Assembly: GCA_027314515.1 (NCBI GenBank)
Contig: DAHVAR010000048.1
Span: forward strand, 1-52,820
Direction of reading: 5' to 3'
Source of the DNA: Actinomycetota bacterium
GTDB lineage: Bacteria > Actinomycetota > Actinomycetes > Streptosporangiales > Streptosporangiaceae
DNA: 52,820 nucleotides
The notes beneath the pieces were generated by a model. It was given only the letters and a program-made list of their open reading frames with translations. It did not search any database and was not told where the DNA came from. This document shows, in pieces, positions 1 through 52,820 of the stretch. The stretch's first letter is position 1. Each line of letters begins with the position of its first letter. A program made the translations under genes and the position numbers.

Positions 1-266
1 TCGACCCGGACCCAGGCGCCTGACCTCGGCCTCACGCTGACCGTCAGGGCTAGCCCGGAGTTGAACGCGTAGAGCGGCGTCCCGGCACTCGCGGCCGCAG
101 TCGCACTGGCGAGGGCGGTGTTGGCGAGCAGGACGCCCGGCACAGCTGCAGCTGACCCGGTAATCATGCAGCCCGCGATGATCGCTCGCACCGCAACCGA
201 CCGTGCGGCCACCGACCGTGCGGCTGTCAGTAAGCCTGCATTCGCCACCGGCAGGCGCCAGATCAT
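1..266 (-). CDS. Partial secreted or membrane protein (N-terminus only)
   Basis: An open frame runs from ATG at 266 off the left edge without a stop (88 codons). A good ribosome site, GGAGGG, lies about 5 bases upstream of the ATG. The first 25 or so residues contain a duplicated ARSVA pentapeptide. A hydrophobic stretch (AIIAGCMITGSAAAV onward) then ends in an ALASA-type signal-peptidase site near residue 55, so export is likely. After it comes a short Ala/Ser-rich spacer and a Val/Arg-containing segment cut by the window edge. The family cannot be named from this much. It lies downstream of the aminotransferase gene on the same strand, 196 bases away. Confidence 0.6.
   Translation of the reverse strand, partial: MIWRLPVANAGLLTAARSVAARSVAVRAIIAGCMITGSAAAVPGVLLANTALASATAAASAGTPLYAFNSGLALTVSVRPRSGAWVRV
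196..225. repeat. 15-bp tandem duplication in the partial secreted-protein gene
   Basis: Two copies of a 15-base unit (ACCGACCGTGCGGCC; second copy one mismatch). It is in frame and duplicates a five-residue ARSVA-like segment before the signal peptide. Confidence 0.85.
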
Positions 267-462
267 AGGGCCCTCCGCTCAGGGTTCGGCGGCGGCCGCC
301 GCCGCGCACGATGGCACCGGAACCCACGCCGAGACTGGCACGACGGCGGGTGACAGTGCAAGAGCGCCGGGCAGACCGGCGCCCCAGGCTCGCGCATGCA
401 TGGGTGCCGGATTAGTGGCGCCCCAGGCCCATCAGATCGGCGCCCATCACGGCTATGGGCAC

Positions 463-1539
463 TTAGGCGCCGCGGCGGTAGGTAGCGGCCGCAGCGAGGA
501 ATGCGTCATTCGCTTCCCGGTCCGCGATCGTGACCCGGACGCCGTCAGCAGCGTACGGCCGGACGCTGACTCCCGCGGCGTCGCAGGCGTCGCTGAATTC
601 GGCCGACTCCTCGCCTAGCGGCAGCCAGACGAAGTTGGCCTCGGTCGGCGGCACGGTCCAGCCCTGGCCGAGCAACTCGGTCCTGACCCGGTCCCGTTCC
701 TTGACCACCTCCTCGACCCGTTCCAGCAGTTCCGCCTCCGCGGCGAGCGAGGCGACCGCGGCGGCCTGGGCCAGCGAACTGACGGTAAACGGCAGCATGG
801 TCTTGCGCACCGCTTGCGCCACCGGCTCGTGCCCGACGAGGTAACCGACTCGCAGTCCGGCTAGCCCGTACGCCTTGGAGAACGTCCGCAGCACCGCCAC
901 GTTCGGACGGCTCGCGTACAGGCTCAGCCCGTCCGGCGCCTCCGGGTCCCTGACGTACTGCACGTACGCCTCATCGAGTACCACGAGGCAGTCCGCTGGG
1001 ACCCGGTCGAGGAAGGCAATCAGCTCGGCTCGTTTTACCGCCGTTCCCGTCGGGTTATTGGGCGTGCAGACGAAGATCAGACGGGTCCGTTCGGTGATGG
1101 CCGCAGCCATCGCCGGCAGGTCGTGGCCAAAGTCACGAAGCGGGACCTGGACCTTTGTCGCGTTCGCCAGATCGGTCAGGTACGGGTAGGCCTCGAACGA
1201 TCGCCAGGCGTACATCACCTCGGCGCCGGGCTCGCCCACCGCCTCCAGCAGCTGCTGCGCGATCCCGACGGAGCCGCAGCCGACCGCAACGTGCCCGGCC
1301 GGCACGCCGAACCGATTGGCGATCGCCTCGGTCAGCGCTGCCGCGGTGTTGTCCGGGTACCTGTTGATGTGGCGCGCCGCGTCGGCGATGACGGCCGCGA
1401 CAGAGGGCAGCGGGTCGTATGGCGACTCATTCGAGGACAGCTTGAAGGTCTTCCCGGCGGCAACCGCAGGGGCTTTGCCCGGCTTGTACCCGGCGAACTG
1501 ATCGAGTACCCGCCGGAATCGTGGTGACTGCTCGGACAC
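463..1539 (-). CDS. Histidinol-phosphate / aromatic amino-acid aminotransferase (HisC/Pat family)
   Basis: A 358-residue fold-type I PLP aminotransferase. The family transfers an amino group to histidinol-phosphate precursors or aromatic 2-oxo acids. Visible marks are the substrate/PLP-phosphate region TPNNPTG (about 159-165), the PLP-binding Asp in VVLDEAY (D189), the Schiff-base lysine in [12 protein letters not shown] (K222) and the SSNESP start motif. The GTG start at 1539 has a near-perfect AGGAGG six bases upstream. It stands outside any his cluster, which favours the stand-alone Pat paralogue (aromatic transaminase, HisC2 of mycobacteria) over the histidine-operon enzyme. That distinction is an inference. 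Confidence 0.88.
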
Positions 1540-1608
1540 CGTTGTCCTCCTGACCTGCTCGGCGCCCTGGCCCGGGCGGACCGGGCGAAGCGGCGGCGCT
1601 GGCCGCGC

Positions 1609-2331
1609 CTAGTTGCCGCCTCCCGAATCAGGGTATCGGGCGATCGCTGCCGGTCCAGCGCGGCCGCTGGCAGGTGGCCGGAGCATGGGCGGATGCAGCA
1701 GCATGGCACTCCCGCGCCGGTAAAGCTGAGCCGGCCTGCCGCCGCCGGACGACGTCACCGCGCCCGCCTGGACCAGGAAGTCGCGGGCGCCGGTGACCTT
1801 ACGGTGGAAGTTGCGGGGGTCCAGCCGCACTCCCCAGACGATCTCGTAGACCCGGCGGAGCTCGGCGACGGTGAATTCGTCCCGGCAGAACGCCGCGGCC
1901 AGCGAGGTGTACTCAAGCTTGGAGCGCGCGCGTTCCACTCCGTCGGCGAGTATCCGCTCGTGGTCGAAGGCCATCTGGGTAAGTGCGCTGACCGGCTGCC
2001 AGCTCATCTGCGGGGTATCCGGCGCGGGCAGGTCCGGCGCCAGGCCAAGATAGGCGACCGAGACCGCTCTCCTGGTCGGATCCCGGTCCGGGTAACCATA
2101 GGTCTGCAACTGCTCCAGGTGCACGGCAGCGCCGGGCAGCCCGGCGCGCTCCCGCAGCACCCTGGCCGCCGCGGCGGGCAGGTCCTCGTCCAGCCGGATG
2201 AAGCCACCTGGCAGGGCTTGCATCCCAGGATAAGGCTCGCTGTCCCGGCGCCAGGCCAGAGTCGCCAGCTCGCCGCCCCGGACCGTCAGGATGACCAAGT
2301 CGACGCTCACGCCGATTCTTGGCACGGTCAC
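1609..2331 (-). CDS. NrtR-like Nudix-domain transcriptional regulator
   Basis: 240 residues: an N-terminal Nudix fold (about 1-135) and a C-terminal winged helix (about 140-206, with the FTVAELRRVYE...DPRNFHRKV pattern typical of NrtR). NrtR proteins bind ADP-ribose or related NAD metabolites and repress NAD genes. The Nudix box (about 42-64) is degenerate: the REUxEE core reads RVLRER, losing two metal-binding glutamates. A sensor rather than a hydrolase is therefore likely. It is divergent from blaI. The GTG start lies six bases after a TAAGGT box, so the mRNA may be leaderless. nadB-nadC at 24-26.6 kb are plausible targets, but no operator was identified. Confidence 0.8.
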   Translation of the reverse strand: MTVPRIGVSVDLVILTVRGGELATLAWRRDSEPYPGMQALPGGFIRLDEDLPAAAARVLRERAGLPGAAVHLEQLQTYGYPDRDPTRRAVSVAYLGLAPDLPAPDTPQMSWQPVSALTQMAFDHERILADGVERARSKLEYTSLAAAFCRDEFTVAELRRVYEIVWGVRLDPRNFHRKVTGARDFLVQAGAVTSSGGGRPAQLYRRGSAMLLHPPMLRPPASGRAGPAAIARYPDSGGGN

Positions 2332-2337
2332 AGCGGC

Positions 2338-2343
2338 ACCTTA
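2338..2343 (-). promoter_or_regulatory. Putative -10 box of the NrtR-like gene (leaderless)
   Basis: TAAGGT on the minus strand, six bases before the GTG start at 2331. The spacing would put transcription initiation at or next to the start codon. Confidence 0.5.
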
Positions 2344-2394
2344 GCGCTCCGTGGTCAGGTTAGGTGGCTGCTGGTGAGCCTGATTCGTCCACGT

Positions 2395-2400
2395 TAGAAT
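2395..2400 (+). promoter_or_regulatory. Putative -10 box of blaI (leaderless)
   Basis: TAGAAT, six bases before the GTG at 2407. No convincing Shine-Dalgarno sequence lies between. It is back to back with the NrtR box, 51 bases apart. Confidence 0.55.
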
Positions 2401-2406
2401 TACCGG

Positions 2407-2772
2407 GTGAACCGACTTGGGGAGCTTGAGCGCGCCATAATGGACGTGCTCTGGGAGTCCGCCGACCCGCTGAGCGTTCGCGAGGTGAGCGGTCTGCTCA
2501 CCGACCGTGAGCTGGCTCACACGACCGTGATGACCGTGCTGGACCGGCTCGCGAAGAAGGGATTCGCCCGGCGAGAGCGGAACGGCCGGGCGTGGCACTA
2601 CCGGGCGGCAGAAAGCCGGGAAGCATACGTGACCGAACTCATGCTGAGCGCGCTGGACCAGACCGGCGACCGGCAGGCTGCGCTGGCGAGGTTTGCCCGC
2701 AGCGTGTCCGGTACTGAGGCCCAGGCGCTGCTTCGGGCCCTCGGAGCGCTTGGCGGAGCTGCCCGAGGGTGA
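2407..2772 (+). CDS. BlaI/MecI/CopY-family transcriptional repressor
   Basis: 121 residues. It begins with the family pattern LGELERAIMDVLW, followed by a winged helix (LSVREVSGLL..., TTVMTVLDRLAKKGFARRERNGRAWHYRA). This closely matches BlaI-type repressors, which are inactivated by cleavage from a cognate membrane protease. The next gene, four bases downstream, is an M56 protease, so the two form the usual regulator-sensor pair. No beta-lactamase gene is adjacent; in mycobacteria such pairs control other genes. The GTG start fits a leaderless transcript. Confidence 0.9.
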   Translation: MNRLGELERAIMDVLWESADPLSVREVSGLLTDRELAHTTVMTVLDRLAKKGFARRERNGRAWHYRAAESREAYVTELMLSALDQTGDRQAALARFARSVSGTEAQALLRALGALGGAARG

Positions 2773-2776
2773 CCTA

Positions 2777-3721
2777 GTGCCGGCTAGCGTCCTTATCCTT
2801 GCCGCCATCGCCATCGGCTGCATCCCGGCAGCGAGTATCCTCGCCGCCGCATCATGGCCGCGCCGGTCGCCTGCGGCCGCGATCCTGCTCTGGCAGGCAC
2901 TCGGCCTGGGCTGGGGACTGGCCGCCATCGGAGCTCTCGTCGGCTTCGGAGCCGCCGGCCAGGGTGCCGCAGTAGCCAGCAGCGCCGTCCGGCAGCTTGC
3001 CAGCTTTGCCGGGACCGGGACCAGTCCGCCGGTGGCCGACCTCACCGAAGCGGTCCGGATGTTGTGCCTGGCCGCCGGCATCGCGTTGCTCGGCGTGCTG
3101 TGCTGGATCCTGCTGGCGGCGTCGGCCTCGGTACTGCGCGCCCGGCAGCGCCAGCGTGAGCTGCTCAACCTGCTAGCGCACGGCGACCCTAAGGTTCCGG
3201 GCGCCCTCGTCGTCGACCATCCGGCGGCTACCGCGTACTGCCTGCCCGGTTTGCGGTCAGCGATCGTCATCAGCGCCGGAACGCTCGAGTTGCTGGACGC
3301 GGACGAGCTCGCGGCAGTGCTCGCCCACGAGCGAGCGCACCTGCGTGAGCGCCACGACCTGGTGCTCCTGCCATTCCTCGCCCTGCTCCGCGCCTTTCGC
3401 TGGGCCGAGGTCGCGCGGCAGGCGTACCAGGCGGTGGAATTGCTGGTCGAGATGCACGCCGATGACCTCGCGCTCCGGCAGCGCCCGGCCAGGGAGCTGG
3501 CCACCGCCCTGCTGCGCGTCGGAGCGGCCGGCGGCGGAGGCGTGCCGTCCGGCGCGCTCGGTGCCGCGCACCGGGAGCAGGAATGCGAAGTCGCGGCGCG
3601 GGTGATCAGGCTGCTGCGGCCGGCTCCCGGCCTGAGCAATGCCGCGCTGGCGATCATCATCGCGGCGTCAGCCGTCGTCGCGGCGGTGCCGGCAGTTCTG
3701 CTGGTGCTTCCGCTACGCTGA
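2777..3721 (+). CDS. M56-family (BlaR1-like) membrane metallopeptidase
   Basis: 314 residues from GTG 2777, which has GAGGG seven bases upstream inside the end of blaI; a longer reading from 2693 would overlap blaI and is less likely. Hydrophobic segments at the N-terminus, about residues 33-60 and 95-120, and at the extreme C-terminus suggest about four membrane spans. The cytoplasmic zinc motif HERAH (about 184-188) is present, with a downstream EMHAD that may supply the third ligand. There is no penicillin-binding sensor domain, unlike staphylococcal BlaR1. It probably cleaves the BlaI-type repressor; the inducing signal is unknown. Confidence 0.85.
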   Translation: MPASVLILAAIAIGCIPAASILAAASWPRRSPAAAILLWQALGLGWGLAAIGALVGFGAAGQGAAVASSAVRQLASFAGTGTSPPVADLTEAVRMLCLAAGIALLGVLCWILLAASASVLRARQRQRELLNLLAHGDPKVPGALVVDHPAATAYCLPGLRSAIVISAGTLELLDADELAAVLAHERAHLRERHDLVLLPFLALLRAFRWAEVARQAYQAVELLVEMHADDLALRQRPARELATALLRVGAAGGGGVPSGALGAAHREQECEVAARVIRLLRPAPGLSNAALAIIIAASAVVAAVPAVLLVLPLR

Positions 3722-3728
3722 GACGGCA

Positions 3729-3760
3729 AGCGGCCGAGTCCCCGGCGGGGCCCGGCCGCT
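3729..3760 (+). terminator. GC-rich hairpin after the M56 protease gene
   Basis: AGCGGCC and GGCCGCT arms flank an inner CCCC/GGGG stem, starting 8 bases after the M56 stop. It lacks a T-tract, as actinobacterial terminators often do. The remaining sequence to 3914 shows no gene. Confidence 0.45.
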
Positions 3761-3914
3761 GCCATTCCCCGGCCGCCGGCTATCGGCGCCAGGGCTTCGT
3801 TTACCCCGCGGACGGCGAGGGCGACCGGAGCGCTGAGCCGGCTGACGGCGTACCGCTGCGCATCCTGGCCGCGTCAATCTGTTTCGGCCTGGACGGCTAG
3901 CCCCGCCGCTTGCG

Positions 3915-4646
3915 TCAGTCGGCGATGCGGATCCGCAGCCGGCGGAACCCGCGGCCCTTGTTCTCGATCTTGGCGACCTCGATCCGGCCGATGTGCTTGG
4001 TGCTCGCAACGTGCGTGCCGCCGTCAGCCTGCTGGTCCAGCCCGACGATATCGATGATGCGGACCTCGGCGACATCTTCCGGCACCAGGTTCGTGGCAGT
4101 CCGGATGATGTCTGCCAGCCCGAACGCCTCAGCCCTGGGCAGCACCCGGACGTCGATCCGCCGGTCCGCGACGATCTCCGCATTACAGGCGGCCTCGACG
4201 GCGTCGCGGAAGCCGTCTGGAAGCTCGGGCAAGTCGAAGTCCATCCGGGCGGTCAGCGGCTCCATGTTGCCGCCGGTCACCAGCGCCCCGTAGTCCCGGA
4301 AAACCACGCCGCAGAGCACATGCAGGCCGGAATGCGTGCGCATCAGCGCGGTACGGCGATCGTCGGCGATGGCGCCACGCACGGCAGTCCCCGGCGGCGG
4401 CAACGGGTCGCCGTCAGCGGGTATCAGGTAAAGGTCATCGCCCTTCCTGGCGCCCGCAATCCGGGTCTGAACGCCGCCCCATAGCAGCACGCCTTCGTCT
4501 GGCGGCTGACCGCCACCGCCTGGATAGAACGCCGACCGGTCCAGGACGATGCCGTCCTGGCTGGCCTGCAGCACGACTGCGTCCCACTCGCGCAGGGACT
4601 GATCGGTGAGCTCGAGCCGGTGCGTGCGCCAGCCAGATTCCGCCAT
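3915..4646 (-). CDS. Alanyl-tRNA editing protein (AlaX-like)
   Basis: 243 residues from ATG 4646, which has GAGGAG seven bases upstream. AlaX proteins are free-standing copies of the AlaRS editing domain that hydrolyse mischarged Ser- or Gly-tRNA(Ala). An N-terminal AlaRS-like segment carries AFYPGGGGQPPD (about 39-50). The tRNA_SAD domain has the first zinc motif HSGLH (H105, H109). The second half of the zinc site, CxxTH in AlaRS, reads DGGTH here (D208, H212), so Asp replaces the usual Cys. Length fits the larger AlaX types. It is the last gene of the HTH-DUF2516-AlaX run, 107 bases after DUF2516. Confidence 0.88.
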   Translation of the reverse strand: MAESGWRTHRLELTDQSLREWDAVVLQASQDGIVLDRSAFYPGGGGQPPDEGVLLWGGVQTRIAGARKGDDLYLIPADGDPLPPPGTAVRGAIADDRRTALMRTHSGLHVLCGVVFRDYGALVTGGNMEPLTARMDFDLPELPDGFRDAVEAACNAEIVADRRIDVRVLPRAEAFGLADIIRTATNLVPEDVAEVRIIDIVGLDQQADGGTHVASTKHIGRIEVAKIENKGRGFRRLRIRIAD

Positions 4647-4753
4647 GACTACGCTCCTCGCGCATGCCGGGCGGCCGGGCGTTACCGCCCCGGCAGCCGG
4701 GGGTGGATGTCGTAACCCGCCGAGCCTAGCGCCGGGCGCGCTGAGGCGCCCTG

Positions 4754-5092
4754 TCACCAGGGGCCGTAGGGACCCTGGCGGCTGTCCGGCTTCATGGTCT
4801 TGACCTTGGGCCGGACATCGACGAGATAAATCGCCGCCGCGACGAAGGCGACGATGGGAAACATGCTGATCAGGGACAGGTAGTTGAGCGCTCCCGCGAT
4901 GCCGATCACGAAGGCGACGCCGAGAATCACCAGCCAGATCGGCTTGGTCTGCTTGCCCGCCGCAGGAAATGCCGCAGCCGGGCGGCGCAGGGCGTCCCCG
5001 AATGCCCAGGCTTCGATCACGAACGCGCCGAGCAGCAGGACCCAGAAGAAGAGGTTGATGATCGACAAGGCTGTCGGGTTGACGATGGTCAC
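4754..5092 (-). CDS. DUF2516 family small membrane protein
   Basis: 112 residues with three hydrophobic segments (about 8-30, 52-70, 73-92) and a short basic/polar tail. It matches the actinobacterial DUF2516 family, whose function is unknown. The GTG start overlaps the stop of the upstream HTH gene by four bases, so the two are translationally coupled. In M. tuberculosis a homologue (Rv0476) also lies close to an XRE regulator (Rv0474). Confidence 0.85.
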   Translation of the reverse strand: MTIVNPTALSIINLFFWVLLLGAFVIEAWAFGDALRRPAAAFPAAGKQTKPIWLVILGVAFVIGIAGALNYLSLISMFPIVAFVAAAIYLVDVRPKVKTMKPDSRQGPYGPW

Positions 5093-5751
5093 GGCGCCAC
5101 GCTACCTGGTCCCCGCGGGGGCCGGAACTGGCGGATCCTGCCCGACTCGTGCCCATCTCCGGCGGCGCGGGCGTGATGGGTGTCAACCGGATGGCTCGCC
5201 CGCCCGGCCTGAGCGGGACCCTCAGGGCTGTCCTCGTCCTGATCCGGCTCGCCAGTCTCATCTTCCCCGGCGTCGGCGGCCGCGACTGCCAGCCGCCGGG
5301 GCAGGCCGGCCAGGGCCGCGGGACTCAGATTCTCCGGCCACGTCAGCGCCGCCTCGTCGGGCGCCAGGCCGGCCTGGTCATCGTCAAGAGCCGCCGCTTC
5401 CGCGCGCGCCATGGTGGTTTCCTTGCGGAAGGATTCGTAGACCTCGACGAGCATCTGCTTCTGCCGCTCGGTCAGGTCGGGATCGGCGAGCAGGGCGTCC
5501 CTGACGACCGAGCCCGGTGGCCTGTCGTCGAGGAACCCGGCCTGGACATACAGCGCCTCGGCCGAGATTCGCAGGCCCTTGGCTATCTGCTGGAGGATGT
5601 CGGCACTCGGCCGGCGAAGGCCGCGCTCGATCTGGCTGAGGTACGGATTGGAAATGCCGGCCGACTGCGCCAGCTGGCGCAGCGAGATCTTGGCCTGCTC
5701 GCGCTGGTCCCTGATGTATGCGCCGATGGCGCTTACGTTCACCGGGCTCAT
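5089..5751 (-). CDS. XRE-family helix-turn-helix regulator
   Basis: 220 residues from ATG 5751. An N-terminal Cro/C1-type HTH (about 8-62; ISLRQLAQSAGISNPYLSQIERG) is followed by a helical segment and an acidic, low-complexity C-terminal half (DEDSPEGPAQAG...). It resembles Rv0474-type regulators. A TTG 36 bases upstream in frame is possible, but ATG places a short palindrome (5776-5787) upstream of the gene instead of inside it. It is coupled to DUF2516 by a GTGA overlap and divergent from the O-acyltransferase gene. Target genes are unknown. Confidence 0.85.
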   Translation of the reverse strand: MSPVNVSAIGAYIRDQREQAKISLRQLAQSAGISNPYLSQIERGLRRPSADILQQIAKGLRISAEALYVQAGFLDDRPPGSVVRDALLADPDLTERQKQMLVEVYESFRKETTMARAEAAALDDDQAGLAPDEAALTWPENLSPAALAGLPRRLAVAAADAGEDETGEPDQDEDSPEGPAQAGRASHPVDTHHARAAGDGHESGRIRQFRPPRGPGSVAP

Positions 5752-5775
5752 GATCTCAGTCTCGCACCAGCCTGC

Positions 5776-5787
5776 TTGCAAATGCAA
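5776..5787. promoter_or_regulatory. Possible operator upstream of the XRE regulator
   Basis: TTGCA-AA-TGCAA, an inverted repeat with 5-base arms 25 bases before the ATG at 5751. It is an AT-richer patch in GC-rich surroundings and a candidate autoregulatory site. No experimental motif is known to me. Confidence 0.35.
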
Positions 5788-5878
5788 ACGACGTGGCTAG
5801 CACTCGCACACACGAGCAGCGCGGCCGACGGGGGCGAACCGGACCAGCCTCCGGTACATATCTTGTCTATATCAATAC

Positions 5879-5894
5879 GTAGTCCATAGACTAC
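5879..5894. promoter_or_regulatory. Inverted repeat in the O-acyltransferase promoter region
   Basis: GTAGTC-CATA-GACTAC, perfect 6-base arms, 29 bases before the ATG at 5924. It lies in an AT-rich patch (about 5860-5895) holding TATATC-like hexamers. It could be an operator or overlap the promoter. Confidence 0.4.
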
Positions 5895-5923
5895 TGCGGG
5901 TAGTTCCCCCGCCTGGAGTAGCA

Positions 5924-8002
5924 ATGCCAGGGGGGGATATGCCGAAGCCAGTTGGCTCGGACCAGCGGTACATGCCAGGGCTCGACGGGCTTCGCGCGAT
6001 TGCGGTGCTCGCTGTTATCGCATTCCACGAGCAGTTCAGCTGGGCGCGCGGAGGCCTGCTCGGCGTAGGTTTGTTCTTCACCCTCAGTGGCTACCTCATT
6101 ACCGACTTGCTGCTCAGCCGGTGGCTGGCTACCGGACGCGCGCAGCTAGCCAACTTCTGGGCTCGCCGGGCACGCCGGCTGCTGCCCGCGCTGTTCGTCA
6201 TGCTGGCGATTGTGACCGCGTGGGTCACGCTGGCGGACCGCGTGCGCCTGCCGAGCCTGCGCGGTGCCGTCGGCGCTGCTGCCACGTACTCGAGCAACTG
6301 GTACCTGATAGTGCAGGGGCAGTCGTACTTCTCCAGGTTCGCCCCGCCGCAGCCGCTTGACCACCTCTGGTCGCTGGCGGTCGAGGAGCAGTTCTACCTG
6401 ATCTGGCCCTGGCTGCTGCTGGCCGGGCTGTTCTTCATCCGGCGGCGGCGCACGGCTGGCGCGATCCGCTGGCTCGCGCTGCCGACGCTGGGGCTGGCCG
6501 CCGGATCGACGGCCCTCATGTGGGCTCTGTACCATCCGGCAGTCGATCCCACCAGGGTCTACGAGGGCACCGACACCAGGGCGGGCGGGCTGCTGATCGG
6601 CGCCGCGCTCGCGATGGTGTGGTCCAGCGGCGCGGCCGGGCGGGCCGGCCGGAAAGTGGCCAGGATCCTGGACGTGCCCGCGGTGCTCGGGCTAGCCGTC
6701 ATCGCGGCGATGATAGGGCTGGTCGGCCAGTACTCGACGGTCCTCTATCACGGCGGGCTGGTCCTGCTCAGCGTCGCCACCGCGGCGGTGGTGGCCGCGG
6801 TGGCCTGCCCCGGCAGCCTGGTCGGAGCGGCGCTCGGCTGGCGGCCGCTGCGCTGGATCGGCGTCCGGTCCTACGGAATCTACCTGTGGCACTACCCGGT
6901 CATCGTGCTGACGACGCCGGCGAACAGCCCGCAGGACCTGCCCAGGGTCGCGTGGCAAATCGCCACCAGCATCGGGCTGGCGGCCCTGTCCTGGAAGTTC
7001 GTCGAGGAACCGGTGCGCCACGGCGCCCTGAGCCGGGCCTGGCGCCGGATCCGCAGCCGCCAGCTGGCCGGCCTCGGCGTACCGAGACTGGCCGCCGTCA
7101 CCAGCGCGACCGGTGTCATTGTGGTGGCCTGCGCCGGGCTCGCGGGCATCGTCGCCGTGCCAGCCGCGTCAAGCGCCGCGACCGGTTCCCTGTCTGACTC
7201 GACCAGCTCTGTCAGCCGGGCAAGCGGCAAGGCCGCGCCCGGCGCGCCCGGCAAGAGCAGCGACCCAGCCGGGCAGAACCAGCCGTTGCGTACTTCGTGC
7301 ACCTCGGTGGCGCACATCGGCGACTCCACCTCCGAGGGAATGGTCTCGCCTGCGTACCTGCCGGAGCGCCGGCTGCGGATGGCCGCCCGGTACGAGGATG
7401 TCGGCGTGCAGAGCGTCTACACCAACATCACCGGCGCGCGCTCGGTGGTGGAAGTCCTGCCGGGTACCACGAACGGGTACCAGGCTGCCCGGAGCCTCAT
7501 CAGGCAGGGCTTCCACGGCTGCTGGGTGATCGCCCTCGGCACCAACGACACCGCCGACGTCGCCGTCGGCTCGAATGTCGGGCTGGCCGCCCGGATCACC
7601 GAGATGATGCAGGTCACCCAGGGCGAGCCAGTCATGTGGGTGAACGTCATCTCGCTGCTGCGCAACGGCCCGTATGCCGAGGCCAACATGCAGAAGTGGA
7701 ACGCGGCGCTGATGCAAGCCTGCCCGCGGTACCCGAACATGCGCGTCTTCAACTGGGCGGCGCTGCCCCAGCCGAGCTGGTTCATCAGCGACGGGATCCA
7801 CTACACCTCATTCGGCTATGAGAAGCGGGCGCTGTACATTGCCGACGGCCTGGCCGAGGCGTTCCCGTCCGGCGGCACGAGCCCCGGCTGCCTGGTAAAC
7901 CTGCCGAGCTCCGTGACCTCGCCAGCGCCCAGCCCGGCACCGGGTTCCTCATCAGGCAGCCCGGCACCGGGCAGCACCGCCGCGGCGGGCGCCAGCGGCT
8001 GA
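5924..8002 (+). CDS. OatA-like O-acyltransferase: acyltransferase-3 membrane domain plus SGNH domain
   Basis: 692 residues; ATG 5924 has GGAG seven bases upstream. The first 400 or so residues are an acyltransferase-3 domain with about 10-11 hydrophobic spans, beginning MPGLDGLRAIAVLAVIAFHE and including the LWSLAVEEQFY motif. A Ser/Gly/Pro-rich linker leads to an extracellular SGNH domain: GDS nucleophile (S468), GTND block (about 541-544) and DGIH dyad (D623, H626). This layout is that of OatA-type enzymes that O-acetylate peptidoglycan or other wall polymers; the acceptor is not determined by sequence. The C-terminal 30 residues are a Ser/Pro/Gly tail. Confidence 0.88.
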   Translation: MPGGDMPKPVGSDQRYMPGLDGLRAIAVLAVIAFHEQFSWARGGLLGVGLFFTLSGYLITDLLLSRWLATGRAQLANFWARRARRLLPALFVMLAIVTAWVTLADRVRLPSLRGAVGAAATYSSNWYLIVQGQSYFSRFAPPQPLDHLWSLAVEEQFYLIWPWLLLAGLFFIRRRRTAGAIRWLALPTLGLAAGSTALMWALYHPAVDPTRVYEGTDTRAGGLLIGAALAMVWSSGAAGRAGRKVARILDVPAVLGLAVIAAMIGLVGQYSTVLYHGGLVLLSVATAAVVAAVACPGSLVGAALGWRPLRWIGVRSYGIYLWHYPVIVLTTPANSPQDLPRVAWQIATSIGLAALSWKFVEEPVRHGALSRAWRRIRSRQLAGLGVPRLAAVTSATGVIVVACAGLAGIVAVPAASSAATGSLSDSTSSVSRASGKAAPGAPGKSSDPAGQNQPLRTSCTSVAHIGDSTSEGMVSPAYLPERRLRMAARYEDVGVQSVYTNITGARSVVEVLPGTTNGYQAARSLIRQGFHGCWVIALGTNDTADVAVGSNVGLAARITEMMQVTQGEPVMWVNVISLLRNGPYAEANMQKWNAALMQACPRYPNMRVFNWAALPQPSWFISDGIHYTSFGYEKRALYIADGLAEAFPSGGTSPGCLVNLPSSVTSPAPSPAPGSSSGSPAPGSTAAAGASG

Positions 8003-8021
8003 GGGCGGCAAGCGCCAGCGG

Positions 8022-9038
8022 CTAAGTCAGCGACCGCGGTGTCACACCGATCTGCGTCGCCCAGGTTGCCCTGATCTCGCCGACCACCTGGCCGCCGCCG
8101 CATACCGGGCTGGTGGCGAGTGCCGCGAGAGCATCGACGTCCGCGCCCGGCTCGGTCTGCGCGCCAAGCTCCCGCAGCAACCGCACGGTAACCGGCACCC
8201 GGCCGCGGGCCGCGCCGTCCTCGGTCTTGAACGCGCCTGCTCTCCCGTCTGCCAGGGCGAAGCCCTCGACGCCCTCGGCGCCCGACTTGAGCAGCAGGCC
8301 AGGTATCGCCGCCATCAGCGCTCGCTCTGGCCGGGACGTGCCGGATGTCCACTGCGGGTAAGCCCGCATCGCGTCGGCGACCGCCCGCTCCGCGGTGCCG
8401 GGCCCGGCGAGCACCATGGCGCGGAATGCCCGGGCAAGCCCGGTCACCGAGATCGCCATCAGCGGCGCTCCGCAGCCGTCCACGCCGATCGTCGCGACCG
8501 GCTCGCCGGCCAGCCTGCTGATGACCGCCTTTATCTCCAGCTGCAGCGGGTGACCGGGATCGCGGTAGCTCTGCGTCGGCCAGCCGGCCGCCACGCACGT
8601 CGCCAGCATCGCCGCGTGCTTGCCGCTGCAGTTCATGTGGACCCGGTCAGGCTTGGCGCCGGCCGAGATCATGGCCCGGTTCGCCTGCTCGTCCAGCGGG
8701 TAGTCGGGCGGGCACTGCAAGGCGTCCTCGGTCAGCCCGGCGAAGGCCAGGATCGCCCGGACGCCGGCGACATGGAAGTCCTCGCCAGAGTGGCTGGCCG
8801 CGGCCAGCGCGAGCAGCTCGCCATCCAGCTTGAGCCCGCAGCGGAGCATGGCCGCCGCCTGGAACGGCTTGTTCGACGAGCGCGGGAACATCGGCTCGGC
8901 GGCCGCCCCGGCCGCGACCAGCACACGGCCGTCGGCGGCGATCGCCGCGATCGCTCCGCGGTGCCGCGACTCGACCGTGCCGGACCGGACGACCTCGGCA
9001 AGCACGGGATTAATCACCGTGCCAGGGCTTCCTGACAT
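8022..9038 (-). CDS. Type II asparaginase (PF06089 family)
   Basis: 338 residues. It matches the asparaginase II family in its NPVLAEVVRSGTVESRH start, FPRSSNKPFQAAAML, the CSGKHAAML segment and the C-terminal GGGQVVGEIRATW. The family hydrolyses L-asparagine to aspartate and ammonia and is unrelated to the classical E. coli type. No signal peptide, so probably cytoplasmic. It starts 7 bases after the stop of the BKACE-type gene, so the two are probably co-transcribed. It is tail to tail with the O-acyltransferase gene. Confidence 0.85.
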   Translation of the reverse strand: MSGSPGTVINPVLAEVVRSGTVESRHRGAIAAIAADGRVLVAAGAAAEPMFPRSSNKPFQAAAMLRCGLKLDGELLALAAASHSGEDFHVAGVRAILAFAGLTEDALQCPPDYPLDEQANRAMISAGAKPDRVHMNCSGKHAAMLATCVAAGWPTQSYRDPGHPLQLEIKAVISRLAGEPVATIGVDGCGAPLMAISVTGLARAFRAMVLAGPGTAERAVADAMRAYPQWTSGTSRPERALMAAIPGLLLKSGAEGVEGFALADGRAGAFKTEDGAARGRVPVTVRLLRELGAQTEPGADVDALAALATSPVCGGGQVVGEIRATWATQIGVTPRSLT

Positions 9039-9045
9039 CGGGGTG

Positions 9046-9903
9046 TCAGCGGTGATCGGGCACCCCCAGCATCTCGCGCGCCGCGTCCGGAGTCATCGCC
9101 GGGCGCTGCGCGAGCGCCGCGGCTGCGGCAGCCCGCTCGACCAGCTCGGCATTGCTCGCGACCGGGCGACCGCGCGCGAACGTCACCGTGTCCTCCATTC
9201 CCACCCGCAGGTGGCCGCCCGCTGCGAGTGCCGCGAAGAGCACCGGCAGCGTGGTGCGCCCGATCCCGGTAGCCGACCAGGTGGCACCGGGCGGCAGCGC
9301 GGCGACCGCCTGCACCAGGGTGGCCGCGTCCCCCGGCATGCCACCGGGAACGCCCATTACCAGATCGCAGTGGACATGGCCGCCAGCCGGCGGACCCAGC
9401 TCATCGAGCAGCCGGCGCAGCGCGGCAATGTGCCCGAAATCGAAAAGCTCGAACTCCGGCACCACGCGGAGAGCCTGTGTCTTGGCGTAGAGCTCGGTCA
9501 TGAATCCCCACGGGTTCATGAACACCTCGTCGCCGAAGTTCACCGTGCCGCATGTCAGCGAACACGCGTCCGGGCCGGCATCCAGCACCGCGAGCCGCCG
9601 CTCGAAGCTGTCGGTGACCGCACCGCCAGTAGATAGCTGCACGATCAGGTCGGTGGACTCGCGCAGCGCGCTGACGGTCTCGGTCAGCCGGCCGATGTCC
9701 AGCGTTGGCCGCGCCTCGGCGTCCCTGATATGCACGTGGATGACCGCGGCGCCGGCTGCCTGACACTCCTTAGCGGTGGTGACCAGCTCCGCCAGCGTGA
9801 CCGGCAGGGCGGGAACCGCGGACTTCTCCGACTCCGCGCCCGTCGGGGCCACGGTAATCAGGGTGGCCGGGCCACCGCGATCGGGTTTGCCGCTGACTGC
9901 CAT
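9046..9903 (-). CDS. Beta-keto acid cleavage enzyme (BKACE, Kce-like)
   Basis: 285 residues, TIM-barrel PF05853 family. These Zn/metal enzymes condense a beta-keto acid with acetyl-CoA and release acetoacetate plus a new CoA ester. Visible marks: [14 protein letters not shown] (metal-binding histidines), QLSTGG, a C-terminal [12 protein letters not shown], and a [14 protein letters not shown] strand. Substrate specificity varies greatly and cannot be assigned; the lysine-pathway Kce reaction is only one option. It leads the two-gene unit with asparaginase II. It is divergent from dtd across 133 bases with no recognisable site. Confidence 0.85.
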
Positions 9904-10036
9904 GATGTCGTGCCACCAGCCCTTCCGGTGCCGCTTCAGTGCGGGCTACCGCAGTCTAATCGGCCGTGTTCCCGCCCAGGTAGCAGGTCACCCGCCGCAG
10001 CGCAGCCGCCGCCCCGCCACGCGTCAGCTCGGGGCC

Positions 10037-10480
10037 ATGGCAGAATCCTCAGTCGTGCGAGCCGTCGTCCAGCGAGCCAGCCGGGCCAGCGTCACCGTCG
10101 GCGGCACGGTGGCCGGGCGGCTGACCGCGCCTGGCCTCGTCGTGCTGGTCGGGGTGACGCACGGCGACACAGCGGCCACGGCAGCCGCCCTGGCCGGCAA
10201 GATCTACCACTTGCGGATCCTGGCGGGCGAGAAGTCGTGTGCCGACCTGGCCGCGCCACTGCTCGTTATCAGCCAGTTCACGCTCTACGCCGATACCGGC
10301 AAGGGGCGGCGGCCAAGCTGGCAGGCGGCGGCGCCGGGACCGGTGGCCGAGCCACTGGTGATCGCCTTCGCCGACGCGCTGCGCAGCCTCGGGGCGAGTG
10401 TCGAAACCGGCGTGTTCGGCGCCGCGATGCAGGTCGAGCTCGTCGGCGACGGCCCGGTCACGCTGATCCTGGAGGCCTAA
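10037..10480 (+). CDS. dtd: D-aminoacyl-tRNA deacylase
   Basis: 147 residues from ATG 10037; a GTG at 10055 would give the more usual MRAVVQR-type N-terminus. DTD removes D-amino acids, and glycine from tRNA(Ala). The SQFTLYAD motif carrying the conserved SQxTLYA is intact. The C-terminal Gly-cisPro motif, usually NxGPxT, reads GDGPVT, with Gly at the Asn position. It is a stand-alone gene, convergent with the isomerase gene (41-base gap). Confidence 0.9.
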
Positions 10481-10521
10481 TCTGGCCTGGAGGCGTCATC
10501 GGGCCCGCCAGCCGACGGCCG

Positions 10522-11337
10522 TTAGCCGCGCCTGCCAGCGCCCGCTGACCTGGCACGTTTCAGGTGCCTTCGGGCGAACGCGAGTGACTCAGCAAGGTCC
10601 GCCTGCCGGTCCGCGGCCGTCGGGACCCGGTGCGTGCTTACTTCCAGCACTACGTAACCGGAATAGCCAGTCCTGCTCAGCCAGCTGAGCAGTTCGGCGC
10701 ACGGCTGGTTGCCGCGGCCAGGGACGAGGTGCTCGTCCGGCAGCCCGGGCTTAGAGCCGTCACCCAGGTGCACATGCGCGAGCCTGCTGCCGAGATCCGC
10801 GGCCATCGCGAGCACGTCGGAATCTGACACCGAGGCGTGGGACACGTCCAGCGTGACGGCATCACAATCCATCTCTACCGGGTTCCAGTGCGGCGCGTAG
10901 GCAGCGATCTCGGTCTCGCCCCGCAGCAGCGGGTACAGGTTCTCCACCGCGAAAACCACGTCGCCTTCGGCGGCCATCGCGGCGAGGCCGGCCTGGAAGT
11001 CCTTCGCGTATTCGCGCTGCCAGCGGAACGGAGGATGCACGACAACCACGCGGGCGCCGAGAGCGGCGGCGAGGTCACGCGACCGCTCCAGCTTCGCCCA
11101 CGGGTCCCGGCCCCACACTCGCTGCGTGATCAGCAGGTTAGGCGCGTGCACGGCCACTACCGGGATGGCGTGGTAGTCCGACAGCTTGCGCAGCACCGCG
11201 GCGTCCTGGCTGACCGGGTCTGCGGTCACCATGACCTCGAGCCCGTCATAGCCGAGGCGGGCAGCAGCCTCGAACGCATCCGGCGTCCGCTCCGGGAACA
11301 CAGAGGCAGTCGACAGTGCGACCTTGATCGCTGTCAC
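10522..11337 (-). CDS. Sugar phosphate isomerase/epimerase-like TIM-barrel protein
   Basis: 271 residues from GTG 11337; longer readings up to 11457 add an Arg-rich segment that looks non-native. It is an AP-endonuclease-2/xylose-isomerase-like barrel: [34 protein letters not shown] and HVHLGDG supply the usual metal-ligand strands, and [10 protein letters not shown] closes the barrel. The substrate is unknown; the family includes inositol catabolism enzymes, hydroxypyruvate isomerases and epimerases. It is divergent from radA. Confidence 0.8.
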
Positions 11338-11497
11338 CGCCTTGACCTGCGCAATTCTTCTCCTCTGCCCGCCTGTAGTCGGCACGAGCGGCACCGCGGA
11401 CTGCCAAGCCCTGCCGACGGCCGCGCCACGCCGGGCGAGCGGTCGCGACGCCCGCATTCCAGCTTATGCCGTCCGGCCCGCCGCCCCGCCGGCCGAC

Positions 11498-11530
11498 GGC
11501 TGGCTGTCGGCTGGCTGTCGGCTGGCTGTC
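11498..11530. repeat. 11-bp tandem repeat (x3) in front of radA
   Basis: Three perfect copies of GGCTGGCTGTC plus a partial fourth, in the isomerase-radA gap. The last copy covers where a -35 element would sit for the TACCGT box at 11543. Confidence 0.9.
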
Positions 11531-11542
11531 GGCAGCACCCGA

Positions 11543-11548
11543 TACCGT
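11543..11548 (+). promoter_or_regulatory. Putative -10 box of radA (leaderless)
   Basis: TACCGT, seven bases before ATG 11556. The intervening CCGGGGC is not a good Shine-Dalgarno sequence. Confidence 0.45.
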
Positions 11549-11555
11549 CCGGGGC

Positions 11556-13046
11556 ATGGCAAGATCGGCGACCACGTTGTTCGAGTGCTCGGCCTGCGGC
11601 TGGCGAAGCCCCAAATGGGCCGGCCGGTGCGGCGAGTGCGGCGAGTGGGGCACAGTCGGGGAAGGTCGCCCTGACGACCTTGGCCGGGCGACCTCGCGCG
11701 CACCGCTGCGCGCCGTCCAGCCGGCCGCGGCGGCGCTCCCGATCGGCCGCGTGGACGCCGCGGCCGCGCGGGCCCGGCCGACCGGGATGAGCGAGCTGGA
11801 CCGGGTACTCGGCGGCGGCCTCGTACCGGGTGCGGTCGTGCTGATAGCGGGCGAGCCGGGCGTCGGGAAGTCGACGCTGCTGCTCGAGGCAGGTGCGCTC
11901 GCCGCGTCAGCGGGCCGGGTGCTGTACGTGACAGGTGAGGAATCGGCGGCGCAGGTGCGGCTGCGCGCCGACCGGATTGGCGCGATCGCCGACTCGCTGT
12001 ACCTGGCTGCCGAGACCGACTTCGCGGCACTACTCGGGCACGTGCAGGCCGTTGACCCGGCACTGCTCATCGTCGACTCGGTGCAGACTATCGGCGCGGC
12101 GGGAGTGGACGGCGTGCCCGGCGGCGTGACGCAAGTGCGGGAGATCACCGCCGCGCTGACGGCGCTCGCCAAGCAGCGCACCCTGACCACCGTGCTGGTC
12201 GGGCACGTCACCAAGGACGGCTCGGTGGCCGGCCCGCGCACGCTGGAGCATCTGGTGGACGTTGTGCTGCACTTCGAGGGCGACTCGCGCGGGCCGCTGC
12301 GGACGGTGCGGGCGCTGAAGAACAGGTTCGGCCCGACGGATGAGTTCGGCTGCTTTGAGCTTGGCGAGTCCGGGCTGGTCTGCCTGCCGGATCCGAGCGG
12401 GCTATTCCTGTCGGGACGGCACGACCCGGTGCCCGGCACGTGCGTGACGGTGACGCTCGAGGGCCGCCGGCCGCTGCTGGCTGAGGTGCAGACGCTGGTA
12501 GGCCCGGTCGTCACCGACCTGCCGCCGCGCCGGGTGGTGTCCGGGCTGGACTCCGCCCGGGTCGGCATGATGCTGGCCGTGCTGCAGCGGCGTGCCCGGC
12601 TGGAGATCGGCCGGCGCGACGTTTTTGCCGCAACGGTCGGCGGCGTACGGCTCACCGAGCCGTCGGTGGACCTGGCGGTAGGGCTCGCGGCAGCGAGCGC
12701 GCTCGCAGACGTCAGCGTGCCACCTGACCTGGTTGCCGTCGGCGAGATCGGACTGGCAGGCGAGATTCGGCGGGTCACCGGGATCCGGCGGCGGCTCGCC
12801 GAGGCCGAGCGGATGGGCTTCAAGCGGGCGATAGTCCCAGCCGGGTCCGATCTGCTGCCGGGCGGCGGGCAGGCCAGCGGCGCGCAGGCCGGCCGCCAGC
12901 CGACGGGCCGCCAGCCGACGGGCCGCGAGCCGACGGGCCGACGGCCTGCCCGCCTCCGGGTGGTTGAGGAGGCCGGAACGCAGCTGGAGGTGACCGAGGT
13001 GACCGACATCCGGGAGGCGATCACGGCGACGCTTGGCCTCCGCTAG
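11556..13046 (+). CDS. radA: DNA repair protein RadA/Sms
   Basis: 496 residues. It has an N-terminal C4 zinc finger (C11, C14, C25, C28), a RecA-like ATPase with Walker A GEPGVGKS (about 106-113), the RadA-specific KNRFG motif, and a C-terminal Lon-protease-like domain (VDLAVGLAAASALADV...). RadA is a branch-migration helicase acting on recombination intermediates. The C-terminal domain carries an insert of about 30 residues with three GRxPT repeats (12891-12935) not expected in the family. disA follows; RadA is known in other bacteria to interact with and restrain DisA. ATG 11556 is chosen because it places the zinc finger at the N-terminus. Confidence 0.95.
   Translation: MARSATTLFECSACGWRSPKWAGRCGECGEWGTVGEGRPDDLGRATSRAPLRAVQPAAAALPIGRVDAAAARARPTGMSELDRVLGGGLVPGAVVLIAGEPGVGKSTLLLEAGALAASAGRVLYVTGEESAAQVRLRADRIGAIADSLYLAAETDFAALLGHVQAVDPALLIVDSVQTIGAAGVDGVPGGVTQVREITAALTALAKQRTLTTVLVGHVTKDGSVAGPRTLEHLVDVVLHFEGDSRGPLRTVRALKNRFGPTDEFGCFELGESGLVCLPDPSGLFLSGRHDPVPGTCVTVTLEGRRPLLAEVQTLVGPVVTDLPPRRVVSGLDSARVGMMLAVLQRRARLEIGRRDVFAATVGGVRLTEPSVDLAVGLAAASALADVSVPPDLVAVGEIGLAGEIRRVTGIRRRLAEAERMGFKRAIVPAGSDLLPGGGQASGAQAGRQPTGRQPTGREPTGRRPARLRVVEEAGTQLEVTEVTDIREAITATLGLR
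12891..12935. repeat. 15-bp tandem repeat (x3) inside radA
   Basis: Three copies of a 15-base unit (GGCCGCCAGCCGACG; third copy one mismatch). In frame, encoding GRQPT-GRQPT-GREPT. Confidence 0.9.
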
Positions 13047-13137
13047 CTAGCGCCGCCCTGCGGCGGCCCAGGTACCGGCACCTCGCACGGTGGCTAGACT
13101 GCCCGTTGGCAGCGAGGTCGTGAGGCAGGTGCTTGCC

Positions 13138-14229
13138 GTGGGCATCGGGCGAGACGAGCGCCGTCGTACTGCGCTCTCGGTCCTCGCGCCGGGGACGCCG
13201 CTGCGGGACGGTCTGGAGCGGATCGTGCACGGCAACACCGGGGCGCTCATCGTGCTGGGCTTCGATCCGATCGTCGGGGAGATCTGCTCCGGGGGCTTCG
13301 AGCTGAACGTCGGCTTCTCGGCGACGCGGCTGCGCGAGCTGGCGAAGATGGACGGCGCCATCGTGCTCGACCAGGCCTGCACGCGAATCTTGCGCGCAGC
13401 CGTCCAGCTCATCCCCGATCCCGGCCTGCCGACATCGGAGTCCGGTACCCGGCACCGGACGGCAGAGCGAGTGTCACGACAGACGGGGTATCCGGTCATA
13501 GCCGTCAGCAAGTCCATGCGGACGGTTGCCGTGTTCACCGCCGGCGAGCGGTACGTGCTCGAGGACTCGGCCGCGTTGCTGACCCGCGCGCATCAGGCAC
13601 TGGCCACCCTGGAGCGGTACAAGCACCGCCTTGACGACGCTGCCGCCGCGCTGACCGCGCTGGAAGTCGAGGACAGGGCGGCAATCGCTGACCTCGCCCG
13701 GCTGGCGCAGCGACTGGAGATGGCTAGCCGGGTGACCGAGGAGATAGCCGGATGCCTTGTCGAGCTCGGGACTGACGCGGGCTCGATCGGGTTGCAGCTT
13801 GAGGAGCTGACGGCCGGCACTTCGCGCGAGCGGGAATTGCTGTTGCGCGACTACCGTCCGGCGGCAACCGCGGCCGGCGGCGCAGCGTCCGACGAGCCGG
13901 CGCTCGCCGCTGACCGCGCGCTGGCCGGGCTGAGCGCGGACGAACTCGTCGACCTGCCGAGTGTGGCCGCAGCCATCGGGCTCGGCCCCGCGGCCGGAAT
14001 GGATGAGCATGTCAGCCCGCTCGGGTACCGCGTGCTGGGCCAGATACCGCGATTGCCGCAGGCTGCGGCAGACGGACTAGTGGCGGAATTCGGCAGCCTG
14101 CAGAAACTGTTGTCGGCCAGCGCGCAGGACTTGCGCCGGGTGCCGGCGATCGATGCTGGCCTGGCCAGCCGGGTGCGCGAGGGCTTGTCCAGGATCGCGG
14201 AGTCAGCGCTGCTCGAGCGCTACTCGTGA
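13138..14229 (+). CDS. disA: DNA integrity scanning protein, diadenylate cyclase
   Basis: 363 residues from GTG 13138; the frame is open to GTG 13090, giving 379. The shorter start matches the roughly 17 residues that precede the APGTxLRDGLERI motif in mycobacterial DisA, and a TAGACT box lies inside the longer version. DisA makes c-di-AMP from two ATP. The DAC domain has both catalytic motifs, KMDGAIVL (DGA) and GTRHRTAER (RHR). A helical spine and a C-terminal helix-hairpin-helix DNA-binding domain (PRLPQAAADGLVAEFGSL..., VPAIDAGLASRVREGL) follow. The gene lies between radA and mutY in the same direction. Confidence 0.93.
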   Translation: MGIGRDERRRTALSVLAPGTPLRDGLERIVHGNTGALIVLGFDPIVGEICSGGFELNVGFSATRLRELAKMDGAIVLDQACTRILRAAVQLIPDPGLPTSESGTRHRTAERVSRQTGYPVIAVSKSMRTVAVFTAGERYVLEDSAALLTRAHQALATLERYKHRLDDAAAALTALEVEDRAAIADLARLAQRLEMASRVTEEIAGCLVELGTDAGSIGLQLEELTAGTSRERELLLRDYRPAATAAGGAASDEPALAADRALAGLSADELVDLPSVAAAIGLGPAAGMDEHVSPLGYRVLGQIPRLPQAAADGLVAEFGSLQKLLSASAQDLRRVPAIDAGLASRVREGLSRIAESALLERYS

Positions 14230-14248
14230 GGCCCGAGATCGGGCCCGG

Positions 14249-15147
14249 ATGACCTCACCCTATGAAACTGCTGTCCTTCACTGGTACGCGTCCAACGCCA
14301 GGGACCTGCCGTGGCGAAACCCCGCCGCCACGCCGTGGTCGATCATGGTCAGCGAGTTCATGCTCCAGCAGACCCCCGTCAGCCGGGTACTTCCGGCCCA
14401 TGCGGCCTGGCTAGCCCGCTGGCCGCTGCCTGCCGCGCTCGCGGAGGCCAGCCCGGCCGACGCGATCCGTCAATGGGACCGGCTCGGCTACCCGCGCAGG
14501 GCAGTTTGGCTGCATGCGGCGGCGAGGCTCATCGTCAGCCGCCACGACGGGCAGGTACCGGCAGCCATCGGAGCACTGCGCGCGCTGCCAGGCGTGGGCT
14601 CCTACACCGCGGCCGCCATCGCCAGCTTCGCGTTCGGCGGACGGCACGCGGTCCTGGACACCAATGTGCGGCGGGTACTGACCAGGCTGGTCTGCGGCGA
14701 GGATCTGCCGCCGCGGGCACCGACGGCTGCCGAACTTCGGCTTGCGGAGTCGCTGCTACCGCGCGACGGCAGGCAGGCAGCGCGGTGGTCGGTCGGGGTG
14801 ATGGAACTAGGCGCATTGGTCTGCACCACGACCCGGCCGCGATGCCCCGGCTGCCCGGTCGCCGCCCAGTGCGCCTGGCTGCGCCTGGACCGTCCGCCGT
14901 CTCCGGCGCGCCCCCGCCAGGCCGCTTATCACGGCAGCGACAGGCAGTGCCGCGGCGCCTTGCTGGCGGTGCTCCGCTCCGCTACCGGAGCGGTGCCGGC
15001 CGACCGCCTCGCGGTGGCCTGGCATGACTCAGCGCAGCGAACGCGCGCGCTCGCTGCGCTGGTCACTGACGGCCTGGCTATCCGCTACGACGACGGGTCA
15101 GCGGCTCTCGCCGGAGACGACCCGTCAGCCACGCGGGGTGCGGCCGG

Positions 15148-15151
<4 letters not shown>
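14249..15151 (+). CDS. mutY: A/G-specific adenine glycosylase
   Basis: 300 residues. MutY removes adenine mispaired with 8-oxoguanine. It shows the [13 protein letters not shown] catalytic region (Glu), the helix-hairpin-helix [12 protein letters not shown], the catalytic Asp in [10 protein letters not shown], and a 4Fe-4S cluster CX6CX2CX5C near residues 192-208. The C-terminal 90 residues are short and do not form a recognisable MutT-like domain, as in many actinobacteria. ATG 14249 lies 19 bases after disA. Its TAG stop overlaps the clpC stop in a shared CTAG. Confidence 0.93.
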
Positions 15152-17682
<2,531 letters not shown>

Positions 17683-18296
17683 CTCGTCGCTCCTCACAGA
17701 GCGGTCGGTGAGGCACCCGTCCTGCCCCGTCCCTTCCGCATGTTAGCCCGTGCGCCCGGCGACGCCATGACGTGCGGCATGCCGCACTACTCAAAACGTT
17801 CCCCGCCAGCAGGGCGTTCATCCCATTCAACCTGGCCTGAAGAGGTAGTGTTCCCAGCTACGCCGGCAGCGAAAGCCACGCCGTTGTGCTACGCCAGCAG
17901 CGAACGCAACGCCCTGGCCCTTCTGGGCACCGGGCATCCGGCTATCGACTGGTGACCTGTTCCCGCATCAAACCTCTCATTACGGGCGCGACGGCACTCC
18001 GCCTGCCGATGGCCATCCCAGTCCGGCCGAACTGGTCAGGGCGGTCAAGGCAGGCAGTCACGAAGCGTGCCGCCGGTTCCGCCGCGATGCGGGCCAGCCA
18101 GCATGATCTGGCAGGAAACCATGAAGGCCCCCGCACGAGGTGCCATGCGGGGGACTTCACAGGAACGGGGAGGTTGGAGTCGGCGCCGCGCCATCAGCAC
18201 CTGCAAAGTGCACTGCGCTAATTGCGCTTTCCGGGGCACTGGCACCGCTGATCTGAACCATCCGACAGCCAGTCAAGCCCGGCCGTCAGCAAGTCC
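17683..18296. other. Intergenic region upstream of clpC1
   Basis: No protein-like reading frame: those present are Arg/Pro-rich and overlap on both strands. It should hold the clpC1 promoter, but I could not place it with confidence. The one clear structure is a long hairpin at 18122-18159. Confidence 0.5.
18122..18159. other. Strong isolated hairpin between clpC1 and lsr2
   Basis: Arms TGAAGGCCCCCGCA and TGCGGGGGACTTCA pair over 14 positions with one mismatch around a 10-base loop. It lies about 160 bases beyond the lsr2 stop and 440 before clpC1. It could be a second terminator, a small-RNA end or a repeat element. Confidence 0.6.
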
Positions 18297-18318
18297 GGAA
18301 AAGGGCAGCGGCGCCCTT
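18297..18318 (-). terminator. Rho-independent terminator of lsr2
   Basis: On the minus strand the stop TAA overlaps a hairpin AAGGGC-GCCGCT-GCCCTT followed at once by TTCC, giving a TTTT run at the base. Compact and well placed. Confidence 0.7.
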
Positions 18319-18649
18319 AGTGAGTGGCCTCGTATTCCTGAATGATCGACGCCGGAATGCGACCGCGCTCGCTCACCTTGTCGCCGCGCTCGCGGGCCCA
18401 CTGCCTAATTTCTGAGCTGCGCTCACGGCCAGGACCGGTACGCGCCTTACGGCGCCGGGCCGCGACACTCACCCGCCTGGCGTGCTCGATGTAGCCGCTA
18501 AAGATGTCGTGGAGTTCCTTAGCGTGCGCCGAGCACACATCGATCTCGTAGGCGCTGCTGTCAACCGAGAACGAAACCGTCTCGCTACCTTCGATCTCAC
18601 CATCGTGAGGTAGATCACAAACCACCGTCACCACGGTCTTCTGCACCAT
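18317..18649 (-). CDS. lsr2: Lsr2 nucleoid-associated protein
   Basis: 110 residues from ATG 18649 (AAAGG seven bases upstream). Lsr2 is the actinobacterial H-NS analogue: it binds AT-rich minor groove and silences acquired DNA. The N-terminal dimerisation domain (VQKTVVTVVCDLPHDGEIEGSETVSFSVD..., about 1-60) and the C-terminal DNA-binding domain with the AT-hook-like RGR (VSERGRIPASIIQEYEATH) are both present; length is standard. The promoter region is notably AT-rich, which would suit autoregulation. Confidence 0.96.
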   Translation of the reverse strand: MVQKTVVTVVCDLPHDGEIEGSETVSFSVDSSAYEIDVCSAHAKELHDIFSGYIEHARRVSVAARRRKARTGPGRERSSEIRQWARERGDKVSERGRIPASIIQEYEATH

Positions 18650-18685
18650 CAGGCTGCCTTTCACCGAAGTCCTTTTAGGCCACTT

Positions 18686-18714
18686 AAGATATACCACAAC
18701 GTAGGCGCTGACAA
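18686..18714 (-). promoter_or_regulatory. lsr2 promoter
   Basis: On the minus strand TTGTCA (18709-18714) is followed after 17 bases by TATCTT (18686-18691); TATATC with a 15-base spacer overlaps it. The transcript would start about 30 bases before ATG. The surrounding 18660-18760 is AT-rich, a plausible Lsr2 target. A small CGGCT-T-AGCCG inverted repeat lies just upstream. Confidence 0.6.
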
Positions 18715-18854
18715 TTCGGCTTAGCCGTTTAGGCAGCTAGCTGGTATCGCATTGCGTGAACAATGCGGGCGCTGGATGCTACCCAGCGTAATCGACCGTC
18801 GGGCGCTCGTAAGGGCCTGCCGATGGCCTTCACGGTCGCCCGATCGCCGTCCAG

Positions 18855-19016
18855 TTAACCGTCTTGCTTGCGGTCCGGATCGGGTCGGGAACTATCTTCC
18901 CGATCAGCACGGTCAGCACGACCACGACCCATCTCGTGGCGCAAGAACGCGACAATCGCGATGATCACCACGGCGGCCATCAAGAACGGCGGGGTCAGTA
19001 CGCTCAGGTCCTTCAT
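18855..19016 (-). CDS. Small single-pass membrane protein (53 residues), unrecognised
   Basis: ATG 19016 to TAA 18855. AAGGGAG lies about 10 bases before the ATG. It begins MKDLSVLTPPF, continues with one hydrophobic helix (LMAAVVIIAIVAFL, about 12-25), then RHEMGRGRADRADRED and a highly charged Arg/Asp tail. The charge pattern suggests N-out, C-in topology. It is too short for common gene-finding cut-offs, but ribosome site, membrane helix and codon usage look real. I do not recognise a named family. It is on the lsr2 strand, directly upstream of the lsr2 promoter region. Confidence 0.7.
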   Translation of the reverse strand: MKDLSVLTPPFLMAAVVIIAIVAFLRHEMGRGRADRADREDSSRPDPDRKQDG

Positions 19017-19215
19017 CCGGCTGACGCTCCCTTCGCCTAGCCCCCGGCCTGCCCCTCTTGCCGTGCTGGCCTGCGCAGACCTGCGCCGAGCCAGAAGCGG
19101 CCAACTTTGCCGGGGTCCGCTGGCAGTCCGGCAACCGCCCTGCGGCGGGTAGGCCCTGCTAATGATTTTGCCGCAATCGGGGGGCTGCCCTGCACCATGG
19201 GGCCTGAACTACGGC

Positions 19216-19233
19216 GGCCGCGGCCCCGCGGCC
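19216..19233. terminator. GC-only palindrome after the acetyltransferase gene
   Basis: GGCCGCGG-CC-CCGCGGCC, perfect 8-base arms, 80 bases beyond the acetyltransferase stop (minus strand) and 200 before the small membrane protein gene. Possibly a terminator, without a T-run. Confidence 0.35.
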
Positions 19234-19251
19234 TTGGCGAACGGCGGGCAG

Positions 19252-19271
19252 CGGCGAACGGCGAACGGCGG
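19252..19271. repeat. 7-bp tandem repeat
   Basis: CGGCGAA twice plus a partial third copy, in non-coding sequence between the acetyltransferase and the small membrane protein genes. Confidence 0.6.
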
Positions 19272-19312
19272 CCCGCCGGCCCTGGGTGACCGCGACCGCG
19301 CCGCGCCGACGA

Positions 19313-19813
19313 TCAAATTCTCAGCAGCATGCGGGTGTTGCCGAGCGTGTTTGGTTTGACCCGGTCCAGGTCGAGGAACTCGGCGACGCCCTCGTCATAC
19401 GACCGGAGCAGCTCCGCATAGACCTCGGGAGTCGTTGCCTGGCCGTCGATCTCGGTAAAGCCGTGCCGCCGGAAGAAGTCCACCGCGAAGGTAAGCACGA
19501 ATACCCGGCTCACACCCAGTTCACGGGAGGCGTCGAGCAAAGCCAGGACTATCTGGTTTCCGACGCCGCGGCTTTGATGGCCCTCCGCTACTGCTACGGT
19601 ACGGATCTCGGCCAGGTCTTCCCACATCACATGAAGCGCTCCGCAGCCGACGATTTCGCCGTCGGTAGAACTAGCGACCCAGAACTCCTGCACGTCCTCG
19701 AACAGTGCAACGGTTGCTTTATCGAGAAGCCGGCCTGAGCTGGCATTCGCGTCAACCAGCGCCCGGATCGCCCGCACGTCGGAGGTCCTGGCCCGCCTGA
19801 CTGCATAATCCAT
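19313..19813 (-). CDS. argA: Amino-acid N-acetyltransferase (ArgA-type GNAT)
   Basis: 166 residues, single GNAT domain. It matches the short actinobacterial N-acetylglutamate synthase (Rv2747 type): [42 protein letters not shown], the acetyl-CoA loop [19 protein letters not shown], and the ending [20 protein letters not shown]. It catalyses the first step of arginine synthesis, glutamate to N-acetylglutamate. ATG 19813 has GGAGGGGG about nine bases upstream. It is stand-alone here; the arg operon is elsewhere. Confidence 0.85.
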
Positions 19814-20221
19814 CCGAGGTTGCCCCCTCCGTCACCGCATTCCCTGGCCGGCTTTCTTCCTGGCCTGGTCGAGGACATCCGTCGCTCTCAGGATGTAAGG
19901 ATCCCAAAGACCCCGACGACTGCCAAACTGCGGTTTCGCCAAGCAGAGGACGGCCGGCCCGGCTGGTGCCGGGCTGGTGCCGGGCTGGTGCCGGGCTGGT
20001 GCCGGGCTGGTGCCGGCGGGGCGGCCGGACGCACGTCGCCGCGCCTGGGACGCCGGCCAGGACACGCCGCCTGAACTGCTGCGATGCGAAGTAGCGGGCC
20101 TCACCCGTAGCGCGGCCGGACGATATAGGCATGAGCAAGGCAGATAACGCAGCCGGCAACTGAGGTGCGCCGCCGCACTGCCCTGGGCGAAATCTTGCTT
20201 ATTTCGGCCCGCGGCAATGGC
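19814..20221. other. Intergenic region between argA and the riboswitch
   Basis: Holds a 5-copy 11-bp repeat (19961-20015) and presumably divergent promoters for argA and the riboswitch-led gene. No protein-like frame is seen; reading through the repeat gives only Arg/Pro/Ala/Gly-rich peptides. Confidence 0.5.
19961..20015. repeat. 11-bp tandem repeat (x5)
   Basis: Five perfect copies of GGCTGGTGCCG. It shares GGCTGG and the 11-base period with the repeat in front of radA (11498-11530). Confidence 0.95.
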
Positions 20222-20440
20222 GCTCTCGGTTAATGTCCAACGCTGATACCTCGTTGGGGGTCCCCGGCAGAATGGGGGCCTGCAACCCGCCGAGTTCCTG
20301 GTCGCCTGCCAGACGATCGGGGAGCCGGGGACCCACTCAGATCCCTGGGGTGAATCGGCGGGCCTGCGGCGCTAGTGGTCCGGCAGGCTCGTCGTAGGGC
20401 TTCTCCAGCCCGAACCCGTCAGCTAACCCGGTAGGCGGTC
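20222..20440 (+). promoter_or_regulatory. c-di-AMP (ydaO-yuaA) riboswitch
   Basis: Conserved ydaO blocks appear in order: GGTTAAT near the 5' end (20229), GGGGACCCA (20327-20335), TGGGGTGAATC (20346-20356), then CCGAACCCGTCAGCTAACC (20410-20428) and GGTAGGCG. These match the Bacillus ydaO RNA block for block. A CCAACG/CGTTGG stem sits near the 5' end. Known members bind c-di-AMP and turn expression off, and in actinobacteria they commonly precede wall hydrolase genes, as here. The next gene starts 18 bases downstream of the aptamer. Confidence 0.93.
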
Positions 20441-20458
20441 TAGGAGAGGAGACGGAAC

Positions 20459-21532
20459 GTGAAGCGCATGCCGCTGAGCAGGCATGTACTACGGCAGTCC
20501 AGATCGATGTCCACCCGCTCCGGGACGCTCTCGGGCCCTCGCGCCAGGCTCGCGCGCCGCGCGGTCATGCTGGCCGGATCCGTGACGATCTGCAGCGGGC
20601 TCCTCACGAGCGGATCAGCGCTCGCCGCGCCCGCCGCGAACGCGGGTCACCGGAGCCTGCAAGCAGTGCTGGCCGAGGCGAATGCGCTGTCTGAGCAGAT
20701 CGACAAACTCAGCCAGCAATATGACGCTCTCCGGATCCAGCTTGGCCAGGCCAAGGCGGCGGCCAAGATCGCCCGCGACGACGCCGCTCGCGACGAGCTA
20801 GCCCTGACCCAGGATCAGGCGTCCATCGGAGCCATTGCGGTAGAGAACTACATGACCGGCGGCATGAACCCAGCGCTGCAGCTGTTCACGTCCGCCTCGC
20901 CGCAGAGCCTGCTGGACCGCGCCTCGATCATGAGTCAGCTCCAGTTCGAAGATGGCGCCAGGGTCAACATGGTGGCCGGCGCCATGGCAGCTGCTCAGCG
21001 CGCCCAGGAAGCCTCGGTGCAGGAGCAGCAGCAGGCCAGGGGCCTCGCCGCCGCGATGGCGGCCAAGGTCGCGGTCATCCAGAAGAAAGAGAACTTCTTC
21101 AACGGCGAGGCATTCAAGAAGGCTGAGGCGATTTTCGCGCGGACCGGCAACTATCCCATCACGGCGTCGCAGATACCGGGCGACTCCTACGAGGTCCAGG
21201 CACTGCGATGGGCGCTGTCGGTCGTCAACCGCTGCCCGTACGTCTGGGGCGCTGCCGGACCTTGCGCCTTTGACTGCTCAGGCCTGGTGCTGTGGGCTTA
21301 CGCGCATGTCGGAATCTCCCTCTTGCACTACACCGGTGATCAGTGGAACGAGATCGTGCACGTTCCCCAGAGCGAGCTCAAGCCCGGCTACCTGATGTTC
21401 TTCTACAATCTCGACCATGTCGGCCTTTACCTCGGAAACGGGCTGATGGTAGACGCACCGACGTTCGGGCAGGACGTGCAGGTTCAGGCCGTGCCGTGGG
21501 CTTCCTACGACGGCGGCGGGTTCCCGCCCTGA
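20459..21532 (+). CDS. Secreted NlpC/P60 peptidoglycan hydrolase (RipA-like)
   Basis: 357 residues; GTG 20459 follows GGAGAGGAG. An in-frame ATG three codons on (20468) is possible. A long, Arg-rich signal region ends in GSALAAPAANA (about 50-62). Residues about 70-230 form a helical coiled coil (LQAVLAEANALSEQIDKLSQQYD...). The C-terminal NlpC/P60 domain (about 245-357) carries the catalytic Cys in FDCSGLVLW (C273) and His in LDHVGLYLG (H320). It probably cleaves stem peptides in the wall. Expression is governed by the c-di-AMP riboswitch directly upstream and ends at the hairpin at 21555. Confidence 0.93.
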   Translation: MKRMPLSRHVLRQSRSMSTRSGTLSGPRARLARRAVMLAGSVTICSGLLTSGSALAAPAANAGHRSLQAVLAEANALSEQIDKLSQQYDALRIQLGQAKAAAKIARDDAARDELALTQDQASIGAIAVENYMTGGMNPALQLFTSASPQSLLDRASIMSQLQFEDGARVNMVAGAMAAAQRAQEASVQEQQQARGLAAAMAAKVAVIQKKENFFNGEAFKKAEAIFARTGNYPITASQIPGDSYEVQALRWALSVVNRCPYVWGAAGPCAFDCSGLVLWAYAHVGISLLHYTGDQWNEIVHVPQSELKPGYLMFFYNLDHVGLYLGNGLMVDAPTFGQDVQVQAVPWASYDGGGFPP

Positions 21533-21554
21533 CAGCCGTCGCTGCCCCTGGACC

Positions 21555-21597
21555 GCTGCCCGGCCGGATCCCCCCTCCGGCCGGGCAGCTCTTTTCT
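21555..21597 (+). terminator. Rho-independent terminator of the NlpC/P60 gene
   Basis: Perfect 14-bp stem (GCTGCCCGGCCGGA with TCCGGCCGGGCAGC), 7-base C-rich loop, then TCTTTTCT. It starts 23 bases after the stop. It may also serve as the boundary with convergent lysS. Confidence 0.92.
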
Positions 21598-21633
21598 GCC
21601 AGGCGTCAAGCCGCCGCTGCGGGCACGAGCACG

Positions 21634-23172
21634 TCAGGCCGGCGGCCGGTCGGCGGGCCGGACGAGCGGGAACAGCACGGTCTCGCGAGCTGACGCGCCG
21701 GTCAGCATAATGAGCATCCGGTCGATGCCCAGGCCCAGGCCGCCGCTCGGCGGCATCCCGTACTCAAGAGCGCGCAGGAAGTCCTCGTCGAGTTGCATGG
21801 CCTCCGGGTCACCGCCGGCCGCCAGCAGCGACTGCGCCGTCAGCCGGGCTCGTTCCTCGACCGGGTCGACGAGTTCCGAATACGCGGTCGCGATCTCGGT
21901 GCCGAACGCGACCAGGTCCCATCTCTCCGCCAGCCTCGGGTCGTCCCGGTGCTGCCGGGTCAGCGGCGAGACCTCGACAGGAAAGTCGCGGTAGAAGGTC
22001 GGCTCGACGGTCCGGGCTTCCACCAGGTGCTCGTACAACTCCAGGACGATCGGCCCCGAGCTCCAGCTCGGCTGCAGCTCGATCTGGTGCTTGGCGGCCA
22101 GGTCGCGCAGCACCTTCTCGGGCGTGTCCGGCGTGATCTCCTCGCCTGCCGCCTCGGACAGCGCGCCGTGCACGGTCGCCTGCCGCCAGGTCCCGCTGAT
22201 GTCGATCTCGGTGCCGTCCGGCCTGCGGGCAACCTGGCTGCCGTGACCGGCGACCGCGGCCGCCTGGAGCAGTTCCCTGGTCAGCGTCTGCATGGTGGTG
22301 TAGTCGCCGTAGGCCTCGTAGGCCTCGAGCATGGTGAACTCGGGGTTATGCGTGGCGTCGGCGCCTTCGTTGCGGAAGATCCGGCCGATCTCGTAGACCC
22401 GCTCCAAGCCGCCGACTACCAGCCGCTTCAGGTAAAGCTCCAGCGCGATGCGCAGGTACAGGTCCAAGTCGAAGGCGTTGATGTGGGTGATGAACGGCCG
22501 CGCGTGGGCCCCGCCGTGCAGCGTCTGCAGGACGGGCGTTTCCGTCTCCAGGTAGCCGCGCGAGTGAAGCTCCTCGCGGACCGACCGGACGACCGCTGCG
22601 CGCGTCTCCGCCATCTGCCGGGCCGCGGGATTGGTCAGCAGGTCCAGGTACCGCTGGCGCACCCGGGTCTGCGGATCGGTCAGGCCCTTGTGCTTGTCCG
22701 GGAGCGGCCGCAGCGCCTTGGCCGTGATCGCGAACGAGTCAGCCAGCAGGGACAGCTCGCCCCGCCGTGACGAGATCACCTCGCCGGTGACCCCGACGTG
22801 ATCGCCGAGATCGACGTCAGACTTCCACGCGGCGAGCGCCTGCTCGCCCGCCCGTGCCTGGGAGACCATTACCTGGATTTCGCCAGTGCCGTCCCGGATG
22901 GTTGCGAAGCAGAGCTTCCCGCCGACGCGCGAGAGCATCACCCGGCCGGTGAGGCCGGCTGTCTTGCCGGTGGCGCAATCGGCGGGCAGGCCGCCGAACT
23001 CGGCACGGACCTGCGCGATCGTGTGCGTGCGCGGATATCCAACCGGGTAAGGATCGATCCCCGCGGCCCGCAGCCGGGCAACCTTGCGCAGCCGCACCTG
23101 CATCTGCTCCGGCAGCTCTGCCGGGCTCGGGCCGCCCGCCGCCGCACCCGGCGCGGTCTGGTCGTCTGTCAT
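21634..23172 (-). CDS. lysS: Lysyl-tRNA synthetase (class II)
   Basis: 512 residues from ATG 23172. The N-terminal OB-fold anticodon-binding domain (about 60-170; LTGRVMLSRVGGKLCFATIRDGTGEIQVM) and class II core are complete: motif 1 around the VRSVREELHSRGYLETETPVL helix, motif 2 RIFRNEGADATHNPEFTMLE, motif 3 GGLGLGIDRMLIML. It charges tRNA(Lys). It follows coaX by 10 bases. A TAGCCT that includes the coaX stop lies seven bases before the ATG, so an internal leaderless promoter is possible. Confidence 0.96.
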   Translation of the reverse strand: MTDDQTAPGAAAGGPSPAELPEQMQVRLRKVARLRAAGIDPYPVGYPRTHTIAQVRAEFGGLPADCATGKTAGLTGRVMLSRVGGKLCFATIRDGTGEIQVMVSQARAGEQALAAWKSDVDLGDHVGVTGEVISSRRGELSLLADSFAITAKALRPLPDKHKGLTDPQTRVRQRYLDLLTNPAARQMAETRAAVVRSVREELHSRGYLETETPVLQTLHGGAHARPFITHINAFDLDLYLRIALELYLKRLVVGGLERVYEIGRIFRNEGADATHNPEFTMLEAYEAYGDYTTMQTLTRELLQAAAVAGHGSQVARRPDGTEIDISGTWRQATVHGALSEAAGEEITPDTPEKVLRDLAAKHQIELQPSWSSGPIVLELYEHLVEARTVEPTFYRDFPVEVSPLTRQHRDDPRLAERWDLVAFGTEIATAYSELVDPVEERARLTAQSLLAAGGDPEAMQLDEDFLRALEYGMPPSGGLGLGIDRMLIMLTGASARETVLFPLVRPADRPPA

Positions 23173-23182
23173 CTGCCTGAGG

Positions 23183-24028
23183 CTACCGTCGCGCCGGGGC
23201 CGCCTGTGGCGGGGGCGCTTGCGGGTCGCCGCCGCCGGCCCGGTCCGTGGTGTTCCGCTCGTAAGTGAGCCGCAGGCCGATGAGCGTGAGCCAGGGCTCG
23301 TGCGCGTCGATAACCGAGACCTCATCGATGACCAGCGGCGCGAGCCCGCCGGTGGCGATGACGGTAACGCTGTCCGGATCGTCTGGCGCAAGCTCGGCCG
23401 CCATCCGGGTGGCAATGCCCTCCACCTGGCCGGCGAAGCCGAAGATGATGCCAGACTGCAGCGCCTCGACCGTGCTCTTGCCGATGACCCGGGCCGGCCG
23501 CGCCAGCTCCACCTTGAGCAGTTGCGCCGCGCGCCTGGATAGCGCGTCGACGGAGATCTCGATTCCCGGCGCCAGCACGCCGCCGACGAACTCGCCGCGC
23601 TCGCTGACGGCGTCGAAGTTCGTCGACGTGCCGAAGTCGACCACGATCGCCGGCCCGCCGTACAGGTGCATGGCGGCGACCGCATTCATGATCCGGTCGC
23701 TGCCTAGCTCTTTCGGGTTGTCGTAGCGCAGCGGAATGCCCGTCTTGACGCCGGGCTCGATGATGACGGCGGGCACGTCACCGTAGTAGCGGCAGCACAT
23801 CTCCCGCATCTCGTGCAGCACCGAGGGAACCGTGGAGCACAGCGCGATGCCGCTCACGTCCGGCGCAGTGCGCAACGTGCTCTGCCGCAGCAGCCCCTGC
23901 AGCAGCACGGCAAGCTCATCCGCGGTTCGCACCGGATCGGTGGAGATTCGCCAGTGCTCCACCACGTCCGGGCCGTCGAACAGGCCCAGTACGGTGTTGG
24001 TATTGCCGACGTCAATCGTCAGTAGCAT
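23183..24028 (-). CDS. coaX: Type III pantothenate kinase
   Basis: 281 residues from ATG 24028. CoaX phosphorylates pantothenate, the first step of CoA synthesis. Motifs: MLLTIDVGNTNTVLGLF (phosphate 1), GSDRIMNAVAA, VVDFGTSTNFDAV, GGVLAPGIEIS and VIATGGLAPLV. The N-terminus overlaps the end of nadC by 17 bases, so translation is coupled. The last 25 residues are a Gly/Pro/Ala-rich tail. Placement with panC, three genes upstream, groups two CoA-pathway steps in one transcript. Confidence 0.94.
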   Translation of the reverse strand: MLLTIDVGNTNTVLGLFDGPDVVEHWRISTDPVRTADELAVLLQGLLRQSTLRTAPDVSGIALCSTVPSVLHEMREMCCRYYGDVPAVIIEPGVKTGIPLRYDNPKELGSDRIMNAVAAMHLYGGPAIVVDFGTSTNFDAVSERGEFVGGVLAPGIEISVDALSRRAAQLLKVELARPARVIGKSTVEALQSGIIFGFAGQVEGIATRMAAELAPDDPDSVTVIATGGLAPLVIDEVSVIDAHEPWLTLIGLRLTYERNTTDRAGGGDPQAPPPQAAPARR

Positions 24029-24998
24029 CGGGCGTTCCGTTCGTCGCGTTGGCCTGGACCAGGTCGAGGCCGATGTCCAGGGCAGGCGCCGAATGTGTGA
24101 GCGCCCCGACCGCAAGGTAGTCCACGCCAGTCTCGGCGACCGCGCGCGCGCTGCCCAGCCTCAGCCCGCCGCTGGCTTCGAGCCGCGCGCGACCGCCGGT
24201 CAGCGCGACGGCCGCGGTAATGTCGGACACGGTGAAATTATCCAGCAGGATCTCGTCGGCACCGGCAGCCAGCGCCTCAGCGACCTGATCCAGCGTGTCG
24301 CATTCCACCTCGAGCCGCAGTCCCGGCGCGGCGCGCCGGACCGCCGCGAACGCGGCGGCCACCGATCCCGCCGCCGCCACGTGATTGTCCTTGACCAGTG
24401 CCGCGTCCGACAGCGCCATCCGGTGGTTCAGCCCGCCGCCACAGCGCACCGCGTATTTCTCCAGCGCGCGCATGCCAGGCGTCGTCTTACGGGTGTCCCG
24501 GATCCGCGCCCCGGTGCCGCTGATCGCATCGGCCCACTGCCTCGTCAGCGTCGCTACCCCGGACAGGTGGCAGAGGACGTTCAGCGCGGTCCGCTCTGCG
24601 GTCAGGATCTGCCCGACCGGCCCGGTAACGCGCATTAGCGGCTGGCCAGCCGCCACCCGCTCGCCATCCGCCACCAGTTCAGCGCAGTCCAGCCCGGCCT
24701 GCCGCGAACCAGCCGCGGGATCCGGCGGGACCAGCGCGAAGACCGCTGCCGCCACCGGTAGTCCGGCCACCACCCCGGCGGACCTGGCCACCAGATCAGC
24801 GCAGCCGGCCGAGCCCGCGGCAACCGTCGCTGCGGTCGTCACGTCCGTGCCGCCCGCCAGGTCCTCGGCGAGCGCGGCCGCGACGAAGCCAGCGACCGCT
24901 GCCGGGTCCAGCCCGGCCCCGCGCAGCCGCTGCGCGAGCGCGACAGTCAGGCCGGGAACGACGTCGGCCGGGCCGGGCGCGTCCGTCGGCTTACTCAT
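24012..24998 (-). CDS. nadC: Nicotinate-nucleotide pyrophosphorylase (quinolinate phosphoribosyltransferase)
   Basis: 328 residues from ATG 24998, which overlaps the nadB stop by 8 bases. It converts quinolinate and PRPP to nicotinate mononucleotide. It has the standard NadC order: ALAEDLAGGTDVTTAAT near residue 45, ALNVLCHLSGVATLT, RDTRKTTPGMRALEKYAVRCGGGLNHRMALSD..., LKDNH-equivalent VKDNHVAAAG, LEVECDTLDQV and EASGGLRL. The N-terminus has an extra 20-residue Pro/Ala segment. NadA is not in the window. Confidence 0.95.
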   Translation of the reverse strand: MSKPTDAPGPADVVPGLTVALAQRLRGAGLDPAAVAGFVAAALAEDLAGGTDVTTAATVAAGSAGCADLVARSAGVVAGLPVAAAVFALVPPDPAAGSRQAGLDCAELVADGERVAAGQPLMRVTGPVGQILTAERTALNVLCHLSGVATLTRQWADAISGTGARIRDTRKTTPGMRALEKYAVRCGGGLNHRMALSDAALVKDNHVAAAGSVAAAFAAVRRAAPGLRLEVECDTLDQVAEALAAGADEILLDNFTVSDITAAVALTGGRARLEASGGLRLGSARAVAETGVDYLAVGALTHSAPALDIGLDLVQANATNGTPDATDD

Positions 24999-26631
24999 CG
25001 ATAACCGGCTCAAATTCCTCTCTCAGCCCGGCTGACCCGAGTGAGCAGACCAGATGGCCGCGCCAGGCCTCGTCCGGCTCGGCGAAGTCCTCCCGCCAGT
25101 GACTACCGCGCGTTTCCTGCCGGGCGAGAGCCGCGCGAACCAGCGCGGACGCGACAAGGTGCAGGTTAGTTGCCTGCCAGGCGGCGGCGCCAGCCTTGTC
25201 GCACTCCTGTCCGCCGAGTTCGGACAGGCCGGCAGCGGCCTCACTCAGCCCCGTTCCCGACCTGAGTACGCCGGCCCTGGAGGACATGAGCTGCTGCAGC
25301 GGACGGATGACGGACGGGTCCAGCACGCCCGCGGGCCTGTGGTCGAGGGCAGGCTCGCCGAGGGCCGGCAGTCCGCGCGCGAGCGTGAGCGCTATCCGCT
25401 CGGCGAAGACCAGGCCCTCGAGCAGCGAGTTGGAAGCCAGCCGGTTCGCGCCATGCACCCCGGTGCAGGCAGTCTCACCGCAGGCGTACAAGCCAGGCAC
25501 GGTCGTCCGGCCATGCAGGTCGGTCCGGACGCCGCCGCTGGCGTAATGCGCGGCCGGCACGACGGGGATCGGCTCGGACACCGGGTCGATGCCATTCTGA
25601 CGGCAACTGGCCAGGATCGTGGGGAAGCGCTGCTGCCACGTCCGCGCGCCCAGGTGCCGCCCGTCCAGGTACACGTGATCGCTGCGGGCGGCGAGCATCT
25701 CGCGCATGATCGCCTTGGCGACGACATCACGCGGCGCAAGGTCACCGAGCGGGTGCTGCCCGGTCATGAACCGGCGGCCCGCCTCGTTCAGCAGGTAGGC
25801 GCCCTCGCCGCGGACCGCCTCGGAAATCAGCGGCTGGCGGCCCCGCGAGTCCGGGCCGAGCCAGAGCACCGTCGGGTGGAACTGCACGAACTCGATATCG
25901 GCGATGGCGGCACCGGCGCGCAGCGCCAGCGCAACCCCGTCGCCGGTGGACACCGCCGGGTTGGTGGTCGCCAGGTAGAGCTGCCCGAAGCCGCCGGTCG
26001 CCAGCACCACGGCGGGCGCGTGCACTGCGCCCACGCCGTCGGTCTGGCCCTCGCCGAGCAGGTGCAGCGTGATGCCGGCCGCCTTCCCGTCGTCAGTCAG
26101 CAGCAGGTCGAGGGCGAGGGCGTGCTCGATGACCTCGAGCTCGGCACTGGCACCGGCGCCGGCCAGCGCGACCAGCAGCGCACGCGAGATCTCCGCGCCG
26201 GTGGCATCACCGCCGGCGTGCGCGATCCTCCGCTGCAGGTGACCGCCTTCCCTGGTGAGCGAGAGCGGACCAGATGGCTCGCGGTCAAACTCTGCGCCGA
26301 GCGCGATCAGCCGCCGCACCGCATCCGGCCCCTCGGTGACGAGGGTGCGGACGGCCCGGACGTCGCAGAGGCCGGCACCCGCGATAAGGGTGTCCGACAG
26401 ATGCTGGCCGGGAGAGTCGCCGGGGCCGAGCGCCGCGGCGACACCACCCTGAGCCCACCTGGTGGAGCCGTCGTCGAGTACGGACTTGGTGGCCAGCAGG
26501 ATGCGAGCGTCCGGCATGGCGTGCCGGATCGCCAGCACCGTCGTTACCCCCGCGACCCCGGAGCCGACGACGACAACGTCGGTATCTTTCCGCCAGCCGG
26601 GCGGCGGCGCGAGCAGGCGGCGGCTGATCAT
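24991..26631 (-). CDS. nadB: L-aspartate oxidase
   Basis: 546 residues. It oxidises L-aspartate to iminoaspartate using FAD, the first step of de novo NAD synthesis. FAD-binding [14 protein letters not shown] (about 18-31), [25 protein letters not shown], the substrate-site HPTVL, and [28 protein letters not shown] with [16 protein letters not shown] are all present. The ATG overlaps the panC stop by four bases. It lies between panC and nadC, joining the CoA and NAD pathways in one operon. An NrtR-like regulator is at 1.6-2.3 kb. Confidence 0.95.
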
Positions 26632-27545
26632 GTCAGGCTGCCGCCGATCTCGAGGCTGACGTTGTCGATCAGCCTGGTCCCGCCCACCTTCGCGGCTACC
26701 AGCAGGGTGGCCGGGCCGCGGTAGCCCGGTCCGGTCTCGGTGAATGTGCGGGCATCGACAAGCACTAGGTAGTCGAGTTCGACCGGCGGGCTAGCCGCCG
26801 CCGCCGCGTCCAGCACCGCCCGCGCGGCGGCAAGCACCGCCGCGCGGCCGTGCGCGGCGAGCGGACTGGCGGCCGCGAGCGCCTCCGGCAGGGCAAGCGC
26901 CGACGTCCGCGCCGACGCTGACAGGTAACCGTTGCGGCTGGATGCGGCCAGGCCGTCCGGATCGCGGAACACCGGGGTCGCCTCGATCCGGACACCGAGG
27001 TCGAGGTCGGTCACCATCTGGCGGATCAGTGCCAGTTGCTGCGCATCCTTCGCGCCGAACACGGCGGTGTCCGGCCGGGTCAGCTGGAAGAGCTTGAGCA
27101 CCACGGTCAGCACGCCGTCGAAGAAGCCTGGCCTCGAGCTGCCCTCGAGCACTCGCCCGAGCGGTCCTGGATTGACCGTGACCATCGGCTCCGCCGGATA
27201 CATCTGGGCCCTGCCCGGGTTGAAGACGGCGCTGGCGCCTTCCTCCGCGCACAGTGCCAGGTCCTCCTCCAGCGAGCGCGGGTATCGCTCGAAGTCCTCA
27301 CCCGGTCCGAACTGCAGCGGGTTCACGAAGATCGACACCACTACGCTGCCGCCCGGTCCGGCCAGTTCGCGTGCGAGCCGCATCAGCGACCGGTGGCCAT
27401 CATGCAGCGCGCCCATGGTAGGTACCAGGACGACCGGCTCTGGCACCGCGGCCCGTGCGGCGACCAGGCCCTTCCGCGTCCTGATCAGCATCGGGATCGG
27501 CGGCCCTGCTTTACCGGGCGCCCGGGCCGGGTGCACCGCGGTCAC
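26628..27545 (-). CDS. panC: Pantothenate synthetase
   Basis: 305 residues. It joins pantoate and beta-alanine using ATP. The nucleotide-binding HIGH-like [14 protein letters not shown] (about 42-55), [37 protein letters not shown] and SSRNGYLS (KMSKS-equivalent) are all visible. GTG 27545 overlaps the DUF2520 stop by four bases. panD, which follows panC in M. tuberculosis, is absent here; nadB takes that place. Confidence 0.95.
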
Positions 27546-28468
27546 GCGCGGGCCTCGGCCAGTACGTCCAGCAGCCGCTGCGCGTCCGCGGCGCTGAGCA
27601 TCCCGCTGGCCAGCGCCCTGGTGGCGGTCAGCCGAGCCAGAGCCAGGTAAGCGGGCAGCGCCTCCGGCGCATCGGAGCGTAGCGCATCGACATGACCGGC
27701 AACGGTCTCGGCGTCCCCGCGGGCTACCGGCCCGGTCAGCCCGGCGTCACCGAATCGCAGCGCGTTGTCGAGCGCGGCGGACAGCAGCGGCCCGAGCATC
27801 CGGGCGGGCTGCGCCACCCCGGCTCGCGTTAGCAGGTCCTCGGCTTGCACGACCTGGGTCACCAGGTGATTCGCGGCACCGGCCAGGGCAGCGTGGTACA
27901 GGCCGCGGTCCTCTTCGGCGATGCAGACCGGCTCGCCGCCCATCTCCATCACCAGCACTTCCGCAGCCGGCCGCAGCACTGCCGGCGCGGTGACGCCGAA
28001 GCAGATGCCGGCCAGCCTGTCCGCGTCGTCGGCCCGGCCGGTGAACGTCATGACCGGATGCAGCGCGAACGGCAGCGCGCCGGCCTCCGCGGCCGGCGCC
28101 AGCACCGCCAGGCCATGCCGTCCGCTGGTGTGCGCCAGCATCCTTCCGGCTAGCGGCGCGCCGGTCGCCGCCAGGCCTGCCACCAGCCCGGCCAGCGCAT
28201 CGTCGGGAACGGTGAGCAGCACCAGGTCCGCCGCGGCGATCACGTCGGCGGGCTGCAGGACCAAAGTGCCGGGCAGGTACTCCTCGACGCGTCTTCTGGA
28301 CGCCGACGACACCGCGGATGCGGCGGTTATCCGGTGCCCGGCCCGGCTGAGCGCAACGGCAAGCGCGGTCCCCACCCGGCCAGCTCCTATCACCCCGACA
28401 TTGAGCCGGGCCGGATGCTGGTGACCGGCCGGAACGGACTGCGGGCCGGCAACTGGATCAGGACTCAT
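27542..28468 (-). CDS. Rossmann-like and DUF2520 domain protein
   Basis: 308 residues. The N-terminal Rossmann fold has [24 protein letters not shown] (about 22-45). The C-terminal DUF2520 helical domain has [20 protein letters not shown] and ends in a helix bundle. The architecture resembles NADP-dependent ketopantoate-reductase/6-phosphogluconate-type dehydrogenases. It sits directly upstream of panC in many actinobacteria (Rv3603c position). A reductase role in pantoate supply is suggested by context only. It starts 172 bases after the DUF3180 gene ends, so an internal promoter is possible. Confidence 0.85.
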
Positions 28469-28640
28469 AAGCCGTCATCAGAATTCGCAAGCCGTCCGGT
28501 ACCGAGGCGGATGCAGCCTCATGTTAGTCACCACGGGCTCGTCACCACCTCGAATGAGTGCCACTGACCGAGCATCCTCTCGGATCTGCTGCCCGCGGTG
28601 GCAGCCGGGGCGGCATCTGGCCGGCGGGCGGCCAGCGCTG

Positions 28641-29132
28641 TCAGGAGTGCCATTGCCAGGTGTCCCTCGATTGCGGCTGGTCGTCGGACTCGTCCGGCGG
28701 CCCGGGCGCCCGGCAGGATCGCTCCAGGTACAGCGCGGCGGCGATGAGCGCGATCGCCGCGGCGACGGTAGCCCCGGCCACCCTCGCGTCCCGTGCCGGA
28801 ATCGTCTTGTCCAGTGAGCCGAGCACGAAGATGAGATAGCCGCCGGCCAGCCCGCCGATTGCCGAGGCGGCAACCGAACTTGCCTTCGCCAGCGCGACGA
28901 GCCTCGCCACGGCGATCGGTGCCAGCGGCTTTGCCGCACCGCGGCGGCCGGTCAGCCTGGCCCGGACATGCCTGCCCACCAGTGCCTCGGCGATGGCCAG
29001 GGCGGCTAGCGCGGGAACGGCGGTGATCGGCAGCAGCGGCAGGTTCTGGAAGGTCGCCCGCACCGCGAGCCAGGCGACTATCGCGCAGACCGCGAAAATG
29101 CCGGCGACCGTGGCCGGCCGGGTCAGCTGCAT
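28641..29132 (-). CDS. DUF3180 family membrane protein
   Basis: 163 residues with four hydrophobic segments (about 8-27, 33-50, 85-107, 117-138), a basic loop at about 52-70, and a hydrophilic acidic tail. It matches DUF3180, found next to folK in most actinobacteria (Rv3605c position). Function is unknown. The ATG lies 10 bases inside the end of folK, indicating coupling. Confidence 0.85.
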   Translation of the reverse strand: MQLTRPATVAGIFAVCAIVAWLAVRATFQNLPLLPITAVPALAALAIAEALVGRHVRARLTGRRGAAKPLAPIAVARLVALAKASSVAASAIGGLAGGYLIFVLGSLDKTIPARDARVAGATVAAAIALIAAALYLERSCRAPGPPDESDDQPQSRDTWQWHS

Positions 29133-29800
29133 GGCGCGCCCCCTTCCGGCATGGCAGGGCGAGGGGCGGCCCGGTGCTGCGGTTGCCCGCCGCGCTCTGG
29201 CCCGTGGCCGGCAGCCCGGCTATCCGCTGGCCGGCCCGGCAGCGCGAGCTTCAGATCCGGCCGCCGCGCTACCCCGGCGGCCGTGGTGGCCGTCAGCAAG
29301 CCGGCCACCGGGCCCCGGCCGGGAAGGACTGCTCGCGAGTCCAGTTCAAGCCACGGGACGAGCACGAACGCGCGCTCGTGCGCCCGCGGGTGCGGCAGGG
29401 TCAGCGCCGGGTCAGCGCTTATCTCCGTGCCGCACGCGATGACGTCCACGTCGAGCGTGCGCGGGCCCCATCGCTGCGCCCTGACCCGGCCTGCCGCCGC
29501 TTCAGCGGCCGCGCACCTGGCCAGGATATCGCGTGACGGCAGCGAACTGCGGGCCAGCAGCACTACGTTGAGGTAGTCCGCCTGCCGCACGCCGCCGACC
29601 GGGTCCGTCTCATACACGCTGGACACCGCGCGAAGTTCCAGGCCGCCGGCGGCCAGGACGTCCAGCCCGAGTTGCAGGTTGGCCAGCCGGTCTGAAAGGT
29701 TGCTGCCGAGCGAGAGCACGACGGAGCGGTTGCGGCTGGCCGGGGCCTGCCTGGCCGGGGCCTGGCCGGTCATCGGCCGGCTGGCCGCGGGCCTGGTCAT
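29123..29800 (-). CDS. folK: 2-amino-4-hydroxy-6-hydroxymethyldihydropteridine diphosphokinase
   Basis: 225 residues from ATG 29800, overlapping the folB stop by four bases. HPPK transfers pyrophosphate from ATP to the pterin. It begins the family fold at VVLSLGSNLSDRLANLQ (about 28-44). RAQRWGPRTLDVDVI (HPPK signature) and LPHPRAHERAFVLVPWLEL follow. Both ends are extended relative to the 160-residue norm: about 25 Pro/Ala residues at the start and about 45 at the C-terminus, rich in Gly/Arg/Pro and partly overlapping the next gene. Confidence 0.93.
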   Translation of the reverse strand: MTRPAASRPMTGQAPARQAPASRNRSVVLSLGSNLSDRLANLQLGLDVLAAGGLELRAVSSVYETDPVGGVRQADYLNVVLLARSSLPSRDILARCAAAEAAAGRVRAQRWGPRTLDVDVIACGTEISADPALTLPHPRAHERAFVLVPWLELDSRAVLPGRGPVAGLLTATTAAGVARRPDLKLALPGRPADSRAAGHGPERGGQPQHRAAPRPAMPEGGAPCS

Positions 29801-30159
29801 TTCCGGCTCCGGCGGACGGTCACGGCGATGTCGGCCACTTCCTGTCCGACTGGCGCCTGCGGCTTGTGCACGGTGACCTCGGCCTCCTGCACCGGGACGG
29901 CCGTCAGGCATGCCTCAGCAAGCCGGTCCGCGAGCGTCTCGATCAGGTCCACGGGCTCTCCGGCGACGATAGCGGCCAGGCGGCCGGCGATCGCGGCATA
30001 GTCGGCGGTCAGCTTCAGGTCATCGGCGGCGGCGGCAGGCGCGGCGTCGAGCCACAGCACAGCATCCACGATGAAGTCCTGCCCAGTTGCGCGCTCATGC
30101 GCCAGCACTCCGTGGTAACCGCGAACCCGGAGGCCGGTGATCGAGATCCGGTCCAGCAT
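29797..30159 (-). CDS. folB: Dihydroneopterin aldolase
   Basis: 120 residues. It converts dihydroneopterin to hydroxymethyl-dihydropterin and glycolaldehyde. MLDRISITGLRVRGYHGVLAHERATGQDF holds the conserved GxHGVLxxE segment; DYAAIAGRL and DLIETLADRLAEACL supply the rest of the T-fold, and VTVHKPQAPV has the catalytic Lys. The ATG overlaps the folP stop by one base (TGATG), and the gene is standard length. Confidence 0.95.
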   Translation of the reverse strand: MLDRISITGLRVRGYHGVLAHERATGQDFIVDAVLWLDAAPAAAADDLKLTADYAAIAGRLAAIVAGEPVDLIETLADRLAEACLTAVPVQEAEVTVHKPQAPVGQEVADIAVTVRRSRK

Positions 30160-31103
30160 CAGCGGACGCCCGCCATGCTCTCCAGCCGCCACCGGGTGGC
30201 CACCTGTACGGCGTCGACGTTGCCCGGAACCACATGCACCCGGACGCACCACGCTCCCGCCGCGACTGCTAGCGCCGTCACCGCGACGGTGGCATCATCG
30301 CTGCGCAGGAACGGCCTCGCCGACCCGTCCGGGCCAGCCAGCAGCTTGCCGAGAAAGCCCTTCCGGGACGCGGCGACCAGCAACGGGAACGGTTGCGGGT
30401 AGCCGGGCTGAGCGGCGATGCGATCCAGGCCGGCCAGCAGCTTCCAGTTGTGCCCTGCCAGCTTGGCGAAGCCAAGCCCCGGGTCGAGTATGACCTGAGC
30501 CGGGTTCACGCCCGCGCCGGTGATCGCCGCCAGCCGAAGGCCGAGTTCGTCGCGGACCTCGGCTACGACATCGTCGTAGACCGCTGGGCCGTACATGTCT
30601 GAGCTGTGGCCACGCCAGTGCACGACGACGTACGGCACGCCGGCCGCGGCCACTACCGCGGGCATGTCCGGGTCGGCCAGCCCGCCGCTGACATCGTTGA
30701 CCATTCGCGCGCCAGCGGCCAGGGCCTGGCTCGCCACCTCGGCGCGCATGGTGTCGATGCTGACGAGACTGCCGGCACTGGCCAGCGCCGATACCACGGG
30801 TAGCACCCTGCTGAGTTCCTCGCGCATCGGCACTCGCTGCGCACCGGGGCGCGTTGACTCGCCACCGACATCGACGATGTCGGCACCCTGGCCGATCAGG
30901 TCAAGGCCGTGTGCGATGGCCAGGTCCGGGTCAAGCCAGCTGCCGCCATCGGAGAAGGAGTCCGGAGTGACGTTGACGACGCCCATGACCAGGCACCGCT
31001 GCCCGGCCGCCAGCCCCGGCAGCACCGGGCCAGAGCCGTCGGCCGGCGCCCGGCCGGAGCTGTCGGCCGGGCGGCCGCGTGGCGAAGGTGCGTCGGCTGT
31101 CAT
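30159..31103 (-). CDS. folP: Dihydropteroate synthase
   Basis: 314 residues from ATG 31103. It joins pABA to the pterin pyrophosphate; target of sulfonamides. Motifs: VMGVVNVTPDSFSDGG (about 40-55), DIVDVGGESTRPGAQ, SIDTMRAEVA, MVNDVSGG, ILDPGLGFAK, and AASRKGFLGKLL. The N-terminal 30 residues are a variable Pro/Ser/Gly extension with an imperfect 24-base internal duplication. A TAGATT box lies seven bases before the ATG, so this may head the folP-B-K operon as a leaderless mRNA. Confidence 0.95.
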   Translation of the reverse strand: MTADAPSPRGRPADSSGRAPADGSGPVLPGLAAGQRCLVMGVVNVTPDSFSDGGSWLDPDLAIAHGLDLIGQGADIVDVGGESTRPGAQRVPMREELSRVLPVVSALASAGSLVSIDTMRAEVASQALAAGARMVNDVSGGLADPDMPAVVAAAGVPYVVVHWRGHSSDMYGPAVYDDVVAEVRDELGLRLAAITGAGVNPAQVILDPGLGFAKLAGHNWKLLAGLDRIAAQPGYPQPFPLLVAASRKGFLGKLLAGPDGSARPFLRSDDATVAVTALAVAAGAWCVRVHVVPGNVDAVQVATRWRLESMAGVR

Positions 31104-31110
31104 AGCTGCC

Positions 31111-31116
31111 AATCTA
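31111..31116 (-). promoter_or_regulatory. Putative -10 box of folP (leaderless)
   Basis: TAGATT on the minus strand, seven bases before the ATG at 31103; no Shine-Dalgarno sequence between. Confidence 0.5.
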
Positions 31117-31213
31117 CGTGTCCGCTGACGGCGGGAGCCGCCGGAATCCCCCGAGCTAACCAGCCCGAAGCGGACGTATGCCCGCCAATGCGCCGACTCC
31201 GGCCGGCCGCGCC

Positions 31214-33121
31214 CTAGCTCCCGACTGAGCTGCGCCGCAACTGGCTCCGCAGCCGCCGCTGCAGCCCTGACAGGCCCAGTTTCCTCGCCATCCTGCGGAT
31301 CTCGATGGTGGGCCAGACCAGGAACGCCTCGGCCTCGAGCGCGGCGAAGCCGATCCGCAGCGCATCCCTGGTGCCGGGGAATACCAGGAAGCGCGGCACC
31401 CACTCCGGGTTGAATTTCGCGTTGAACTTGTACAGCGACTCGATCTGGAACCATCGTGACAAGAAGAGCAGGAACCCCCGCCAGGCCTTCGTCACCGGCC
31501 CGGCGCCGATTCGCTCGCCGCGTTCCAGGGCCGCGCGGAACACCGCGAAGTTCAGCGAGAGCCGCTTCACCCCCAGCTCGTTAGCGGCCTTGATCGCCTC
31601 GACGATGAGGAAATCGTTGAGTCCGGGTGCGGCCGACCTGTCCCGGCGCATCAGATCGAGTGACAAGCCATCGCTGCCCCACGGCACGAAGTGCAGGAGG
31701 GCGCGAAGCACGCCGTCCTGCTTCGCGGTCGCTATCACGCAGCCGCCGTCGTCGCGACCGCCGACGCGGCCAAGTGCCATGGAGAAGCCGCGCTCGGTCG
31801 GGCTGCCGCGCCAGCTATCGGCCTGCCGGGTCATCCGGGTGATCTCAGCCGGAGGAATGTCCGCGACCCGGCGGATCTCAGCCACGTAGCCCTGGCGGCA
31901 CACCCTGGTCACCATCTGGCGGACGTTGCGCATGGCCCGGCCCTGCAGCGTGAAGTTCCCGACGCTGATCACGGCCTCATCGCCGAGTTCGAGCGCGGTC
32001 AGGTTGCCTTCGCGGCACCAGATCTCGGCCCCGAGCTCGCTGCAGCCGATAACGGCCGGCACCCAGGCATGCCTGACAGCCTCGTCCAGGAATGTGTGAA
32101 TCGCTCCGGGCCAGGCTTCCGGATCGCCAATAGGATCACCGCTGGCGAGCATCACTCCGGACAGGACCCGGTACCCGATGCACGACTTGCCGGTCGGGGA
32201 CCAGATGATGCCCTTGTCGTCACGCAGGGCGAAGTACCCGAGCGAGTCCTGGTCACCGTGCCGCTCGAGCAGGTCCCTGATGCGCTGCGCGTCCGCGGGC
32301 CGCAGCCGGCTGAGCGGCTCGGCCGGCCGCAAGAACAGGAACAAAGCGACAAACAGCGTGAACAGTCCGAGTGCGCCGGTCACGAAACCGAAGTGGTCTT
32401 GCTGGAGTTCATTGCTGAACCGCACCGGACCGGAAAAGCCGGCCAGGTTCATCACGACCGAGTAGACCCGGTCGCGCATGGTGAAGCCTGCTCTAAGCCC
32501 GCCGATCACAGTGATGTAGATCAGCCCGATGCTCACGTCAGCGGCGACCAGGCCGCACAGCACCCACAGCGCGCGCCATCTCGAGCGGCGGTCACCGACC
32601 GCGTAGAACTGCCGCCGATAGCAGAACAGCGCGATCAGCAATGCGGCAGAAAATCCCGCCTGCAGCGGGTGGAGTTGCGCGAGCGGCGCAGCGGGCCGGA
32701 TGAAGTGGACGACTATCCCGATCCCGGCATGGATGACGACGCCAAGGCCCAGCAGCACCATGACCGCTGCCCAGGCCCGACGCTTACGCCGGCGCAGGGC
32801 GTGCGACAGCATCAGCAGCAACAGCCCGATGATGATGTCGGTGGTCCGGGTCAGGTTAACCAGGGTGCCAGGGGCCAGGTCAGCCAGCCCGCGAAGGCGC
32901 CGGATGTAGAAGCTCGGCAGCAGCCCTTCGAAGATGTAGCCGATGCCGATGACCAGGGCCATCAGCCCGGCGGTAAGTGGCACCCAGCGAAGCTGCTGGC
33001 GCAGGTCGGCGCCGCGGATGACCGACGGCTCCGCTTGCCGCTCGCCGGCCGATTGGGGCTCTGCCGGCCCGGGCCCGATGTGCTCTGTCATCTCGGACAT
33101 AAAGGTCAGGCCCCGGCTCAC
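31214..33121 (-). CDS. Membrane protein with DUF2156 (phosphatidylglycerol lysyltransferase-like) domain
   Basis: 635 residues from GTG 33121; ATGs at 33100 and 33091 are alternatives. About 6-7 hydrophobic spans fill residues 45-270. A cytoplasmic DUF2156 domain (about 280-600) follows, of the double-GNAT type found in MprF and mycobacterial LysX N-terminal parts (SLGYFALRDDKGIIWSPTGKSCIGYRVLSGVMLASGDPIG...; GLNDFLIVEAIKAANELGVKRLSLNFAVF). MprF-type enzymes move lysine from Lys-tRNA to phosphatidylglycerol. Whether this one does so or uses another acyl donor is unknown. It sits between folE and folP, and lysS is 8 kb downstream on the same strand. Confidence 0.82.
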   Translation of the reverse strand: MSRGLTFMSEMTEHIGPGPAEPQSAGERQAEPSVIRGADLRQQLRWVPLTAGLMALVIGIGYIFEGLLPSFYIRRLRGLADLAPGTLVNLTRTTDIIIGLLLLMLSHALRRRKRRAWAAVMVLLGLGVVIHAGIGIVVHFIRPAAPLAQLHPLQAGFSAALLIALFCYRRQFYAVGDRRSRWRALWVLCGLVAADVSIGLIYITVIGGLRAGFTMRDRVYSVVMNLAGFSGPVRFSNELQQDHFGFVTGALGLFTLFVALFLFLRPAEPLSRLRPADAQRIRDLLERHGDQDSLGYFALRDDKGIIWSPTGKSCIGYRVLSGVMLASGDPIGDPEAWPGAIHTFLDEAVRHAWVPAVIGCSELGAEIWCREGNLTALELGDEAVISVGNFTLQGRAMRNVRQMVTRVCRQGYVAEIRRVADIPPAEITRMTRQADSWRGSPTERGFSMALGRVGGRDDGGCVIATAKQDGVLRALLHFVPWGSDGLSLDLMRRDRSAAPGLNDFLIVEAIKAANELGVKRLSLNFAVFRAALERGERIGAGPVTKAWRGFLLFLSRWFQIESLYKFNAKFNPEWVPRFLVFPGTRDALRIGFAALEAEAFLVWPTIEIRRMARKLGLSGLQRRLRSQLRRSSVGS

Positions 33122-33187
33122 GGGGCATCAGCGTAGTCTTCGCCATCTCGGGCCGGAGGCAAACCCCGGCATTGGACCTGCACCAGG

Positions 33188-33769
33188 TCAGCGACGGTCC
33201 GTCAGCAGGCTCACGGCCTCGGCCCGAGTGCTGTCTGAGTTCAGGAAACTTCCCCGGACAGCGGATGTCACGGTCTTAGCACCTGGCTTGCGCACGCCGC
33301 GCATGGACATGCACAAGTGCTCGGCCTCGATAATGACGATTACTCCGCGCGGCTCGAGGATGTCCATCAGAGCGTCGGCAATCTGACTGGTCATCCGCTC
33401 TTGCACCTGCGGCCGCTTGGCGTACAGGTCAACGACCCTGGCAAGCTTGGACAAGCCAGTGATCTGGCCCTTCTCGTTGGGGATGTACCCGACGTGAGCA
33501 ACGCCGAAGAACGGCACCAGATGATGCTCGCAGGTCGAGTACAGCTCGATATCGCGCACGAGGACCATCTCCTCGTGATCGGCGTCGAAGACGGTCGTCA
33601 GCACCTCTTCCGGCCGCATGCGCAGCCCCGAGAACTGCTCGCTCAGTGCTCGGGCAACACGGCCAGGGGTATCCCTCAGGCCGTCCCGGGTCGGGTCCTC
33701 GCCGACCGCCAGGAGTATCTCGGTCACCGCGCGCTCGATCCGCTGAAGGTCGAACTCGCCGTTGCTCAA
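33188..33769 (-). CDS. folE: GTP cyclohydrolase I
   Basis: 193 residues. It converts GTP to dihydroneopterin triphosphate, the first folate step. It starts [35 protein letters not shown], with zinc ligands in [12 protein letters not shown] and [12 protein letters not shown], and the catalytic region [36 protein letters not shown]. The start is TTG 33769, overlapping the ftsH stop by four bases (TTGA). The unusual start codon together with the overlap suggests translation depends on ribosomes leaving ftsH. Confidence 0.95.
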
Positions 33770-35928
33770 TGAGCGCCGCCATCCGCAGGGCGATCCTCAC
33801 CCGGCCGGTCAGAGCCGGGCTGGTCAGAGCCGGGCATGCTCCCGCCGAGTGGACTGGCACCACCAAGCGGACTGGCACCACCGAGTGGACTGGCACCACC
33901 GAGTGGCGACCGGAAGTGACCGGCCGGGGGCGGCGGCGGCACGGCAGGCAACCCGGCAGCCGACGCCTGGCCGTTACCGAGCGCCGGCGTGATGGTGCCG
34001 TCGGCCGCGGCCGTGAGCGCTAGCTCCTTCGGAGTCAGCACCGGCGGCTTCTCCGACGGAAGCCGCTTGCCGTAGCCGGTGTAGGAGCCGCGCGTCGGCC
34101 GCTTGTGCACCGGCGAGAAGATCTCCAGAACCTGATCACGCGACAGCGTCTCGTGCTCGAGCAGCTGAAGCACCAGGTTGTCCAGCACGTCCCGGTACTG
34201 GACCAGGATCTCCCACGCCTCGTCGTGAGCGGACTCAATGAGACGACGGACCTCGTCATCGATGGCCGAAGCGATCTCCTCCGAGTAATCGCGTGCGTGC
34301 GACATCTCGCGGCCGAGGAACGGCTCACCGTCCCCGGTACCGAACTTGCGCGCGCCAAGGCGCTCGCTCATGCCGTACTCGGTCACCATCCCGCGAGCAA
34401 TCGAGGAGGCCTTCTCGATGTCGTTGGCCGCACCGGTTGTCGGCTCATGGAAGACCAGCTCTTCGGCAGTCCGGCCGCCGAGCAGCATGGACAGCTGATC
34501 CATCATCTCGGCGCGGCTGACCAGGAACTTGTCCTCCGCGGGCGCCGCGGCAGTGTAGCCGAGCGCACGGCCGCGCGGGATGATGGTGATCTTGTGGACC
34601 GGGTCGGCGTTGGGCAGCGCATGCCCGACCAGAGCGTGGCCGCCCTCGTGGTAAGCGATGATCTTCCGTTCCCGCTCAGAGAGCAGCACGCTCTTCCGCT
34701 TCGGCCCGGCGGTCACCCGGTCGATTGCTTCCTCGAGCGAGGCCATCTGGATCTGGGTCTGATTTGCCCGGGCGGTCAGCAGCGCGCCCTCGTTGATGAC
34801 GTTCGCGAGGTCCGCACCGGTAAAGCCCGGAGTGCGGCGGGCGATGATGTCCAGGTCCACATCCGGCGCGAACGGCTTGCCCCGTGCGTGCACCCGCAGG
34901 ATGCCCTTGCGGCCGGCCAGGTCAGGCTGGGCGACGACGATCTGCCGGTCGAACCGGCCGGGACGCAGCAGCGCCGGGTCCAGGATGTCGGGCCGGTTGG
35001 TGGCGGCGATGACGATAACGCCGCCCTTGGTGTCGAAGCCGTCCAGCTCGACGAGCAGCTGGTTCAGCGTCTGCTCGCGCTCGTCGTGCCCGCCGCCGAA
35101 ACCTGCCCCGCGGTGCCTGCCAACCGCGTCGATCTCGTCCACGAACACGATGGCAGGCGCGTTCGCCTTGGCCTGCTCGAACAAGTCGCGCACCCGGGAG
35201 GCGCCAACGCCGACGAACATCTCGACGAAGTCCGAGCCGGAGATCGAGTAGAACGGCACGCCCGCCTCGCCGGCCACGGCTCTTGCCAGCAGCGTCTTGC
35301 CTGTTCCAGGCGGACCGTACAGCAGCACGCCCTTGGGGATCTTGGCGCCGATGGCCTGGAACTTGCCCGGGCTCTGCAGGAATTCCTTGATCTCCTGGAG
35401 TTCCTCGATCGCCTCGTCGGCACCCGCCACGTCGGCGAACGTGGTCTTAGGCGTGTCCTTGGTGATGAGCTTGGCCTTGGACTTGCCGAAGTTCATGACC
35501 CGCGAGCCGCCGCCCTGCATCTGGTTCAGGAACACCATGAACAGCAGGAAGATGATCAAGAATGGCAGGTAGCTGAAGATCAGCGTCCAGAACGAGCTGC
35601 TCTTCGGCACCTTCACGGTGTAGACGCCGGACGGCAGCTTGCCGCTCTGCACCTCCTTCTGGAGGGTGTTGGCAAGCTGAGTGCCCTGGAAGCCGACCCA
35701 GGACGATTCCCAGTTGGCGTTGTTCTTCGTGGTCAGCTGGATGGTCTGGTCGACGTCGGTCAGCGTGACCGACTTCACGTTGCCCGAGTCGATCGCCGCG
35801 ATCGCCTGCGAGGTGGGGACCAGCTTGTACGCAGGCCCCGTACTGACCAGCTTGTACAGGATCACAAGGATGATGGCGACAAAGAGGATGGCAAGCACCC
35901 AGCCGCGGAAAATGCGCTTCAGATCCAT
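33766..35928 (-). CDS. ftsH: ATP-dependent zinc metalloprotease FtsH
   Basis: 720 residues from ATG 35928 (GTG 35943 is an in-frame alternative). Two membrane spans (about 8-28 and 105-125) flank an extracytoplasmic domain. AAA domain: GPPGTGKT near 200, [14 protein letters not shown], and the SRH region [17 protein letters not shown]. Peptidase: HEGGH near 415 with a downstream Asp ligand. It degrades membrane and some cytosolic proteins. The C-terminal 60 residues are low complexity, with repeated GGASPL and SDRPG units (33807-33906). folE is coupled to its stop. Confidence 0.96.
33807..33836. repeat. 15-bp tandem duplication in the ftsH 3' end
   Basis: Two copies (14/15 identical) of GGTCAGAGCCGGGCT on the plus strand; in frame, encoding part of the [10 protein letters not shown] tail. 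Confidence 0.8.
33847..33906. repeat. 18-bp tandem repeat (x3.3) in the ftsH 3' end
   Basis: Three copies plus a partial of GAGTGGACTGGCACCACC (plus strand); the middle copy has two changes. In frame, encoding repeated GGASPL hexapeptides in the FtsH tail. Confidence 0.92.
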
Positions 35929-36200
35929 CGATGAACGGCCCACAGGTCCGGCCGATCCCTCCTGACGAGCCTCGTGCCCCGCCGTCCCGGCGGGGCTACC
36001 TTGCTATCCAGCGCGAATGCGCGGCTATTTCTTCCCGCGCGAGGCACAGGAATACTCGACGGTACACCGCGATAGCCGTAGCCGGAACGCGGCAGGCCGC
36101 AAGGGTCAATGGCGGCCGTGTTACGCCTCTTACCCGGGTTAACGAAATTCATCGCCTGCTCGGTTCCCGGCGCCAGGCGGCCATGCAGTCAGCCAGCCGG

Positions 36201-36737
36201 CTACCGGTAGACATGCTCGGCCAGCGTGCCGATGAACGGCAGGTTCCGGTACTTTTCAGCATAATCGAGCCCGTAGCCGACGACGAACGAGTCGTCGATG
36301 TCGAACCCGGTGTAGGCCACCTCCACGTTCATCCGCGCCGCCGTCGGCTTGCGCAGCAGCACGCAGACGGCCACCGAGGCCGGCTCACGGGAGCGAAGGT
36401 TGCCGATCAGCCAGGACAGCGTGAGGCCGGAGTCCACGATGTCTTCGACTATCAGGACATGGCGCCCGCTGATGTCGATGTCCAGGTCCTTCAGGATCCG
36501 CACCACGCCGGAGGATTTCGTCCCCGACCCGTAGGAGGAGATCGCCATCCAGTCCATCTGCGCTGGCAGGTGCATGGCCCGGGCCAGATCGGCCATTACC
36601 ATCACGGCGCCCTTGAGCACTCCGATCAGCAAGAGTTCGCGGTCAGCATAATCGGCGTCGATCTGAGCAGCGAGCTCATGGATGCGCTGCTGCAGGTCCT
36701 GCTGCGTAATCAGGACGTCTTTGAGATCTGGCCCCAT
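36201..36737 (-). CDS. hpt: Hypoxanthine (guanine) phosphoribosyltransferase
   Basis: 178 residues from ATG 36737, one base after the tilS stop. It salvages hypoxanthine/guanine to IMP/GMP with [35 protein letters not shown], the PRPP motif [17 protein letters not shown] (about 94-110) and [22 protein letters not shown] are typical. tilS-hpt-ftsH order is conserved from Firmicutes to actinobacteria. The 272-base gap before ftsH should carry the ftsH promoter; I see no clear box there. Confidence 0.95.
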
Positions 36738-36738
36738 G

Positions 36739-37854
36739 TCATTCGCATCCACCCGCGTCCTCCCATCGCGCCGCCGCTCCCTGACCCCCGGCTGTGCTGT
36801 CCCGGGGGGCGACCCCCGGACCCCCCGCTGTGCTGTCCCCGGGGGCGACCCCCGGACCCCCGGATCTGGTGAAGAGCAGCCTGCCAGAGTGGCGACGGCA
36901 CCTGACCCCGCCGGGCAGGTCAATCCACCGCTGTCCGTGCCATCCGGTCACCAGTTCGTCCAGGCTCGCCAGGTGGCGCTGGGACAGCGACCCCGCCGGG
37001 CACCCGGCCGCAAGCGCGGCGCTGCGCAGCAGCCGCAGCCGGATTGCCAGCGCCAGCCCGGCCAGCGCGCTGGCTGGCCAGCCGCTGGCCTGCGCCTCCT
37101 CCGGACCGCCGAGCCGCCCGGCCTCGGTTGCCGCCAGCGCGTCCAGCACCTCAGCGTCAGCACGCAGCAGCGCCGCAGTTCTGGCCAGCGCCTCCGCCAC
37201 GCCGGGCCCGAGTGCCTCGTCGATGGCGGGCATCAGGCACCGCACCCGCGTCCTAGTGAACGCCAGGTCGCTGTTCTGCGGGTCATCCCACGGCTGTAGG
37301 CCCTCGGCGGAGCAGGCAGCCATGGTTTGCGAGCGCCGCAGCCCAAGCAGCGGCCGCCGGTAGCGGCCGGCCACCGGTGCCATCCCGGCCAGCGAGCGCG
37401 CGCCGGAGCCGCGGCAAAGGCCCAGCAGCACCGTCTCAGCCTGGTCGTCGAGCGTGTGGCCGAGCAGCAGCCACGCGTCGTGGCGCTCGGCCGCGACGTC
37501 GAGCGCGGCATACCGGGCCGACCGGGCGGCCGCCTCCGGACCCGGGTAGCTTCCGCCGTCCTCCGGCCGGGCCACCGTGACGGCCACCGACAGCACCGGG
37601 CGCAGACCGAGGCCATGAAGTACGGCGGTGACCCGGCTGGCCTGCTCTGACGATCCGGGCTGCAAGCCGTGGTCGACGGTGATACCGCCGGCCACCAGGC
37701 CCGCTTTGGGCGCCTCGAACGCGATGGCGGCGGCAAGCGCCAGCGAATCCGCTCCGCCTGAGCACGCCGCAAGCACTGCGGTCCCTGGCTCGAGGTCGGC
37801 CAGACTGGCCCTGACGGCGTGCCGCACCGCTGCGACTGCCGGATGCGGGCCCAC
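36739..37854 (-). CDS. tilS: tRNA(Ile)-lysidine synthase
   Basis: 371 residues from GTG 37854, eight bases after the metalloprotease stop. TilS modifies C34 of tRNA(Ile)CAU to lysidine using ATP and lysine. P-loop [15 protein letters not shown] (about 33-47), [40 protein letters not shown] and [15 protein letters not shown] are present. The last 30 residues form a tail of two GGPGVAPxDSTA units encoded by a 36-bp tandem repeat (36793-36864), not part of the usual fold. Confidence 0.93.
36793..36864. repeat. 36-bp tandem repeat (x2) at the tilS 3' end
   Basis: Two 36-base copies. Core features are TGTGCTGTCC, then CGGGG, CGACCCCCGGACCCCC. In frame with tilS (minus). About 31 of 36 positions match the repeat inside the NUDIX gene at 43536-43615 read on the opposite strand. 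Confidence 0.9.
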
Positions 37855-37862
37855 CGGGCCGC

Positions 37863-38990
37863 TCAGTCCGCGGTGGTGGAGTCTGCCGGGCTCGCCGCCG
37901 CGCCGCCACCGTCGACCCTGGCGAGCCAGGATAGCGGATGCTGCAGCTCTTCCCTGGTCGGCAAAGTCTCCGGCGAGGTCCATACCTTGTTGAAGGTCTC
38001 CATCCCGGCTTCGTCGACGACCGCCTTGACGAACCGCGAGCCCTGCTCGTATTGCTTCATCTTCAGGTCGATGCCGAGCACGCGCCGGATGGCCTGCTCG
38101 AGCCTGCCCGCCGTTCCGCGGCGGGCGCTGAACTTCGCCCTGATCTCGGCGACCGACGGGACCACGGCCGGCCCGACCGCGTCCATGACGTAGTCTCCGT
38201 GACCCTCGACCAGTGTCATGACGCTGGTCATCCGGTCCAGGATGGCCCGCTGCCGGGGGCTCTGGATGGCCTCGATGAGGCTCTCTCCATCGCCGCCGCG
38301 CACCGCGCCCGCCACCGCGTCGGCCGCGGCCCGCAGGCGTTCCAGAATCGAGGCCGGGTCCAGGTCGGAGGCGAGCAGGAACTCCGACATCTGCTCCTGG
38401 ACATACGGGCGGAGCCATGGCACGGAGGTGAACTGGGTGCGGTGCGTCTCCTCGTGCAGGCAGACCCAGCGCCGGAAGTCATGCGGGTTCACGTCAAGCT
38501 CACGCTCGACCATCACGATGTTGGGCGCGACCAGCGTCAGCCGCCCGGATGGCGTCCCGGTACCCGGCCCGTCCGGGTCTGGTGGGAGGAACAGCTCGTA
38601 CTGGCCCAGAACCCGGCCGGCTAGGTAGGCGAGAATGAGGCCGGCCTGCATGCCGGTAACCCGCGAGCCCACCGCAGTCATCACCGAGCCGGGCTGCGGT
38701 GCGGCACCGCTGTCCGACATCCGCTGTACGAGCGGGTCGAGCACGACCCGGAAGCCGTCCACGTTGGCGCGGATCCAGCCCGGCCGGTCGACGACCGCCA
38801 CCTTGCCGTCGTCCGGGGCGCCCGGCAGTCCGGTCAGCTCGCGGACCGGCTCGGCAACCACGCCGGCCAGCTGCCGCAGCTCAGCCACGACCTTCCTGGC
38901 CTCGGTCATGCCGACCTGGGGGCCCGGCCTGACCCAACGGACCCCGGTGGAGGTAGCGACCTGCCAGTCGATCATCTGAGTGCTGCTCAC
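37863..38990 (-). CDS. Zinc-dependent metalloprotease, F420-biosynthesis-associated family (DUF2342)
   Basis: 375 residues. It matches the actinobacterial family annotated as zinc-dependent metalloprotease or coenzyme F420 biosynthesis-associated protein (Rv3626c position). [18 protein letters not shown] starts the domain; HEETH in [12 protein letters not shown] is the zinc motif (about 177-181). [13 protein letters not shown], shared by the family, supplies another metal region. No signal peptide. The substrate is unknown and the F420 link is by annotation habit only. GTG 38990 lies six bases after TACGGT, supporting this start over ATG 38975. Confidence 0.85.
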
Positions 38991-38996
38991 CCCTCC

Positions 38997-39002
38997 ACCG
39001 TA
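38997..39002 (-). promoter_or_regulatory. Putative -10 box of the metalloprotease-tilS-hpt unit (leaderless)
   Basis: TACGGT on the minus strand, six bases before GTG 38990. GGAGGG directly abuts the GTG, too close to act as a ribosome site. Confidence 0.45.
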
Positions 39003-39062
39003 CGTGGCGCCGGGCCCTTTCCGCCCCGCCGGGCCGTTAGTCGCCGAAACGAGCAGAACCAG

Positions 39063-40490
39063 CTAACGGCAACCGCAGCCGGCCAGTGTGCTCCCTAGCT
39101 CGACCATCGCCGTGGCAGCGCTGAACAGACTGGCAGCAGGAATCTTGTCGGCCATGATGGCGAAGGCGAGCAACTGCCCGTTCCCGGCGTAGACGGTCCC
39201 GGCGAGTGCCGCGACCGTGTTCAGGTTCCCTGTCTTGGCCCGCACGACGCCGAGGCCGGCCGGGCCGCCGAGGCCGAACACGCTGGCGCCCTGCATCAGG
39301 GTGCCGGAGAAGCCCTCGACCGGCAGGCTGGTGAGCACCGATCCCAGCCGGGCGTGACGGGCCGCCAGGCGGAGCAGCTGAACGAGCACCGTCGGCGCGA
39401 TCTTGTCCTTCGGTGACAGGCCGCTGTTGTCGACGATGCTTATCTCGCCGGTGACGCCGAGACGGCGCACGACGGCAGTCACCGCGCTGGCGGCACCGCT
39501 GAACGAGGCCGGCCGGCCAGTGGCTATCGCGACCTGACGCCCCAGGTTCTCGGCGATGACGTTGTTGCTCTGCTCGAGCATCCACTGAACGATCTCGGCC
39601 AGCGGCGGCGACTGCACGCGGGCTATGGTCGCGTCCCCGGCGGGAGCGGTGACGAGCGCCGGGGTGCCGCGGACCGTGATGCCATCGGCCGTGAGGAAGC
39701 CGGCGAACGAGGTAGCGGCGAGTGCAGCCGGGTCGGCCGACCTGGGCCCGCCGAATGCCTCGTTGTCAGCAGGCGCCCCGGCAGGTGTCACCCGTCCCTG
39801 GTCAACCTCGAGCGGGGTGATGATCGATACGTTGCCGGTCGTCACGTAACTCTGCGGCCAGCCCGGCGCAAGTCCGGGCCCGGTATAGAGCGAGACGTCA
39901 TAGCCGAGCTGCACGCTGTGCCGGCCGCGCGCTCGCAGCGCTGCCGCCGTTTCGGCGGCCAGCCCGGCGAGCGTGGCCGGCCGCGGATAGTCCGATGCGG
40001 CCGGCGGGCCAGCCGCCAGTGTCGGGTCGCCGCCGCCCACCAGCACGATAGACGAGGCTGCCGGGTTGGCCACAACGGTGGTGGCGAAGCGGGCCGAGGG
40101 TCCGAGTACCTGCAGCGCCGCGGTGGCCGTGGCCAGCTTGTTGGTCGAGGCCGGGGCGAAGCCGACCGCCGGGTTGAGTGCGTACAGCACCTTCCCGGTT
40201 GCCAGGTCGGTGATCAGCACCCCAACGTGCGGGCCCAGGGCCGGCGAGCTGATCACTGGTCCGATGGCCTGAGCCACGCCAGCGGCAGTCGCTGCGACCC
40301 GCTGGCTCACCGTGCCGGTCGTGGCCGGCAGCACCCGGTCCGGTCCGGCGAGCCGGCCCGCGGTGACATGCGGCAGTTGCCAGAGCGCGAGGCGGCGGGG
40401 AAGCAGCCTGCTGACGGTGAAACCAGCGGCAATGGTGAGGGCGCACAGCACCGCGATGACTGCCGCCACAGCACTCCTCGGCCGACGCAA
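39063..40490 (-). CDS. dacB: D-alanyl-D-alanine carboxypeptidase/endopeptidase (PBP4, DacB-like)
   Basis: 475 residues. One N-terminal membrane anchor or signal (about 8-25), then a class C low-molecular-mass penicillin-binding domain with SxxK (S115-T-N-K118 in FAPASTNKL), SxN (QSNNVIAENL) and KTG (VRAKTGNLNTV). It trims or cleaves cross-links of peptidoglycan outside the membrane. The start is TTG 40490 with AAGGGA eight bases upstream; GTG 40469 with GAGGAG is a close alternative. It corresponds in position to Rv3627c and is divergent from ppa. Confidence 0.93.
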   Translation of the reverse strand: MRRPRSAVAAVIAVLCALTIAAGFTVSRLLPRRLALWQLPHVTAGRLAGPDRVLPATTGTVSQRVAATAAGVAQAIGPVISSPALGPHVGVLITDLATGKVLYALNPAVGFAPASTNKLATATAALQVLGPSARFATTVVANPAASSIVLVGGGDPTLAAGPPAASDYPRPATLAGLAAETAAALRARGRHSVQLGYDVSLYTGPGLAPGWPQSYVTTGNVSIITPLEVDQGRVTPAGAPADNEAFGGPRSADPAALAATSFAGFLTADGITVRGTPALVTAPAGDATIARVQSPPLAEIVQWMLEQSNNVIAENLGRQVAIATGRPASFSGAASAVTAVVRRLGVTGEISIVDNSGLSPKDKIAPTVLVQLLRLAARHARLGSVLTSLPVEGFSGTLMQGASVFGLGGPAGLGVVRAKTGNLNTVAALAGTVYAGNGQLLAFAIMADKIPAASLFSAATAMVELGSTLAGCGCR

Positions 40491-40636
40491 CGATAGATTC
40501 CCTTCACCCGATGCGCTGTCCCCGCGTTAGCTTTCCGATGCGTGATGTGCTACCCCTCGGTGGAGACTGGCAAAGTGCGACCGGGTAGACATCAGCCAGG
40601 CAATCCAACTTCTTATCAAGCCCGTGGGGGTGTGAC

Positions 40637-41137
40637 GTGGAGTTCGAGGTAATCGTCGAGATCCCGAAGGGGCAGCGTAACAAGTACGAGATGGACCACG
40701 AGACGGGGCGTATCAAGCTAGACCGGATGTTGTTCACCTCGACTCGCTATCCATCCGATTACGGCTTCATCGAGGACACGCTTGCCGACGACGGAGACCC
40801 ACTCGACGCACTCGTGCTGCTCGAAGAGCCCACCTTCCCCGGCTGCCAGATCCACTGCCGCGCGATCGGCATGTTCCGGATGCGGGATGAGAAGGGCTCC
40901 GACGACAAGGTGCTCTGCGTCGCGGCGACGGATCCGCGGATGGCTCACCTGCGGGACATCGGCGATGTGCCGCAGTTCGACCAGCTCGAAATCCAGCACT
41001 TCTTCGAGGTGTACAAGGCGATCGAGCCCGGCAAGGAAGTCGAGGCCGCCAGGTGGGTAGGCGTCGAAGCGGCCGAGGCCGAGATTGAGGCCTGCCGCCG
41101 GCGGCTGGCCGGCCGGCCCGGCCCGCGGCACCCTTAG
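40637..41137 (+). CDS. ppa: Inorganic pyrophosphatase (family I)
   Basis: 166 residues. It hydrolyses pyrophosphate to drive biosynthesis forward. It begins [17 protein letters not shown], contains [24 protein letters not shown] with the metal-binding DxDPxD, and ends [24 protein letters not shown]. Length and motifs are standard for bacterial hexameric PPases. The GTG start lies behind GGGGGTG. Divergent promoters for ppa and dacB share 146 bases (40491-40636). Confidence 0.96.
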
Positions 41138-41211
41138 GCGCCTGGCTGAGGGATGCAGGATGACGGGCAGCCGGAACGGGCACCACGTAGTTGTCGGCCG
41201 CAGGAGGGATC

Positions 41212-41895
41212 ATGGTTAACACTGATGACGTACTCAGTGAGACGCCGCTGTTCGAGGCGCTCAGCGAGGAAGACGCCGCCGCGCTCCGAGCAGGCGTCAC
41301 TGACGTCCAGCTTGACCGTGGTGAGCGCTTGTTCGCCGAGGGCGACGCCGGCGACAAGCTCTATATCATCCTGACCGGCAAGATCAAGCTCACCAGGGCT
41401 GCGCCGGACGGCAGGGAAAACCTGCTGAGCGTGCACGGTCCGGGCGAGATGTTCGGGGAGCTGTCGCTCTTCGACCCGATCCCGCGTACGTCCAGCGCCA
41501 CCGCGGTCACCAGCGCGCGGCTGGCCGGGTTGGCTCACGACGACCTGCGAACCTGGCTGAGCACCAGGCCGGAGGTCGCCATGCACCTGCTGCAAGCGCT
41601 TGCCCAGCGGCTGCGCCGGATCAACGACGTCAAGGCCGACCTCGTCTTCACCGATGTGCCCGGCCGGGTCGCGAAGGCACTGCTTGACCTAGCCGAGCGG
41701 TTCGGCGTGCAGACGCCGGAGGGCGTACAGGTCAGCCACGACCTCACTCAGGAGGAGCTGGCCCAGCTCGTCGGCGCGTCCAGGGAAACGGTCAACAAGG
41801 CGCTCGCCGATTTCACCGCTCGCGGCTGGATTCAGCTGGCCGCCAAATCGGTCCTGGTCACCGACACCGACCGGCTGCGCAAGCGCGCCCGGTGA
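41212..41895 (+). CDS. crp: Crp/Fnr-family cAMP-responsive regulator
   Basis: 227 residues from ATG 41212, which has AGGAGGGATC directly upstream. An N-terminal cyclic-nucleotide domain (GERLFAEGDAGDKLYIILTGKIKL; cAMP pocket MFGELSLFDPIPRTSSAT) precedes a C-terminal winged helix (HDLTQEELAQLVGASRETVNKALADF). It is close throughout to M. tuberculosis Crp (Rv3676), so cAMP-linked global control is likely. It is convergent with the MBL gene, 41 bases apart. Confidence 0.95.
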   Translation: MVNTDDVLSETPLFEALSEEDAAALRAGVTDVQLDRGERLFAEGDAGDKLYIILTGKIKLTRAAPDGRENLLSVHGPGEMFGELSLFDPIPRTSSATAVTSARLAGLAHDDLRTWLSTRPEVAMHLLQALAQRLRRINDVKADLVFTDVPGRVAKALLDLAERFGVQTPEGVQVSHDLTQEELAQLVGASRETVNKALADFTARGWIQLAAKSVLVTDTDRLRKRAR

Positions 41896-41936
41896 CAGGA
41901 CAACAGCGAAAGACGCCGGGAACGGGGGTGAGGTCG

Positions 41937-42809
41937 CTAGCCCTCGCCGGATGGCCGGCCGCTTGCAGCCCCGTTCCCAGCCTTCTCGGCGGGCAGCTCG
42001 CCCACGCGGCGAAGGTAGTGCAGCTGGGCGCGGACCGAAGACTCGGCGAACTGCCACAGCCGGGGGTCAACGGCCGCGTACACCCGGGCGACGATCTCGG
42101 CCGGACCGCGATCGCCCGCGGCGATCGCGGCGCGAACCTCGTCGAGCCGCTCGGCCCGGTGCGTCAGGTAGAAATCCAGCACGCCAGCCGGATCGGCGAG
42201 CAGCGGGCCGTGTCCTGGCAGCAGGGCTGACAGGCCAGTCTCCTCGGTCAGCGCCCGCAGCCGCCGCAGCGAGTCCAGGTAGTCGGCGAGGCTGCCGTCC
42301 TCGGCGATGACCGCAGTACCCCGGCCGAGCACCGTATCTCCGGTGAGGACGATGTCGTCGGCCGGGACGTGCAGGCACACGGAGTCGTCGGTGTGCCCTG
42401 GAGTAGCGATGACCCGCAGCTCACAGCCGCCGCTGTCGAGCACGTCGCCCGCCACCAGGCCGTTGCTGCCCAGCCGGTGCGCGGGATCGACTGCGCGGAC
42501 GGGCGCGCCGGTCAGCTCGGCCAGCCGCGGAGCTCCGGCCGAGTGATCCAGGTGCCGGTGGGTGAGCACGATATCGGCCACGCGCTGGCCGCGCCCGGCT
42601 GCCATCGAGCAGATCCGCTGCAGGTGAGCCTCGTCGTCCGGGCCGGGATCGATAACCACAACCGCGGCGGAGCCGGGCTCGGCGACTAGCCAGGTGTTCG
42701 TTCCGTCCAGCGTCATCAGCGACGGATTCGGCGCCAGCAGGCACCGCACCCGCTCGGTGCCTGAGCCGTCGATGCCGGCCCCGGCCCCGGCCGGGCTGCC
42801 CGGATTCAT
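41937..42809 (-). CDS. MBL-fold metallo-hydrolase
   Basis: 290 residues from ATG 42809, overlapping the NUDIX stop by four bases. Zinc motif THRHLDH (about 81-87), a later GHTDDS histidine, GDTVLG and PGHGP complete the metallo-beta-lactamase site. A C-terminal helical domain (about 230-275) resembles the LACTB2/Rv3677c group. These cleave thioesters or RNA in characterised relatives; the substrate here is unknown. It is the last gene of the DUF4177-RidA-NUDIX-MBL unit. Confidence 0.88.
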   Translation of the reverse strand: MNPGSPAGAGAGIDGSGTERVRCLLAPNPSLMTLDGTNTWLVAEPGSAAVVVIDPGPDDEAHLQRICSMAAGRGQRVADIVLTHRHLDHSAGAPRLAELTGAPVRAVDPAHRLGSNGLVAGDVLDSGGCELRVIATPGHTDDSVCLHVPADDIVLTGDTVLGRGTAVIAEDGSLADYLDSLRRLRALTEETGLSALLPGHGPLLADPAGVLDFYLTHRAERLDEVRAAIAAGDRGPAEIVARVYAAVDPRLWQFAESSVRAQLHYLRRVGELPAEKAGNGAASGRPSGEG

Positions 42810-43750
42810 GCGGCCCCGCGGGGCCCGGCCGGGTACCCGCTGAGCCCTGGCACGGTCAGCCAGGCCGCGCCCTCGCGGAGGTGGACTGCCGGGATGATGG
42901 GCGCGACCTGCCGCGGCCCGGTCAGCACCGCGTCCAGGCCGCCGCACTCGGCCAGTTCGGACAGCGTCACGGCAGTGGGCGGGAACAGCAGGATCTCGCC
43001 CCGCTTCCCTGCCGCCAGCGCGTCGCCGGGCTGCACCCACGCGACCTGCGAAGCCTCGCCGCCGACATCCCTGGTGCGCTGCCCGGCGGGCAGCGCCGCC
43101 GCGAAGAAGCGGGTGTCGAACCGGCGCGGTTCGATGATCGGCGTAATCCACCGCGACCACGGGCGCAGCAGGTCGGCCCGGAGCACAAGCCGCCGGCGAG
43201 CGAGCAACTCGGCCAGCGACACCGAACGGTCGAGCAGGGCTTGCCGGTCCGCCTCCCACTCGTCGCTGGTGGTGTCGGCCACGACGGAGTCAGCTGACTC
43301 GCCCGCCAGCAGCACGCCCGATTCCTCGAACGTCTCTCGCACCGCGGCGCACACGAGCGCCATGGCCAGTGACGGCGGGGCGTCGAAGACCCGGCCCCAT
43401 TCGCTGGCGTCCGGTCCCGCCCAGGCAATCTGCTCGTCGGTGTCCCGCGGATCGACCGATCCGCCAGGGAAGACGCAGGCCCCCGGCGCGAATGCCATCG
43501 TCGGCTTGCGCCGGAGCAGGTAGACCTCGAGTCCGGCACCGCCGGGGGTCCGGGGGTCGTTCCCCGGGGCAGCACCGCCGGGGGTCCGGGGGTCGTTCCC
43601 CGCGGCAGCACCGCGCTCCCGCAGCAGCATCACTGTCGCCGCGTCCCTGGGGACGGCAGGAGCCTGATTGCCCGCCAGGATGTCGCGCGCGGGACCGGCG
43701 AGCTCGCCCGGAAGCCGGATAGCGGCAGCCTGCACTGAGTCATCCGCCAC
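42806..43750 (-). CDS. NUDIX hydrolase with internal repeat
   Basis: 314 residues from GTG 43750 (AGGAGG five bases upstream). A large Nudix of the NUDT19/CoA-pyrophosphatase-like type: an insertion of about 40 residues separates GACVFPGGSVDPRD from the box end AAVRETFEESGVLL. All box glutamates are kept, so it should be active on a nucleoside diphosphate or CoA-type substrate. An N-terminal loop (about 46-70) is lengthened by two GNDPRTPGGA units coded by a 36-bp repeat. ATGA overlap with the MBL gene. Confidence 0.88.
   Translation of the reverse strand: MADDSVQAAAIRLPGELAGPARDILAGNQAPAVPRDAATVMLLRERGAAAGNDPRTPGGAAPGNDPRTPGGAGLEVYLLRRKPTMAFAPGACVFPGGSVDPRDTDEQIAWAGPDASEWGRVFDAPPSLAMALVCAAVRETFEESGVLLAGESADSVVADTTSDEWEADRQALLDRSVSLAELLARRRLVLRADLLRPWSRWITPIIEPRRFDTRFFAAALPAGQRTRDVGGEASQVAWVQPGDALAAGKRGEILLFPPTAVTLSELAECGGLDAVLTGPRQVAPIIPAVHLREGAAWLTVPGLSGYPAGPRGAA
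43536..43615. repeat. 36-bp tandem repeat (x2.2) in the NUDIX gene
   Basis: Two full copies of a 36-base unit plus a partial, containing CCGGGGGTCCGGGGGTCG. In frame. On the complementary strand it matches the tilS repeat (36793-36864) at about 31 of 36 positions. Confidence 0.92.
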
Positions 43751-43772
43751 GTGCGCCTCCTGCCCGGCCGGC

Positions 43773-44252
43773 CTATTCCCCGACTTCGACGATGAGCTCG
43801 ATCTCCACCGGGGCGTCGAGCGGCAGCGCCGCCGTACCGACCGCGCTGCGCGCATGCCGACCCGCGTCACCGAAGATCTCAAGCAGCAGCTCGCTTGCGC
43901 CGTTTACCACGCCAGGCTGCCCAGTGAAGTCTGGCGAGCTGGCTACGAACCCGGTCAGCTTGACGATGCGCTTAATCGAGGCCAGGCCGCCGGCCACTGA
44001 GGCCGCCGCGGCCAGCGCGTTGAGGGCGCACGTTCGTGCCAGCGCGGCCGCCTCGGCCGCTCCGACTTCCGCCCCGACCTTTCCGGCCGAGACGAGCTGG
44101 CCGTCGACCATGGGCAACTGCCCGGCGGTGTAAACCATCGCGCCGGAGCGGACCGCGGGCACGTAGGCGGCCAGCGGCGCGACTACCGGCGGCAGGGTCA
44201 GCCCCAGCGCCGCCAGCCGCTGCTCAGGCCCGGATGTGCCGGCCTGCGTCAT
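43773..44252 (-). CDS. RidA/YjgF-family protein
   Basis: 159 residues from ATG 44252, overlapping the DUF4177 stop by four bases. RidA proteins hydrolyse reactive enamines/imines. It has the LPPVVAPLAAYVPAVRSGAMVYTAGQLPMVDGQLV opening, the NALAAAASVAGGLASIKRIVKLTGFVAS middle and the GRHARSAVGTAALPLDAPVEIELIVEV end. The usual catalytic Arg is matched by R in GRHARSAVG. Length and position correspond to Rv3678c, a longer RidA subgroup whose substrate is not settled. Confidence 0.9.
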   Translation of the reverse strand: MTQAGTSGPEQRLAALGLTLPPVVAPLAAYVPAVRSGAMVYTAGQLPMVDGQLVSAGKVGAEVGAAEAAALARTCALNALAAAASVAGGLASIKRIVKLTGFVASSPDFTGQPGVVNGASELLLEIFGDAGRHARSAVGTAALPLDAPVEIELIVEVGE

Positions 44253-44404
44253 TCCTTCATCCGCTTCAGGTAGGCGACGAGCTGCTCCGGGTTCGGGCCG
44301 GGCACGACCGCCACCAGTTCCCAGCCGTCGTCGCCCCAGCCATCCAGGATCTGCTTGGTCGCATGCACCAGCAGCGGCACGGTCGCGTACTCCCACTTGG
44401 CCAT
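44249..44404 (-). CDS. Small DUF4177-type protein (51 residues)
   Basis: ATG 44404 to TGA 44249. AAGG lies seven bases before the ATG. The product begins MAKWEYATVPLLVHATKQIL and continues with DGWGDDGWELVAVVPGP and a Lys/Arg-rich end. The WEY...GW(E/D)L pattern is that of DUF4177. It occupies the Rv3678A position between the crp block and ridA, and its stop overlaps the ridA start by four bases. Function unknown; likely cytoplasmic. Confidence 0.88.
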   Translation of the reverse strand: MAKWEYATVPLLVHATKQILDGWGDDGWELVAVVPGPNPEQLVAYLKRMKE

Positions 44405-44457
44405 AGCCGAACCTTACAGCGGAGCCAGCCAGGCGTGTCTACGTTGGCCGGCCGCGG

Positions 44458-45558
44458 CTACCCCTCCGCAGCCGGCTCGTCGTCCGCAGAGCTGGCCTGC
44501 GCGCCGGATTGCCCGGCAGCGGACGCAGGGGATGCAGCGGAAGCGGGGGATGCAGCGGGGACGCCGGCCCGGCTGCCGGGACCGTGCACAGTGCCGATGT
44601 CGCCCTTCTCCGCCGGCGACAGCTCGGGGATGGCCGGCACGTCGGGGATGTCGAGCGGCACGTCCGCGGGGTTAGCGATGGCGGCCGGGCTTGCTGCCTT
44701 CCCGATCGCCTCGTCGAGGCTGCCGCCGGCGATGGCCGCTTCGCCGAAGTCGGCCATCGACTCGGAGTCGCTGGCCGGCCCGCTGGTACCGCTGCTGGAC
44801 GGACTGAACTTGTCGAAGAAGCGCAGCAGTTCGACCGGGATCGGCATCACCAGCGTGCTGTTGCGCTCGGCGGCCACTTCCACGACGGTCTGCAGCAGCC
44901 GCAGTTGCAGCGCGGCCGGATCGCGGGCCATCACGTTAGCGGCCGCGGCCAGCCGCTTGCTGGCCTGGAACTCACCGTCAGCCGTGATGATCCTGGCCCG
45001 CCGTTCCCGCTCGGCTTCAGCCTGGCGCGACATCGACCGTTTCATGCCCTCCGGCAGCGACACGTCTTTAATCTCGACGCTTTCCACCTTGACCCCCCAC
45101 GGGATCTCGGTGCCTTCGTCGATGATCGCGCACAGCCGCCGGTTCACCATGTCCCGCTCGGCCAGCAACTCGTCCATCTCGGACTGCCCGATGATCGATC
45201 GCAGCGACGTCTGCGCGCGCTGGGAGATCGCGTTCTGGTAATTAAATACGTTGATCGACGCCTTGATCGGATCGACGACCCTGAAGTACACCACGGCGTC
45301 GACGCGAACGCTCACGTTATCCCTGGTGATGCCCTCCTGTGCGGGCACGCCCATCGCGATGATCTGCTTGTTGACCTTGACGAGCTTGTCGCCGACCGGC
45401 CGGATCATCGTCAGCCCCGGTCCGCGGACCCCCGGCAGCACCTTGCCGAACCGGAAGATGATCCCGTCCTCGTACTGCTGAACCGTCTTGATCGACCGGG
45501 CCGCCGTAATGACGGCCATGAGGACGACGACTATGACAATGGCGTACAGCGCAGCCAT
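44458..45558 (-). CDS. SPFH/band 7 (stomatin-like, slipin) membrane protein
   Basis: 366 residues from ATG 45558 (AGGGAGAAGG upstream). One N-terminal membrane helix (LYAIVIVVVLMAVITAA), an SPFH domain (about 20-200; RFGKVLPGVRGPGLTMIRP, ITRDNVSVRVDAVVYFRV), and a helical segment with AERERRARIITADGEFQASKRLAAAA are typical of slipins. The C-terminal 110 residues are Ala/Ser/Pro/Asp-rich and unlike the family; they include an 18-bp duplication. Such proteins organise membrane domains or regulate proteases. No NfeD partner is adjacent. Confidence 0.88.
   Translation of the reverse strand: MAALYAIVIVVVLMAVITAARSIKTVQQYEDGIIFRFGKVLPGVRGPGLTMIRPVGDKLVKVNKQIIAMGVPAQEGITRDNVSVRVDAVVYFRVVDPIKASINVFNYQNAISQRAQTSLRSIIGQSEMDELLAERDMVNRRLCAIIDEGTEIPWGVKVESVEIKDVSLPEGMKRSMSRQAEAERERRARIITADGEFQASKRLAAAANVMARDPAALQLRLLQTVVEVAAERNSTLVMPIPVELLRFFDKFSPSSSGTSGPASDSESMADFGEAAIAGGSLDEAIGKAASPAAIANPADVPLDIPDVPAIPELSPAEKGDIGTVHGPGSRAGVPAASPASAASPASAAGQSGAQASSADDEPAAEG
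44528..44563. repeat. 18-bp tandem duplication in the SPFH gene
   Basis: Two copies of GGGGATGCAGCGGAAGCG (16/18 identical); in frame, encoding the ASPASAASPASA stretch of the C-terminal tail. Confidence 0.8.
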
Positions 45559-45738
45559 GAGCTGACACCTTCTCCCTGCGCCCGCGATCCGTGCGGACCG
45601 TCGCAACCCAGCCTAACGACATTCCGCGCGAGGCCAAGCTCCGCAGCCAAAGAGAAGGAGCGTAAAGGACTTAACACGTGAATCGTCCGGACTAAGCCTT
45701 CTGCGAGGTGCCTGCCCCGCCTGCTACCCCGGCCCGGA

Positions 45739-45744
45739 TAACCT
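45739..45744 (+). promoter_or_regulatory. Putative -10 box of the ArsA pair (leaderless)
   Basis: TAACCT, six bases before GTG 45751. Confidence 0.5.
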
Positions 45745-45750
45745 CCAATC

Positions 45751-46761
45751 GTGGCAACGCGGGACACCGACTGGGACGGCGTGCGGCTGCACGTTGTCAC
45801 CGGCAAGGGCGGCACAGGGAAGACAACCGTGGCCGGCGCGCTCTCCCTGGCACTTGCGGCCGGCGGCCGGCGGGTGCTGCTGATGGAGGTCGAGGGCCGC
45901 CAGGGCATCGCCCAGCTGTTCGATGTGCCGCCGCTGCCGTACGCGGAACGGCGCATCGCGGTCGGCCCTGGTACCAGCTCGCACCCGGGCGGCGACGTGT
46001 TCGCGCTGGTAGCCGATCCGGAATCGGCCCTGATCGAGTACCTGCAGATGTTCTACAGCCTGCGGCATGCCGGCAGCGCACTGGCCAGGCTCGGGGTGAT
46101 GGATTTCGCCACGACAATCGCGCCCGGCCTGCGAGACGTACTGCTCACCGGCAAGGCCGCCGAAGCGGTCCGGCGCAGGGACGGCGCCCGAGGTCGCAGC
46201 TACGACACCGTTGTGATGGACGCCCCGCCCACCGGCCGGATCGGCCGCTTCCTGAACGTCAGCGCTGAGGTCTCCGACCTCGCCAGGGTCGGCCCGATCC
46301 GCGGTCACGCCGACACTGTGCAGCAGGTGATCCGCTCGCCGGAGACCGTCGTGCACTTCGTCACAGTGCTCGAGGAAATGCCAGTCCAGGAAACCCTGGA
46401 CGGCATCGCCGAGCTTCGCGCGATCGGCGGCATCCGGCCGGGCGGCATCATAGTGAACATGACCAGGCCCCTCGCGCTTCCGCCCGGCCAACTGCAGGAG
46501 GCAGCCGACGGCAGGCTCGATCTGGCCCAGCTGGCGATCGGGCTCAAGGCGGCCGGCCTGGACGACAGCCACGAACTGGCCAGCGCACTGGCGACAGAAC
46601 TGGCCGAGCAGGCCAGGACCGCGCTCGGGCAGGATGAGCAGCAGCGCCGGCTGGAGTCGGCGCGCCAGCCCTGCTACCGGCTGCCCTGGATCAGCGGGGG
46701 CATCGACCTGGCCGGGCTGTACCGGCTGGCGGGCGCCCTCCGAGAGCAGAAGGCGGCCTGA
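45751..46761 (+). CDS. ArsA/Get3-family ATPase (first of pair)
   Basis: 336 residues. A deviant Walker A GKGGTGKTT (18-26) with signature Lys, VVMDAPPTGR (switch II) and a C-terminal LPWISGGIDL segment mark the ArsA family. No arsenic-efflux partner or metal-binding cysteines are seen, so arsenite transport is unlikely. Position matches Rv3679, where the pair is a heteromeric anion-transporting-type ATPase. It overlaps the second ATPase by one base (TGATG). Likely leaderless. Confidence 0.88.
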   Translation: MATRDTDWDGVRLHVVTGKGGTGKTTVAGALSLALAAGGRRVLLMEVEGRQGIAQLFDVPPLPYAERRIAVGPGTSSHPGGDVFALVADPESALIEYLQMFYSLRHAGSALARLGVMDFATTIAPGLRDVLLTGKAAEAVRRRDGARGRSYDTVVMDAPPTGRIGRFLNVSAEVSDLARVGPIRGHADTVQQVIRSPETVVHFVTVLEEMPVQETLDGIAELRAIGGIRPGGIIVNMTRPLALPPGQLQEAADGRLDLAQLAIGLKAAGLDDSHELASALATELAEQARTALGQDEQQRRLESARQPCYRLPWISGGIDLAGLYRLAGALREQKAA

Positions 46762-48038
46762 TGCCCGGACGGTCGCCAGCCCGGCTGGACGTCGACCGGC
46801 TGATCGACGATCGCCGGACCCGGATCATCGTATGCTGCGGCTCCGGCGGGGTGGGGAAGACGACCATCGCGGCTGCCATCGGGCTGCGCGCCGCCGAGCA
46901 CGGCCGGCATGTCGTTGTCCTGACCGTGGATCCAGCCCGCCGGCTCGCCCAGTCCATGGGACTGAGCTCGCTGGACAACACGCCACGGCTGGTACGCGGC
47001 ATCCAGGTCAGTGACGACCTAACCGGGAACGGGGCCGGATCTGCTGGCAGCCTGCACGCGATGATGCTGGACATGAAGCGAACGTTCGACGAAATCGTCG
47101 AAGCGCACGCAGATCCCGACCGCGCGGCCCAGATCCTGGCGAACCCCTTCTACCAGTCGCTGTCATCCAGCTTCGCCGGCACCCAGGAATACATGGCCAT
47201 GGAGAAACTAGGCCAGCTCCGGCGGGCCGATGAGTGGGACCTGATCGTGGTGGACACGCCGCCCAGCCGGTCCGCGCTGGACTTCCTTGACGCTCCGCAG
47301 CGACTCGCCCGGTTCCTGGACGGGAAGCTGCTGAGACTGCTGACCGCGCCCGCCAAGATCGGCGGCAGGGCTTACCTTCGTGCGCTGAGCGCCGGGTTCG
47401 GCATGGTGACCGGAGTGCTGACTAAGATCCTCGGCACCCAGGTGCTGAGGGATGTCCAGACATTCGTCAGCGCGCTTGACACGATGTTCGGCGGCTTCCG
47501 CGAGCGGGCCGACTACACCTACCAGTTGCTCCGCGCGCCCGGTACGGCGTTCGTGGTCGTCGCCGCGCCGCAGGAAGACGCGCTGCGCGAGGCGTCGTAC
47601 TTCGTCGAGCGGCTCGGCACCGAGCGGATGCCACTGGCCGGGCTGATCCTCAATCGCGTCCAGCGGGTCTCGGCCGCGCACCTGTCCGCGGCGAGGAGCC
47701 TGGCGGCGGCCGAGGTTCTGCAGGCTGCGGCTCCCGGTCGGTCAGGCTCCGGTCGGTCAGGCTCCGGTCGTCCGGGCGGGCCCGGCCATGCGGCGCCACC
47801 TCACAACGGGCGCAGCCAGCCGGGCGCCGGCGACCAGGCGGCTGGCCGGCAGCTCACGATCGCCGCGCTGCAGTTGCATGCCGAGCGCATGGCACAGGCA
47901 GCCGCTGAGCGCAGGGTCGCTGGCAGCTTCGCTGCAGCCCACCCGCTCGTGCCGGTGGCGGAGGTTCCGGCACAGCCCGAAGACGTACATGACCTCGAAG
48001 GCTTGCGCCGCATCGGCGAGTCATTCGCCGCAGACTGA
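46761..48038 (+). CDS. ArsA/Get3-family ATPase (second of pair)
   Basis: 425 residues. CGSGGVGKTTIAAA (about 26-39) and VVDTPPSRSALDFLDAPQRL show the ArsA fold; TVDPARRLAQSMGL supplies switch I. It matches Rv3680. A poorly conserved linker (about 318-355) contains a GRSGS-GRSGS repeat (47736-47770) and Gly/Pro/His-rich sequence before the final helices. It probably works as a complex with the first ATPase. Followed tail to tail by whiB. Confidence 0.88.
   Translation: MPGRSPARLDVDRLIDDRRTRIIVCCGSGGVGKTTIAAAIGLRAAEHGRHVVVLTVDPARRLAQSMGLSSLDNTPRLVRGIQVSDDLTGNGAGSAGSLHAMMLDMKRTFDEIVEAHADPDRAAQILANPFYQSLSSSFAGTQEYMAMEKLGQLRRADEWDLIVVDTPPSRSALDFLDAPQRLARFLDGKLLRLLTAPAKIGGRAYLRALSAGFGMVTGVLTKILGTQVLRDVQTFVSALDTMFGGFRERADYTYQLLRAPGTAFVVVAAPQEDALREASYFVERLGTERMPLAGLILNRVQRVSAAHLSAARSLAAAEVLQAAAPGRSGSGRSGSGRPGGPGHAAPPHNGRSQPGAGDQAAGRQLTIAALQLHAERMAQAAAERRVAGSFAAAHPLVPVAEVPAQPEDVHDLEGLRRIGESFAAD
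47736..47770. repeat. 15-bp tandem repeat (x2.3) in the second ArsA gene
   Basis: Two perfect copies of GGTCGGTCAGGCTCC plus GGTCG; in frame, encoding GRSGS-GRSGS-GR. Confidence 0.9.
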
Positions 48039-48180
48039 TAGTTGAGCTGGGTCGCGGCCATGCGGCGCGCCGCCGTTCACCATCACCACCGGCCGCCCGG
48101 TGCTCCTGGCCACTGCGACCCCGTCCGAGCACGTCGGCCGCTAACCGCCCGTTCCCGGCCTTACGGCCGCTCTCGCTTGG

Positions 48181-48480
48181 CTAGCTTGCGACGAGTTCGT
48201 CCCCGGTGCGCTCGTAGTGGTTGCGCGCGTTCTCCAGCAGATCGCGCCAGGACGTTACGTCTGGCCGGCGGCGGAGCAACGCACGGCGCTCGCGCTCGGT
48301 CATCCCGCCCCAGACGCCGAACTCGATCCGGTTGTCCAGGGCGTCGGCCAGGCACTCTGTCCTGACCGGGCAGCCGCGGCAGATCAGCTTGGCCCGGTTC
48401 TGCGCCGCGCCCTGGACGAATAGCTCGTCCGGGTCAGTTCCCTTGCACGCGGCACGCGCAGTCCAGTCCGTGATCCACAT
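48181..48480 (-). CDS. whiB4: WhiB-family iron-sulfur regulator (WhiB4-like)
   Basis: 99 residues from ATG 48480 (AGAGGAG about nine bases upstream). Four cluster cysteines C12, C34, C37, C43 (CX21CX2CX5C), then the GVWGG turn and a basic C-terminal segment ERERRALLRRR. WhiB proteins bind a 4Fe-4S cluster and sense redox/NO. Position next to the ArsA pair and ponA2 is that of mycobacterial whiB4. An inverted repeat lies in its upstream region (48549-48578). Confidence 0.9.
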   Translation of the reverse strand: MWITDWTARAACKGTDPDELFVQGAAQNRAKLICRGCPVRTECLADALDNRIEFGVWGGMTERERRALLRRRPDVTSWRDLLENARNHYERTGDELVAS

Positions 48481-48883
48481 GTGGTCCAGCTCCTCTGATC
48501 GTCACGCCCGCGGGAGGTGATCACGCCCGGGTGGCGTTCAGTTGCGGTCCGGAGCCAACTCGGGGCGACAGGCTCCGGCGAGTGATGGTCGCGGAAGAGT
48601 AACTTACGGAAGTCCGGCGCGCAGCGCTAGCCCCCAGCCGGCCCATTCATGAATAGCCCGGTTGGGCTATAGAGCCTTGAGTGGCTAGTCGCTACACTCC
48701 GGCCGCTCGGCGTGATCCCCTGTATCCGGGAAACGGCTACGAACAGCTAATGGCCGGTCACTTGAGGCTACATCGGCGTGAGCCGGGCAGCGGTGCCCGC
48801 TGGACTGGTCGGTAGGCGGGGTCTGTGGGGCCGAGCCGGAGCGCTGCCGGCTCGTCCGGTGGCTGGCAGTTGCCCAATGAGCG
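48481..48883. other. Divergent whiB/ponA2 intergenic region
   Basis: About 400 bases without a gene. It holds a direct repeat (TGATC-TCACGCCCG near 48496 and 48518), a GTGATCAC palindrome (48517-48524), the hairpin at 48549-48578 and a TAGCCT box for ponA2. A comparatively AT-rich stretch lies around 48640-48700. Confidence 0.5.
48549..48578. promoter_or_regulatory. Inverted repeat upstream of whiB
   Basis: CCGGAGCC and GGCTCCGG, perfect 8-base arms around 14 bases, 69-98 bases before the whiB ATG. It may form a leader hairpin or bind a regulator. Confidence 0.45.
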
Positions 48884-48889
48884 TAGCCT
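48884..48889 (+). promoter_or_regulatory. Putative -10 box of ponA2 (leaderless)
   Basis: TAGCCT, six bases before GTG 48896; no Shine-Dalgarno sequence between. Confidence 0.5.
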
Positions 48890-48895
48890 TGGCCC

Positions 48896-51178
48896 GTGCA
48901 AACCGCGTTGCGCCGCGCCGGCGCGTTGCCCGGCGGGACCTTCATCCGCCTCTTGCTGATGAGCATTGTGGCTGCCTTGCTGGTCGCCGCCGCCGCGTTT
49001 CCGATCGTCGGCATTACCGGCATCGCAGCGCGCGATGCTGCCAATACCTTCAACACGCTGCAGGTCGGCAAGCTCGGCGCAGCGCCGCTCAGGTCGATCC
49101 TTTACGACGCCGAAGGCCAGCCCATCGCCTACTTCTACCCGTACGGCGTCTACCGCGTGCCGGTCACCTTCAACCAGATCGCGCCGGTGATGCGCGACGC
49201 GATCGTGGCGATCGAAGACGACACTTTCTACTCCCAGGGTGCGCTAGACCCGCGCGGCACGTTGCGAGCGCTCGTCAGCGATCTCACCGGCCGGCAACTG
49301 CAGGGCGCATCCACTTTCGCGCAGCAGTACGTCAAGAACGTCAAGATCCTGCAGGCGGGCAACAACCTGGTCGCGGCATACCAGGCCTTCGCGCCCGACC
49401 TGCAGCGCAAGATCCAGCAGCTGCGGCTGGCCGCGGCTGTCGAGCACGAACTGACCCAGCAGCAGCTGCTGGCGTCTTACCTCAACGTCGCGTACTTCGA
49501 TAACCACTCCTACGGCATCCAGGTCGCGGCCGAGACTTACTTCAGCAAGAGCGCGTCGCAGCTGACTTTGCCGGAGGCGGCCCTGCTGGCCGGCATCGTG
49601 CAGTCGCCGACGGCATACGACCCGTTCGCCTACCCCGCTGCGGCTCTCCAGCGCCGGTCCGAGGTGCTCACCCGGATGTGGCAGCTGCGCTATGTGACCA
49701 AGCAAGCGGCGCTCGCCGCGGAAAAGGCACCGCTCGGCCTGAAGCCGTCGGCTGTGCCGCTCGACGTCGGATGCACCAGCCCCTCGGCGGCGAAGACGGC
49801 GTTCTTCTGTGACTACGTCGAGCACGTCCTTGAGCTCAACTACCCGGCGGTCTGGACGGACATCCAGAACTCCGGCGGGCTCGCTATCTACACCACGCTG
49901 AACATGCGCGACCAGCTCGTCGCTGACCGGGCCGTCAGCTACGTCGAGCCGGCCTACAACGCCGCGATCAATCCGAACCACAATGCCGATACCGAAGTGC
50001 TGCTCCAGCCGGGTACCGGGGACGTGCGGGCCATCGCGGTCAACCAGACGTACGGCACCGGGCCAGGCCAGACCGAGATCGACTACGCGGTCAACCAGCA
50101 GTACGGCGGTGACGGCACCGGCGTGCAGACCGGGTCATCGGCGAAGATCTTCACTCTGGTCACCGCTTTGCAGCACGGCGACCCGCTCGGCCATGCCATC
50201 AAGGTCAAGAATCCGGATACGATCGGCCCGTTCCCGACCTGTCATGGCGGGGTGCTCGCGCCCTTTAGCTTCCAGAACGCCGAGGCCCCGTTCAAGGGCT
50301 CTCAGATCTGGCAGCTGAACGAGGCCACCGTTCAGTCGGTCAATACCTACTTCGTCAACCTGGAGAACCAGGTCGGCATCTGCAACGTGGTCAAGACCGC
50401 GGTGCGGCTGGGCATGACCCGGGCTGACGGAACCTCGCTGATGCAGTACGACCACGCGCTCGGGCGCCTCGGCGGGCTGCCGGCCTATGACTACTCCAGC
50501 TTCACGCTCGGCTCGGTCGGGGTGTCGCCGATGAGCATGGCCGCCGCCTACGCGTCGCTGGCCGCGCGCGGCATGTACTGCGGCCCGCGCGCGATCACGA
50601 AGATCGAGGTCGCTGCCACCCACCAGCAGTTGCCGGTGGCGCCTCCGAGCTGCCACCGGGTCATGTCGCGGGGCGTCGCCGACGCGGCCAACTACATCCT
50701 GCAGGGCGTGCTCACCCAGCCTGGCGGGACCGCGTACGGCCGCGCCGTTCCTGGCCATCAGGAGGCAGGCAAGACCGGTACCGCCAACACTGGCTATTAC
50801 GCGGATTTCGCCGGCTACACGCCGACCCTGGTCTCGTACTCATCGGTGTTCAACCCGGTGAGCCCGACCAGGTACACGATGATCGGGCAAGGCTCCTGCT
50901 ATCGGGACATCGGCGGGCCGACCTGCCCCGGTCAGATGTACGGCGACAATGCGCCGGCCGCCACCTGGGAGTACACGTTCCTGCATTTGCCCCTGGGCCC
51001 CGACGTGCCGTTCGTCTACCCGCCAAGCAGTTTCTTCTCGCTGGGGAACGGCCTGGCCGCGCCAGTGACGGTCGGCGGGCCGACGAAGCACGTCAAGGGG
51101 AAGGGCGGCGGACCGGGTAAGGGCGGCGGCGGCGGTCCCGGCAAGGGCGGCGGCGGGGGCGGCAAGGGCGGCGGATAG
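48896..51178 (+). CDS. ponA2: Bifunctional penicillin-binding protein (PonA2-like)
   Basis: 760 residues. One membrane anchor (about 17-40), a GT51 transglycosylase with AIEDDTFYSQG (catalytic Glu near 107) and GASTFAQQYVKN (about 137-148), then a transpeptidase with SxxK (S414-S-A-K417), SVN (about 482-484) and KTG (K626). It polymerises and cross-links peptidoglycan. No PASTA domain is visible, unlike mycobacterial PonA2. The last 27 residues are a Gly/Lys-only tail (PGKGGGGG type), likely a flexible polycation outside the cell. Divergent from whiB. Confidence 0.94.
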   Translation: MQTALRRAGALPGGTFIRLLLMSIVAALLVAAAAFPIVGITGIAARDAANTFNTLQVGKLGAAPLRSILYDAEGQPIAYFYPYGVYRVPVTFNQIAPVMRDAIVAIEDDTFYSQGALDPRGTLRALVSDLTGRQLQGASTFAQQYVKNVKILQAGNNLVAAYQAFAPDLQRKIQQLRLAAAVEHELTQQQLLASYLNVAYFDNHSYGIQVAAETYFSKSASQLTLPEAALLAGIVQSPTAYDPFAYPAAALQRRSEVLTRMWQLRYVTKQAALAAEKAPLGLKPSAVPLDVGCTSPSAAKTAFFCDYVEHVLELNYPAVWTDIQNSGGLAIYTTLNMRDQLVADRAVSYVEPAYNAAINPNHNADTEVLLQPGTGDVRAIAVNQTYGTGPGQTEIDYAVNQQYGGDGTGVQTGSSAKIFTLVTALQHGDPLGHAIKVKNPDTIGPFPTCHGGVLAPFSFQNAEAPFKGSQIWQLNEATVQSVNTYFVNLENQVGICNVVKTAVRLGMTRADGTSLMQYDHALGRLGGLPAYDYSSFTLGSVGVSPMSMAAAYASLAARGMYCGPRAITKIEVAATHQQLPVAPPSCHRVMSRGVADAANYILQGVLTQPGGTAYGRAVPGHQEAGKTGTANTGYYADFAGYTPTLVSYSSVFNPVSPTRYTMIGQGSCYRDIGGPTCPGQMYGDNAPAATWEYTFLHLPLGPDVPFVYPPSSFFSLGNGLAAPVTVGGPTKHVKGKGGGPGKGGGGGPGKGGGGGGKGGG

Positions 51179-51233
51179 CCCCCCGCCAGGCCACTTAGCA
51201 GCCGCGAGTCGGCCCGAGGTCAGGGCTGGCTGT

Positions 51234-51276
51234 TACCTAGCCCGACGGCTACCTAGCCCGACGGCTACCTAGGCCG
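51234..51276. repeat. 16-bp tandem repeat (x2.7) at the 3' end of yqeY
   Basis: Two perfect copies of TACCTAGCCCGACGGC and a third, partial copy that contains the yqeY stop codon (51269-51271). Otherwise non-coding. Confidence 0.9.
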
Positions 51277-51724
51277 TCAGTCGGTTCTTGACCATGGCCG
51301 CCGCCCTGCTGCCTTCGGCCCGGCCGGCCACCCGCGGCGTCACGACCTTCATCACCTGGCCTATCCCGGCAGGACCCGACGCGCCGGTCTCGGCGATCGC
51401 CGCTCCCACCAGGGCGGCCAGTTCGTCATCGGTCAGCTGAACGGGCAGGTAGGCGGCCAGCACTTCTTCCTCGGCTAGCTCGGCGGCGGCCTGGTCGTCT
51501 CGGCCTGCCCCGGCGAACGCCGCAGCAGCCTCCCGGCGCCGTTTGGCCTCCCTGGTGAGGATCTTGGTTATCTCATCATCGGTGAGGTCATGGGCTGCCG
51601 CGCCGGACACTTCCTCGTTACTGATGGAAGTCAGGGCCATCCGGATGGTGCGGGTCCGCGTCTCATCCCGTGCCTTCATCGCGGCGGTGAGGTCGATTCT
51701 CAGCTGGTCCTTCAGAGTAGCCAT
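51269..51724 (-). CDS. GatB/YqeY domain protein
   Basis: 151 residues from ATG 51724 (AGGA seven bases upstream). It is the stand-alone YqeY helical protein related to the GatB tail that binds tRNA: LKDQLRIDLTAAMKARDETRTRTIRMALTSISNEEV, AELAEEEVLAAYLPVQLTDDEL and GQVMKVVTPRVAGRAEGSRAAAMVKNRL. The molecular role is not established. It is convergent with ponA2 and divergent from the phosphoesterase. Confidence 0.92.
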   Translation of the reverse strand: MATLKDQLRIDLTAAMKARDETRTRTIRMALTSISNEEVSGAAAHDLTDDEITKILTREAKRRREAAAAFAGAGRDDQAAAELAEEEVLAAYLPVQLTDDELAALVGAAIAETGASGPAGIGQVMKVVTPRVAGRAEGSRAAAMVKNRLTA

Positions 51725-51816
51725 GGGACTATCCTGCCGGTCCGGCGCCTTCGGCGCTGCCGCGGGCACGCGGGTGCGCGGCAGGTGCAGTGCGACAGGC
51801 GTGGCACCATGTGTGA

Positions 51817-52728
51817 ATGCGCGCGCGAACCCTACTCAAAGCTGGTCTCCTGGTCGGCGCGGCCGGTCTTGGTTATGCGTCCGTGATCGAGCGGAATTGG
51901 TTCGCCCTGCGGCAATATTCCGTTCCGGTGCTGCCGGCGGGCTCGCCACCATTGCGCATCCTTCACATTTCCGACGTGCACCTCACACCGGGTCGCCACC
52001 GGCTGCTGTCCTGGCTGCGATCCCTCGATGCGCTTGAGCCTGACCTGGTCGTCAACACCGGCGACTCGATCGCGCATCAGCAGGCCGTGGAGCCGTTCCT
52101 GACGGCCATCGGCCCGCTTCTGGACCGCCCGGGCGTGTTCGTGTTCGGCTCCAATGACCTGTACTCACCCAGGATCAAGAACCCGCTGCGGTACTTGCGC
52201 GGACCTAGTTTCGGTGATCACGACCGGGATACGCCCGACCTGCCCTGGCTGGATCTCGGCGAGGGAATGGAGAGCGCTGGCTGGCTCGATGCCAATAACA
52301 GGCGCGGCCGGATCAAAGTCGGCGAACACGACATCGAAGTAGCCGGCGTGCACGACTCGCATATCCGCCGGGACCGGTACGACGCGGTGGCTGGCCCTGC
52401 CGATCCAGCTGCTGATCTGCGTCTCGGTGTCATGCACTCGCCCGAGCCTGCTGTCCTCGACAGGTTCGGAGCCGACGGCTTCGACTTGCTGCTAGCCGGC
52501 CACACCCACGGCGGCCAGGTCTGCCTGCCCGGCTACGGCGCGCTGGTAACGAACTGCAGCATCACCACCGACATGGTCAGCGGCCTGCACCGCTACCCGG
52601 CGGCGGCCACGGCCGCCGCGCCGTGGCTGCATGTCTCGGCCGGTCTCGGGACGGCCCCGACTGCCCCGATTCGCTTCTCCTGCCGCCCAGAGGCTACGCT
52701 GCTCACGCTGGTGGCCGGGATCCGCTAG
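51817..52728 (+). CDS. Calcineurin-like metallophosphoesterase
   Basis: 303 residues. A hydrophobic N-terminal segment (about 6-24) suggests a membrane anchor. Metal motifs in order: HISDVHL (D53, H55), NTGDSI, GSNDLYSPR (GNH-type, Ser-Asn-Asp), the later GVMHSPEP, and GHTHGGQVCLPG. This is the YkuE-like group, often acting on lipid-linked or UDP-sugar substrates; position matches Rv3683. A tRNA gene follows 17 bases after the stop. Confidence 0.9.
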   Translation: MRARTLLKAGLLVGAAGLGYASVIERNWFALRQYSVPVLPAGSPPLRILHISDVHLTPGRHRLLSWLRSLDALEPDLVVNTGDSIAHQQAVEPFLTAIGPLLDRPGVFVFGSNDLYSPRIKNPLRYLRGPSFGDHDRDTPDLPWLDLGEGMESAGWLDANNRRGRIKVGEHDIEVAGVHDSHIRRDRYDAVAGPADPAADLRLGVMHSPEPAVLDRFGADGFDLLLAGHTHGGQVCLPGYGALVTNCSITTDMVSGLHRYPAAATAAAPWLHVSAGLGTAPTAPIRFSCRPEATLLTLVAGIR

Positions 52729-52745
52729 ACTTCTCGGGCGGTCAG

Positions 52746-52819
52746 CGGGGTGTGGCGCAGCTTGGCAGCGCGCTTCGTTCGGGACGAAGAGGCCGCCGGT
52801 TCAAATCCGGCCACCCCGA
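52746..52819 (+). tRNA. tRNA-Pro (anticodon CGG)
   Basis: 74 bases fold into a full cloverleaf: acceptor CGGGGTG/CACCCCG, D-arm GCGC/GCGC, anticodon stem CTTCG/CGAAG with loop TTCGGGA (anticodon CGG, reading CCG), T-arm GCCGG-TTCAAAT-CCGGC, discriminator A. CCA is not encoded, as is usual in actinobacteria (only one C remains before the window ends). Confidence 0.97.
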
Positions 52820-52820
52820 C

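Follow-up and report, generated by a model that had tools for sequence, protein, structure and literature searches.

A 36-bp GC-rich hairpin unit in tilS and a NUDIX hydrolase gene recurs across Streptosporangiaceae and in Streptomyces

Why should tilS and a NUDIX hydrolase gene, which are unrelated, carry the same GC-rich repeat in the 52,820-nucleotide stretch of Streptosporangiaceae DNA analysed here (the window)? The original prediction held that both contain tandem copies of one 36-bp unit matching at about 31 of 36 positions after reverse complementation, that the copies lie in opposite orientations relative to their host genes and encode different peptides, and that the repeat spreads at the DNA level rather than as a protein motif. 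TRF gave a period of 36 for both arrays, at 36779-36861 (2.3 copies) and 43536-43614 (2.2 copies), and the best ungapped identity of a tilS unit to the reverse complement of the NUDIX array was indeed 31/36 (30/36 for the other tilS unit). Local alignment of the two arrays scored 94, against a maximum of 39 among 300 Markov shuffles of both stretches, and all four occurrences of the 17-base core in the window, at up to two mismatches, fall inside the arrays (shuffle expectation 0.13). The orientations are also as proposed, the array being antisense to tilS, where it encodes GGPGVAPxDSTA-type peptides, and sense to the NUDIX gene, where it encodes GNDPRTPGGA. Because the TilS domain ends at residue 330/375, the array in tilS sits in the tail behind the domain. 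The Pfam assignment of the NUDIX ORF to PF00293 is marginal, at 22.8 bits against a cut-off of 21.1.

Table 1. Repeat units and host reading frames in the window.
Feature	Coordinates	Strand	Evidence and remarks
tilS ORF	36739..37866	-	PF01171 and PF09179; array codes 27 residues of the tail
Truncated unit end, upstream of tilS-tail array	36779..36792	+	within TRF array 36779-36861; G006 array has one extra full unit
tilS-tail array, unit copy 1	36793..36828	+	TRF, nhmmer; extended pattern exact match 36794-36827; antisense to tilS
tilS-tail array, unit copy 2	36829..36864	+	TRF, nhmmer; 33/36 identical to copy 1
NUDIX hydrolase ORF	42806..43750	-	PF00293; array codes GAAAGNDPRTPGGAAPGNDPRTPGGA between MLLR and GLEVYLLRR
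NUDIX array, unit copy 2	43543..43578	-	TRF, nhmmer; sister G006 has one unit in total at the site
NUDIX array, unit copy 1	43579..43614	-	TRF, nhmmer; same strand as gene

The repeat is not confined to the window. A third array lies on contig C110 of the source genome, and 87 core matches were found over nine genomes of the genus, source included (2 for the reversed control), with 1 to 31 per genome in counts that omit degraded copies and come from incomplete assemblies. In a survey of the family, the core was present in 103 of 250 genomes, with all controls at 0 and the highest copy numbers in G002, G008, G180 and G062. A survey of 60 genomes at E<=1e-4, in which up to 15 candidates per genome were scored, gave 18 carriers including the source, the match in G059 appearing chance-like by eye; the patterns of the two surveys differ in reach, as G003, G004 and G022 were positive in the 60-genome and negative in the 250-genome survey. 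A 33-base pattern was matched exactly across families, and copies of the unit occur in Streptomyces, which bears out the likeness to GC-rich repeats of other actinobacteria suggested in the original prediction. Sites were selected by the core pattern, one mismatch being allowed, so that degraded copies are under-counted; 7 of 66 clusters had E >0.01 and were removed, leaving 59 (the pattern sites G002:C644 and G008:C21 lie outside this set), and the unit alignment comprises 57 sites with E up to 0.004. Single non-tandem units were the most frequent form (33 of the 59 clusters). Carriage by phages or plasmids was rejected, as viral_contigs held no exact core match and blastn against 50,697 phage and 72,556 plasmid records, with a low-complexity filter that could mask some matches, returned none.

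Orthologues lacking the insert were expected for both genes. This was found for the NUDIX gene, which is free of the unit in the five congeners readable across the site (G001, G003, G005, G007 and G008). The expectation fails for tilS within the genus, since a unit also occupies the tail in G005 and G006, and what by eye resembles a decayed unit stands there in G001, G002 and G003 (G004, G007 and G008 lie outside this comparison). Judging from these sequences, the tilS array is an older insertion site in the C-terminal tail. Unit-free orthologues were likewise found for enoyl-CoA hydratase (ECH; 8/8), an S9 peptidase (8/8), an ABC transporter (4/4) and an MshB-like protein (6/8). Comparison of G007 with G008 by eye gave 19 site alignments from 21 query sites, of which 12 were empty in the other genome, 6 shared or degraded and 1 ambiguous. 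In the 3-hydroxyacyl-CoA dehydrogenase (3HCDH) gene of Streptomyces, a single unit accounts for a 36-bp presence/absence difference. This site is filled in 6 loci, and in a class sample of 25 readable f20 loci 1 was filled and 24 were empty; the filled species, among them the S. rhizosphaerihabitans group, are scattered over the gene tree, a pattern for which simple vertical descent does not account.

The tandem arrays also change in length. Between G000 and its sister G006 (95.5-97.3% identity), every one of the three arrays shows a length difference of exactly 36 bp, with 2 versus 3 units in tilS, 2 versus 1 in the NUDIX gene and 2 versus 1 on contig C110. Tandem copy number is therefore unstable in 36-bp steps, a refinement beyond what had been predicted, and whole-unit differences between such close relatives make these arrays VNTRs, or minisatellites. 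Neighbouring units within 150 bp are arranged head to tail (32 same-strand pairs, 0 opposite).

The unit consensus, approximately CNGTGCTNNCCCGGGGGRCGACCCCCGGANCCCCCG, contains a hairpin, formed by a G+C stem of 7 bp and a loop of 4 bases, that is flanked by GTGCT as head and ACCCCCG as tail; its 36 bp equal 12 codons, and it is free of stops in every frame. Hairpin positions are paired in 91.0% of cells of the unit alignment. Compensatory pairing was rejected as proof of a selected hairpin, because covariation is too weak: both sides changed in just 4 cells, and two slid controls scored higher (8). Folding of the DNA improved modestly over shuffles (z -0.8 to -2.0). By eye, the unit ends CNGTGCT and ACCCCCG form no inverted repeats, the true ends being known from a single site, Streptomyces 3HCDH, the only one with sharp borders, where the insert measures 36 bp. 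Any target duplication at that site spans 1 bp at most; elsewhere the flanks have diverged and a short duplication could escape notice. The NUDIX insert has GCGGTGC on each side. Inspection by eye of the flanks of 22 single units gave no target-site motif except a frequent C before the NGTGCT head.

A home-made gene caller based on codon log-odds placed 22 of the 59 arrays inside predicted genes and 37 outside, the latter in tandem (19), convergent (9) or divergent (3) settings or at contig edges (6), many of them no more than some tens of bases from a gene end. This caller put ECH (L090) on the wrong strand and failed to put the NuoH and HisA arrays inside their genes; the placements of these three therefore come from a separate reading of orthologues and frames. 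Copies within genes preserve the reading frame. Among the 22 genic arrays all six orientation and phase classes are used, and the encoded peptides consequently differ; antisense phase 0 accounts for 11 of the 22, so that the peptide may be subject to a mild filter at the protein level. Unit spacings were multiples of three in 14/14 cases in genes versus 11/17 outside (Fisher p 0.021), counts taken with an anchor pattern that is blind to degenerate copies and does not include RecG and NuoH. At the insertion sites in ValS, a TrpE-like linker, RecG, NuoH and HisA, orthologue length is variable anyway.

On the basis of the third array, the many relatives carrying the unit and the use of all six classes, the proposal of a DNA-level repeat stands, and we consider it highly likely that the unit is a small palindromic element, non-autonomous, which spreads at the DNA level and afterwards gains and loses tandem copies as a minisatellite does. 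New copies would be made from existing units and inserted elsewhere by trans-acting machinery, which probably acts on the hairpin and, to judge from the Streptomyces 3HCDH site, may duplicate no more than 1 bp of the target. Insertions that break genes would be purged, while copies in loops, linkers and termini would be tolerated because the unit equals 12 codons and its consensus is open in all frames. After insertion, the GC-rich hairpin could be the place of slippage or of unequal recombination, by which whole units are added or removed, each step shifting protein length by 12 residues. No benefit to the host protein need be assumed.

An alternative is that the unit is a functional DNA or RNA signal, such as a terminator, a protein-binding site or a 3' stabiliser, selected at gene ends and present in genes by accident. 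The 37 arrays outside predicted genes, many of them near gene ends, fit this, as do the terminator-like hairpins centred on GGCAAGCC or GGCGAGCC that adjoin some units. However, presence is patchy among related species, units occur in both orientations, a terminator would be a burden inside the coding sequence of a core enzyme, and the origin of new copies would be left unexplained. Nor does any Rfam family match: with the Rfam 15 covariance models, neither array was matched at E<=1 over region 36000-44000. We therefore regard this explanation as unlikely, but such a role is compatible with a mobile element as a secondary one. The same scan returned a single unrelated sub-threshold match away from the arrays.

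It is less probable still that the unit belongs to the REP elements and is moved by a RAYT (REP-associated tyrosine transposase), in spite of its being a short dispersed hairpin with a GT-rich head and many copies close to gene ends. The Y1_Tnp domain (PF01797) was found in 0/18 carrier genomes of the 60-genome survey versus 12/42 others (p 0.012, uncorrected for kinship, with 9 of the 18 carriers from one genus and 72-98% complete), and RAYT was rejected as the likely engine on this result. The exclusion is not absolute, as G012 and G034, two genomes in which Y1 is present, gave 1 and 3 core matches, respectively, in the 250-genome survey. The lack of inverted pairs, the ceiling of 31 core matches per genome of the genus and the 22 arrays within predicted genes also speak against it.

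Local slippage alone, with each array born in place from GC-rich sequence, would explain why arrays of sister genomes differ by one unit, but it is very improbable. Single units standing at sites that share no homology refute it, and the same unit occurs in unrelated genes, contigs, genera and families, mostly in non-tandem form. A shared protein motif, or convergence of low-complexity loops, has next to no probability and stands refuted, for although the peptides are Gly/Pro/Arg-rich as is typical of linkers and one frame holds half of the genic copies, it is the DNA that is common, exactly so for the 33-base pattern across families, while six-frame usage makes the peptides differ and intergenic copies share the sequence.

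The mobile element that we favour has counterparts among known repeats. It resembles the Rickettsia palindromic elements (RPE), short palindromic repeats that sit in frame within conserved protein genes of unrelated kinds as well as in intergenic DNA (PMC2229807, PMC10969869); Wolbachia reportedly has a counterpart. RPE are described as 105-146 bp long, with 12-bp terminal inverted repeats, each coding a conserved peptide (PMC2229807, PMC10969869). The unit here is instead 36 bp long and GC-rich, has an internal 7-bp stem only and no 12-bp terminal inverted repeats, stands head to tail in Actinomycetes, and is read in all six frames, albeit with one frame holding half of the genic copies. It works like RPE and is not a member of them. 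With REP sequences it shares a small hairpin whose 5' head is conserved, an imperfect palindrome, and dispersal often near gene ends. REP are, according to PMC2817692, mostly extragenic, with usually >100 copies per genome, a GT(A/G)G head, frequent inverted pairs and a link to RAYT. With 37 arrays outside genes and 22 inside by the home-made caller, an extragenic majority may agree with this. The head is GTGCT, and inverted pairs as in BIME, >100 copies per genome and a tie to RAYT were not found. Like prokaryotic MITEs such as ERIC and Correia, the unit is non-autonomous, short and able to form a stem-loop, and one MITE of P. gingivalis is said to contain a minisatellite (PMC4596501). In-frame ORF fusions of ERIC and the 107-bp Correia form are described in PMC2229807. 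According to PMC10969869, MITEs bear terminal inverted repeats, show target duplications while still young and are typically AT-rich. Neither terminal inverted repeats nor AT-richness was seen in the 36-bp unit, and at the Streptomyces 3HCDH site, where the borders are sharp, any target duplication is limited to 1 bp.

An actinobacterial likeness is offered by MIRU-VNTR, dispersed mycobacterial repeats that have turned into variable-number tandem repeats, partly at gene borders. MIRU are about 50-100 bp long, are not known outside mycobacteria and are largely intercistronic, and the present unit is shorter. No published description of the element was recognised by title or abstract in the literature searched, whose coverage excludes most subscription papers, and strings of the unit sequence matched unrelated papers only. 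In-frame colonisation of conserved genes is best described in Rickettsia, with ERIC and Correia fusions also known (PMC2229807 and PMC10969869); the present case documents it for GC-rich actinobacteria and for a unit of much smaller size, with unit-free orthologues, six frames, a one-unit difference in Streptomyces and unit-wise length change. More tentatively, the unit may perhaps belong to a new, minimal class of mobile elements in Actinomycetes, a 36-bp, 12-codon, stop-free hairpin cassette that an enzyme other than a RAYT would move without duplicating the target. Such a cassette would be common to Streptosporangiaceae and Streptomyces and a standing source of in-frame 12-residue insertions in essential proteins, with copy number able to change reversibly. 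As Streptomyces is easy to work with, the movement of minimal repeats without a known transposase becomes testable. The copies also form a natural series of 12-residue enzyme insertions, which allows a direct comparison of enzymes with and without the unit.

The 36-bp unit first seen in tilS and in a NUDIX gene is a dispersed DNA element that is used in all six reading frames, keeps the frame of its host genes, is missing from orthologues and changes in copy number by 36-bp steps. Both arrays in the window are real, with period 36 by TRF, and one tilS unit agrees with the reverse complement of the NUDIX array at 31 of 36 positions, just as the original prediction had it; their local alignment scored 94, against a best of 39 among 300 shuffles. 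Their opposite orientation relative to the host gene was likewise borne out. The tilS array is antisense to its gene (TilS; PF01171 and PF09179) and lies behind a domain that ends at residue 330 of 375, and the NUDIX array is sense to its gene (PF00293, barely above the cut-off). On searching, further copies were found in relatives and in our own genome (5.86 Mb in 280 contigs, the window being contig C123), which carries a third array on contig C110.

Tandem repeats in the window
Feature	Position	Period (bp)	Copies	Detected by
tilS array	36779-36861	36	 	TRF
NUDIX array	43536-43614	36	 	TRF
18-bp tandem repeat	33845-33906	18	3.4	 
11-bp tandem repeat	19957-20016	11	5.5	 

The 18-bp repeat is unrelated to the 36-bp unit and gives repeated SPLGGA in the C-terminal tail of an ORF that we take to be ftsH-like. 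By a home-made codon model, none of the six frames scores as coding in the 200-base flanks of the 11-bp repeat (97% match).

The consensus of 57 aligned copies, in our summary of the alignment, is CNGTGCTNNCCCGGGGGRCGACCCCCGGANCCCCCG, and CGACCC is invariant across these copies. The core CCGGGGG-RCGA-CCCCCGG could form a 7-bp hairpin, with 91.0% of stem cells pairing and slid controls reaching at most 69.2%; covariation is weak, because both partners differ in only four stem cells, against eight in each of two slid controls. Read in tandem, the consensus is stop-free in six frames, as are 44 of 59 34-mers among actual copies (17/22 genic, 27/37 others). Units within 150 bp of each other stand head to tail (32 same-strand pairs, 0 opposite), and single units are the commonest of the 59 clusters (one unit in 33, two in 20, three in 6). 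A GTAC-for-GGAC subfamily (CCCCCGTACCCCC) was seen at L050, L051, L055, L092, L100 and L104; the last three adjoin terminator-like hairpins with the centre GGCAAGCC or GGCGAGCC, and the hairpin at L100 is also absent from the orthologous site of the congeneric genome G007. In arrays with periods of 51, 54, 42 and 44 (L060, L069, L091, L101), the repeated unit takes in extra sequence beside the core, and the L060 unit is bordered by short GGCAG repeats, suggesting tandem duplication via microhomology.

Matches at E ≤ 1e-4 occur in 18 of 60 genomes, our own counted, including all nine of the genus; one of the 18, in G059, looks chance-like by eye (L031). Allowing one mismatch, a 16-base core gave 87 matches in the nine genus genomes (31 in G002, 22 in G008, 14 in G005, 6 in G007, 5 in our genome G000, 4 in its sister G006, 2 each in G001 and G003, and 1 in G004) versus 2 for the reversed pattern. 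A longer core was found in 103 of 250 family genomes and 33 of 68 genera, and a 34-base pattern with at most three mismatches in 27 of 394 class genomes and 7 of 138 genera, with 0 matches for all controls of each. By hand count of the table, the 34-base pattern is carried by 18 of the 39 genomes in family f20, by six in f19 and by three in f1; f20 is taken as the Streptomyces family because named Streptomyces loci fall among its rows in the tree. An exact-pattern scan of genome_contigs returned 19 stretches, from Streptosporangiaceae MAGs, one Actinoallomurus MAG, two other actinobacterial MAGs and, in five cases, Streptomyces; the viral contigs, phages and plasmids searched gave no unit match. 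Units paired at a distance of exactly 92 bp were seen repeatedly in four f20 genomes (G526, G599, G540 and G421; 34-base pattern), suggesting a conserved composite site.

Regions around core-pattern sites were fetched and a profile was built; at E ≤ 0.01 it retained 59 of the 66 clusters, among them the two of the window and the two of G006. With genes placed by the home-made codon model, 22 of these arrays lie in predicted genes (10 internal, 8 C-terminal, 4 N-terminal), 19 in gaps between tandem genes, 9 between convergent and 3 between divergent genes, and 6 at contig edges. Hosts checked by Pfam are TilS, NUDIX, enoyl-CoA hydratase (ECH), an anthranilate/chorismate-binding enzyme, an ABC transporter, Helicase_C, class I tRNA synthetase, PIG-L deacetylase, NADHdh, DPPIV_N peptidase and His_biosynth, the last six of which we take to be RecG, ValS, an MshB-like protein, NuoH, an S9 peptidase and HisA. 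SucC, PrfA, adenosylhomocysteinase (L102) and a DmpA-like peptidase (L059:5508) are presumed hosts, named from sequence recall. The NuoH start in our genome (L216, contig C186) has a different tandem repeat (~15 bp by eye) where G008 has the 36-bp array; on this comparison, the NuoH N-terminus appears to be a hot spot for permissive N-terminal repeats.

The 22 genic arrays fill all six orientation and phase classes, with 11, 2 and 2 arrays in antisense phases 0, 1 and 2 and 1, 3 and 3 in the corresponding sense phases. The strand called for ECH was corrected to antisense phase 1, after which sense phase 1 rests on L065 and L073 (both putative genes) and on NuoH, which the caller left unplaced. 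The encoded peptides are therefore widely different: AGVPGVAPRAST in the S9 peptidase, RGFRGSPPWPAP in L059:5508, GNDPRTPGGAAP in NUDIX, VLAWGATPRTP in NuoH, and a different 12-residue peptide in each of ECH and the TrpE-like protein. This agrees with the original prediction of a repeat shared as DNA rather than as peptide. Within genes, all 14 unit spacings are multiples of 3 (36 in 12, 42 in two), compared with 11 of 17 outside them (36 in eight; the rest 33, 34, 35 three times, 38, 44, 51 and 54; Fisher p 0.021). From this contrast, the length of 36 bp seems intrinsic to the unit, with off-frame variants removed by selection in genes.

Unit-free orthologues, to which the original prediction had looked for both window genes, exist for NUDIX, where our genome has two units, G006 one and five congeners (G001, G003, G005, G007, G008) none; G002 is broken here by a contig end and G004 gave no match. 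They were not found for tilS among the five congeneric tails read, as units occur in those of G005 and G006 and degraded unit-like sequence, by eye, in those of G001, G002 and G003; the tilS tail is an older site. ECH has 105 additional bases in G008 relative to G007, and 8 of 8 orthologues examined are without them; the insert is likewise missing from 8 of 8 orthologues of the S9 peptidase and 4 of 4 of the ABC transporter. At the MshB-like N-terminus it is absent in 6 of 8, with the unit also in G007 and an unrelated extension in G002. RecG, ValS, the TrpE-like linker, NuoH and HisA are weaker cases because these stretches vary in length among orthologues too; the orthologues shown are without the unit, except NuoH of G007. 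A joined-flank search between G007 and G008 (21 query sites, 40 candidates scored per genome) gave 19 aligned sites, read by eye. At twelve, the other genome lacks the unit (L090, L091, L095, L097, L064:3015, L098, L100, L092, L060, L058, L061 and L101), six are common to both or degraded (L064:5836, L093, L059:2567, L104, L099 and L059:5508), and L096 is ambiguous.

The sharpest filled and empty case is in Streptomyces. All five Streptomyces stretches from the exact scan carry the unit at one identical place in 3-hydroxyacyl-CoA dehydrogenase (PF02737 and PF00725, scanned in one of the five), as 12 residues between LWPGLREHF and TK in a frame also found in ECH. The class sample added L288, making six filled loci with L271, L279, L281, L282 and L284. 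Of 26 f20 loci (L287-L312), 25 were readable (L311 was unread), with one filled and 24 empty; only this 1/25 counts as a frequency, since the five pattern-chosen loci were picked for having the unit. Twenty-two empties are shorter than the filled form by 12 residues, and L302 and L312 by 11, with one extra codon. As we read the DNA alignment, the 36-bp insert can be placed to within a single base, which excludes a target duplication of more than 1 bp. The filled loci lie apart from one another in the flank tree, where 6 changes were fitted and well-supported branches force at least 2, with most forks open, and CAT precedes the insert in 6 of 6, where 23 f20 empties of the DNA alignment have CAC. 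The scatter and the shared CAT suggest either a single origin followed by transfer from species to species through short-tract recombination, or insertion more than once at the same target.

All three arrays of our genome differ from those of G006 by exactly 36 bp (two units versus three in tilS, two versus one in NUDIX and on C110), with 95.5-97.3% identity in the rest of the aligned stretches. We infer that some machinery would copy the unit to new sites and that slippage or unequal recombination would then act in place. At gene ends, the unit may have a secondary role as a terminator or stabiliser. Short hairpin repeats are known to be driven by RAYT, but mobilisation by it is unlikely here, as its marker Y1_Tnp (PF01797) was found in 0 of 18 carriers versus 12 of 42 other genomes (p 0.012, ignoring kinship). 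The exclusion is not absolute, since Y1-bearing G012 and G034 have 1 and 3 matches to the longer core; the genomes of the genus are 72-98% complete.

No published description of the unit was recognised in the literature searched, outside which most subscription papers lie. Compared with the REP description in the excerpted text of PMC2817692, the unit was rejected as a REP: it lacks both the GT(A/G)G head and inverted pairs, its copies are fewer, and no RAYT was found. Closest in working are the Rickettsia palindromic elements, which share in-frame insertion in conserved genes (excerpts of PMC2229807, PMC10969869 and PMC6649704). Those elements are 105-146 bp long with terminal inverted repeats and encode one conserved peptide, two features in which the 36-bp unit differs. 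A survey of stem-loop repeats, in its excerpted text, places structured families mainly between genes (PMC2267715), which makes the genic copies of the 36-bp unit unusual.
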